Below, in pieces: positions 1 to 36,681 of a stretch of DNA of 36,681 bases (position 1 is the first letter of the stretch; every line of letters begins with the position of its first letter). A model generated the notes under the pieces. That model saw only the letters and a program-made list of their open reading frames with translations. It had not been told where the DNA came from and did no database searches. Location: positions 1 to 36,681 of IMG/VR virus record IMGVR_UViG_3300030099_002876; one strand, written 5' to 3'. Source of the stretch: a virus. Position numbers and translations under genes: made by a program.

Positions 1-99
1 CCGTTAGCCAAGCCTTTGGAAACAAGTGGCCGGTGGTCTCCGTTCCTAACGGAGCCAAGGGAGCGGCGAAGGCAATAAAGAATTCGTTGGAGTTCTTGG
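1..99. repeat. Contig-end direct repeat (copy 1)
   Basis: These 99 bases are identical to 36583-36681. The repeat lies inside the primase-helicase reading frame, and joining the two ends keeps that frame intact. It is therefore an assembly overlap of a circular contig and not the packaged terminal repeat. The unique length is 36,582 bases. Confidence 0.97.
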
Positions 100-1151
100 A
101 GAAGTTTGAAACCGTGGTGTTGTTTTTCGACAACGACGAACACGGAAGAGCTGCCGCAAACGAATGTGCGTTGTTGCTGTCCCCAGGCAAAGCAAAGATT
201 GTCAACGAGATTCCCGGCAAGGATGCGAGCGAGTTGTTGGTGCGGGGAAAGATAAAAGCATTGACCTCCGCCATCTATGAAGCGAAGACGTACAGACCTG
301 ATGGTGTGGTTGATGGTGCGGATTTGTGGGAGCGTGTGATTGCAGAGGGCGAGGTGGAGTCCATCCCCTACCCTTGGCCGGGGGTGAACGACAAGGCCCA
401 CGGAATCCGATTAGGGGAGTTGGTTACACTTTGTGCGGGGACTGGTGTTGGAAAATCTTTGGTATGCAGAGAGATTGCACACTGGCTAATGAAATTCAAC
501 CACAAGGTGGGTTACATCGCTCTTGAAGAAAGTGTGGAGCGGACCGCCCGTGGATTTATGGGCATCTACCTAAACAAGCCGCCGCATGACTGGGACTTCG
601 ATGAGTCCATACTTAAAACGGCTTTTGATGAGTCTGTAGCGCACGGGCGGCTGTGTTTGTACGACCATTTTGGATCAATGGAATGCGGGAATCTGTTAGC
701 GAAGATCCGCTACATGGTTCGTGCGATGGGTGCTACCCACATTATTCTGGATCACCTTTCGATTGTTGTGTCTGGAATGGATGGTGGTGACGAACGGCGG
801 GAAATAGATAAAGTTATGACACAACTTCGGTCGATGTGCGAAGAGCTTAAGTGTTCATTGTTTTTGGTTTCACATTTACGAAGACCGGAGGGACGCGGAC
901 ATGAAGAAGGTGCAATTACCAGTCTCGCACAATTACGAGGCTCTCACGCTATTGCTCAGTTGTCTGATATTGTTCTGGGCTTGGAACGAAACCAACAAGA
1001 TGAAGATGGCAACGCCAACATTACTACCATCCGAGTCCTTAAAAACAGGTACACCGGAGAGACGGGGATTGCTTCTCGACTTCAATATGACTCCAACACC
1101 GGGAGAATCGCCGAGTATGATGCAACTCAACAAAATGACATCCCTTTTTGA
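1..1151 (+). CDS. Primase-helicase, C-terminal part (T7 gp4-like)
   Basis: This is the rest of a gene that starts at 36135 and crosses the contig junction (frame begins at base 3 here). The joined protein is about 532 residues; T7 gp4A has 566. Bases 1-300 finish the TOPRIM primase region, with FFDNDEHGR as the metal-binding acidic motif. The RecA-like helicase follows: Walker A AGTGVGKS at 435-458, then IALEESVE, then ILDHLSIVVS as the Walker B/H2-type motif, then HLRRPEGRGHEEG and the ERNQQ segment before the end. The tail ends in acidic-aromatic residues (NDIPF), as in T7, where this end contacts the DNA polymerase. It unwinds DNA at the fork and makes primers. The endolysin start overlaps its 3' end. 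Confidence 0.96.
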   Translation, partial: VSQAFGNKWPVVSVPNGAKGAAKAIKNSLEFLEKFETVVLFFDNDEHGRAAANECALLLSPGKAKIVNEIPGKDASELLVRGKIKALTSAIYEAKTYRPDGVVDGADLWERVIAEGEVESIPYPWPGVNDKAHGIRLGELVTLCAGTGVGKSLVCREIAHWLMKFNHKVGYIALEESVERTARGFMGIYLNKPPHDWDFDESILKTAFDESVAHGRLCLYDHFGSMECGNLLAKIRYMVRAMGATHIILDHLSIVVSGMDGGDERREIDKVMTQLRSMCEELKCSLFLVSHLRRPEGRGHEEGAITSLAQLRGSHAIAQLSDIVLGLERNQQDEDGNANITTIRVLKNRYTGETGIASRLQYDSNTGRIAEYDATQQNDIPF

Positions 1152-1554
1152 AGCTATTAGACGGGTTGAAACCGGGGGACATTCCGACCCTACCAACGCT
1201 GTGGGGGATGGCGGCAAAAGCCACGGCCCATACCAAATTTCATTATCGTATTGGCTCGACGCGGTGGAGCATGATAGTAACTTGGGGGGATCGTATGCGG
1301 ATGTGCGAGATGATACGTATGCTCGTAAAGTTATGACCGCTTACTGGGATAGATACGCTCCTGATAACGACTTTGAAACTTTGGCACGAATACACAACGG
1401 GGGTCCACATGGATACAAGAAGCTTGGAGCCACCCAACGATATTGGGAAAAAGTCAACGCCGCTTTGGAAGCCATTGAGCTTCGCAGAGATCGGGAAAGT
1501 GCTGGGGGTCACCTACCAACGAGCTCAGCAAATACACAACCAGATGATTCATAA
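1117..1554 (+). CDS. Endolysin with i-type (destabilase-like) lysozyme domain
   Basis: The core reads AIRRVETGG, then GPYQISLSYW, then ARIHNGGPHGYKKLG, then YWEKV. Invertebrate-type lysozymes show the same series: an early catalytic Glu, GPFQI-x-x-xYW, and ARIHNGGP-G ending in YW-KV. The Glu of VETGG is the expected general acid. The disulfide cysteines of animal members are absent, as expected for a cytoplasmic phage enzyme. It should cut peptidoglycan at lysis, replacing the T7 gp3.5 amidase. The start at 1117 (MMQLNKM) has GGGAG about 10 bases upstream and overlaps the helicase by 35 bases; ATG 1135 is an alternative. There is no signal peptide, so a holin is needed. The last 25 or so residues overlap the next gene and look unconserved. 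Confidence 0.8.
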   Translation: MMQLNKMTSLFEAIRRVETGGHSDPTNAVGDGGKSHGPYQISLSYWLDAVEHDSNLGGSYADVRDDTYARKVMTAYWDRYAPDNDFETLARIHNGGPHGYKKLGATQRYWEKVNAALEAIELRRDRESAGGHLPTSSANTQPDDS

Positions 1555-1732
1555 ACTACAAAACCATTTACTCGAAGATCCTTTGATCCGTGATTGGCTA
1601 ATAGAAAATGATTATGATTTTGAACGACTCTATCGAGAAAAGATTAGAAGAGGGCATGTGCATGTTGGCAGAGATGTTGTTGCAAGACCCAGAGATTCAA
1701 AACGACCTCCGGGAACTAGGAGTGATAGATGA
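1475..1732 (+). CDS. Small helix-turn-helix protein (sigma region 4-like)
   Basis: The N-terminal segment LSFAEIGKVLGVTYQRAQQI followed by HNQMIHKLQ resembles the helix-turn-helix of sigma factor region 4 (pattern L-EIG-LGVS-ERVRQIE--AL-KL). The rest is charged and basic. The start is uncertain. TTG 1475 has GGAAG just upstream and keeps the whole HTH. The frame is open further up (ATG 1409, behind a GGGGG run), but that part lies across the conserved endolysin core in another frame and is probably shadow sequence. The 3' end overlaps the next gene (ATG inside the TGA). It could be a transcription regulator, and it is the only recognisable DNA-binding regulator in the genome. Function is inferred. 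Confidence 0.62.
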   Translation: MSFAEIGKVLGVTYQRAQQIHNQMIHKLQNHLLEDPLIRDWLIENDYDFERLYREKIRRGHVHVGRDVVARPRDSKRPPGTRSDR

Positions 1733-2013
1733 TTGAAGAGCCGGATGATTTCAAAGATGATGACGAAGAAGGTGAGGAGGAGGTTGCGGAGGTTGTGTTT
1801 GTCGAGGGGTTTGATGAGGCTATCTTGGGGGTTGCCCGGCAATCTGATCGTTTCTTTGTGGTATACGATTACCGAAAGGTGATCGAGATCCTTTCAAGAG
1901 ATATGGACCACGAGGATGCGTGGCTCTACTTTGAGCGAAACATGTTGAACGAAGTTTCTGGGGGAGCCACCCCCGCTTACCTAGTTAATAAAGCAAGAGA
2001 CCCAATGGAGTAA
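1729..2013 (+). CDS. Conserved-looking hypothetical protein before DNA polymerase
   Basis: This 94-residue protein has a strongly acidic N-terminus (DDFKDDDEEGEEE) and a folded-looking rest containing DHEDAWLYFERNM. Small proteins with an acidic stretch followed by an Ala-x-x-Phe/Tyr-Phe-x-x-Asn segment near the polymerase are common in tailed phages, but I know no function. The start overlaps the previous stop (ATGA at 1729) with AGGAG about 6 bases upstream, so translation is probably coupled. The polymerase starts 2 bases after its stop. Confidence 0.85.
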   Translation: MIEEPDDFKDDDEEGEEEVAEVVFVEGFDEAILGVARQSDRFFVVYDYRKVIEILSRDMDHEDAWLYFERNMLNEVSGGATPAYLVNKARDPME

Positions 2014-2015
2014 GG

Positions 2016-3833
2016 ATGCACACGGTAATTATTGATATCGAAACGAATGCGATTGATGATTGGTTGAACCTTTCGGACTTGGAGACTATCCATTGTTTGG
2101 TCGTCCGAACTAAAACAGAGGTTCAGGTTTACAACTCACAGCGTGGGGATATTGAGGAGGGGCTTAGGGAGATTGAGAATGCTGACATAATTGTTGGACA
2201 CAACCTTCTCAAGTTTGATATCCCGGCCCTGAAAAAGAAGTATGAATTCAACCCCAAGGGGTCTCTCCGGGACACCAAACTGATGGCTCAGTTGGCGTGG
2301 CCGGATACCCGGAATGACGATTTCAAATTGCCCGGATTCCCGAAGGTGTTGATTGGCTCTCACAGTCTTCAAGCTTGGGGGGAACGCCTTGGGGAGTTCA
2401 AGGGGGAGTATGGAGAAACTACGGATTGGTCGGTGTGGACCCAGGAGATGGAGGATTACTGTGTTCAAGATACCTTGGTAACTCTCCGGCTTTGGGAAGC
2501 TATTCAGCGAGAGGAACCCGCAGAGCTTTCAGTCAGCCTTGAACATGACTTTGCAGAGATCATCCGCCTACAGGAGATCAACGGATTTCGCTTTGACACC
2601 GAAAAAGCGAAGGATCTTCATGCAACTTTGTTGGATAATAAGGCTAAGCTGGAGAGAGAGCTTCAGGAAATTTTCCCCGCCGCTGAAGTTCCGATGAAGA
2701 CTCCACAGTATTGGTTGGCGAGCGGCAAGCAATACTCCACAAAGGGGGCCGCCAAGAAAGACAAGCACAAGGATTCAGAAATTCGCAAAGGCCCTCTGCG
2801 GGTGAAGCGAATCCCTTTCAACCCAGGGTCTCGGGATCAGATTGCCCAACAGCTGATCAAGAAGTACGGCTGGAAGCCTGAGAAGTTTACGGGGGAGGGT
2901 AAGCCTCAAATTGATGAGAGTATCTTGAACGCCCTTGAGTATAAAGAAGCACGGGTGTTGATGCGATACTTGACAATCACCAAGCGGCTTGGGCAACTCG
3001 CCGATGGTAAAGAGGCGTGGCTCAAAAACCAAACGAATGGCTGGATTCATGGAACTGTTAACACGAACGGAACGGTTTCTGGCCGATGCACCCACGCTCG
3101 ACCCAACGTAAGTCAGGTTCCTTCGACTGATTCTTGGTTTGGTAAGGAATGTAGATCATTGTTCCTGCCCAATCCTAACCATGTACTTGTTGGTTGTGAT
3201 GCGTCTGGTTTGGAACTGCGAATGCTTGCACATTATCTAGCTTTCGCTGATGGGGGAAAGTACGTGAAGCTGGTAACAGAAGGCGACCCCCACACCGCGA
3301 ATCAAGAGGCAGCAGGGTTGCCAACTAGGGCCGCTGCGAAAACATTTATCTACGCTCTTATCTACGGAAGCGGGGATCAAAACCTTGGGGGTCTTGTCGG
3401 GGGCGGCATCAAGGAGGGCAAGGCCATTCGGAAAAAGTTTATGGATGGGATGCCCGCTTTCAAAAAGTTAAAAGTGGCTGTGGATCTCGCAGTGGACACC
3501 AAGGGGTATCTCACAGGCTTGGACGGTAGGAAGCTACCAGTCAGATCCAAGCACTCCGCCTTAAACCTTTTGCTTCAGAGTGCAGGAGCTGTTGTTATGA
3601 AAACAGCAACGGTTGTACTCGCGGGACATATGAGACGGCAGGAGGCATTTGATCACGCCGTACAAGTTGCCCACATTCACGATGAAGTTCAGCTTTCATG
3701 CTCAGAGGAGGTTGCAAATGAATTGGGGAAGACCGCTTGCCGGTCCATCGTTACTGCTGGAAGGATCCTTGAATTGCGATGCCCACTTGACGCTGAATTT
3801 CGAGTGGGTGCCAACTGGGCAGAAACTCATTGA
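2016..3833 (+). CDS. Family A DNA polymerase (T7 gp5-like)
   Basis: The 605-residue replicative polymerase has a 3'-5' exonuclease domain (DIETN, catalytic Asp7 and Glu9; later GHNLLKFDIPAL and a DYCVQDT motif) and a family A polymerase domain. Motif A is GCDASGLELRMLA (Asp395), motif B is AAAKTFIYALIYG, and motif C is HIHDEV (Asp556). All catalytic residues are present. It is about 100 residues shorter than T7 gp5 (704). The ATG used is the one inside an AAGGATGCACAC element that elsewhere lies upstream of start codons, so the protein begins MHT. GGAG at 2006-2009 can serve as its ribosome site. A homing endonuclease gene overlaps the last 26 bases. Confidence 0.97.
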   Translation: MHTVIIDIETNAIDDWLNLSDLETIHCLVVRTKTEVQVYNSQRGDIEEGLREIENADIIVGHNLLKFDIPALKKKYEFNPKGSLRDTKLMAQLAWPDTRNDDFKLPGFPKVLIGSHSLQAWGERLGEFKGEYGETTDWSVWTQEMEDYCVQDTLVTLRLWEAIQREEPAELSVSLEHDFAEIIRLQEINGFRFDTEKAKDLHATLLDNKAKLERELQEIFPAAEVPMKTPQYWLASGKQYSTKGAAKKDKHKDSEIRKGPLRVKRIPFNPGSRDQIAQQLIKKYGWKPEKFTGEGKPQIDESILNALEYKEARVLMRYLTITKRLGQLADGKEAWLKNQTNGWIHGTVNTNGTVSGRCTHARPNVSQVPSTDSWFGKECRSLFLPNPNHVLVGCDASGLELRMLAHYLAFADGGKYVKLVTEGDPHTANQEAAGLPTRAAAKTFIYALIYGSGDQNLGGLVGGGIKEGKAIRKKFMDGMPAFKKLKVAVDLAVDTKGYLTGLDGRKLPVRSKHSALNLLLQSAGAVVMKTATVVLAGHMRRQEAFDHAVQVAHIHDEVQLSCSEEVANELGKTACRSIVTAGRILELRCPLDAEFRVGANWAETH

Positions 3834-4230
3834 CTTGGTTTATTCCGCAGGATACCTAGATGCAGAGGGGTGCTTTCGATTTAATCATAGTGCTACGATT
3901 AGCGTTACAAACACCTACCCGTACACGCTTATGTTTTTGCAGGTACTATTCGGAGGAACTATTCGCACTAAAACCACCGGACCATCACAACGCACTGCTT
4001 ACGAGTGGTATGTGACTGGTGATAATGCTAGGAACTGTTTGCAACTTGTATCCCCATACCTTAGAGAAAAGAAGCCTCAAGCGGTAATTCTTGCCGAGAT
4101 ACCTTTGTACCCTCGGAAATCTGTAAGAAGAAAAAAGTTGGAGCTGTTGTTAAAATCAAAAAAACGTATTGATTACACCACGGACAGGATGTCCAAGGAG
4201 ACCGCATGGATTCAAAGCGAACACTGTTGA
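3808..4230 (+). CDS. LAGLIDADG-family homing endonuclease
   Basis: The 140-residue product carries one LAGLIDADG-type motif near the N-terminus, LVYSAGYLDAEGCFRF. It is followed by the usual pattern of this family: ISVTNTYPYTLMFLQVLFGG, then a YEWYVTGDNARNCLQLVSPYL segment (split here: YEWYVTGDNA and RNCLQLVSPYL) and a basic tail. A single-motif protein should act as a dimer. It is a free-standing gene between DNA polymerase and exonuclease, the place where T7 carries the HNH endonuclease gene 5.3. The frame is open upstream into the polymerase, but GTG 3808 is the first sensible start. The 3' end overlaps the exonuclease start and supplies its AAGGAG ribosome site. It is likely a selfish element spreading next to polymerase. 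Confidence 0.8.
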   Translation: MPTGQKLIDLVYSAGYLDAEGCFRFNHSATISVTNTYPYTLMFLQVLFGGTIRTKTTGPSQRTAYEWYVTGDNARNCLQLVSPYLREKKPQAVILAEIPLYPRKSVRRKKLELLLKSKKRIDYTTDRMSKETAWIQSEHC

Positions 4231-4946
4231 TTGATGGGGACATCCTTCTCTACGGGGAGTCTGCGGCAGTCGAGATGGAGTTTGATTGGGGTGATGATTG
4301 GTGGACTCTCCACGGGGATGCACGAGAGGCCAAGGAGCGGGTGGATGTTTGGATCGCAAACATTAAAGAGCTTCTGTCTGCGACCGATGTAGTCCTCACT
4401 TTGACGGGACACAAGAACTGGCGGAAAGATGTCCTTCCGAGCTACAAAGCGAATCGCAAAGGAAAAAGAAAGCCGGTGGTCTACCAGGAACTCAAGCGAT
4501 ATGTGATGGACACCTACAAATGCTCGGTGTTTGATTCACTGGAAGCAGATGACGTTATGGGGATCTTGCAAACAGACCCTAATAAGGATTCAGAAACCAT
4601 CATTGTTTCTGAAGACAAGGATATGATGACGGTTCCTGGGAAGCTGTACCGTCCAATACGCCCCGAAGAGGGAGTCCAATACATCAGCCCAGAGGAGGCG
4701 GATCGAAACCACCTGATGCAATCGCTGATGGGGGACTCAACCGATGGGTATTTGGGCTGTCCTGGGGTGGGGCCAAAGACGGCAGAAAAGATCCTTACCG
4801 AAAATGAGTGGAGTCTGGTGGTGGCCGCCTATGAAAAGGCGGGATTGACGGAGGCTGATGCGATTGTTCAGGCAAGGGTTGCTAGGATTTTGCGGTATGA
4901 GGAGTTCAACCAAAAGAAAGAAGAGGTCTTACTTTGGAACCCATGA
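4206..4946 (+). CDS. 5'-3' exonuclease (T7 gp6-like, FEN/PIN family)
   Basis: The acidic clusters of the flap endonuclease/5' nuclease family appear in order: LLIDGDILLY, YKANRKGKRKP (the lysine/arginine arch), SLEADDVMG, VSEDKDMM, then GDSTDGYLGCPGVGPKTAEK (the helix-hairpin-helix that binds DNA). With 246 residues it is shorter than T7 gp6. It removes RNA primers and degrades host DNA in T7-like phages. AAGGAG lies about 6 bases before ATG 4206. The last bases overlap the next start (ATGA at 4943). Confidence 0.93.
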   Translation: MDSKRTLLIDGDILLYGESAAVEMEFDWGDDWWTLHGDAREAKERVDVWIANIKELLSATDVVLTLTGHKNWRKDVLPSYKANRKGKRKPVVYQELKRYVMDTYKCSVFDSLEADDVMGILQTDPNKDSETIIVSEDKDMMTVPGKLYRPIRPEEGVQYISPEEADRNHLMQSLMGDSTDGYLGCPGVGPKTAEKILTENEWSLVVAAYEKAGLTEADAIVQARVARILRYEEFNQKKEEVLLWNP

Positions 4947-5272
4947 ATCGAGAAGAATACTTTGACTTCCACAAGCTTCTATGTGATGAGGCTTTGGAGC
5001 TTTCCAAGCGAAAGAATGCTGATTACGCCGGTGCTGATGGTAACCGCCCGTTCTCAAACTTCACCCGCTGTGAATCAATGGGGATCTGCGCGACTGAAAA
5101 GGGTTTCTTGGTTCGTCTTACCGACAAGATGAGCAGGCTGTCTACGTTTTCTGAAACCGGCCAATTCATGGTTGCGGACGAGAGTTTTAAGGACACCTGC
5201 ATTGATGTAATCAACTATGTGTGTCTTCTTGCTGCGTATGTGGAGGCTAAAAAAAATGAGCGACACCGATAA
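4943..5272 (+). CDS. Phage protein of the nucleotide-modification-associated type
   Basis: The 109-residue protein has LSKRKNADYAG, then PFSNF, then GFLVRLTDKMSRL, then ESFKDTCIDVINYVCL. This matches my memory of the small phage family annotated as nucleotide modification associated domain 1 (RKN-DY---F-NF---G-LVRL-DKL-RL---D---D---Y). Its biochemical role is not established to my knowledge. I chose ATG 4943, which overlaps the exonuclease stop as ATGA; the frame is open to TTG 4934. Confidence 0.85.
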   Translation: MNREEYFDFHKLLCDEALELSKRKNADYAGADGNRPFSNFTRCESMGICATEKGFLVRLTDKMSRLSTFSETGQFMVADESFKDTCIDVINYVCLLAAYVEAKKNERHR

Positions 5273-5462
5273 TGAACGACTATTAGAGAAAAAACCGGCA
5301 ATCTCAGCTGAGTTGGTGCAGTGGTTGGATAAGAACTTTCCAGTTGTGTCACCGAGCTTCCAAGACACAGAACGAGAAATTTTTTATTGTGTAGGACAAA
5401 GATCAGTCGTTGACCACCTGCATTCCCTTTTTAAAGAACAGAACGATCACTTAACGGAGTAA
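5256..5462 (+). CDS. Small conserved hypothetical upstream of portal
   Basis: 68 residues, starting MSDTDNERLLEKK. The segment LVQWLDKNFPVVSP followed by VGQRSVVDHL resembles short proteins sitting before the portal gene in marine T7-like phages. No function is known to me. TGGAGG at 5241-5246 is placed for ATG 5256, which overlaps the previous gene by 17 bases. Confidence 0.8.
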   Translation: MSDTDNERLLEKKPAISAELVQWLDKNFPVVSPSFQDTEREIFYCVGQRSVVDHLHSLFKEQNDHLTE

Positions 5463-5465
5463 TCT

Positions 5466-5654
5466 ATGTGCTTCTCTCCCCCAGATATCCCCACACCCGA
5501 ACCGCCCCCGCCGCCGTTACCTCCGCCGTCTAAAACCGCACTATCGGCGGCGGCTCCTGGGCAGGCTACAAAGGATCGTGCAGGCGGAATGGCATCAAAA
5601 AGACGGCGAGGAACTGCGGGAATGCGAACTGCTGGCCTTCAGATTATGAGCTGA
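5466..5654 (+). CDS. Proline-rich small protein
   Basis: 62 residues. The N-terminus (MCFSPPDIPTPEPPPPPLPP) is mostly proline, followed by a basic segment with KRRRGTAGMR. Short proteins with a Pro-rich N-terminus and a C-terminal RRG-x-x-x-LR motif precede portal or internal-protein genes in many podoviruses; their role is unknown. It fits exactly between its neighbours with only a few bases on either side. Confidence 0.72.
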   Translation: MCFSPPDIPTPEPPPPPLPPPSKTALSAAAPGQATKDRAGGMASKRRRGTAGMRTAGLQIMS

Positions 5655-5664
5655 TAGGAATCAA

Positions 5665-7215
5665 ATGTACCAATCTGGAAAAGCCCTCTATACCCAACTA
5701 GAAACTAATAGGTTCTCATTTCTTGACCGTGCCAGAGACTGTTCCAGGCTCACCGTACCTACCTTGATTCCTGATGAGGGGCATTCTGCTTCTCAAAAAT
5801 TCCCCACGCCTTACAACGGAACGGGTGCAAGAGGCGTAAACAACCTTGCAAGCAGCCTCCTGCTCAGTCTTCTACCTCCCAACTCCCCATTTTTTCGTTT
5901 AGTTCTTGATGATTCTGCCTTGCGTCAGGTTCAAGAGTTTCCTGACGTAAAAACAGAACTAGAGCAAAGTTTGGCGGATATTGAAAAAGCGGTGATGAAG
6001 GAGGTCGAGTCAGAGAACATTCGTGTCTCGATGTTTGAGATCCTGAAGCATCTGATTGTTGGCGGGAATTGTTTAATCCACTTTCCCCAAGAGGGTGGGG
6101 TCCGAGTCTTCCCCCTGAGTCGTTATGTGGTTCGTCGAGACCCAATGGGGAAGCCCCTTCACATTGTGACGAAAGAATCCATTCAACCCAGTGACCTTCC
6201 TGAAGAAATTCAGGGGCATGTGGGGGGTATGGCGAATGTGAACCCCGACAAATCGGTGGACCTGTACACTTGCATTCACAAAATGGACAGTAAGAAGTAC
6301 GAGGTTTTCCAAACAGTTGGGGATGTGGAAGTTCCTGGAAGTCGGGGGTCATTTCCTACTGAAAAACTTCCTTTTATTCCATTGAGAATGTATTCAGTAG
6401 AAGGCGAGGACTATGGCAGGTCGTATGTCGAACAGTATCTTGGTGATCTTCGCAGCCTGGAAGGGCTTACCCAGTCGATTGTCGAAGGTGCTGCGGCCGC
6501 CAGCAAAATCCTTTTCCTCGTCGCCCCCAACGGAACAACCCGCGCACGAACGCTTGCGAAGAGTCCGAACGGAGCGATTGTCGAAGGCAACGCTCAAGAC
6601 GTGTCGGTACTGCAAAGTCAAAAGTCGGCTGATCTCAACATTGCTGCCCAGACGGCTAACGCAATCACGGAGCGGCTGTCGTATGCCTTTTTGCTCACGG
6701 AATCCACCGTAAGGAATGCAGAAAGAGTTACAGCAGAAGAAATTCGTCTTCTTTCTCAATCCATTGAGAAGCAGCTTGGCGGAGCCTTTAGTCTTCTGAG
6801 TGCCGAACTCCAGTTACCTTTGGTGAACCGGATGATGGACAGGCTACAGAAATCTAAGAAGATGCCGAAGCTACCCAAGAAGTTTATTGCTCCCACCATC
6901 ATTACGGGGGTAGAGGCTCTTGCAAGAGGAAATGACCTTCAACGATTGGATTTTTTCTTGCAGGGCATGGCGCAAACTGTGGGGCCGGATATCATCGGCC
7001 AGTTTGTGAACATGCGAGAGTACATCAAACGTCGCGCCACGGCTCTGGGGATTGATCTCCAGGGTCTTATCAAGACAGAAGAACAACTGGCCGCTGAAAT
7101 GCAACAAGCACAACAACAGCAGGCTATTCAGCAGTTTGGACCTCAAGCCTTGGATATTGCAGATAAGCAATTCCGAGAGGTTCAACAAATTGAACAACAA
7201 CAACAAGGAAACTGA
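5665..7215 (+). CDS. Portal / head-tail connector protein (T7 gp8-like)
   Basis: The 516-residue protein (T7 gp8 has 536) begins with the portal pattern: LDRARDCSRLTVPTLIP, then GTGARGVNNLASSLLLSLLPP and NSPFFRLVLDD. Further on are FIPLRMYSVEGEDYGRSYVE and RNAERVTAEEIRLLSQSIEK. The C-terminal tail is glutamine-rich. It forms the dodecameric ring through which DNA is packaged and ejected. The scaffold gene follows 3 bases after its stop. Confidence 0.96.
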   Translation: MYQSGKALYTQLETNRFSFLDRARDCSRLTVPTLIPDEGHSASQKFPTPYNGTGARGVNNLASSLLLSLLPPNSPFFRLVLDDSALRQVQEFPDVKTELEQSLADIEKAVMKEVESENIRVSMFEILKHLIVGGNCLIHFPQEGGVRVFPLSRYVVRRDPMGKPLHIVTKESIQPSDLPEEIQGHVGGMANVNPDKSVDLYTCIHKMDSKKYEVFQTVGDVEVPGSRGSFPTEKLPFIPLRMYSVEGEDYGRSYVEQYLGDLRSLEGLTQSIVEGAAAASKILFLVAPNGTTRARTLAKSPNGAIVEGNAQDVSVLQSQKSADLNIAAQTANAITERLSYAFLLTESTVRNAERVTAEEIRLLSQSIEKQLGGAFSLLSAELQLPLVNRMMDRLQKSKKMPKLPKKFIAPTIITGVEALARGNDLQRLDFFLQGMAQTVGPDIIGQFVNMREYIKRRATALGIDLQGLIKTEEQLAAEMQQAQQQQAIQQFGPQALDIADKQFREVQQIEQQQQGN

Positions 7216-7218
7216 TAC

Positions 7219-7971
7219 ATGGCAGAGCGAATTCAAATGGAAACAGGAGTTTCTGGACCTGATGCGCCTAAGGAAGATTCGGTAGAAGATGCCGTTGATC
7301 GTCCTGAGTGGTTGCCTGAAAAGTTTGAATCTGCGGAAGCGATGGCAAAGGCTTACGGAGAGCTTGAGTCTAGGATGGGCGGCTCTTCAAGTAATGATGA
7401 TGATTCGGAGTATGAGTATGAGTACGAAGACTCTGAAGAATATGAAGTTGCCGAATCATCTGGGATTTCTACGGAAGCAATGGAAGAATTCTCGAATGAG
7501 TTCTATGAAACGGGCGATCTGTCGCAAGAATCCTTGGATAGGATTGAATCGGAGTTTAACATTCCTCAAGACATCGCCCGTGCTTATGTAGAGGGGCAAA
7601 AGGCTCTGGTAGAGCAGGCTCGACAATCTATTTACAACGAAGTCGGCGGACAAAAGACTTACGAAGAAATGCTTTTATGGGCGAAGGACTCGTTATCAGA
7701 AGCTGACATCTTGGCGTATGACTCTGCTATTACCTCAAATGATATGGATACCGCCCGAATGGTTGCCAAAGGGCTCTTTGCTCAATACACAGCAGCAGAG
7801 GGAACTTCACCCGCTTTATCAAGCGGTTTTGCTCCATCTACAGGGGGAGCCGAGGGATATCAAAGCTGGCAACAGGTTTCTGCGGATATGCAAAACCCTA
7901 AGTATCGAGAAGATCCCGCATTCCGCGAGGAAGTAAAGAATCGTTTAGCGGTGTCTAAACTGGCGCAATGA
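7219..7971 (+). CDS. Capsid scaffolding protein (T7 gp9-like)
   Basis: The 250-residue acidic protein contains PEWLPEKFESAEAMAKAYGE near the N-terminus, typical of gp9-like scaffolds, then a very acidic linker (DDDSEYEYEYEDSEEYE) and a helical C-terminal half. Its position between portal and capsid supports the call. It should assist prohead assembly and then be lost. T7 gp9 is somewhat longer (307). The acidic linker coincides with a short TATGAG-type repeat in the DNA around 7409-7425. Confidence 0.92.
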   Translation: MAERIQMETGVSGPDAPKEDSVEDAVDRPEWLPEKFESAEAMAKAYGELESRMGGSSSNDDDSEYEYEYEDSEEYEVAESSGISTEAMEEFSNEFYETGDLSQESLDRIESEFNIPQDIARAYVEGQKALVEQARQSIYNEVGGQKTYEEMLLWAKDSLSEADILAYDSAITSNDMDTARMVAKGLFAQYTAAEGTSPALSSGFAPSTGGAEGYQSWQQVSADMQNPKYREDPAFREEVKNRLAVSKLAQ

Positions 7972-7994
7972 AACCTTTTCGGGGGGAAAGGAAG

Positions 7995-8255
7995 ATGGAA
8001 GAGCTAAGCAGTCATCTGCTTGATATTGCAATGACGCTTGTAGGCAGTGCTTTATTAGCCCTTATTGGGTTTGTCTGGCGCATCAGCCACAAGGTTTCTT
8101 CTTTAGAAAGGCAGATTGAAGGTATTAGAGAACTTCAAAAAAGGGACCAAACAGAAACCCGGCGAGACATGGATATGATTATGTCTAAAGTCGATAAGCA
8201 CGGGGAATGGACTACAAATAGAATGATGTCCATTGCAAAGGAACTGCCAAGATGA
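7995..8255 (+). CDS. Membrane-anchored coiled-coil protein (holin-like)
   Basis: 86 residues. One strong transmembrane helix (LLDIAMTLVGSALLALIGFVW, split here as LLDIAMTLVG and SALLALIGFVW) is followed by a long charged helix with coiled-coil character (KVSSLERQIEGIRELQKRDQ and onward). Such a layout occurs in small phage holins and membrane anchors; I cannot assign a family. AAAGGAAG directly before ATG 7995 decides the start over ATG 7968. It is the first of three consecutive membrane proteins between scaffold and capsid. Confidence 0.78.
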   Translation: MEELSSHLLDIAMTLVGSALLALIGFVWRISHKVSSLERQIEGIRELQKRDQTETRRDMDMIMSKVDKHGEWTTNRMMSIAKELPR

Positions 8256-8614
8256 GGATGATGTTGGCACTTTTTTTGTTGACACTCTCGGGGTGTTCCT
8301 CTTTCCCTAAATCACCTTCACCCACAGACCCCACACAGTTAATGAAAGATGCTTCTGTGTCGGAACCATTAACGGTACTGTCTGTAACGGGCGGCTTGTG
8401 TCTACTTGCCGGGATGGTGCTGTTGGTTATTACCCGTGGAACCAAGGGGTGGTATCCCGTGATCGGCGGGGTCATCCTGGTTTTACTGAACTATATGGTT
8501 GCGAAGTACGACGATTGGATATTTATCCCAGTTGTCGTGTTGAGCGGCATGATTTCAGCCGCGTGGGCTTACCGCGTGGTTGTTCAAATTCTTACGGAGA
8601 AGAAGTCAAAATGA
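8252..8614 (+). CDS. Putative lipoprotein with transmembrane helices
   Basis: 120 residues. The N-terminus is a lipoprotein signal peptide with lipobox LSGC (Cys15), then a Ser/Pro/Thr linker, then hydrophobic helices around VLSVTGGLCLLAGMVLLVI, VIGGVILVLLNYMV and FIPVVVLSGMISAAWAY. The lipobox suggests lipid attachment after signal peptidase II cleavage. The later helices make it unlike a classical outer-membrane spanin. Start overlaps the previous stop (ATGA). A lysis or envelope-modification role is an inference from the context only. Confidence 0.75.
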   Translation: MRMMLALFLLTLSGCSSFPKSPSPTDPTQLMKDASVSEPLTVLSVTGGLCLLAGMVLLVITRGTKGWYPVIGGVILVLLNYMVAKYDDWIFIPVVVLSGMISAAWAYRVVVQILTEKKSK

Positions 8615-8751
8615 CTACTCTCGCATCGTTTTCTGGATTCCTCGGAACCGTGTGGTTCATGGTAATCCTTTCTTCAGCCAGCTTTGGAGCTGGTGTGGTG
8701 TTCAAGAAACCCTTCCTCAAACTCCTTACCAGGGGTAAGTACGAAGGGTGA
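8611..8751 (+). CDS. Single-helix membrane microprotein
   Basis: 46 residues with one transmembrane helix (FSGFLGTVWFMVILSSASFG) and a basic end (KKPFLKLLTRGKYEG). ATG 8611 overlaps the previous stop as ATGA. A +1 frame continues coherently beyond the stop to TAA 8816-8818 (see findings). It could be a holin, an antiholin or an accessory of the lipoprotein. Confidence 0.65.
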   Translation: MTTLASFSGFLGTVWFMVILSSASFGAGVVFKKPFLKLLTRGKYEG

Positions 8752-8874
8752 TCCTATTTATCGCGTCAATGTCGAAGGAACTCCAAACACTGTAAGCGTG
8801 GCCCGTTGCGGCGGATAACCAGTCAGACAGAAGTGTGACACGAGCCTATCGTCTGAACACGATTTGTTTTTGTT

Positions 8875-8884
8875 GTCCCTATAA
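8875..8884 (+). promoter_or_regulatory. Candidate phage RNA polymerase promoter before capsid gene
   Basis: The stretch 8752-8899 has no accepted gene and is the only sizeable gap in the structural region. It contains GTCCCTATAA, which matches 8 of 10 bases of GACACTATAA at 27798-27807; the latter resembles the SP6 promoter core GACACTATAG. T7-like phages keep strong class III promoters just before the capsid gene. A weak hairpin (ATCGT, 6-base loop, ACGAT) followed by T-rich sequence lies just upstream. Inference only. Confidence 0.35.
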
Positions 8885-8899
8885 CTTTTGGAGATTCAA

Positions 8900-9931
8900 A
8901 TGTCTAATATGACAGAATCCAGGCTCGGTCTTGCAAAGGGCGGGTCAGATAATTTTGAACTGTTCCTGAAGCAGTTCAGTGGAGAGGTTCTTGCTGCGTT
9001 TCAAGAGCGAAACGTGATGATGCCTTTGCACACCGTTCGTACCATTACCAGCGGTAAGTCCGCTCAGTTTCCGATGACCGGCGCAACCACCGCCGCTTAT
9101 CACACGCCTGGCAACGAGATCCTTGGAACTTCCATTGACCACGCCGAGCGTGTCATCAACATTGACAACCTTCTTGTCTCCAGTGCCTTTATTGCTAACA
9201 TTGATGAAGCAATGAATCATTATGACGTAAGAAGTATTTATAGTCGTGAATGCGGCTATGCACTCAGTAACCATGCAGACAAGGCACTCATTCGTACCGC
9301 TCTTGCAGGTTCGTTTGATGCTACTGATCCTATTGGTAACGCTGGTGGCGGTGCATTGAACATTGGTACTACTGGCGATAACGTCGTTGACGGTCTGCTT
9401 GACCTTGCTCAGAAGTTTGACGAAGCCGATATTCCCCAGGGAGATCGGTTTGCAGTCGTGACCCCCGCGACGTTCTATGCCGTTCTGAAGGCTGCGGGTG
9501 ATGCCGATGTTAGTGGGGCAATCACTAACCGCAACTTTGGAGGCACTGCCAGCCCGACTCGCGGCGATCAGGGTCTTATGGTCGGTGGTGTCCAAGTTCT
9601 GATGTCCAACCACATCCCCACTGCCAACGAAAATGACGCTGGTGGCGGTACGGTAGACACGGTTCTTGGTTCAACTCTGGCCCGGAATGCCCCGTTTAAC
9701 GACGCGGGTATCGCTGTCGCGGATTCCGATGAGGGCTACTCCGGCATCGACTTTACCAACACCGTTGGCGTGGGCTTCCACCGCTCCGCTATCGGTACGG
9801 TGAAGCTGCTCGACCTTGCGGTTGAGAGTGACTACCTTGTCCAGAACCAGGGTACTCTTATGGTCGCCAAGTACGCGATGGGTCACAACTACCTTCGTGC
9901 GGAAGCTTGTTTCCAGCTTACGAGTGCCTGA
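8900..9931 (+). CDS. Major capsid protein (T7 gp10A-like)
   Basis: The 343-residue protein (T7 gp10A has 345) has the family signatures FLKQFSGEVLAAFQERNV, ITSGKSAQFPMTG, AERVINIDNLL and DEAMNHYDVRSIYSRECG. It forms the icosahedral shell with an HK97-type fold. ATG 8900 is preceded by GGAG at 8890-8893 with 6-base spacing. The terminator downstream and the promoter-like site upstream suit a highly expressed late gene. No gp10B-type frameshift extension was seen. Confidence 0.97.
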   Translation: MSNMTESRLGLAKGGSDNFELFLKQFSGEVLAAFQERNVMMPLHTVRTITSGKSAQFPMTGATTAAYHTPGNEILGTSIDHAERVINIDNLLVSSAFIANIDEAMNHYDVRSIYSRECGYALSNHADKALIRTALAGSFDATDPIGNAGGGALNIGTTGDNVVDGLLDLAQKFDEADIPQGDRFAVVTPATFYAVLKAAGDADVSGAITNRNFGGTASPTRGDQGLMVGGVQVLMSNHIPTANENDAGGGTVDTVLGSTLARNAPFNDAGIAVADSDEGYSGIDFTNTVGVGFHRSAIGTVKLLDLAVESDYLVQNQGTLMVAKYAMGHNYLRAEACFQLTSA

Positions 9932-9956
9932 TTTTCGGCCATACAACTAAAGGGTG

Positions 9957-9988
9957 GGGTCTCCCGCGAGGAGGCCCGACTCATTTTT
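9957..9988 (+). terminator. Intrinsic terminator after capsid gene
   Basis: An 8-bp stem (GGGTCTCC with GGAGGCCC, one G-T pair) closes a CGCGA loop. It is followed by GACTCATTTTTAC, with T-tract 9984-9988. It lies 25 bases after the capsid stop, the same place as the T7 terminator T-phi downstream of gene 10, and should reduce readthrough into the tail genes. Confidence 0.8.
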
Positions 9989-10004
9989 ACAAAGGTTATA
10001 ACCA

Positions 10005-10613
10005 ATGGCAATGACTACAACCACCCAGCTCAACGCAATCAACACAATGTTGAGTACCGTAGGCGAGGCTCCGGTTAACAACCTGACTACGGTCAACGCA
10101 GATGTGCGAATGGCTGAGTCCATACTTGACGAAGTTTCAAGAGAGGTTCAATCTCAGGGTTGGTACTTCAACACAGAAAAAAATGTGCAACTAATCCCTG
10201 ATTCTTCTGGGGAAATAAACGTACCAAGTCCCGTGGTTCGTGTGGACTTGGAAAGTGAAAATGTAGATGTAAATCACGATGTAATTCTTCGTGGCTCGAA
10301 ACTTTACAACCGGAAAAACAATTCTTACATTTTTACATCGACTTTGAAGTACACCACAGTTTCCTTAATGGAATGGGATTTTCTTCCGGAAACGGCAAAG
10401 CGGTACATAATGATTCGAGCCGCTCGCATTTATCAGGATCGTTTGTTGGGTTCTGAAAAAGTTTCAACGTTTACACGAGGGGATGAAATGGCGGCGTTGG
10501 TCTCGCTTCGCCAGTTTGAAATGGATACCGCAGATTATTCAATCTTTGATAATCAAGACGTTTCTAGAATTATCGACCGAACCTCTGTAATTAACCGCGT
10601 CAATAGGGGCTGA
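10005..10613 (+). CDS. Tail tubular protein A (T7 gp11-like)
   Basis: The 202-residue protein (T7 gp11 has 196) begins TTTQLNAINTMLSTVGEAPV, then SILDEVSREVQSQGWYFNTE, then RAARIYQDRLLGS. These are hallmarks of the gp11 adaptor that joins portal and nozzle. A 10-bp palindrome (GGTTATAACC, 9994-10003) overlaps the ribosome site. Tubular protein B starts 1 base after its stop. Confidence 0.95.
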   Translation: MAMTTTTQLNAINTMLSTVGEAPVNNLTTVNADVRMAESILDEVSREVQSQGWYFNTEKNVQLIPDSSGEINVPSPVVRVDLESENVDVNHDVILRGSKLYNRKNNSYIFTSTLKYTTVSLMEWDFLPETAKRYIMIRAARIYQDRLLGSEKVSTFTRGDEMAALVSLRQFEMDTADYSIFDNQDVSRIIDRTSVINRVNRG

Positions 10614-10614
10614 A

Positions 10615-13539
10615 ATGTTAGTTAGCAAAACTCTTCCTAACCTTATGAACGGGGTGTCTCAGCAGCCGGATGCATTAAGGTTTGATACTCAATGCGCCGC
10701 TCAAGAAAACGCATACCCAAGTGTTGTTGAGGGATTAACAAAAAGACAGCCTACAGAGCATATATGTCGAACGGCTTACACAGGGGATCAGGATACTTTT
10801 GTTCACACGATAAAACGTGAAGATCCTGAGCGATACACCGTCATAATCAGAGAAAAATCTATTCGAGTTTATGACCAAGACGGCAACGAAAAAACAGTAG
10901 AAATCCCTATAACTGCGGGGGCAAGCAATAACGACGTTACTTATTTGGACACCGCCACCCCTTCAACTTCTTTGAAAGCAAATACAATTGCAGATGTGAC
11001 CTACATTTCCAATTCGGAAATCACGCCCACAATGCAAGGGACAACCCCAGGGTCTTCTGCTGCTCATGAGGCCATTGTGTTTATTGGACAGGCACATAAC
11101 TCCACGTACACGATGACCGTAAAACAAGGAAACAACTCTGTTTCCGGGTCTGCTGACGGCGGTGAAACACCATCAGCTACTGCTATTGCTTCTGATTTAG
11201 CAGGCGATATTAACAATACATCCTCATCACAGTCTTACACGGGTGCAACTAGCAGCGTGGATTTTGTTCAATCCGACATTAGTTTTGATAAATCTGTCCA
11301 CGCGGTCTGCCAATCCTTCAGAGTGTCTAATACAGAGCCTATTACATCTTTTACTTGGCGAAGCGATAGGAATACCTTAGATACAACATACACTTGGGAA
11401 ATTCTTCCAGACAATAGCGGTGTTCCTAATTTTAGTGCGACCCCATTAGCAAGTACAACTTCTTCTGGATGCCCTGCAAACGAATCAAAAACAATTACTT
11501 TTTCTGGATCAGTTTTTACGCCCAGTACCGGAACCACCTATTGGTTAGTTCGGCACATAGAAATACTTTCGGTTCCCCGCCGTTACAAGCCGCAGCCTCG
11601 TGGATGGCTCTATAACGCAAGCGGAGATTACCCAACAAGCGGGCTTTTTATCGCTTCTGCGTACTTTAACGGTGCAGCGCGAACCGGCGATATGTGGTTC
11701 CAGATTCACCAACAACAAAGCAGCGGCAACAACACTTCAATCACTGCCGTATCGTCTGGCCCAATCGTGTACCTATCTTCTCCAGAAGATTTTTCTGTAA
11801 CGGGAACCAACAGTTTTTCAGATTCTTACATTCAAGTTTTTAAAAACAAAGCCCAAAAACTTTCTGCATTGCCCGTGCAAGCAAAAGATGGCATGGTGAT
11901 TGAAATAGAGGGCGAGCCTGACGCAGGGATTGACGACTTCTATGTAAAATTTGTTACAAGTGCGGCGGGAGAAAGCATTGGTGTAGGGGTATGGGAAGAA
12001 ACAGTAGGCCCAAACATTGAAAATGGTTTAGAGTTATCCCCCTCTAAAATGCCTCACTTGCTGATCAAGCAAACAAACGGCACGTTTGTATTTAAACCGG
12101 CAGACGGCGAAAGCCACACGAGCACGGGAGATGGAACGCCCACCTATGACTACTCAAAGTTTGCTTGGGGAAAACGGATTGCTGGAGATGTATTAACAAA
12201 CCCTGACCCCACCTTTGTGGGCAATTCCATCAACAATATGTTCTTGTACAAGAACCGATTTGGAATCCTGTCTGGGGAAAACATCATTCTCAGTGAGGCT
12301 GGAGAATACTTTAATTTCTTCCGCACCACGGTCATTGACCTCTTGGATACGTCTGTAATTGATATTGCTTCCGCCAGTAGTGAGGTCTCGATTCTTCGGC
12401 ACGCTTTGCCTTTGTCTGAAAGCCTAGTAATCCTCTCCGATTCCGCTCAGTTTATTCTTCAATCAGATACGGCACTGACGGCTAAAACCGTTTCATTAGC
12501 GAGGGCGACTGCCTACAACACAATTAAAAACACCCCACCGGACTCCGCTGAAAACTCAGTGTTCTTTGCTTTTAATCGGGGGTCGTTTTCGGGGGTTCGT
12601 GAGTATCTGTCTACCGATCTGGAGCAGAACTACGAAGGAATTGATATATCCACTCAAATTCCAAAGTACATCCCTGGGGAAATTACACACCTTAAAGCGG
12701 CGAATCACGACAGCGTGCTTTGTTGCTTGGCTTCTGGTGATACCGATGCGGTCTATGTGTACAACTTCTACAACTCAGATACCAAGAGGCTGCAAAGTGC
12801 TTGGCATCGTTGGGAGTTTGGAAGTGGATCGAAGATTTACAACATTGACTTCATTGATACACATCTCTATTTGACCATATATAGAGAAGAAGGGGTCTTT
12901 ATTGAAAAGCTTGCTGTAGAAATAGGTAAAACAGATACAGGGTCTGATTATGTGTCCAGATTAGATCGAAGGTTTACACAATCCACTTCAGGAGTTTTGG
13001 TAAGCGGGTCTACCATTACCATGCCCTACAAAAAAACCCCAGGGCGAAACATCGAGGTCATCACCACATCCGGTGAAAGAATCTCTGTAGCTTCTCAAAC
13101 CAACGGCTCAAATTCAATCACAATGGTCAAGGACATGACGGGCGTTAATTTTTATGCTGGCGAAGCCTACACCATGTCATACACGTTTTCTGACATTACT
13201 TTGAAAGAAGGGACGCAAACGGGCGGTCTTGCAGTAATCACAGATGGAAGAATCCAAGTTCGATACGGGACAGTCACATATAGTGATTCAGGGTTTTTCA
13301 AAATCTCTGTAACTCCTAATTTTCGAGATACCAGTGACCACGAATTTACTGGCCGCATTTTGGGAGAAGGCACAATGACTTTGGGATCTGTGCCTTTAGA
13401 GTCTGGGGAATTTAGGTTCCCTGTTTTCTCTAAGGCAGACCAAGTAGAAATTACATTGACAAACGACACGCCACTTCCTTGTAAACTTCTTTCAGCGGAG
13501 TATGAGCTTTCATGGAATCCCAAGGTACGGAGGATGTAA
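10615..13539 (+). CDS. Tail tubular protein B / nozzle (T7 gp12-like) with inserted domain
   Basis: The 974-residue protein is about 180 longer than T7 gp12 (794). Family signatures are KTLPNLMNGVSQQPDALRF, NAYPSVVEGLTKRQPTEHI, FAWGKRIAGD, NNMFLYKNRFGILSGENIIL and FFRTTVIDLLDTSVIDIA. The extra length sits at about residues 214-370. There the sequence looks like a secreted-type beta-sandwich: QSFRVSNTEPITSFTW, TYTWEILPDNSGVPN, TGTTYWLVRH, then a run ending in MWFQIH. That pattern occurs in Ig-like or carbohydrate-binding modules of extracellular proteins. It forms the distal tail tube. Confidence 0.94.
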   Translation: MLVSKTLPNLMNGVSQQPDALRFDTQCAAQENAYPSVVEGLTKRQPTEHICRTAYTGDQDTFVHTIKREDPERYTVIIREKSIRVYDQDGNEKTVEIPITAGASNNDVTYLDTATPSTSLKANTIADVTYISNSEITPTMQGTTPGSSAAHEAIVFIGQAHNSTYTMTVKQGNNSVSGSADGGETPSATAIASDLAGDINNTSSSQSYTGATSSVDFVQSDISFDKSVHAVCQSFRVSNTEPITSFTWRSDRNTLDTTYTWEILPDNSGVPNFSATPLASTTSSGCPANESKTITFSGSVFTPSTGTTYWLVRHIEILSVPRRYKPQPRGWLYNASGDYPTSGLFIASAYFNGAARTGDMWFQIHQQQSSGNNTSITAVSSGPIVYLSSPEDFSVTGTNSFSDSYIQVFKNKAQKLSALPVQAKDGMVIEIEGEPDAGIDDFYVKFVTSAAGESIGVGVWEETVGPNIENGLELSPSKMPHLLIKQTNGTFVFKPADGESHTSTGDGTPTYDYSKFAWGKRIAGDVLTNPDPTFVGNSINNMFLYKNRFGILSGENIILSEAGEYFNFFRTTVIDLLDTSVIDIASASSEVSILRHALPLSESLVILSDSAQFILQSDTALTAKTVSLARATAYNTIKNTPPDSAENSVFFAFNRGSFSGVREYLSTDLEQNYEGIDISTQIPKYIPGEITHLKAANHDSVLCCLASGDTDAVYVYNFYNSDTKRLQSAWHRWEFGSGSKIYNIDFIDTHLYLTIYREEGVFIEKLAVEIGKTDTGSDYVSRLDRRFTQSTSGVLVSGSTITMPYKKTPGRNIEVITTSGERISVASQTNGSNSITMVKDMTGVNFYAGEAYTMSYTFSDITLKEGTQTGGLAVITDGRIQVRYGTVTYSDSGFFKISVTPNFRDTSDHEFTGRILGEGTMTLGSVPLESGEFRFPVFSKADQVEITLTNDTPLPCKLLSAEYELSWNPKVRRM

Positions 13540-13991
13540 CTCTTTCTGTTCGGCCCTCTCGCAAAGAGGATTGTGCGTATATTGCAGAAAACTTACGGGA
13601 GGCAGATCGTAATGAAGTACAGGCGGTGTGTGGTGCGTGTAACCTTGAGGCACTTTGGAAAGCGTGGGACCAAACAGAAACGCCGTACACTATCATCGAC
13701 GGCGAAACACCTGCGGGTGTATTTGGTGTGGTTCCGGTTAAACCCGGAGTAGGAGCCATATGGCTTCTTGGCACCGACGCACTTGTTCAAGGCCGTTGGA
13801 CTTTTTTGCGAGAGTCAAAAAACTGGCTTAACAAGATTGCGAAAGACTATGATCTTTTATTTAACTATGTTGATGAAAGAAACGCTATCCATATAAAATG
13901 GATTGGATGGTTAGGTTTTACATTTATTAACAGACATATTCGACACGGCGTAGAACAACGCCCATTCTTAGAATTTGTGAGGATTTTCTAA
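13512..13991 (+). CDS. Internal virion protein gp13-like (GNAT-like fold)
   Basis: 159 residues with VRPSRKEDCAYIAENLREAD, IIDGETPAGVFGVVPV, GAIWLLGTDAL and IHIKWIGWLGFTFI. This is the pattern of the T7 gp13 family, which resembles N-acetyltransferases (input on substrate constraint, residue changes and a C-terminal W-x-x-x-GF). In T7, gp13 is needed for particle morphogenesis and is not known as an enzyme. The start overlaps the nozzle gene by 28 bases. Confidence 0.88.
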   Translation: MESQGTEDVTLSVRPSRKEDCAYIAENLREADRNEVQAVCGACNLEALWKAWDQTETPYTIIDGETPAGVFGVVPVKPGVGAIWLLGTDALVQGRWTFLRESKNWLNKIAKDYDLLFNYVDERNAIHIKWIGWLGFTFINRHIRHGVEQRPFLEFVRIF

Positions 13992-14653
13992 TGTGCTTAT
14001 TTGTAGCTCCTGTTGCGGCGGCGGGAGCTGCTGCGGCAGGGACGGCGGCGGGAGCTGCTGCGGCGGGGACGGCGACGGCTGGAATTGCGGTTGGATCGGC
14101 AGCGGCGGCGGCGGCTCTTAACTCCGCTTTAGTGGGCCTTGCCACTACCGGGATATCAATGGTCGCTCAACAACAACAAGCTAGTGCGTCTAACCGAATG
14201 ATGAGACAGCGGCAAGAATTTGGCACTCGCTTAGCCAAAGAAAACTACGCCAAGCAGATTGAAGCTGCGTTTACAAGAACCTCACAAGAACGCGAGGCGG
14301 CTGCCGATGAGATTGCAAAGATTTCAAGTGAGGGCCGTAAAGCCGCAGCCTTAGCCGCATTGTCAGCGGGCGAGCGAGGCGTAGCGGGCCAGGGGATTGA
14401 CCAAATCTATGCCGACTTTGAATCCCAAGAGCTTCGTTATCAAACGAACCTTAAGCGGTCTTTGAACTTCCGAGAGCAAGCAATTCAAAACAACCTTGAC
14501 CAAGCTCGAAGAGGTATGCAAACCAACATTATGAACCTGCAATTTATGCCGAGATCCGGTCCAAACCTCTTGGCAGGGGCTTTGCAAGTGGGTGCTAGTG
14601 CGTTTGATAGCTACCAAAGATACAAATTTTACGGGCCTAATCCTAAATCCTAA
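13991..14653 (+). CDS. Internal virion protein gp14-like
   Basis: The 220-residue protein (T7 gp14 has 196) has an alanine/glycine-rich hydrophobic N-terminal region of about 60 residues that could insert in a membrane. Long helices follow (RQEFGTRLAKENYAKQIEAA and onward), and then GERGVAGQGIDQIYADFES. In T7, gp14 is ejected first and forms a channel in the outer membrane. The Ala-rich start contains a 27-bp tandem duplication. Start and previous stop share one base (TAATG). Confidence 0.85.
   Translation: MCLFVAPVAAAGAAAAGTAAGAAAAGTATAGIAVGSAAAAAALNSALVGLATTGISMVAQQQQASASNRMMRQRQEFGTRLAKENYAKQIEAAFTRTSQEREAAADEIAKISSEGRKAAALAALSAGERGVAGQGIDQIYADFESQELRYQTNLKRSLNFREQAIQNNLDQARRGMQTNIMNLQFMPRSGPNLLAGALQVGASAFDSYQRYKFYGPNPKS
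14017..14070 (+). repeat. 27-bp tandem duplication in gp14-like gene
   Basis: Copies 14017-14043 and 14044-14070 differ at one base (A14038 versus G14065). Each encodes nine residues of the Ala/Gly-rich N-terminal segment, so copy number can change without a frameshift. Confidence 0.9.
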
Positions 14654-14684
14654 ATCCAATCCAGACAACGTAGGGTAATATCAC

Positions 14685-16880
14685 ATGGCAAGACTACCAG
14701 TACCTGAGTTCGACCCGTACAAGGCCGTAACTCCTGCTGCATCTATGAGCGATTTCTATCGCCAACCCAACGTATTTCAGATGCCGGAATCGGGGTTAGA
14801 GCAAATTGCATCCGCTTTATCTCCACTCAGCAGGAGTCTTAACCAGTTTATCGGGAGGCGAGCAGAGGCCCAAAACGAGGCGGAGATGACTCAAGGGGAA
14901 ATTGAGGCCGCTCGGATGTCCGCTGAGGAGGCAAGAGAAGCCAGTCGCGGGAACTTCTTGGAACTAGAAAAAAACGGGACTATTCCAAAGGGGGCATCCC
15001 CATTTAGGCTGGCAGCCATGCAAGCGGCAGCGGGAAGGCGGGCGGTTGAATCTGACCTTCGAGAAATTCTAAACGCAAACATTCAAAAGTTTTCTGACCC
15101 TAACAACACCGAAGACGCGGCATCCTTTGTTCAACAAGAATTTACAAAGCTGACCGCAGGAATGGGGTTCTACGGCCAGGGTGCTGCTACAGAATCGTTA
15201 GATGCGGTTGAACGAAACTTCCTTAATCGCACTTCTCTTCTTAAGAGTGAGCGAAGAGTCGAACAAAACCGAACGGACTTTAAATCTGACATTTTTAACA
15301 TTTCGCGTCAAGTAGATGATGACGGTGTAGAGGAAGGTCAACGAGTTCAATCTTTGACGGGCCGCTTACAAGAAAGAGCAAACGAGTATTACGAAATCTC
15401 TGGTGAATCCGGGCGTGATGAGTTTTTTAAAGGAGTGTCGGCGGCTGCTAGGACAATGGCAAACGATGGGGATGAAATTGAAGCCTACGACATCATTGCA
15501 GCAGCAGAAGATGTTGTGTTTGGTGATCGAACATTTCAGGATGATTACGCCATTCAAATCCAGAATCTCCGACAAGACGTAGAGAAGCGTGCTGAGGCTT
15601 ACGAGAACGGCTTGGACGAAGAACAAAGATCCAAGGAACAATCCCGAGAAAGAGCGGCAGGTAGAACTTTTGACAAATTCTATGTAGATACTGATGGCTT
15701 CAGGAATGTGGATGTTTTTGGTACTGAGTTCAAAAACCAAGCACTTGAATACCTTCAAACAACCGAGGGATTGAGTGAAACCGAGGCTAGGCTTGCCTTA
15801 TCTGACGTAATGCAGAGGGCCGATAGAACGGAACCAAGGGCTAGTCCAGAGGAGTTTGAACAATACATAAACATTATTTCAGACCAAAACATGTCCAAAG
15901 AAGTGGCATTCGAGTTGCTACGAAATTTAAACCTACCACAAGCCACGTATACACAAGGTTTTGAAATACTTACGAAACGCCATGAGGCCCCCAGGGTTAG
16001 TGATGGGTTATTGCGTCAGAATTCTGATTTGATACGAGACGCTTTGAGCCTTCTTCAAGCCACATTAGTAGACTCAGGGGTAGGCAATATAGACGCTATT
16101 GAGGCAGTAAATGATCTTAGGGATCGCATAAAGGCGAAAAGTCTTTCTATTGCCGAAGGTGAAGGAACACCCGACGAAAAACGAGAATTACTTTCCAATT
16201 TTATATCTAATGAAATTTCTAACTTTAAGACGCTGCCTGACGATGTAACCCAGCCTATTCCTAAAGACGCGGCTCCTGCTATTAAAAACGCAATTTACAA
16301 TACAAGAAGATTCGATATGAAAAGTGATGAACCTTTCCCAGAACTGCTAGGTACTACTACACCTTTTGGGTTTGATTCATCGTTTGAAATAAATTTAGAA
16401 ACAATCCAAAACCCGGATGCAGATGAAAGTAATAAAGCGGCGGCTAGAAAAAATCTTTTAAGCAACGCTTCTGCAAGGTTAGATGGGCTTAGGAGAAAAA
16501 AGCTTGTGCCAGACCTTCAAGGGGGCGTAGTTCGGTTTCCTTTGTCTGAGGATGAAACTTTAGAAGTTTTAAGGATTCGTTCTTTTGTCACTGGGTTCAA
16601 ATTGGAAGAAATTAAGAACAGAAAAACAGAATTGTTTGAAATTGAAATTCCAGAAAAGTATTTAGACCCGAGGTTTGTAATTCTTTTTGAAATGGCCTCC
16701 CCAGAAAACTTTCGGGAGTTTTCAAAAACTGAAGAGGGGCAAGAACAAATCATTAAGGTTATGGAAGCCCTCCCAGCGGGAGTTAAAACCGGGACAGATC
16801 AAGAAGACTTCAACAGATTTGTTGGTATGCAAATGAAATTGTTGCAGAGATACCGTCCCTTACAAGGAGGAGGTAACTGA
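14685..16880 (+). CDS. Internal virion protein gp15-like
   Basis: 731 residues, close to T7 gp15 (747), at the same map position between the gp14- and gp16-like genes. The protein is hydrophilic, acidic and mostly helical, with charged helices such as AEAQNEAEMTQGEIEAARMS near the N-terminus. I see no lytic transglycosylase motif. In T7, gp15 and gp16 form the periplasmic and inner-membrane part of the ejection conduit. The call rests on size and synteny more than on motifs. The stop overlaps the next ATG. Confidence 0.85.
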   Translation: MARLPVPEFDPYKAVTPAASMSDFYRQPNVFQMPESGLEQIASALSPLSRSLNQFIGRRAEAQNEAEMTQGEIEAARMSAEEAREASRGNFLELEKNGTIPKGASPFRLAAMQAAAGRRAVESDLREILNANIQKFSDPNNTEDAASFVQQEFTKLTAGMGFYGQGAATESLDAVERNFLNRTSLLKSERRVEQNRTDFKSDIFNISRQVDDDGVEEGQRVQSLTGRLQERANEYYEISGESGRDEFFKGVSAAARTMANDGDEIEAYDIIAAAEDVVFGDRTFQDDYAIQIQNLRQDVEKRAEAYENGLDEEQRSKEQSRERAAGRTFDKFYVDTDGFRNVDVFGTEFKNQALEYLQTTEGLSETEARLALSDVMQRADRTEPRASPEEFEQYINIISDQNMSKEVAFELLRNLNLPQATYTQGFEILTKRHEAPRVSDGLLRQNSDLIRDALSLLQATLVDSGVGNIDAIEAVNDLRDRIKAKSLSIAEGEGTPDEKRELLSNFISNEISNFKTLPDDVTQPIPKDAAPAIKNAIYNTRRFDMKSDEPFPELLGTTTPFGFDSSFEINLETIQNPDADESNKAAARKNLLSNASARLDGLRRKKLVPDLQGGVVRFPLSEDETLEVLRIRSFVTGFKLEEIKNRKTELFEIEIPEKYLDPRFVILFEMASPENFREFSKTEEGQEQIIKVMEALPAGVKTGTDQEDFNRFVGMQMKLLQRYRPLQGGGN

Positions 16881-19800
16881 TGGCGTTACGTTTTAATAAT
16901 GATGACCTTGACTCATATTTGGATAGTCAAGAACAAGAGCGTGTCAGCAACCCCCAACTAGAATCCCAAGAAGTTGAGGAAGACATGGGGTTCTGGGGAA
17001 CTGTTGGAGACCTGGCTATGGCTCCGGTGAGGGGCATTGCGGGGGCAGCAGAAGGTATTTACAGTCTTGCCGATGCGATTGCCTTTGACATACTCCCGGA
17101 TGCAGAAGAAAACTTTGGCCTTGGTGGTTCTGAAACCTTTGCTGGAAGCGTGGTAGAAACCATTGTTCAGTTCGGTGTGGGCTTTGCAGCCCCTGGCATT
17201 GGCGGACTTTCCGTTGCATCCAAGCTCGGCAAGGTCGGCAAGATTGGCAAGATGGTTGATGCGGGTAACAAGGCCGTCAAATCGCAGCAAGCCGCTGGTC
17301 GATACCTTCCCGCCCTGGCTATAGCTCGCGGCATGGAGATGGGTAAATACGCTGTTGCAGGGGCCGTAGCGGACTTCACCGTGTTTGACGGCCATGAGCA
17401 ACGGCTATCTAACCTCCTTCAAGAAGTCCCCGCACTTCAGAACCCCGTCACTGAATTCCTTGCAGCTGATGAAGAAGACCCCGAATTGGTCGGCAGGCTT
17501 AAGGCTGCGATTGAGGGGGCGGGGCTTGGAGTGATGGTGGATAGTGTCCTTCTTGGAGTCCGTGCAATGCGTGCGGGTGTTAAGGCCGGGCCTGATAAGA
17601 AGGCCGCTTCCATTGCTTTGGCAGAACGACAGAAGGAACTTATTGAAGAGGAAGCTAAAAAAGTTTCAAAGGACGTTAGGGATGCGCAAGATGTTGATGA
17701 CCTTCCTTTGAGCGACGATTTAGACTCCTTGTTTGAAGTACCAAAAAATCCTTCAACTTCTTCAGACGCATATCCAGTAAAACGTGGCGTTGAGGCAGTA
17801 CAAAACCGGATAAACCGCGAGGCTTCACAAGGCGATTTAACTCAAGAAGAAGCCATTTTTGCAAACAGCTTGTTACAACGCTTAAGTCAAACTGGAGATT
17901 TAGAAAACACAGGAATTCGGTTCCGAACCAGCCGCAATCTTGGCGGCGAAGATGTTGCCGGTACTTATGACTGGGTTAACAACGTTATTTCTATCGCCAC
18001 ACAAACAGTGAAAGAGGGGCGGTTTGATCGAACTTTTGTACATGAGGTTTGGCACGCTCTTGAACGAAGCATTGATCCAACCCAGCTTGCGGCGATGAGG
18101 AGAGACCTTTACAAGCAACGTAAAGCATTCGCTAAAAAGTATGGGGAGAAATACGAAGACCTTTTTATGGGTCGAACCGGAGAAATTAAGGAGCGGTTTT
18201 CTAAGTTAGTCGAAGAGCGAAGCATAGAAAAAGAAGAATTTTATCGCCTCACAAGCGCGGAAGAATGGCTAGCAGAAAACATGGCAGATGCTACGTTTGC
18301 CCGGCTTGATCTTGAAGAAGGTACAAAGTCTTTATTTGGCGGGATGCGAAAGATTTTCCGAGATTTACTCACGGAAATTAAAGTTAAATTTGGAAAAGGC
18401 ACATACGACAAAATTGCAAGAGGGTTTTTAGAAGGGACGTATTCGCCTGCGTCTAAGGCATCACCACAAATGCTTGATGCTTCTACGCTCGCCTTCAAAG
18501 GCAGATCGGTCACCGCAGATATTCGACCAGATAAAACGGACCCATTGACGACCAAAACCACAGAAGACTTAACAGAGGATCTTCTAAACCCAGAGAACAT
18601 GGGAGGAACGGTCACAGATGCAACTACAGTCCTTAATCGCATGGCGAAAGACGCTCAGGCTTTAGAAGAGTCGCAAAAACGTGTAGAAGGATCTTCACGG
18701 CCTTTCCGACAGGAAACCGATGCCGAGTATCAAGAAGAGGTTGCCAAGCGATCTATCCAGGACCGTGAGGAGGCTATTGCTGCTGCAAAGGAAGTTGACG
18801 AAGCCTCTGGCACTCAGTTGACTTTGTTAGAGAGGGCGATTCAAAACCTTGGAGAAGTTACGGGGGAAGCCCGTGAAAGAGCTATTGAATTCCGTTATCG
18901 CTTGGGGGCGGCTCGGCAGCTTCTAGCTGAGGTAGGCAGGCGAGCCGATGCCATTGCAAAACGGGTTTTAGATCCTACAGAAGCAACTTCCGATAGGGAT
19001 ATTGCCGAGTTTCTGCTAATGCAGGGGAACTTCAAGACTCTTGCAAACAACTTGCGAGCTGTTCAAAGTGAGTGGGGAAGGAACTTAAAGTCAATACAAA
19101 GAAGCACAACGGACACCCCAGGGGCGGCGGTTGTAAAGGGCATTCCTGAAGAAGAAGCTATCGCAAAGTATTCGATGAAGAATTTGGATGACGAGCAAAC
19201 CTTGGCATACATCATTGATGTTGCTGGAGGCCGTGATCGAATCATTGCTGAAATGAAGCTGTTTAGGGCCGCACACGAAAACAGCCCAGCAGGGGCTATG
19301 AAGTACCTTCGCGGTAAGGCCGGGATGATGGGGGCCGTCACGGAGTGGTGGATGAACTCTATTCTGTCTGGACCTACCACAATGATTGTGAACGGTGCTT
19401 CAGGGGTAGCTACCACTTTGCTTGCTCCCTTAGAAAAAGCAATGGGCCAAGCATTATCAGGAAATTTCCGTGAAGCCGGGATCGAGTTTGGCAGGGTTCT
19501 TGCTTTGCCAGGAGAAATGCGAGACGCTTTTAAAGCCGCTCGAACAGCTCACAAAACCGGTCGGGGTGTATTGGAAGATGTAGGGAGCCGTGCGGATGAG
19601 CGAGCAGCTCAGGGTGGAAAGATTGAGCAATCTATCGAGACTTTGACAAAAAACATTGACCAAGAGAATGTGTCGATTGTGGCTGCAAAGTGGTTGGCTA
19701 GGAATGTCATCAATCAACCTGGAAAGATTTTGCTAGGTACGGATGAATTCTTCAAGCAGTTAAATTACCGAACGGTTCTGAAGGCCGAGCTTTACAAGGA

Positions 19801-21346
19801 CGGATTGCGGCAGGGAACCCGAGTAGACAAACTCGATGAGTATGTAGAAAAACAATTTAATCGTTTGGTAGAAGGCAACCAAAGGGTTACGGCAAATAAG
19901 TTTGTAAAAGAAGCCGAGGCTAAGTTTGACCAGACAGACCCGCACTATGCCGCCAAGGTGCAGAAGTATGTGCAGCGGCAGATGCGTAAGTTCAGCCCCT
20001 TGGCCGAAAGAGCATTAGCGGCGGCGAGAGAAGCTACCTTTACTACTCCCTTAAGCGGAGAACGTGGGATTCTTTCTGGTATTGGCAAGATAACCTCTGA
20101 TGCTGTCATCGCTTACCCACCGCTTCGCATGGTCTTGCCCTTTGTCAGAACTCCGACCAACATTATGCAGTTTGTTCTGGATCGGGTTCCGCTTGTGGGA
20201 GGAGGCCAAGCCACCCAGATTCAACACATGCTTAGGCGAAAGTTCTCTGGTGAAGTGCGGGCATTGACCTCGAATCAACAAGCAGAAAAAGCCGATGCTC
20301 TAGGCCGACTCGCCACGGGTAGTCTGTTCTTCTCAGGAGCGGCGATTGCCATGATGAACGGCGGACTTACAGGAGGCGGCCCAAAAGACTTCAAACAGCG
20401 TAGGATCAAAGAGCAGACCGGCTGGCAACCGTACTCATTCAAGGTAGGGGACACCTATGTCTCCTACCGACGTTTGGACCCGTTTGCTTCATTCTTAGGT
20501 ATTGCAGCGGATCTTGTTGAAGTAATGCAGCATGGGGATGAGCAACAAAGAACCGACGCAATGGACATTGCTTTGGGGGCCACTATGGCAATCTCAAAGA
20601 ACATTGCATCCAAGACGTATCTCCAAGGTATTCAAGATGTAGCGGGTCTCCTGTTTGAGCCAGAAATAAATGCCCCTGGATTCCTTAACAGGACTATTGC
20701 ATCCTTCGCAGTTCCAAACGTATTTGCCCAGACAGCGAGAGCTGGTGACGATGAAATGAAGGACATCCGAAGTTTGACTGATGCACTAAAGGCTCGCATC
20801 CCTGGTCTGGGGGCATACGATGAAGTTCCTCCACGCCGAAACATGCTGGGGGAACCTATCCACGACAACGGCAGCAGCATGGCTGTCGATTTGTTAAACC
20901 CATTTTACATTTCTACGGTTCGAGATAACAAGATGATGGAGGAGTTTGACAAGATTGGTCATGGATTCTCTACGCCCAGGTCTCTTAAAAACGGCGTAGA
21001 GCTTCGGGATTATTTCAACGCCAACGGACAATCTGCTTACGACCGATGGCAGGAGATGACCGGACAAACGAAAATTAAAGGTCGCACTCTCAAGCAAGAA
21101 CTTACCAAACTTATGAAATCCGTCCAGTACAAGAGACTCCCGTATGAATCTATGGACGGTGTGGATCGTAGTCCTAGAGCAAGGCTGATTCAGAGCATTC
21201 TGACCAAGTATAGAGCGAAAGCCTTCTCCGAAATGTTGCGAGAATTCCCGGAAGTACGGGAGCGGAACAAGATCCATCAAATGATTAAGACCCGACGAAC
21301 GGTAGGACGAGACTACCAAGACCTTCTCGCACTTATCGAGGATTAA
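16880..21346 (+). CDS. Internal virion protein gp16-like with putative HExxH metallopeptidase domain
   Basis: 1488 residues (T7 gp16 has 1318). The N-terminal 230 residues include Gly/Ala-rich hydrophobic stretches (VVETIVQFGVGFAAPGIGG). A domain at about residues 350-500 contains FVHEVWHALE (HExxH at 388-392) and, about 70 residues on, SAEEWLAENMADA, which may supply the third ligand. This looks like a zincin-type metallopeptidase. The N-terminal lytic transglycosylase of T7 gp16 is not visible. The C-terminal half is long and helical, with hydrophobic patches near AEWWMNSILSGPTTMIVNG (as TEWWMNSILSGPTTMIVNG). A strong AAGGAGGAGG precedes the start. It should be injected with DNA and cross the envelope. 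Confidence 0.88.
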   Translation: MALRFNNDDLDSYLDSQEQERVSNPQLESQEVEEDMGFWGTVGDLAMAPVRGIAGAAEGIYSLADAIAFDILPDAEENFGLGGSETFAGSVVETIVQFGVGFAAPGIGGLSVASKLGKVGKIGKMVDAGNKAVKSQQAAGRYLPALAIARGMEMGKYAVAGAVADFTVFDGHEQRLSNLLQEVPALQNPVTEFLAADEEDPELVGRLKAAIEGAGLGVMVDSVLLGVRAMRAGVKAGPDKKAASIALAERQKELIEEEAKKVSKDVRDAQDVDDLPLSDDLDSLFEVPKNPSTSSDAYPVKRGVEAVQNRINREASQGDLTQEEAIFANSLLQRLSQTGDLENTGIRFRTSRNLGGEDVAGTYDWVNNVISIATQTVKEGRFDRTFVHEVWHALERSIDPTQLAAMRRDLYKQRKAFAKKYGEKYEDLFMGRTGEIKERFSKLVEERSIEKEEFYRLTSAEEWLAENMADATFARLDLEEGTKSLFGGMRKIFRDLLTEIKVKFGKGTYDKIARGFLEGTYSPASKASPQMLDASTLAFKGRSVTADIRPDKTDPLTTKTTEDLTEDLLNPENMGGTVTDATTVLNRMAKDAQALEESQKRVEGSSRPFRQETDAEYQEEVAKRSIQDREEAIAAAKEVDEASGTQLTLLERAIQNLGEVTGEARERAIEFRYRLGAARQLLAEVGRRADAIAKRVLDPTEATSDRDIAEFLLMQGNFKTLANNLRAVQSEWGRNLKSIQRSTTDTPGAAVVKGIPEEEAIAKYSMKNLDDEQTLAYIIDVAGGRDRIIAEMKLFRAAHENSPAGAMKYLRGKAGMMGAVTEWWMNSILSGPTTMIVNGASGVATTLLAPLEKAMGQALSGNFREAGIEFGRVLALPGEMRDAFKAARTAHKTGRGVLEDVGSRADERAAQGGKIEQSIETLTKNIDQENVSIVAAKWLARNVINQPGKILLGTDEFFKQLNYRTVLKAELYKDGLRQGTRVDKLDEYVEKQFNRLVEGNQRVTANKFVKEAEAKFDQTDPHYAAKVQKYVQRQMRKFSPLAERALAAAREATFTTPLSGERGILSGIGKITSDAVIAYPPLRMVLPFVRTPTNIMQFVLDRVPLVGGGQATQIQHMLRRKFSGEVRALTSNQQAEKADALGRLATGSLFFSGAAIAMMNGGLTGGGPKDFKQRRIKEQTGWQPYSFKVGDTYVSYRRLDPFASFLGIAADLVEVMQHGDEQQRTDAMDIALGATMAISKNIASKTYLQGIQDVAGLLFEPEINAPGFLNRTIASFAVPNVFAQTARAGDDEMKDIRSLTDALKARIPGLGAYDEVPPRRNMLGEPIHDNGSSMAVDLLNPFYISTVRDNKMMEEFDKIGHGFSTPRSLKNGVELRDYFNANGQSAYDRWQEMTGQTKIKGRTLKQELTKLMKSVQYKRLPYESMDGVDRSPRARLIQSILTKYRAKAFSEMLREFPEVRERNKIHQMIKTRRTVGRDYQDLLALIED

Positions 21347-21349
21347 ACC

Positions 21350-22753
21350 ATGCCATCAAACACTCCCCCATACAGTTATGCTAGGTATGTATCATCAGGT
21401 TCTGTTGGTCCGTACAGCATCAACTTTGATTACCTGAGTTCGACGCACCTGAGCGTTTCTGTTGACGGAGTTACACAAGACGCTTCAACATACACGCTGG
21501 ATACCAATGCCAACACCGTGACGTTTGATTCTGCACCCGCAAACGGTGCGGTAATCGTTATCCTGCGGACTACTCCAAAGGGAAAAAGCGGTTTTCAAAG
21601 CGATGTTGCTGATTTCTCTGACGGTTCTGTACTGACCGCTGCGGACCTAGACCAAGCTGCTTTAGGACTTCTTTTTGTAGCACAGGAAGCAGAGGACTCT
21701 GGCAGCTCCAACGGGATTAGCATTGACCTTACGGACGAAAAATGGAATGCTGACAGCAAGAACATCAAGAATTTACCGGCACCAACAGCCGAGCTTGAAG
21801 CAGCAAATAAAGCCTATGTAGATGGGTTGTCTTTGTACAACTCACCAACCGCAATCAGTGTTTACACGTTTACAGGGGACACTTCTAAAACCGCTTTTAC
21901 AATGGACCCCGCTCCAGGGTCTACAGATGCAAACGCATTCTTAGTTGATGTCGGCGGGGTGGCTCAACGCCCCACGACCGACTACACCGTATCTGGAAGT
22001 GTAATCACCTTTGGCACAGCCCCTCCAGCCGCCACTATCACAGTTAGGAACATTGGAGTTGCCCGCGACATTTTAGCTCAGCCTATTAAGGCAAACGCAA
22101 CTGGGGATGTTTCTTTAACGGTAAAGGGGATTGGCAGTCAGACAGGCGATCTTCAGCAATGGCAAGACTCTACAGGTGCCGCTAAAGCCAAAATTACTTC
22201 TTCTGGGGACTTTGACATTCTTACGGGGGCGTTGAAGTTTGCGGGGCAGTCTTCGTTGAAGGTTATGGGTATTCATACGTTTTCTGTTACGGGAACACCC
22301 TCAGTTGGGTACTACGAATCAAATGACTCTACAGGGAATAATTATATTGTTTCTGGGTTGAAAGCCACAATAACTCCGAAATCAACAAGTTCTAAACTTT
22401 TATTTATTGGTTCAGTTAGGTGTCGTTACTTGCCTAAATCCCAAAATGCTTTAGCAGGCGGATTTTTAGAAATATTCAAAAACAACACTTCTTCACCTGG
22501 GTCTGTTCATAACGGCAGCTCATCGGGAACTTCGGCTATTTTTGAGCGGAGTTATGTTTATGGAACAACCACCCCTAAAGTATTCCATGTATCGTTTTGC
22601 GATTTAAGCAGCCCAAATACTACTTCCCAAGTTACTTATGATTTGACTCACAAAAAGTATTTCTTTGAAGATGGGAGCACTGCAACAGATTTCTTTGCTG
22701 CTAATTTTGATGCCAACACAAATCTGATGGCTGTTGAATATATTCAAGACTGA
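21350..22753 (+). CDS. Tail fibre protein (T7 gp17 N-terminal domain)
   Basis: 467 residues. The first 110 or so match the T7 gp17 tail-attachment domain: YSINFDYLSSTHLSVSVDGV, then DASTYTLDTNANTVTFDSAP, then VADFSDGSVLTAADLDQAAL and FVAQEAED. A second repeat-like module follows (TFTGDTSKTAFTMDPAPGS to ITVRN). The C-terminal part is Ser/Thr-rich and beta-strand-like, and probably contacts the receptor. It starts 3 bases after the gp16-like stop. Confidence 0.93.
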   Translation: MPSNTPPYSYARYVSSGSVGPYSINFDYLSSTHLSVSVDGVTQDASTYTLDTNANTVTFDSAPANGAVIVILRTTPKGKSGFQSDVADFSDGSVLTAADLDQAALGLLFVAQEAEDSGSSNGISIDLTDEKWNADSKNIKNLPAPTAELEAANKAYVDGLSLYNSPTAISVYTFTGDTSKTAFTMDPAPGSTDANAFLVDVGGVAQRPTTDYTVSGSVITFGTAPPAATITVRNIGVARDILAQPIKANATGDVSLTVKGIGSQTGDLQQWQDSTGAAKAKITSSGDFDILTGALKFAGQSSLKVMGIHTFSVTGTPSVGYYESNDSTGNNYIVSGLKATITPKSTSSKLLFIGSVRCRYLPKSQNALAGGFLEIFKNNTSSPGSVHNGSSSGTSAIFERSYVYGTTTPKVFHVSFCDLSSPNTTSQVTYDLTHKKYFFEDGSTATDFFAANFDANTNLMAVEYIQD

Positions 22754-22765
22754 TTTGAGGTAAAC

Positions 22766-23515
22766 ATGACTCAAAAAATTGACACCAATATGCTGGAGGA
22801 TGTCGCTTCAAAAACTCCAAGCTTTTCAGCAGCAGGAGATGAAGGCAAAGTTATTCAGCTAGACTCAACTGGATCAGTTCCGTCTGAATACTTGGGGGAT
22901 ACCCGGACTCTTTCCTCAGTGTCAGCAGACCCAAGTAACCCCGCAACGGGTAAGGCTGTGGTCTTTCAATCAGACGGTACTGGGTCCGGGGACACGGGTG
23001 ATATCATGGTTAAGATTACCTGCGATCCCACAGTTGCGACCTATGTTGATGCCGTTGATTTCAGTGGTTTTACAATCAATGACTCCTTTGACATAACCGT
23101 TCCTGCAAATGCAAACGGAACTGGGGTAGCTTTCCAGGTTCTTACTGAAGGCGTAGACGCAACCGGGTCTGCATCGGCAGGAGCCAATCGGATTGCTATC
23201 GGTTGCTCTTCTGGGCCTAGTGCGGGGACTGTGGCAGAAACTGTTGTTGATGCCATCAATGGTCACTACGGTTCCGGTGGGCTATACAACCATGCTTTCG
23301 CCAGTGCCAACAGCGGGGTGTTCACGGCGGCAGGGATTACTGCCACATTGAGTGGGTCTACAAAAGTGACCCTGACATCAACATTCAAAGGCACAAACGC
23401 AAACTCGATTACAATTGCAAATGTTGTAGGGAACGCCGCGACTAACGGATCATTATCAGGAGCGGTGGACGCTTCTACAAAGACTGCAACATTAGTGGAT
23501 TTTAGTGGGGTATGA
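22766..23515 (+). CDS. Putative tail fibre-associated structural protein
   Basis: 249 residues, low in charge and rich in Gly, Ser, Thr and Ala with predicted beta strands. VSADPSNPATGKAVVFQSDG and ITATLSGSTKVTLTSTFKGT are typical of phage fibre or decoration modules. I recognise no named domain. Position directly after the fibre suggests a second fibre or fibre tip. The next gene overlaps its stop. Confidence 0.72.
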   Translation: MTQKIDTNMLEDVASKTPSFSAAGDEGKVIQLDSTGSVPSEYLGDTRTLSSVSADPSNPATGKAVVFQSDGTGSGDTGDIMVKITCDPTVATYVDAVDFSGFTINDSFDITVPANANGTGVAFQVLTEGVDATGSASAGANRIAIGCSSGPSAGTVAETVVDAINGHYGSGGLYNHAFASANSGVFTAAGITATLSGSTKVTLTSTFKGTNANSITIANVVGNAATNGSLSGAVDASTKTATLVDFSGV

Positions 23516-23733
23516 TAGAAATGAACGAGGAGTTAATGCTTGCACTCGGACGTTTAGAGGGAAAGGTTGATTCCTTAATTACTCGACAAGCCTTAATTGA
23601 CCAAGAAATGGACAAGTTTGACCACCGCCTGCGGTCCATTGAGCAATCAAAAAGCTGGTTAGTAGGGGCGGCTGCCGTCTTAGGGGCTACGGTTTCTCTT
23701 TTATTCCAGTGGTTTACGAAAGACATCACATGA
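23512..23733 (+). CDS. XhlA-like small membrane protein (putative holin component)
   Basis: 73 residues. A coiled-coil N-terminal part (LGRLEGKVDSLITRQALIDQ and EMDKFDHRLRSIEQSKSW) precedes one C-terminal transmembrane helix (LVGAAAVLGATVSLLFQWF) and a short tail. This arrangement is that of hemolysin XhlA/BhlA-type phage proteins associated with holin activity. T7 likewise has its holin (gp17.5) just after the fibre gene, which supports a lysis role. Start overlaps the previous gene by four bases. Confidence 0.8.
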   Translation: MIEMNEELMLALGRLEGKVDSLITRQALIDQEMDKFDHRLRSIEQSKSWLVGAAAVLGATVSLLFQWFTKDIT

Positions 23734-24083
23734 GAACAAAGACTCTTTTAGATGAAACCCTGACCGGGCCTAAAAACGGCGGTGTAGTTTATTTTCACAT
23801 GCCGGATGGAACCAGAGGAATTTTGAACTGCCGATACACCGATGTTCAATTTACTCCTACTACGGGAAACTTAATTCAACTGAAGCTGCAAGGTCGGTTG
23901 TCTTCACGTATGGAATGGGTAACGGTAGATATTTCTGACGCTTCGGATACTGTTTCTTTAAAAACCACACTGCAATCTCAAACTTTTCAAGATATACAGG
24001 TTTTTCCAGAAATGAGAATTTCTGTGTTGTCTATTCATTCAAATGTCACAAGTATCACAGTTAAATGTGAAGTTTCAAACTAG
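23730..24083 (+). CDS. Small protein, paralogue A of a duplicated pair
   Basis: 117 residues, starting MRTKTLLDETL at ATG 23730, which overlaps the previous stop as ATGA. It shares a clear pattern with the product of 24277-24600: KTLLD-T, FHMP---RGI, LQGRLSS-M, IQVFPEMR and an ending with Val-x-Cys. It looks like a small beta-rich structural protein, possibly a trimeric fibre or head decoration component. No family is recognised. Confidence 0.78.
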   Translation: MRTKTLLDETLTGPKNGGVVYFHMPDGTRGILNCRYTDVQFTPTTGNLIQLKLQGRLSSRMEWVTVDISDASDTVSLKTTLQSQTFQDIQVFPEMRISVLSIHSNVTSITVKCEVSN

Positions 24084-24094
24084 GAGTTTTAACT

Positions 24095-24277
24095 ATGCCC
24101 AGAGGGGTACCATCAAACACCTCCGTAAACGAACGCAGTCGTTCCGTTAAAAGTCGAAGAAGTTCTTCAAGAAGTAATCGGTCTCGAACCTCTAGCAGAG
24201 GTTTGGGTCGTTCTATGCAGATTTCTAGCAACACCCAAAAGAAGAAGAAAAAGAAGGTAAAGAAGGTAACCTACTAA
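24095..24277 (+). CDS. Arg/Ser- and Lys-rich protamine-like protein
   Basis: 60 residues, with RSRSVKSRRSSSRSNRSRTS in the middle and QKKKKKKVKKVTY at the end. The net charge is strongly positive with almost no hydrophobic core, so it is probably disordered and binds nucleic acid. It lies between the two paralogues and ends one base into the next ATG (TAATG). A low-complexity ORF can be spurious, but the tight packing and its ribosome site (TAGGAG) support a real gene. Confidence 0.7.
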   Translation: MPRGVPSNTSVNERSRSVKSRRSSSRSNRSRTSSRGLGRSMQISSNTQKKKKKKVKKVTY

Positions 24278-24600
24278 TGATTGTTAAAACTCTACTCGAC
24301 AAGACTGCGCAAACCTCCACTGTGGATGGTGAAACATTCAGTATTCACATGCCTAAATCCAACCGGGGAATTGTTATGGTCCAAGGTGCAAACTACAACA
24401 GCATCTCTGCCGTTAAGTTTAGGATACAAGGCCGACTTAGTAGTGATATGACCTTTGTAAACATTGCTAACGGATCAATCGACCAAAACGCCAATGGAAC
24501 CACCGCAGTAGAAGATATTCAGCTGTACCCCGAAATGCGTGCAATTGTTTCTACGTTTACCGGAACCAGCGCGGACCTATTGGTACAGTTGGGTTGTTAA
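24277..24600 (+). CDS. Small protein, paralogue B of a duplicated pair
   Basis: 107 residues, starting MIVKTLLDKT. It aligns along its length with the product of 23730-24083: KTLLD-T, FSIHMP---RGI, IQGRLSSDM, IQLYPEMR and a final Cys. The pair with a basic gene in between suggests duplication followed by divergence. Function is unknown; a virion or fibre-associated role is plausible from position. Confidence 0.8.
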   Translation: MIVKTLLDKTAQTSTVDGETFSIHMPKSNRGIVMVQGANYNSISAVKFRIQGRLSSDMTFVNIANGSIDQNANGTTAVEDIQLYPEMRAIVSTFTGTSADLLVQLGC

Positions 24601-24614
24601 CTTAGGATAATTAA

Positions 24615-24884
24615 ATGGCGAAGCCCCGAAAAGGTAAAGCAAAAGTAAAAGTAGTCACCAACCCTAAGACGGGTCGGAAACGCCGCGTGTCTTACGGCCA
24701 AGCAGGCAAAGCAAAAGACGGGGGCAACCGGGTTCGGCCTGGAACTTCTAAGGGTGATAGTTACTGTGCAAGGTCTTTAGGGATTAAGAACAGGCTTCCC
24801 GAATCTAAAAGAAACGACCCCAACACCCCTAACAATCTTTCAAGAAAGCGTTGGAAGTGTAAAGGAGCAAAGAGCCAAAAATGA
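24615..24884 (+). CDS. Basic small protein with CARS and NNLSRKRWKC motifs
   Basis: 89 residues. A lysine-rich start (KPRKGKAKVKVVTNPKTGRK) is followed by GDSYCARSLGI and NTPNNLSRKRWKCKG. Proteins with SYCARS-x-GI and PNNLSR-KW-C occur in aquatic phages and large algal viruses as short uncharacterised genes; this is from memory. The two cysteines could bind metal. Stop overlaps the next start (ATGA). Confidence 0.8.
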   Translation: MAKPRKGKAKVKVVTNPKTGRKRRVSYGQAGKAKDGGNRVRPGTSKGDSYCARSLGIKNRLPESKRNDPNTPNNLSRKRWKCKGAKSQK

Positions 24885-25096
24885 AAGAGATACTTCAAAA
24901 TCTCCATGAACTCTTGGCTAAAGAGTTAACGGACAAAATCCAATCGGGAGAATCCACAAGTGCGGAACTCAGCGTTGCTCGCCAATTCCTTAAGGACAAT
25001 GGCATTGACGCAAACACCGGACAGTCCGAGCCTCTTTTAAACTTGGCAAAGGTGCTTCCGTTTGACCCTAAAGACCCTGTTGAGGAAACAGGATAA
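24881..25096 (+). CDS. Terminase small subunit (T7 gp18-like)
   Basis: 71 residues: LHELLAKELTDKIQSGESTS, then AELSVARQFLKDNGID, and an acidic C-terminus. The pattern LHELLA-EL---I-SGE-T--EL--A-QFLKDNGI is what I recall for small terminase/DNA packaging proteins of T7-like marine phages. It would recognise concatemers and regulate the large subunit. It is separated from the large subunit by three small basic genes. Start overlaps the previous stop. Confidence 0.78.
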   Translation: MKEILQNLHELLAKELTDKIQSGESTSAELSVARQFLKDNGIDANTGQSEPLLNLAKVLPFDPKDPVEETG

Positions 25097-25263
25097 TGGC
25101 TAAAAAGATGACAATCCGGGATAAAAAGCCCAAGCCTAGTAACCCCCAACTTTACTCACGGGTAAAAGCGGCCGCCAAAAAGAAGTTTGACGTGTACCCC
25201 TCCGCTTACGCTAACGCTTGGTTGGTAAGGGAATACAAAAAAAGGGGAGGAGGGTACCGATGA
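25096..25263 (+). CDS. Basic small protein with FDVYPSAYANAW motif
   Basis: 55 residues: MAKKMTIRDKKPKPSN at the start and KKKFDVYPSAYANAWLVREY with KKRGGGYR at the end. The motif K-F-VYPSAYANAW-V--YK--GG is recurrent in short genes of aquatic phages and algal viruses (recalled, unverified). It is under 60 codons. GGATA precedes ATG 25096, and the stop overlaps the next ATG (ATGA at 25260). Confidence 0.8.
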   Translation: MAKKMTIRDKKPKPSNPQLYSRVKAAAKKKFDVYPSAYANAWLVREYKKRGGGYR

Positions 25264-25412
25264 AAAAGCTAACGTCTAGGCAACAAAAAACAATGAAAAA
25301 TCATAGTAAGCATCACACTAAAAAGCACATGAAAATGATGCGAGAAATGATGATCAATGGGAGCAGTTTTACACAAGCTCACAAAGCCGCTCTAAAAAAG
25401 GTCGGTAAGTAG
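25260..25412 (+). CDS. Lys/His/Met-rich small protein
   Basis: 50 residues: KKLTSRQQKTMKNHSKHHTK, then KHMKMMREMMINGSSFTQAH. ATG 25260 follows a very strong purine-rich ribosome site (GGGGAGGAGGG, 25244-25254). The C-terminal MI-NG-SF-QAHK-AL pattern is known to me from small proteins of marine phages that sit beside the FDVYPSAYANAW protein. His- and Met-rich character hints at metal binding, but that is speculative. Confidence 0.75.
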   Translation: MKKLTSRQQKTMKNHSKHHTKKHMKMMREMMINGSSFTQAHKAALKKVGK

Positions 25413-25663
25413 TGGCAAAGAAAAAAAATTATGATGGCGGACTTACCAAGTGGTTCAAAGAAGATTGGCGTGATATACGCACGGGTGAAAAGTGCGGAAG
25501 GTCTGGTTCTGAAATGACTATCAGAAAGTACCCGGCTTGTCGTCCAAAAGCAGTTGCGGATAGAATGACCGAGAGTCAAAAGAAAAACGTGCTTAAACGA
25601 AAAAAAGGGCCGGGCAAGGTAAAGTATCCAATTACCGCTTCCGGGAAGAAACGAAAAAAGTAA
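25412..25663 (+). CDS. Basic small protein with KWFKEDW and KYPACRP motifs
   Basis: 83 residues: GGLTKWFKEDWRDIRTGEKC, then RKYPACRPKAVADRMTESQK and a lysine-rich tail. The pattern L-KWF-E-W-DI----CGR, then KYPAC-P-A-A--MT--Q, followed by KRKK, is one I recall from short proteins of aquatic phages and algal viruses. Three cysteines suggest a metal site. The start is GTG 25412, sharing a base with the previous TAG. The large terminase begins 1 base after its stop. Confidence 0.82.
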   Translation: MAKKKNYDGGLTKWFKEDWRDIRTGEKCGRSGSEMTIRKYPACRPKAVADRMTESQKKNVLKRKKGPGKVKYPITASGKKRKK

Positions 25664-25664
25664 T

Positions 25665-27338
25665 ATGACAGATCCCAGGTTACATGACTTCAGAAACTTT
25701 CTGTACTTGTGTTGGGAACACCTGGGACTCCCTGACCCTACCCCGGTTCAATACGACATTGCGGATTACATCCAGAACGGCCCAAAGCGGCGTTGTGTGA
25801 TGGCGTTCCGTGGTGTGGGCAAGTCTTGGATTACCTCGGCGTTCGTGGTGCATCAGTTGTTACTGGACCCCACCAAGAACATCCTGGTGGTCTCCGCATC
25901 AAAGCAACGTGCTGATGACTTCTCCACTTTCACCTTGCGACTCATTGATGAGATGCCGGTCCTTCAGCACCTGAAGCCTCACGAAAATCAAAGAAACTCC
26001 AAGATTGCTTTTGATGTGGGGCCAGCACCTGCGGCACACGCCCCCTCCGTTACCTCGAAGGGGATCACAAGTCAGATCACGGGTGCAAGAGCTGATGTCA
26101 TCATCAGTGACGATGTGGAGAGCTTGAACAACTCCGCCACTCAAATGATGCGTGACAAGCTGGCGGAGCAGATCAAGGAATTCGATGCAGTCCTCAAACC
26201 TGGAGGACACATCATTTACCTGGGAACTCCCCAGACTGAAGCCAGTCTTTACAACCAACTCCCAGAGCGTGGCTATGACATCCGCATATGGCCCGCCAGG
26301 ATACCGACAGAACGGCAACGATTGGGATATGGCCCCAAGTTGGCCCCCATGATTGCCAAATTGGATTTAGAAGAGGATGCTCCCGTAGACCCAAAAAGAT
26401 TCAATACATTTGACCTGCTTGAACGTGAAGCCTCATATGGGAAATCGGGGTTTGCTCTTCAATTCATGCTGGACACCACACTGTCCGATGTGGATCGCTA
26501 CCCCCTTAAGTTGTCGGATCTGATCGTAATGCGATTGGACAAGGAACACGCTCCTGAGAAGATCGTGTGGGCGGGGTCTCCTGAGTATGCGTACAAAGAC
26601 CTGCCGTGTGTGGGGATGTCCGGTGACCGGTACTACATGCCGATGGGCGTTTCAGGGGACTTCTTGAAATACCAGGGATCTGTCCTCGCCATAGACCCCA
26701 GTGGCCGAGGTAAGGACGAGACCGCCTACGCAGTTATCAAGATGTTGAACTCACAGCTCTTCCTGACAGCCGCAGGAGGACTCCCTGGGGGGTACTCAGA
26801 AGAGACCCTGAAGGAGCTGGCAGTCATCGCCAAAGACCACGATGTCAATGAAGTAATCATCGAGTCAAACTTCGGGGATGGCATGTTCACCGCCCTGTTT
26901 CAGCCGATTCTTGCCAAGATCCACAAAGTCACGATCAACGAAGTTCGCCACAGTATCCAGAAAGAACGGCGAATTTTGGACGTTTTAGAGCCAGTTCTAG
27001 CCAGGCACAAATTAGTGGTGGATGAGTCCATAATCCAAAAGGATTACAACTCCACCCAACACCTGCCCCCTGACAAAGCCCTGAAATACATGCTGTTCTA
27101 CCAGATGACCCGGTTGACCAGGGATAAAGGCTCCCTAGCCCATGATGACCGCCTGGATGTTCTGGCAATCGCAGTGAACTACTGGACTGAACAGATGTCT
27201 AGGGATGTTGATGATGCTATGAAAGTCCACCAACAAGAAAAGCTCCGCACGGATCTAGACAAATTCATGGAGAATGCTCTTGGAAGCCACGGAAGGCAGG
27301 AAACCACATGGATAACCGGGCAGAACTCAGGAGCGTGA
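25665..27338 (+). CDS. Terminase large subunit (T7 gp19-like)
   Basis: The 557-residue packaging motor (T7 gp19 has 586) has an ATPase domain with Walker A MAFRGVGKSW (residues 46-55), then LVVSASKQRADDFS and Walker B VIISDDVESL. The nuclease domain has LAIDPSGRGKDETAYAVI, then EVIIESNFGDGMF and HDDRLDVLAIAV. It translocates DNA into the prohead and cuts the concatemer. TGATG at its stop couples it to the next gene. Confidence 0.97.
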   Translation: MTDPRLHDFRNFLYLCWEHLGLPDPTPVQYDIADYIQNGPKRRCVMAFRGVGKSWITSAFVVHQLLLDPTKNILVVSASKQRADDFSTFTLRLIDEMPVLQHLKPHENQRNSKIAFDVGPAPAAHAPSVTSKGITSQITGARADVIISDDVESLNNSATQMMRDKLAEQIKEFDAVLKPGGHIIYLGTPQTEASLYNQLPERGYDIRIWPARIPTERQRLGYGPKLAPMIAKLDLEEDAPVDPKRFNTFDLLEREASYGKSGFALQFMLDTTLSDVDRYPLKLSDLIVMRLDKEHAPEKIVWAGSPEYAYKDLPCVGMSGDRYYMPMGVSGDFLKYQGSVLAIDPSGRGKDETAYAVIKMLNSQLFLTAAGGLPGGYSEETLKELAVIAKDHDVNEVIIESNFGDGMFTALFQPILAKIHKVTINEVRHSIQKERRILDVLEPVLARHKLVVDESIIQKDYNSTQHLPPDKALKYMLFYQMTRLTRDKGSLAHDDRLDVLAIAVNYWTEQMSRDVDDAMKVHQQEKLRTDLDKFMENALGSHGRQETTWITGQNSGA

Positions 27339-27499
27339 TGAACCAATTCGTGGACGCTTGGGATGATTTCCTGACAGATGAAATCAACACCTCAGACCTC
27401 ACAGATCATGTCATCAAACTGATGAAATTGGTGGACAAGATCACAGGCATCAAAGACCCTAGAACGCCCTCAGAGGCCGACACATCCACAGAAGGATGA
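27338..27499 (+). CDS. Small acidic hypothetical after terminase
   Basis: 53 residues beginning MNQFVDAWDDFLTDEIN, acidic and helical. I chose ATG 27338 because CAGGAG lies 5 bases upstream and the start overlaps the terminase stop (TGATG). The frame is open to ATG 27308. The position corresponds to the accessory genes around T7 gene 19. No function is recognised. Confidence 0.68.
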   Translation: MNQFVDAWDDFLTDEINTSDLTDHVIKLMKLVDKITGIKDPRTPSEADTSTEG

Positions 27500-27645
27500 A
27501 AAAGGACTCCACCTACCTTGAGATACTAGAAGCCCTTAGAAGCGATCCTAGAGCCTTAGAGATCAAATGGCATTTGGAACGACTCATTGAGAAACATAAG
27601 GTTTCTTGGGGCCGACAATGCTCAGGACTCAGGAAAAATCGCTAG
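27496..27645 (+). CDS. Basic 49-residue hypothetical
   Basis: The product begins MKKDSTYLEILEALRSDPRA and continues EIKWHLERLIEKHKVSWGRQ, a helical amphipathic pattern with a basic end. It begins at ATGA overlapping the previous TGA. It is too short for most gene callers but has gene-like composition. It is the last gene before the structured non-coding region. Confidence 0.6.
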   Translation: MKKDSTYLEILEALRSDPRALEIKWHLERLIEKHKVSWGRQCSGLRKNR

Positions 27646-27663
27646 GATTATTCCAGGATCTTT

Positions 27664-27742
27664 GAGACCTCCCTTACCTCCTCATGATTACCAGGATTGA
27701 GTGCATCCTTGACTGGTTTTCGTGGGGGGTAAGGGGGGCCTC
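27664..27742 (+). other. Long stem-loop (RNA or DNA structure)
   Basis: Bases 27664-27682 pair with 27724-27742 over 19 positions, with one A-C mismatch and three G-T/G-U pairs; the 3' arm is G-rich (GGGGGGTAAGGGGGG). The 41-base loop contains a smaller hairpin (AGGAT, 7-base loop, ATCCT). The G-U pairs make the fold stronger as + strand RNA than as DNA. Confidence 0.6.
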
Positions 27743-27775
27743 TTCTACTAGGATCTTGGAAAAATCCTAATAAAG

Positions 27776-27841
27776 ATAACTATAGAATATCTATAGAGAC
27801 ACTATAAGACAATGTAAAGATATCTATAGAACAACTATATC
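27776..27841 (+). repeat. Six-unit 11-bp tandem array
   Basis: The units in order are ATAACTATAGA, ATATCTATAGA, GACACTATAAG, ACAATGTAAAG, ATATCTATAGA and ACAACTATATC. The shared CTATA(G)A core recurs exactly every 11 bases (27780, 27791, 27802, degenerate 27813, 27824, 27835), close to one helical turn. T7 carries arrays of short repeats next to its terminal repeats, so a packaging role is a reasonable analogy. Confidence 0.8.
27798..27810 (+). promoter_or_regulatory. Candidate phage RNA polymerase promoter near the right end
   Basis: GACACTATA in the third array unit is identical to the nine-base core of the SP6 promoter (GACACTATAG), and resembles K11 and T7 cores (CACTATAG). T7 has the promoter phi-OR in the same place, after the terminase. 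The upstream half of the SP6 promoter is not matched. Inference. Confidence 0.35.
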
Positions 27842-27898
27842 TTAGTTGTACTGGTTGTCTTTTACTTCTCCTTCTTCTCTTCCTTCTAGTACAACTAA
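27842..27898 (+). repeat. 11-bp inverted repeat around a pyrimidine tract
   Basis: TTAGTTGTACT (27842-27852) and AGTACAACTAA (27888-27898) are perfect inverted copies. The 35-base spacer is almost wholly pyrimidine from 27858 to 27887. It directly abuts the 11-bp array and lies just before ATG 27911, so as RNA it would form a hairpin in that gene's leader. Confidence 0.75.
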
Positions 27899-27910
27899 AG
27901 AGGCTCTAAG

Positions 27911-28159
27911 ATGTTGATAATGGTCAAATGGCTAGACATCTTAGGAGAGGATCAAAATCCTTGGAGTAGCTTGGAAGAAGCTAAAGAGCTGAAACCAGCT
28001 CCAATAACCTCCATTGGGAAACTCCTGGAAGACAACGACGAGTACATCACCATAGCTGCCTCATGGGATGATGAATCTGAACTGGTTGGGAATGTCAACT
28101 GCATACCCAAAGGAGTCATCAGAGAAGTCTCAAGAGTTGGGGTTGTAGATCCTGATTAG
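27911..28159 (+). CDS. Small conserved-looking hypothetical between structured regions
   Basis: 82 residues: MLIMVKWLDILGEDQNPW, then ITSIGKLLEDNDEYITIAAS, then GNVNCIPKGVIREVSRVG. Short phage proteins with the pattern SxGxLL---D-YI-IA-SW----- - -G-V--IPKG-I--V--L are familiar, without a known function. AGAGG lies about 8 bases before ATG 27911. It is isolated between two structured non-coding regions; terminal repeats in T7-like phages can include or flank small genes. Confidence 0.68.
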   Translation: MLIMVKWLDILGEDQNPWSSLEEAKELKPAPITSIGKLLEDNDEYITIAASWDDESELVGNVNCIPKGVIREVSRVGVVDPD

Positions 28160-28172
28160 AATTCGGGTAATT

Positions 28173-28226
28173 TTGGCGAAAAAATTTGAGGGGGTATATA
28201 CGATGAATTTTGTCGCCAATACCCCC
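28173..28226 (+). other. Pseudoknot-capable inverted repeats
   Basis: Stem 1 is 28173-28186 with 28206-28219 (TTGGCGA-A-AAAATT against AATTTT-G-TCGCCAA), 13 of 14 positions paired. Its loop contains GGGGGTAT (28190-28197), a perfect complement of ATACCCCC (28219-28226) immediately 3' of stem 1. The two stems interleave as in an H-type pseudoknot, sharing one base at 28219. A competing arm TTTTCGCC (28241-28248) pairs perfectly with GGCGAAAA (28175-28182). Confidence 0.65.
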
Positions 28227-28308
28227 AGTGCCCCCAAGCGTTTTCGCCGTCCAATCCTATAAACATACCGCAAGCTATATATAAAGTCTTAACCTGTAGA
28301 GCATCCCG

Positions 28309-28326
28309 GTACACTTAGAATCTACC
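28309..28326 (+). repeat. Degenerate copy of the early promoter element
   Basis: GTACACTTAGAATCTACC resembles GTACACTTGACAATCTACC of the three functional-looking copies at 28480, 28950 and 29622. The -35 hexamer is broken and no good -10 follows, so this is probably a decayed copy. Confidence 0.45.
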
Positions 28327-28385
28327 CGGGACAATCTTAGGTCGTCGGCCGACCTTCCAGGTTCCCTTATCTTTCCCAGTTTACC

Positions 28386-28410
28386 GCCCTATATTTCATA
28401 GGGCTATTTT
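28386..28410 (+). terminator. Intrinsic terminator before early promoters
   Basis: A perfect 7-bp stem GCCCTAT / ATAGGGC closes a 5-base loop and is followed by TATTTTAAAA. It would stop late transcripts reading through the joined ends of concatemers before the early promoters. Confidence 0.7.
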
Positions 28411-28485
28411 AAAATTATAAATCCTTTAACCGCCTACACTTACAGCGTATTCCCTAAAAACTTTCCCGAATTCCATCAAGTACAC

Positions 28486-28514
28486 TTGACAATCTACCGA
28501 TGGTAGGTTAGGAT
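28486..28514 (+). promoter_or_regulatory. Host sigma70-type early promoter 1
   Basis: TTGACA (28486-28491), 17-base spacer, TAGGAT (28509-28514). It is preceded by the shared GTACAC and drives the first early gene at 28556. It belongs to a family of three near-identical promoters. Confidence 0.8.
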
Positions 28515-28555
28515 TCGACTGTTCAAGTTTTTTAAACCATTTAAGGGATGCGCTC

Positions 28556-28903
28556 ATGAAGATTCAATATACCGGACGTGATGGAATTGAACGCGAAACC
28601 GAAAACGTATGGGTTGATTGGCCCGATGGGTATTGTTGGCTCGTGGTAAATCAGTGGGGAGTTATTGGCGCGGTCATCACAATGAACAAAGGCGAAACCG
28701 GATGGCACGAAGCGTACGAATGCGCAGTCGATGAGATTGCCCACGATTACCATGCGGACAATCAGGAGGAATTAGAGGTGGCAATGGCCGATGGTATGGC
28801 TATGTATCGGGGGAACGGCATCCCATCGAATTCCAATCGGGAATCGGCCATTGCAGATACCGAATATCTGACAGTCATTCGGCCACAATCTCTCCGAGCC
28901 TGA
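28556..28903 (+). CDS. Early hypothetical protein 1
   Basis: 115 residues, acidic and rich in Trp (VWVDWPDGYCWLVVNQWG). The middle part, GWHEAYECAVDEIAHDY, looks helical. T7 and relatives put host-takeover proteins such as anti-restriction functions first in the early region, so such a role is possible, but nothing in the sequence proves it. A start-associated element (TTTAAGGGATGCGCTC) precedes ATG 28556. Confidence 0.82.
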   Translation: MKIQYTGRDGIERETENVWVDWPDGYCWLVVNQWGVIGAVITMNKGETGWHEAYECAVDEIAHDYHADNQEELEVAMADGMAMYRGNGIPSNSNRESAIADTEYLTVIRPQSLRA

Positions 28904-28922
28904 AAATACCTGGGCTAGTGTC
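28904..28922 (+). repeat. Degenerate GGCC intergenic element
   Basis: AAAATACCTGGGCTAGTG directly after the stop resembles the 5' half of the intact copies at 29979, 30590 and 30891. The second hairpin arm is missing. Confidence 0.5.
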
Positions 28923-29015
28923 GTAGAATTTTTTACCCTTTTTCGTAAAGTACACTTGACAATCTACCGATGTAGTAGTAGTATCAAACCGAACCCAATT
29001 TTAAGGATGCACACA
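28923..29015 (+). repeat. 93-bp promoter-leader repeat, copy 1
   Basis: 88 of 93 bases are identical to 29595-29687. It contains an AT-rich upstream part (GAATTTTTTACCC), the promoter, a leader (ACCGAACCCAATTTTAAGG) and the start-associated element, as a complete expression cassette. Confidence 0.93.
28956..28984 (+). promoter_or_regulatory. Host sigma70-type early promoter 2
   Basis: TTGACA (28956-28961), 17-base spacer, TAGTAT (28979-28984). The AT-rich sequence just upstream could act as an UP element. It drives the gene at 29016. Confidence 0.82.
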
Positions 29016-29330
29016 ATGTCACTAATTCAAACAATCCGCAGCGCATCACATATCCGGGATGAATTCAACCGATACGGCCGATATAGCCAGTTCACCTATT
29101 ACGCATATGATGCACTTTTCGAGTATTACAACGAATTGAGCGATAATACCGGAGAGCCTATCGAATTCGATGTCGTGGCGATATGCTGCGAATGGACAGA
29201 ATACGATTCGTTGCAGGAGTTGGCATCCGCGTACGGTCTGGACGATTCGGACGATCTACGGGACATCGGTACCCTGCTTCCTGTCGAGAATTCCAACGGC
29301 GCGATCCTTAGTTGGCTTTTCAGCGAATGA
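29016..29330 (+). CDS. Early hypothetical protein 2 (conserved phage type)
   Basis: 104 residues: IRDEFNRYGRYSQFTYYAYD, then ALFEYYNELSDNTGEPIEFD, then VVAICCEWTEYDSLQELAS. The pattern F--YGR--QFSY-A---LF-YLE-LE-DTGE-IE-DVIAICC is one I know from many tailed-phage hypothetical proteins; no function is established to my knowledge. The ATG inside the start element at 29007 is in frame and would add MHT. I prefer 29016, at the standard distance from AAGGA. Confidence 0.88.
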   Translation: MSLIQTIRSASHIRDEFNRYGRYSQFTYYAYDALFEYYNELSDNTGEPIEFDVVAICCEWTEYDSLQELASAYGLDDSDDLRDIGTLLPVENSNGAILSWLFSE

Positions 29331-29336
29331 AAAAAT

Positions 29337-29355
29337 CCCTGGCCTGGTTTGGGCT
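29337..29355 (+). repeat. GGCC intergenic element (variant)
   Basis: CCCTGGCCTGGTTTGGGCT differs from the intact copies only at its 3' end (GGGCT in place of GGCCA), which weakens the hairpin. It merges into a (CT)8 run at 29354-29369. Confidence 0.7.
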
Positions 29356-29369
29356 CTCTCTCTCTCTCT
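29354..29369 (+). repeat. (CT)8 dinucleotide repeat
   Basis: Eight CT units follow the GGCC element and are followed by the 12-bp palindrome CTTTAATTAAAG (29368-29379). The run lies in the leader of the next gene, upstream of its ribosome site. Confidence 0.9.
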
Positions 29370-29388
29370 TTAATTAAAGGATTCAACA

Positions 29389-29598
29389 ATGAAAAACACC
29401 ACTACCGATTCCGTCCTTAAATCTGGGCAAGAAGTAACTGTTTGGGACGACATTCACTATGAATGGAAAGACTCTTCCGTTGGAGAACCCTGGTTTTACG
29501 TCCGACAAGCTAAGAACGGTGAAGACCATATCGTCGCTTGTGAAGGAATTAATTACCGAGTTTCCGGCGACGAGATTCTCGAGCTTGTAGAGGGGTAG
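29389..29598 (+). CDS. Early hypothetical protein 3
   Basis: 69 residues, acidic, with VTVWDDIHYEWKDSSVGEPW and YRVSGDEILELVEG. Its start element is divergent (TTAAAGGATTCAACA). It resembles a small beta-rich domain; no family is recognised. Confidence 0.75.
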   Translation: MKNTTTDSVLKSGQEVTVWDDIHYEWKDSSVGEPWFYVRQAKNGEDHIVACEGINYRVSGDEILELVEG

Positions 29599-29687
29599 AA
29601 TTTTTTACCCTTTTTCGTAAAGTACACTTTACAATCTACCGATATGATAGTAGTATCAAACCGAACCCAATTTTAAGGATGCGCACA
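29595..29687 (+). repeat. 93-bp promoter-leader repeat, copy 2
   Basis: Second copy of the cassette at 28923-29015, with five substitutions: one in the -35 hexamer (TTTACA), three in the spacer and one in the start element. It begins within the last codons of the preceding gene. Confidence 0.93.
29628..29656 (+). promoter_or_regulatory. Host sigma70-type early promoter 3
   Basis: TTTACA (29628-29633), 17-base spacer, TAGTAT (29651-29656). The altered -35 may make it weaker than the other two. It drives the gene at 29689 and onward. Confidence 0.78.
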
Positions 29688-29688
29688 A

Positions 29689-29889
29689 GTGAAACAAATT
29701 AGCGAACAATTTAACAACGGAAAAACAACGATCCGCATGGAATTTTCTGGACCTAATCAACAATGGTTTGTGTGGCGGGATGATGAAGGATATGTCGCAA
29801 ACAATCAGATAACTAAACACGATACGAGAGATGATGCGCTTGGCGAATTTAATCGACGGTGTGATTTTCTCCGGAAGATTGGGGGTTGA
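29689..29889 (+). CDS. Early hypothetical protein 4
   Basis: 66 residues with GTG start 29689, displaced by one base relative to the ATG of the sister cassette. It contains ISEQFNNGKTTIRMEFSGPN and WFVWRDDEGYVANN; this looks like a small beta-sheet protein. No family is recognised. A 27-residue membrane ORF follows after 2 bases. Confidence 0.7.
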   Translation: MKQISEQFNNGKTTIRMEFSGPNQQWFVWRDDEGYVANNQITKHDTRDDALGEFNRRCDFLRKIGG

Positions 29890-29891
29890 GG

Positions 29892-29975
29892 ATGGTACTC
29901 CTGTTTCCTGCGTTCCTCTCGATCTGTGTTCTCATTTACTCGATATACCAATACATCAACGATGACACCGAATGA
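29892..29975 (+). CDS. 27-residue membrane microprotein
   Basis: The product starts MVLLFPAFLSICVLIYSIYQ and ends YINDDTE: one hydrophobic helix followed by an acidic tail. GGTTGAGG lies just before ATG 29892, with short spacing, and the gene is probably coupled to the previous one. It ends where a GGCC element begins, as the other early genes do, which favours a real gene. Confidence 0.55.
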   Translation: MVLLFPAFLSICVLIYSIYQYINDDTE

Positions 29976-29978
29976 AAA

Positions 29979-30000
29979 CCCCTGGCCTGGTTTGGCCACA
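29979..30000 (+). repeat. GGCC intergenic hairpin element, copy A
   Basis: CCTGGCCTGGTTTGGCCACA with a TGGCC-TGGTTT-GGCCA hairpin. It starts 3 bases after a stop codon and is followed by TTTAAGGATGCACCA and the next ATG. Confidence 0.85.
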
Positions 30001-30016
30001 CTTTAAGGATGCACCA

Positions 30017-30253
30017 ATGAAAACAAATTTAACAATCACTCCCAACGTAGCCGATGCCCGTTTGTTCGACAGTTTCGATGATGCTAATGATGCCGCCATT
30101 CTTTTTAATCTCTCCACGATGGAAAACCTGGAAGCCACAGCGCATCTCAATGGGTATCACAAGGATGCGAAGTATCGTTTGACGGTTTCCCATGTCCGAA
30201 ATTTGGATGCGGATAGACGAGTTACTGAGACTATCGGGTGGATATCCGAATAA
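30017..30253 (+). CDS. Early hypothetical protein 5
   Basis: 78 residues: MKTNLTITPNVADARLFDSF, then DDANDAAILFNLSTMENLEA. No family is recognised. I chose ATG 30017, positioned by the start element; the frame is open to 29972 through the GGCC element, which would add a meaningless KTPGLVWPHFK leader. The ATG inside the element (30010) opens a three-codon frame ending TGA that overlaps this start. Confidence 0.76.
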   Translation: MKTNLTITPNVADARLFDSFDDANDAAILFNLSTMENLEATAHLNGYHKDAKYRLTVSHVRNLDADRRVTETIGWISE

Positions 30254-30293
30254 ATTTCAAGCCAATTTTAAACACACTTTAAGGATGCACACA

Positions 30294-30584
30294 ATGCAAC
30301 GAATCACGAAAAACCAAGTTTACCGAATGATCGAACTACTTAACGATACGCTGGAAACTCCGCGGGATGTCTACGAATTGAACGAGGACGGTTCCATAAA
30401 GCGTACAGAGGATGGACGGCCAATCTCGAACCCTCGAACCATATCACTTTATGGTGATATTTGTGGGTGGCGATTGGAAACCCGCGCAGGCTCTCGGGAG
30501 CTTACCAGCATGGGCACACTCCGAGAAACCTACGACAAAGCTCGCGCGATGTACGACGGTATCAACATGGCACGCGAAATCTAA
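30294..30584 (+). CDS. Early hypothetical protein 6 (conserved phage type)
   Basis: 96 residues: MQRITKNQVYRMIELLNDTL, then GDICGWRLETRAGSRELTSM, then GTLRETYDKARAMYDGINMA. The pattern of an LN helix, a GGWRL beta hairpin and a C-terminal T--E-YD-I-AM--GI helix is recurrent in phage early proteins with no known function. ATG 30285 inside the start element is in frame and would add MHT. Confidence 0.84.
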   Translation: MQRITKNQVYRMIELLNDTLETPRDVYELNEDGSIKRTEDGRPISNPRTISLYGDICGWRLETRAGSRELTSMGTLRETYDKARAMYDGINMAREI

Positions 30585-30589
30585 AAAAT

Positions 30590-30611
30590 ACCCTGGCCTG
30601 GTTTGGCCACA
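30590..30611 (+). repeat. GGCC intergenic hairpin element, copy B
   Basis: Identical to copy A over CCTGGCCTGGTTTGGCCACA. It lies 6 bases after the stop and before GAAAGGATGCACACA and ATG 30629. Confidence 0.87.
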
Positions 30612-30628
30612 ATGAAAGGATGCACACA

Positions 30629-30886
30629 ATGATAAATCGAAACGAAAAGCAAGGCCCAAACTTTACGATTGAAATATTTCACCGACAATGGTGGAATGCG
30701 GATGGAACCCCGATTACCGAAATGGAACGCGGAAAGGTAGTAAAAAGGATTCATGGGACGGATCTCAACATGTTGCGCCGGGAGGCAAGGGAACTTTGCG
30801 CACAGTTTGACTGTGAGCGTAAATCCAACTATCGCTGGGATGCGCGAGGGCGCAAGCACGAATTCCGTATCGTCGGCACTCACTGA
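30629..30886 (+). CDS. Early hypothetical protein 7
   Basis: 85 residues, basic: FTIEIFHRQWWNADGTPITE, then GTDLNMLRREARELCAQFDC and a final basic strand (RWDARGRKHEFRIVG). The strand-helix-strand layout suggests a small alpha-beta protein. No family is recognised. It has a start-associated element and is followed by GGCC copy C. Confidence 0.78.
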   Translation: MINRNEKQGPNFTIEIFHRQWWNADGTPITEMERGKVVKRIHGTDLNMLRREARELCAQFDCERKSNYRWDARGRKHEFRIVGTH

Positions 30887-30890
30887 AAAT

Positions 30891-30911
30891 ACCCTGGCCT
30901 GGTAGGCCACA
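30891..30911 (+). repeat. GGCC intergenic hairpin element, copy C
   Basis: CCTGGCCTGGTAGGCCACA. The loop is one base shorter (TGGTA) than in copies A and B, while both arms TGGCC and GGCCA are intact, so the stem is kept while the loop varies. Confidence 0.85.
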
Positions 30912-30926
30912 TAAAAGGATGCACCA

Positions 30927-31130
30927 ATGACAGTACATATACAGCTCAACACTAAAAACGATACGAACGGAAACCCTCGAAGAATCTCGCTACTCCTCGA
31001 ATCAGAGGAGGTGAAAGACGTAAGAGACCATGGATATAGTGGTCATCCGCGAGAATGGGGCTCACCTATCACAATCATAGACGTTACACCCGGTGAATAC
31101 CGCTATTGGAAAAAATGGAAGCGTAAGTGA
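30927..31130 (+). CDS. Early hypothetical protein 8
   Basis: 67 residues, basic C-terminus: NGNPRRISLLLESEEVKDVR, then ITIIDVTPGEYRYWKKWKRK. Its start element is TAAAAGGATGCACCA. The stop overlaps the next gene (GTGA). No family is recognised. Confidence 0.76.
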   Translation: MTVHIQLNTKNDTNGNPRRISLLLESEEVKDVRDHGYSGHPREWGSPITIIDVTPGEYRYWKKWKRK

Positions 31131-31324
31131 AGAAAATGGGAATCCGAATAGTTTACAGAACACTCCAGGATAATATCCATGATCAAGAAACCCTCGAGGA
31201 TGGGGAGCCAAAAGGTGAGGGGTTTTACTGGTCTCAAACCGATCCTTTCGGTTGGAGACTGACCGATTGGGATGGACCTTACAAAACCCACGAGGACGCG
31301 GCAAAAGCTGCGGGTGCGGATTGA
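31127..31324 (+). CDS. Early hypothetical protein 9
   Basis: 65 residues: GIRIVYRTLQDNIHDQE, then GEGFYWSQTDPFGWRLTDWD and GPYKTHEDAAKAAG. The end resembles the GPF-T-EEA--A pattern of small phage proteins. The start is GTG 31127 overlapping the previous stop, so it is the only early gene without its own start element; it appears translationally coupled. Confidence 0.76.
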   Translation: MKKMGIRIVYRTLQDNIHDQETLEDGEPKGEGFYWSQTDPFGWRLTDWDGPYKTHEDAAKAAGAD

Positions 31325-31336
31325 AAGGATGCACAG

Positions 31337-31567
31337 ATGATTAACATTGTCCCCGAACAAAAATCAAAGCGTTTACCTGGGTTGATTGAGATCCTCAGCA
31401 ACAAGGCACACACCAAGACCCGTGCCAAGGACATTGCAGAATCGAAGTGTGACCGTGGTGAGCCGTTGTTGATTCAGGTTGATGAGTACGGGAAGACTCG
31501 GTATCTTGCGGCACAGCTCACGTTGGTCCCCGGCTCCCGTGGATCTGTTACGATACCCGCAGATTAG
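31337..31567 (+). CDS. Early hypothetical protein 10
   Basis: 76 residues: SKRLPGLIEILSNKAHTKTR, then AESKCDRGEPLLIQVDEYGK and TRYLAAQLTLVPGS. No family is recognised. The base composition is closer to that of the integrase and polymerase than to the earlier small genes. A start element (GAAAGGATGCACAG) precedes ATG 31337. Confidence 0.74.
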   Translation: MINIVPEQKSKRLPGLIEILSNKAHTKTRAKDIAESKCDRGEPLLIQVDEYGKTRYLAAQLTLVPGSRGSVTIPAD

Positions 31568-31643
31568 TGCATCTCTTTCTCCTCCGGTGGGGGTGCGACC
31601 ACCTAAAAACGCACGCCTCTTTACTACACTGAAAGGATTAAGA

Positions 31644-32648
31644 ATGCCGATCATCCTTCGCGGCGAAAAATTTCAGGTTACGGTTCACCGTAACCGCAAG
31701 CGTTACCGAAGAACATTTACAGATCATCAAGAAGCAAAGGTATGGGAGGCGCAGGCCGTTGCCGACTTGGTTGCGGGGAAGCTCCCCGACCTTGGCGAGA
31801 CTCGCGGAACTTCTAGTCCCCGCACGGTGCAAGAGCTTGCGTGGCATACCTACCGCACGGAGTGGTCGGGAACCCCCAGCGACGACAAGGCGCAGATCAA
31901 CATCAACCAGTTGATTGATGCTTTGGGTTCCGACACTTTGATTCAAGATGTTAATGCTTCCTTGATTGATGCGGCGAAGTTGTCATGGAAGGCTCGCGGC
32001 AACGCCCCCGGTACAATCAATCGCAAGTTGTCTTGCCTCTCCAAGATTCTCAGCAAAGCTATGGACATGGGGATCATCGACGAGAAGCCGAAGCTGACCA
32101 AGGAGAAGGAGCCACCCAGTAGGATCAGGTGGTACACCGATCAAGAAAAGGTGGCGATCTCGGAGGCCCTGAAGGAACTCGGTTACGACCGCTACGTTGG
32201 CTTGGTTGAGGTGCTGATGGGGACGGGGCTGCGGTGTGGAGAGCTTTTCCGCTTGCAGCCCAGGGATATCCAAGGCAACCTGATTGTTGTGGAAATCAAC
32301 AAGTCGGCGTGGCCTCGTTCGGTGCCGATGACGAAGCGAGTTCGCACCGTTATCAATCGGGAACTCTCCGCAATGGCTCGGGATCAGGAAACCCTTTGGG
32401 GGTGGACGACATACGAGAAGTTCTCCCGAGTCTGGAACGAGGCTCGCGGTGCTTTGGGGTGGAGCGATGATCCGCAGGCTATCCCCCACGCCTGTAGGCA
32501 CACTTTTATCACGAACCTTGTACAGCGCGGAGTCTCCATGCCGGTGATTCAAAAGCTCGCAGGTCACAGGTCCATCACGATGACTATGAAGTATGCTCAC
32601 CTGGGTTCCCAGGATCTGGAGGGAGCCATCTCAGCGTTGGAGGGTTGA
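31644..32648 (+). CDS. int: Tyrosine recombinase / integrase
   Basis: 334 residues. An N-terminal arm-binding region (ILRGEKFQVTVHRNRKRYRR) is followed by a SAM-like core-binding domain (TVQELAWHTYRTEWSG to INRKLSCLSKILSKA) and the catalytic domain. Catalytic residues visible are Arg197 (GTGLRCGELF), His282 and Arg285 (HACRHTF), His308 (LAGHRS) and Tyr317 (MKYAH). It would integrate the phage at the attP probably lying in the tRNA four bases downstream. The frame is open to 31479, but ATG 31644 follows GAAAGGA and begins the recognisable domain. Its place before RNA polymerase matches integrase-bearing cyano- and pelagiphage podoviruses. Confidence 0.93.
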   Translation: MPIILRGEKFQVTVHRNRKRYRRTFTDHQEAKVWEAQAVADLVAGKLPDLGETRGTSSPRTVQELAWHTYRTEWSGTPSDDKAQININQLIDALGSDTLIQDVNASLIDAAKLSWKARGNAPGTINRKLSCLSKILSKAMDMGIIDEKPKLTKEKEPPSRIRWYTDQEKVAISEALKELGYDRYVGLVEVLMGTGLRCGELFRLQPRDIQGNLIVVEINKSAWPRSVPMTKRVRTVINRELSAMARDQETLWGWTTYEKFSRVWNEARGALGWSDDPQAIPHACRHTFITNLVQRGVSMPVIQKLAGHRSITMTMKYAHLGSQDLEGAISALEG

Positions 32649-32652
32649 CGTG

Positions 32653-32735
32653 GTGGGCGTGGCGAAATCGGCAAACGCACAAGACTTAAAATCTTGCGAC
32701 CCTTGGTCTTACGGGTTCGAGTCCCGTCGCCCACA
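32653..32735 (+). tRNA. tRNA-Leu (anticodon UAA), probable attP
   Basis: A complete cloverleaf: acceptor GTGGGCG with CGCCCAC (7 of 7), D-arm GCG/CGC, anticodon stem CAAGA/TCTTG with loop CTTAAAA (anticodon TAA at 32687-32689), long variable arm (class II), T-arm ACGGG-TTCGAGT-CCCGT and discriminator A32735. The CCA end is not encoded. It directly follows the integrase gene, the usual arrangement for an attP that restores the host tRNA after integration. Confidence 0.93.
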
Positions 32736-32769
32736 CTAATTTACAATTTTTTGTAGTATAAAGCGGAGC

Positions 32770-32793
32770 TGTGACGATAAGGATGTTGTCACA
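32770..32793 (+). promoter_or_regulatory. Inverted repeat upstream of RNA polymerase
   Basis: TGTGAC (32770-32775) and GTCACA (32788-32793) are perfect inverted copies with a 12-base spacer containing AAGGATG. It ends 17 bases before the RNA polymerase start. It could be an operator or a leader hairpin. The gap 32736-32810 also has a small TACAA-TTTT-TTGTA hairpin right after the tRNA. Confidence 0.45.
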
Positions 32794-32810
32794 AAAATAG
32801 GGATGCACGG

Positions 32811-35192
32811 ATGCGTCAATCTGATTTAGATTCAGAGATGATTGAGTTGGGCCGAGACCGATATTGGTCGAAGGTCAATCGCGGACAAAACGATCAGATG
32901 GAAACATACTCCCCAGTCGCTAAGCGGCTGCTGGGTGAATCCATCATCAGACTGCAAGAAACCATCGAGTTCTGGTGCCACAACGCGAGGACGGGGCCGG
33001 GGCGTAAGCATCGGTGTTTAGAGTACATCGAGCTGCTGCCGTCTGATCTGGTTGCGGCGTTGACGGCTCGCACGGTACTCGATGGCATCTCGATGCGCCG
33101 GACGTTGACCGCGATCAGCATTCGGCTAGGCCAGTACCTAGAAGATGAATACCGATTCCGAAAAATTCAGGAAGAGGAGCCGGAGCTTTGGAAATCTTTG
33201 TTCAACCGAACGAAAAAGCACGGTGGGTACGTTCAGAAGCGAAGGTTCATCCATAAGTCTGCGAAGGCGGCGGGTGTGGTACTTCCCAGGTGGACGGGGA
33301 AGGTTGCTTGTTCTGTCGGGTTGGTGTTGGTGGAGTTGATGAAGGAGGCCACGGGTCTCATCGAGATCAAGACCATCAACACGTTGTTCAACCGCAGCAC
33401 AACGATGGTGATGGCGACCGATGATCTGTTGGATTGGATCAAGAAGGCTCACGGTCACCATGAAATCTTGTCTCCCGTGTTCCTACCTACCGTGGTGAAG
33501 CCGATGCCGTGGCAGTCGATATACATCGGGGGCTATCACTCGGATGAGGTCCGTCGGCGGCCACTCGTAAAGTCTTACGACAAGAAATTTTTGGAGGAGT
33601 TGAACAACACCGACATGCCAGCTGTGTACGAGTGCTTGGGGCATGAGCAGGACACGGCTTGGAGGATTAACGAGGAGGTGCTGAAATGTGTGCGGCACGC
33701 TTACGACCACAACCACCAAGTCGGCGGACTCCCTACCAACCAAGACCACGATCTTCCTGATCGCCCCGATGACTGGGAGGACCCCGTTCAGCAGAAGCTG
33801 TGGAGACGACACGCGGCTGAGATCCATCGCCTTAACAACGGGGACCGCTCCAAGCGACTGCAACTCGGAAAGATTTTATATCTTGCTGAAAAGTTCAAAG
33901 GCCGTCCCATTTGGTTTCCGAAGCAATGTGATTTTCGCGGACGCACTTACGATATCCCAAGCCCTTTGAATTGTCAGGGTTGTTCGGTTGCGAAAGCACT
34001 CTTGGAGTTTTCAGAGGGTGACCCGATAGAGAATCAGAACGATGCGAACTGGTTAGCGGTTCAAGCTGCAAACACCTGGGGCCACGATAAGAAAACCTTC
34101 GACTACCGGGTGAAGTGGGTGTGGGAAAACGAGGATCTATTCCGACGGATTGCGAAAGATCCATTAGGGTACACCCAGTGGAAGGATGCTGATGAGCCTT
34201 GGGAGTTCTTAGCGGTTGCGATGGACATCGGAAGGTTTCTGGAGCAGGGCTATGGCTATGTATCACGAACTGCGGTGGCCCAAGACGCTTCCAATCAAGG
34301 CTTACAAATTTATGCGTTGCTTCTCCGCGATGAAGAGGCGGCGCGTAATACCAATGTATTACCGAGCAATACCCCCCAAGATTTATATGCGATGGTGGCT
34401 CAACGAGTTATTGACCTGTTGAAGAACACCTCCAACGATTACAACGACGGCTGGCTTTCTTTTGGAATTACTAGAGCTACCACGAAAAGGCAGACGATGG
34501 TACTTCCATACGGATCTACCAAGCAGAGTTGTAAGGAGTACACCATCGAATGGTTCCAAGAAATGTTGACGAGGCGTGGTGTGGTGAACCCATTCGATGA
34601 GGTGTTTAAGCCCTGCATCTACTTGTCGGATCTGATCTGGGATTCCATTGGTGATGTTGTTTCCTCCGCACGGGTTGGCATGGATTGGCTTAGAAATGTC
34701 GCACGCATTTGCATGGAAAACAAAGTTAACCCAATGTGGACCTCGCCGTCTGGATTCCTGGTCAAGCAGCTATATGAAAAGCAAGCGAGTTATGAGGTCA
34801 AGACCAGCATTGGTGAGAAGATTCGCAGGCACCGGCTGCAATACGGCAGGGGTGAAGCAGCTCCCCGCAGGAACATCAACGGGATCAGCCCGAACTATGT
34901 TCATTCTCTTGACGCTGCTTTGAAAACCCTCACGATTAATCTCTCAGCAAGCGCGGGGGTGTCCCAGTTCGCAGCGGTACACGACTCTTTGTCCACCACC
35001 GCCAAGCACTCCGGCACACTCGCAACCGCAGTGCGACAATCCACTGTAGATATGTTCACTCCCAATTTGTTGGAAGTGTTTAGGAATCAGATCGAGTGCC
35101 AGCTTCCGGTTGGCGTGGAACTTCCCGATGTACCTGCGATGGGTAAGCTTAACATCACAAAGGTGATGGAATCGGATTACTACTTCGCGTGA
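32811..35192 (+). CDS. Single-subunit DNA-dependent RNA polymerase (T7 gp1-like)
   Basis: 793 residues (T7 gp1 has 883). Catalytic motifs are present: VAQDASNQGLQIYALLLRDE with Asp492, ATTKRQTMVLPYGS with Lys559 and Tyr567 (spacing identical to T7 Lys631/Tyr639), and FAAVHDSL with Asp725. Also ICPNYVHSLDAA-type segment as ISPNYVHSLDAALKTL and an aromatic C-terminus ending YYFA, like the T7 'foot' FAFA. It transcribes the middle and late genes from phage promoters. It is made from the early transcripts and has its own start element. The N-terminal domain is shorter than in T7. Confidence 0.97.
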   Translation: MRQSDLDSEMIELGRDRYWSKVNRGQNDQMETYSPVAKRLLGESIIRLQETIEFWCHNARTGPGRKHRCLEYIELLPSDLVAALTARTVLDGISMRRTLTAISIRLGQYLEDEYRFRKIQEEEPELWKSLFNRTKKHGGYVQKRRFIHKSAKAAGVVLPRWTGKVACSVGLVLVELMKEATGLIEIKTINTLFNRSTTMVMATDDLLDWIKKAHGHHEILSPVFLPTVVKPMPWQSIYIGGYHSDEVRRRPLVKSYDKKFLEELNNTDMPAVYECLGHEQDTAWRINEEVLKCVRHAYDHNHQVGGLPTNQDHDLPDRPDDWEDPVQQKLWRRHAAEIHRLNNGDRSKRLQLGKILYLAEKFKGRPIWFPKQCDFRGRTYDIPSPLNCQGCSVAKALLEFSEGDPIENQNDANWLAVQAANTWGHDKKTFDYRVKWVWENEDLFRRIAKDPLGYTQWKDADEPWEFLAVAMDIGRFLEQGYGYVSRTAVAQDASNQGLQIYALLLRDEEAARNTNVLPSNTPQDLYAMVAQRVIDLLKNTSNDYNDGWLSFGITRATTKRQTMVLPYGSTKQSCKEYTIEWFQEMLTRRGVVNPFDEVFKPCIYLSDLIWDSIGDVVSSARVGMDWLRNVARICMENKVNPMWTSPSGFLVKQLYEKQASYEVKTSIGEKIRRHRLQYGRGEAAPRRNINGISPNYVHSLDAALKTLTINLSASAGVSQFAAVHDSLSTTAKHSGTLATAVRQSTVDMFTPNLLEVFRNQIECQLPVGVELPDVPAMGKLNITKVMESDYYFA

Positions 35193-35211
35193 AACTTTAA
35201 TGGAGCATGAA

Positions 35212-35817
35212 ATGCCAAAACGTCCAAAAATGACCAGCCCAAAGGGAACCGCAGTGTGGCCTTGGTTGAACGAACCGAACACACAGTTCGACGAAAACGG
35301 TGTTTACGCCGTAACCCTTCGTGTTGATGCAGAAGAGGCGGCGGGATTCATCGAAAAGTTGAAGGCTCACTTCAAAGATGAGTACCGCAATGAGTGTAAT
35401 AAGCAGAAAAAGAAGCAGTTGAAAGTAGCCGGGATGCCCTGGTCCAACCATGAAGATGATCAAGGTAACAGCACTGGATTGGTTGATTTCAAATTCAAGA
35501 CCAAAGCGAAGTACGAGTACGATGGAAAAACCATTGATAACCGGGTTGTCCTAGTTGATGGGCATCGCAATCCGTTGACGGCAACAGTCGGCGGGGGTTC
35601 AACTATTCGCGTAGGGTTTGAGCCTCATGTGTGGTTCGTTGCTTCGATGGGAATCGGGATGACCCTCAGAGTCAAGATGGTACAGGTGGTGAACCTGATC
35701 GAGTACCAAGGCGGAGGGTCCACCGATGATTATGATTTTGATATTGAAGGAGAAGCTGTGTCAGGTGCGACCACTGAGTCCGCTACAGACGGGGTGAACG
35801 ATAACTTCGATTTCTAA
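35212..35817 (+). CDS. Single-stranded DNA-binding protein (T7 gp2.5-like)
   Basis: 201 residues (T7 gp2.5 has 232). It has a basic N-terminus (MPKRPKMTSPKGTAVWPWLN), an OB-fold-like middle (VYAVTLRVD; GLVDFKFKTKAKYEYDGK; IRVGFEPHVWF) and an acidic tail ending in NDNFDF, the usual feature by which phage SSBs contact polymerase and helicase. GGAG at 35202 is correctly spaced for ATG 35212; ATG 35200 overlaps that site. Confidence 0.92.
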   Translation: MPKRPKMTSPKGTAVWPWLNEPNTQFDENGVYAVTLRVDAEEAAGFIEKLKAHFKDEYRNECNKQKKKQLKVAGMPWSNHEDDQGNSTGLVDFKFKTKAKYEYDGKTIDNRVVLVDGHRNPLTATVGGGSTIRVGFEPHVWFVASMGIGMTLRVKMVQVVNLIEYQGGGSTDDYDFDIEGEAVSGATTESATDGVNDNFDF

Positions 35818-35821
35818 AATT

Positions 35822-36178
35822 GTGGTTGCGGTGGAGCCTGTTCCCGCCAGTCGCCCCCGCGTTACAAAGTGGGGGACGTACTACGGTAAGCGTTACACCC
35901 AGTTCCGCAAGGATGCGAAAGCCGCACTGGATGCGATGGAATTGGGCGAGCCTTTTGCGGGTAGGATTTCTGTTCACTTGGAGTTTTGGTGCAAGAGGCC
36001 GAAAACTACCAAGCGGGAGACTCCACGGGGCGACATTGATAACTACATTAAAGCAATCCTGGACTCTTGCAACGCAGTTGTTTGGGATGATGACGATCAG
36101 ATAACTAAGTGCAGTGCAAAGAAGATGTTTGAAGATGAGCATGGACCCCGAATCATCATCACAATTTTTACACCATGA
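35822..36178 (+). CDS. RusA-like Holliday junction resolvase
   Basis: 118 residues: VEPVPASRPRVTKWG, then PRGDIDNYIKAILDSCNAVV and WDDDDQI. This is the RusA pattern (PVP--RPR near the start; D-DN--KA--D-LNG----DD-QV with the catalytic aspartates). It occupies the place of T7 endonuclease I (gp3), which resolves branched replication DNA before packaging. GTG 35822 is the first usual start; a non-standard ATT further up (35810) cannot be excluded, and no good ribosome site is seen. It overlaps the primase start by 44 bases. Confidence 0.86.
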   Translation: MVAVEPVPASRPRVTKWGTYYGKRYTQFRKDAKAALDAMELGEPFAGRISVHLEFWCKRPKTTKRETPRGDIDNYIKAILDSCNAVVWDDDDQITKCSAKKMFEDEHGPRIIITIFTP

Positions 36179-36681
36179 GCCGTGTCCTGCGTGTGGAAGC
36201 AAGGATAACCTGGCGAGGTACTCCGACGGACACGCTTGGTGTTTCGGCTGCAACTACCGCGAACACACTGGAGAGGTTTTGAACGTGATAGCAAAACCAA
36301 AGGATGCACGATTCATCGAGGGGGAGACATCGCCACTCCAGAGCCGGGGACTCACAGAAGCTACCTGCGGTAAATTTAACTACAAAGTTGGGGAGTTCAA
36401 CGGCAGGCACTGCCACATCGCAGCCTACCGAGGGGCGGATGGGGCGTTGGTCGGACAGAAGCTCCGCTTCCGTGACAAGTCATTTATGATGATCGGAAAG
36501 TCTTCCGGTTTATTCGGTGAGCATCTTTTCCGAGATGGTGGAAAAATGATTACGGTCACCGAGGGCGAGCTTGATTGTCTTTCCGTTAGCCAAGCCTTTG
36601 GAAACAAGTGGCCGGTGGTCTCCGTTCCTAACGGAGCCAAGGGAGCGGCGAAGGCAATAAAGAATTCGTTGGAGTTCTTGG
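36135..36681 (+). CDS. Primase-helicase, N-terminal part (T7 gp4-like)
   Basis: The start at ATG 36135 places the zinc-finger cysteines at residues 17, 20, 36 and 39 (EPCPACGS and WCFGC), exactly the numbering of T7 gp4A. LQSRGLTEATC and KLRFRDKSFMMIG follow, and then VTEGELDCLSV of the TOPRIM domain, running into bases 1-1151 across the junction. The zinc domain reads the primase recognition sequence. An internal in-frame GTG at 36285 with GGAGAGG eight bases upstream could give a short form without the zinc finger, as T7 makes gp4B. Confidence 0.95.
   Translation, partial: MSMDPESSSQFLHHEPCPACGSKDNLARYSDGHAWCFGCNYREHTGEVLNVIAKPKDARFIEGETSPLQSRGLTEATCGKFNYKVGEFNGRHCHIAAYRGADGALVGQKLRFRDKSFMMIGKSSGLFGEHLFRDGGKMITVTEGELDCLSVSQAFGNKWPVVSVPNGAKGAAKAIKNSLEFL
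36583..36681. repeat. Contig-end direct repeat (copy 2)
   Basis: Identical to bases 1-99; see the first entry. Coding sequence of the primase-helicase. Confidence 0.97.

Follow-up and report, generated by a model that had tools for sequence, protein, structure and literature searches.

A repeated start-associated sequence of early genes and a complementary giant hairpin in a T7-like phage and its relatives

We analyzed a marine T7-like phage genome of 36,681 nucleotides (IMG/VR record IMGVR_UViG_3300030099_002876; hereafter the window, meaning this whole stretch) and found that a start-associated sequence (SAS, consensus AAGGATGCAC) is present at early starts only, and that its complement (anti-SAS) lies at the apex of a giant hairpin between the late and the early genes. 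The apex and the SAS change together between related phages. From these sequence comparisons we consider it rather likely that the SAS doubles as ribosome-binding site and as an address tag marking an early regulon, and that the giant hairpin acts as a late-transcribed antisense regulator repressing translation of the SAS genes.

The SAS and other elements of the early region

The coordinates of the elements are collected in Table 1. We recovered 12 matches to AAGGATGCAC with at most one mismatch in the window, compared to 2.48 expected, and none of 100 shuffles reached 12. The matches away from starts are those at 2012, 36300, 20697 and 27701. The match at 2012 coincides with the beginning of the DNA polymerase frame (MHTVIIDIET), and that at 36300 lies inside the primase frame and is also present in four relatives; both were rejected as SAS copies, being coding coincidences kept by protein conservation. 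The match at 20697 is on the minus strand with one mismatch, and the minus-strand match at 27701 is the anti-SAS.

The original prediction was that eleven starts are preceded by the element. Scoring each start with a leave-one-out position-weight matrix (PWM) gave nine strong sites (28556, 29016, 29689, 30017, 30294, 30629, 30927, 31337 and 32811, scores 13-21), one weak site (29389, score 10.0) and one, 31644, that scored 2.3, no better than late genes. The 33 late starts scored at most 6.0, confirming that the enrichment directly upstream of starts is confined to early and RNA polymerase genes. GGATGC, together with a C two bases further, is invariant at all nine strong sites, so that conservation does extend past the Shine-Dalgarno (SD) bases, as had been proposed. 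Duplication of the genes themselves does not account for the copies, since comparing all 11 early proteins with one another by BLASTP gave no significant match (best E 0.12). A single leader block does occur twice (28916-29016 and 29588-29688, 92%), but the gene that follows it has no second copy. We also rejected a conserved coupled upstream mini-ORF beginning at the ATG within GGATG, because the frame that it sets relative to the true start differs between genes (0, 1 or 2).

A second element, predicted near 29979, 30590 and 30891, was borne out as three intact hairpins with identical arms and differing loops (TGGTTT, TGGTTT and TGGTA at 29983, 30594 and 30895, respectively). The pattern TGGCC-N3-9-GGCCA occurs exactly three times in the window, compared to 0.19 expected. 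These GGCC hairpins follow stop codons, as does a broken copy near 29337; a further degraded copy at 28904 retains just the stop-codon-proximal TGAAAATACC-TGGGC part (family D13). As a central feature, the GGCC hairpin did not hold up: it is private to this phage, the exact GGCC-plus-SAS pattern had no match in IMG/VR, and in relatives different stop-codon-associated hairpins occupy the same place. The early region also carries three host-type promoters with a shared spacer, a promoter and spacer pattern found elsewhere only in L028. The order promoter, hairpin, SAS is seen in L028 and L008; in the window, promoters P2 and P3 stand without a hairpin and the GGCC hairpins without a promoter.

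Table 1. Positions of the elements in the window
Element	Position	Strand	Basis
Small conserved hairpin GAGAAAC..GGTTTCTT with direct repeat CTCAGGACTCAGG, upstream of the giant hairpin	27588..27633	+	
Giant hairpin, ~45-bp arm, between last late ORF and early region	27643..27769	+	fold, relatives
Anti-SAS GTGCATCCTT at giant-hairpin apex, exact 10-nt complement of AAGGATGCAC	27701..27710	+	
Host-type promoter P1, TTGACA-17-TAGGAT, spacer TCTACCGAT	28486..28514	+	family D5
SAS AAGGGATGCGCTC before ATG 28556	28543..28555	+	leave-one-out PWM 13.2
Host-type promoter P2, TTGACA-17-TAGTAT, spacer as P1 (TCTACCGAT)	28956..28984	+	
SAS AAGGATGCACACA before ATG 29016, phrog_9974-like gene	29003..29015	+	AAGGATGCAC match, PWM
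Broken GGCC element, 3' arm now GGGCT, at 29338	29331..29355	+	
Weak SAS AAGGATTCAACA before ATG 29389	29377..29388	+	PWM 10.0, exceeds every late gene
Host-type promoter P3, TTTACA-17-TAGTAT, spacer as P1 (TCTACCGAT)	29628..29656	+	
SAS AAGGATGCGCACAA before GTG 29689	29675..29688	+	AAGGATGCAC match, PWM
GGCC hairpin, intact copy 1, arms within 29983-29998	29976..30001	+	pattern count, repeat family
SAS AAGGATGCACCA before ATG 30017	30005..30016	+	AAGGATGCAC match, PWM
SAS AAGGATGCACACA before ATG 30294	30281..30293	+	AAGGATGCAC match, PWM
GGCC hairpin, intact copy 2, arms within 30594-30609	30585..30612	+	pattern count, repeat family
SAS AAGGATGCACACA before ATG 30629	30616..30628	+	AAGGATGCAC match, PWM
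GGCC hairpin, intact copy 3, 5-nt loop, arms within 30895-30909	30887..30912	+	pattern count, repeat family
SAS AAGGATGCACCA before ATG 30927	30915..30926	+	AAGGATGCAC match, PWM
SAS AAGGATGCACAG before ATG 31337	31325..31336	+	AAGGATGCAC match, PWM
SAS AGGGATGCACGG before RNA polymerase ATG 32811	32799..32810	+	AAGGATGCAC match, PWM

The giant hairpin in the window and its relatives

The giant hairpin follows the last late gene, within its presumed 3' UTR, and folds at -70.3 kcal/mol (z -7.9); no covariance model of Rfam 15 matched. Its apical loop, UGCAUC, exposes part of the stretch complementary to the putative target ribosome-binding sites. Since the remainder of the anti-SAS lies inside the apical stem, pairing in the window would need partial opening. 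The small hairpin and direct repeat upstream keep the same layout, with differing stem sequence, in all groups of relatives.

About 20 related IMG/VR contigs keep the giant hairpin with CATCCT at its apex. Genomes with start elements of type GAGGATGAAC carry the loop GTTCATCCTC, just as the window type AAGGATGCAC goes with GTGCATCCTT, the changed bases being compensated. Sites pairing at least 8 nt with the phage's own loop number 10 in the early region of the window, 7 in L028, 8 in L084, 6 in L153, 8 in G009 (where loop and starts pair over 8 nt only) and 11 in G013; the minus strands of these regions hold 0-2. Pairing of at least 8 nt was found at 43/108 early starts compared to 3/134 late starts (p ~1e-14), and the assignment of each loop to its own SAS type ranked 1 of 24. 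The loop of G006 showed no specificity for its own starts. Orthologous genes retain an SAS while its sequence type switches between lineages: the L008 ortholog of the phrog_9974-like gene retains AAGGATGCACACC, and the RNA polymerase SAS is identical in L008 and reads GGATGCAAGG in L014-L016.

Structural conservation of the hairpin is seen on the strand that runs the same way as the genes. The coding-sense RNA folds more stably than its complement in 21/21 hairpin elements, pointing to an RNA transcribed along with the late genes, and the hairpins hold 176 G.U pairs compared to 13 single A.C mismatches. RNAalifold on an alignment of all hairpins was weak because MAFFT misplaces the loop; the groups were aligned separately instead, and compensatory pairs were seen inside them. 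Group D phages (L046/G021 and L143) keep the hairpin with 0-3 sites and no SAS regulon, which means that it must have another or an older function. We found no giant hairpin in the more distant G012 and Pelagibacter phage HTVC031P. No isolate genome is close to the window by DNA, the closest RNA polymerase being 38% identical. A search of genomes for the host by tRNA-Leu match returned nothing, and the single match of an RNA polymerase search, a contig binned as a Euryarchaeota MAG, was not trusted as a host. The phage itself encodes an integrase.

Proposed mechanism and rival explanations

Because the hairpin follows the last late ORF (stop 27645), it would be part of the late transcript as its 3' UTR, from which a small RNA might be trimmed. 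The hairpin loop could then pair with the SAS copies on early mRNAs and cover their SD bases, blocking ribosome loading. Early translation would thereby be turned off once late transcription starts, or the SAS genes would be kept silent in lysogens. The hairpins after stop codons, of the GGCC kind here and of other sequence in relatives, would keep the initiation of each cistron independent, making every cistron dependent on its own SAS. Antisense pairing was among the roles originally suggested, and the sequence evidence for it is strong, but it comes through 27643-27769, which lies outside the region then considered and went unmentioned. Homology for the swapping of early genes, also suggested, is possible as a by-product, given that orthologs keep an SAS while its type changes.

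We weighed three other explanations. The giant hairpin could be a DNA element of a T7-type concatemer junction, used in terminase processing or as a hairpin primer at the genome end, with the match between tip and SAS secondary or fortuitous. In T7, the terminal repeat lies at the position after the terminase genes, and the hairpin occupies that place, directly downstream of the terminase genes and ahead of tandem ATATCTATAGA repeats; the group D phages, with a hairpin and no regulon, also agree with this explanation. However, it gives no prediction that the tip should track the SAS type, and a duplex palindrome would not favor G.T over A.C on one strand, although a single-stranded DNA hairpin of that strand could. 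We regard it as unlikely.

A merely strong ribosome-binding site, kept uniform because selection favors early translation or because short patches recombine, and serving no regulator, would explain the AAGGA at good spacing within the SAS; L053, L072 and L081 also repeat extended SD sequences, and one leader block is a recent copy. The conservation of TGCAC past the SD, the restriction to early genes and the co-variation of the hairpin-tip complement with the SAS argue against it, leaving it quite improbable. We give very little credence to the proposal that SAS and hairpin tip both serve a single protein as its binding site, whether as a DNA stoperator or for an RNA-binding regulator. A double-stranded DNA site would show the inverted orientation seen at the tip, and the phage may have a repressor because it has an integrase; yet the inverted copy is always at the hairpin apex in constant orientation, the SAS always overlaps the SD at a fixed distance, and an RNA-binding protein would require the same sequence rather than a complementary one. 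The antisense regulator thus remains the interpretation that we favor.

Comparison with known systems

The T7 concatemer-junction hairpin is located after terminase at the genome junction. The giant hairpin resembles it in also following terminase, a suggestive position; it differs in that its tip tracks the SAS and its strand bias points to a single strand. C-rich loops of the LhrC type are complementary to the SD sequences of several mRNAs. PMC4132741 describes small RNAs with such loops (UCCC) in Gram-positive bacteria, LhrC of Listeria among them. These are bacterial and match the SD generically, whereas the match in the window reaches past the SD and follows each phage's own tag as that varies. 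The c4 antisense RNA of phages P1 and P7 is likewise phage-encoded, with complementary stretches in loops that cover a ribosome-binding site (review PMC12197685), an arrangement predicted here from the genome. It is described as having a single target, ant, and acts in immunity, unlike the window loop, which matches up to ten starts.

The parallel that the original prediction drew with cluster K mycobacteriophages stands: the architecture is alike and the sequence unrelated. In cluster K, a short asymmetric SAS made up of the SD and further bases sits right before the starts of many non-structural genes, preceded by inverted repeats or promoters, and the ESAS holds a SigA-like promoter with 15-17 bp inverted repeats; the function of these elements is called unknown in the papers cited (PMC11373665; PMC12699233). 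The window element also repeats directly upstream of starts, combines SD with conserved non-SD bases and is restricted to non-structural genes. It differs in sequence (AAGGATGCAC here, GGGATAGGAGCCC there, in unrelated phages), and unlike in the ESAS, promoters and hairpins in the window precede different genes. The K1 members share a further likeness, found in this analysis: in six K1 mycobacteriophages, CCTCCTATCC, the complement of the SAS GGGATAGGAG, lies in the loop of a kept, unannotated hairpin. This hairpin sits in the Adephagia gene 92-93 gap, where late transcription is reported to initiate; the same source lists gp39 as Hfq-like (PMC11373665). Whole-structure covariation of the K1 stem exceeds shuffles only modestly (26/500). 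We found no anti-SAS hairpin in the K2/K3 right arms, and no anti-SAS within the parts searched of TM4 (11 SAS) and Pixie (18 SAS); the K5/K6 loops were rejected, pairing only via bulges and not clearly better than shuffles.

We tentatively suggest, while holding it somewhat short of probable from these genome comparisons, that the same regulon logic arose independently in two unrelated phage groups, the marine T7-like phages and the cluster K mycobacteriophages: a stereotyped ribosome-binding tag on early genes across the genome, and one antisense hairpin on the late transcript whose loop complements the tag and switches off the early set together. Such convergence would explain what the SAS is for, an element described in 2011 whose function is still termed unknown in papers of 2024-2025. 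If right, the antisense reading would also add a one-to-many antisense switch for a phage gene set to the early-to-late transition, which is usually attributed to a change of polymerase, and the regulator would be predictable from the tag alone in other genomes.

Start-associated sequences in the early region

The window is a 36.7-kb contig from IMG/VR and belongs to a T7-like phage; it encodes SSB and RusA in addition to the genes tabulated below. Megablast of the window matched no close isolate, and the closest RNA polymerase among isolates (38% identity) is from pelagiphages. We gathered relatives by RNA polymerase searches of IMG/VR (identities 49-82%); the T7-like data are metagenomic contigs throughout, many of them fragmentary. 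The MAG that includes the T7-like contig L046 (PBMS01000033.1; RNA polymerase 77% to the window's) bears the name Euryarchaeota, which probably reflects a binning error.

Features of the window and corresponding elements in related contigs (L and G handles)
Feature	Window	Relatives
Terminase, T7-type	25665-27338	
Giant hairpin	27643-27769	
Perfect minus-strand SAS match	27701-27710	
Tandem ATATCTATAGA repeats	27776-27839	same place in L143, G006
Early promoters sharing spacer GTACACTTGACAnTCTACC(C)GAT	28486-28514, 28956-28984, 29628-29656	L028 4027-4050, 4443-4466
Stem, loop GGGTGCGA, downstream ACGCAC	31586-31614 (5' of integrase)	L008 about 626-660, 3914-3945
Integrase	31644-32648	
Second antisense-like element, 5' of integrase		L016 about 8070-8165 (G009 14994), L018 about 1800-1880
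tRNA-Leu(TAA)	32653-32736	
RNA polymerase leader hairpin	32770-32793	L008 about 5008-5033
RNA polymerase	32811-35192	

The start-associated sequence (SAS) AAGGATGCAC, allowing one mismatch, matched 12 times in the window against 2.48 expected. The original prediction claimed eleven copies at start codons. With gene starts called by simple scripts and a leave-one-out matrix, nine early or RNA polymerase starts scored 13-21 bits, compared to at most 6.0 for 33 late starts, confirming the enrichment upstream of early starts; the start at 29389 was weaker (10.0), still above every late start, and that at 31644 (2.3) fell within the late range and was dropped. Gene duplication was ruled out as the source of the elements, the early proteins being no copies of one another. 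A 101-nt leader (28916-29016) is duplicated at 29588-29688 with 92% identity. Perfect AAGGATGCAC copies at 2012 and 36300 were rejected as start elements and considered coding coincidences, the latter kept in relatives because the encoded protein is conserved.

In L008 and L028, early genes of differing content are preceded by the window's SAS, and GAGGATGAAC is the SAS type of L016/G009, L017, L048, L049 and L014. G006, G012 and G013 have early ribosome-binding sites of their own, the most stereotyped being that of G013 (AGGAGGAT). A phrog_9974-like gene retains an SAS in the window, L008 and L016 although the SAS type differs.

Of the GGCC hairpin, the window has three intact copies where 0.19 would be expected, plus a broken one; all four start immediately 3' of a stop codon. 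Different hairpins occupy its place in relatives, with folding retained and stem sequences changed; in L028 and L008, a TTGACA/TATAAT-type promoter is followed by a hairpin at the predicted mRNA 5' end. Besides their -35/-10 hexamers, the early promoters share a spacer that looks like a repressor operator of a temperate phage.

The giant hairpin and its anti-SAS tip

The minus-strand SAS match lies at the tip of the giant hairpin (-70.3 kcal/mol, z -7.9). A pattern search yielded 73 stretches, of which about 20 are this giant hairpin in separate contigs; CATCCT is at the tip in all of these because the scan demanded it, leaving free its apex position and flanking bases. In the window, L028, L141, L084 and L153, the tip and the SAS of the same phage are exact complements; in G015, G016, G009 and G006 they are complementary at 8-9 of 10 positions, and the G013 tip matches the AGGAGGAT variant. 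Starts pairing with the hairpin loop made up 43/108 early versus 3/134 late starts. The correct pairing of loop and SAS types ranked first of 24 permutations, a rank not to be over-read because the permutation space is small and the phages are related. Among the loops tested, only that of G006 lacked specificity for its own starts.

In 21/21 elements, the gene-co-directional strand is the more stable of the two when folded as RNA; these elements represent about six independent lineages because several are near-identical. The gene-co-directional strand has 176 paired G.U versus 13 single A.C mismatches, and the opposite strand 67 versus 49. Compensatory stem changes occur within carrier groups A, B, C and D (6, 3, 4 and 1 pairs, respectively); every group has a small conserved hairpin and a GACTCA direct repeat 5' of the giant hairpin, and no Rfam family matched. 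Lying 3' of the last late ORF stop (27645), the hairpin is therefore expected on the late transcript. Since group D retains it with the SAS regulon absent, it likely also has a structural role at the genome junction. The tandem repeats 3' of the hairpin resemble short repeats beside T7 terminal repeats, or phage promoters.

Proposed mechanism and further elements

Most likely, the late transcript would carry the hairpin RNA, or be cleaved to yield one, whose loop would pair with SAS copies across the Shine-Dalgarno, blocking initiation and shutting the early programme. The stop-associated hairpins would leave every cistron reliant on its own SAS. Co-variation of the sequences supports specific loop/SAS pairing; we infer the expression of the hairpin RNA, its direction of effect and its timing.

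The GGGTGCGA loop is kept although its stems vary (GGTGG/CCACC, AGCAG/CTGCT, TGTAG/CTACA), and with ACGCAC it could form a pseudoknot (GUGCG:CGCAC). The L016/L018 element, a candidate compact sRNA, comprises in order an extended -10 promoter (TGnTACAAT), TCATCCTCG and a strong GCACCCCTCC..GGGGGGGTGC hairpin. For the TGTGAC..GTCACA hairpin in the RNA polymerase leader, whose loop GATAAGGATRTT is kept, possible roles are that of a pairing target or of integrase arm sites, relatives having TGTGGCA repeats.

Comparison with cluster K mycobacteriophages

The SAS of cluster K was described by Pope et al. 2011, who noted single inverted copies in K1 phages (PMC3203893). In the part of Anaya searched, the exact SAS complement CTCCTATCCC occurred once (0.05 expected in the genome), in an unannotated gap resembled by regions of 177 mycobacteriophage records. 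The loop CCTCCTATCC is invariant in six K1-type genomes, with 98% of stem pairs kept via G.U and a few double changes. The Adephagia hairpin gap lies between genes 92 and 93, the reported start of late transcription (PMC11373665). In Adephagia (JF704105) and other cluster K homologues, this gap is a conserved, highly structured and mostly unannotated stretch of ~330-380 nt with a promoter-like TTGRCG..TAGACT and several hairpins, probably a non-coding RNA or late leader. The right arm of the SAS-free K8 phage Boilgate had no anti-SAS site, nor was one found in the parts searched of TM4 and Pixie, which have the SAS; K5/K6 loops are degenerate. The K2/K3 cases therefore limit the generality of the anti-SAS hairpin, and the K1 hairpin supports it.
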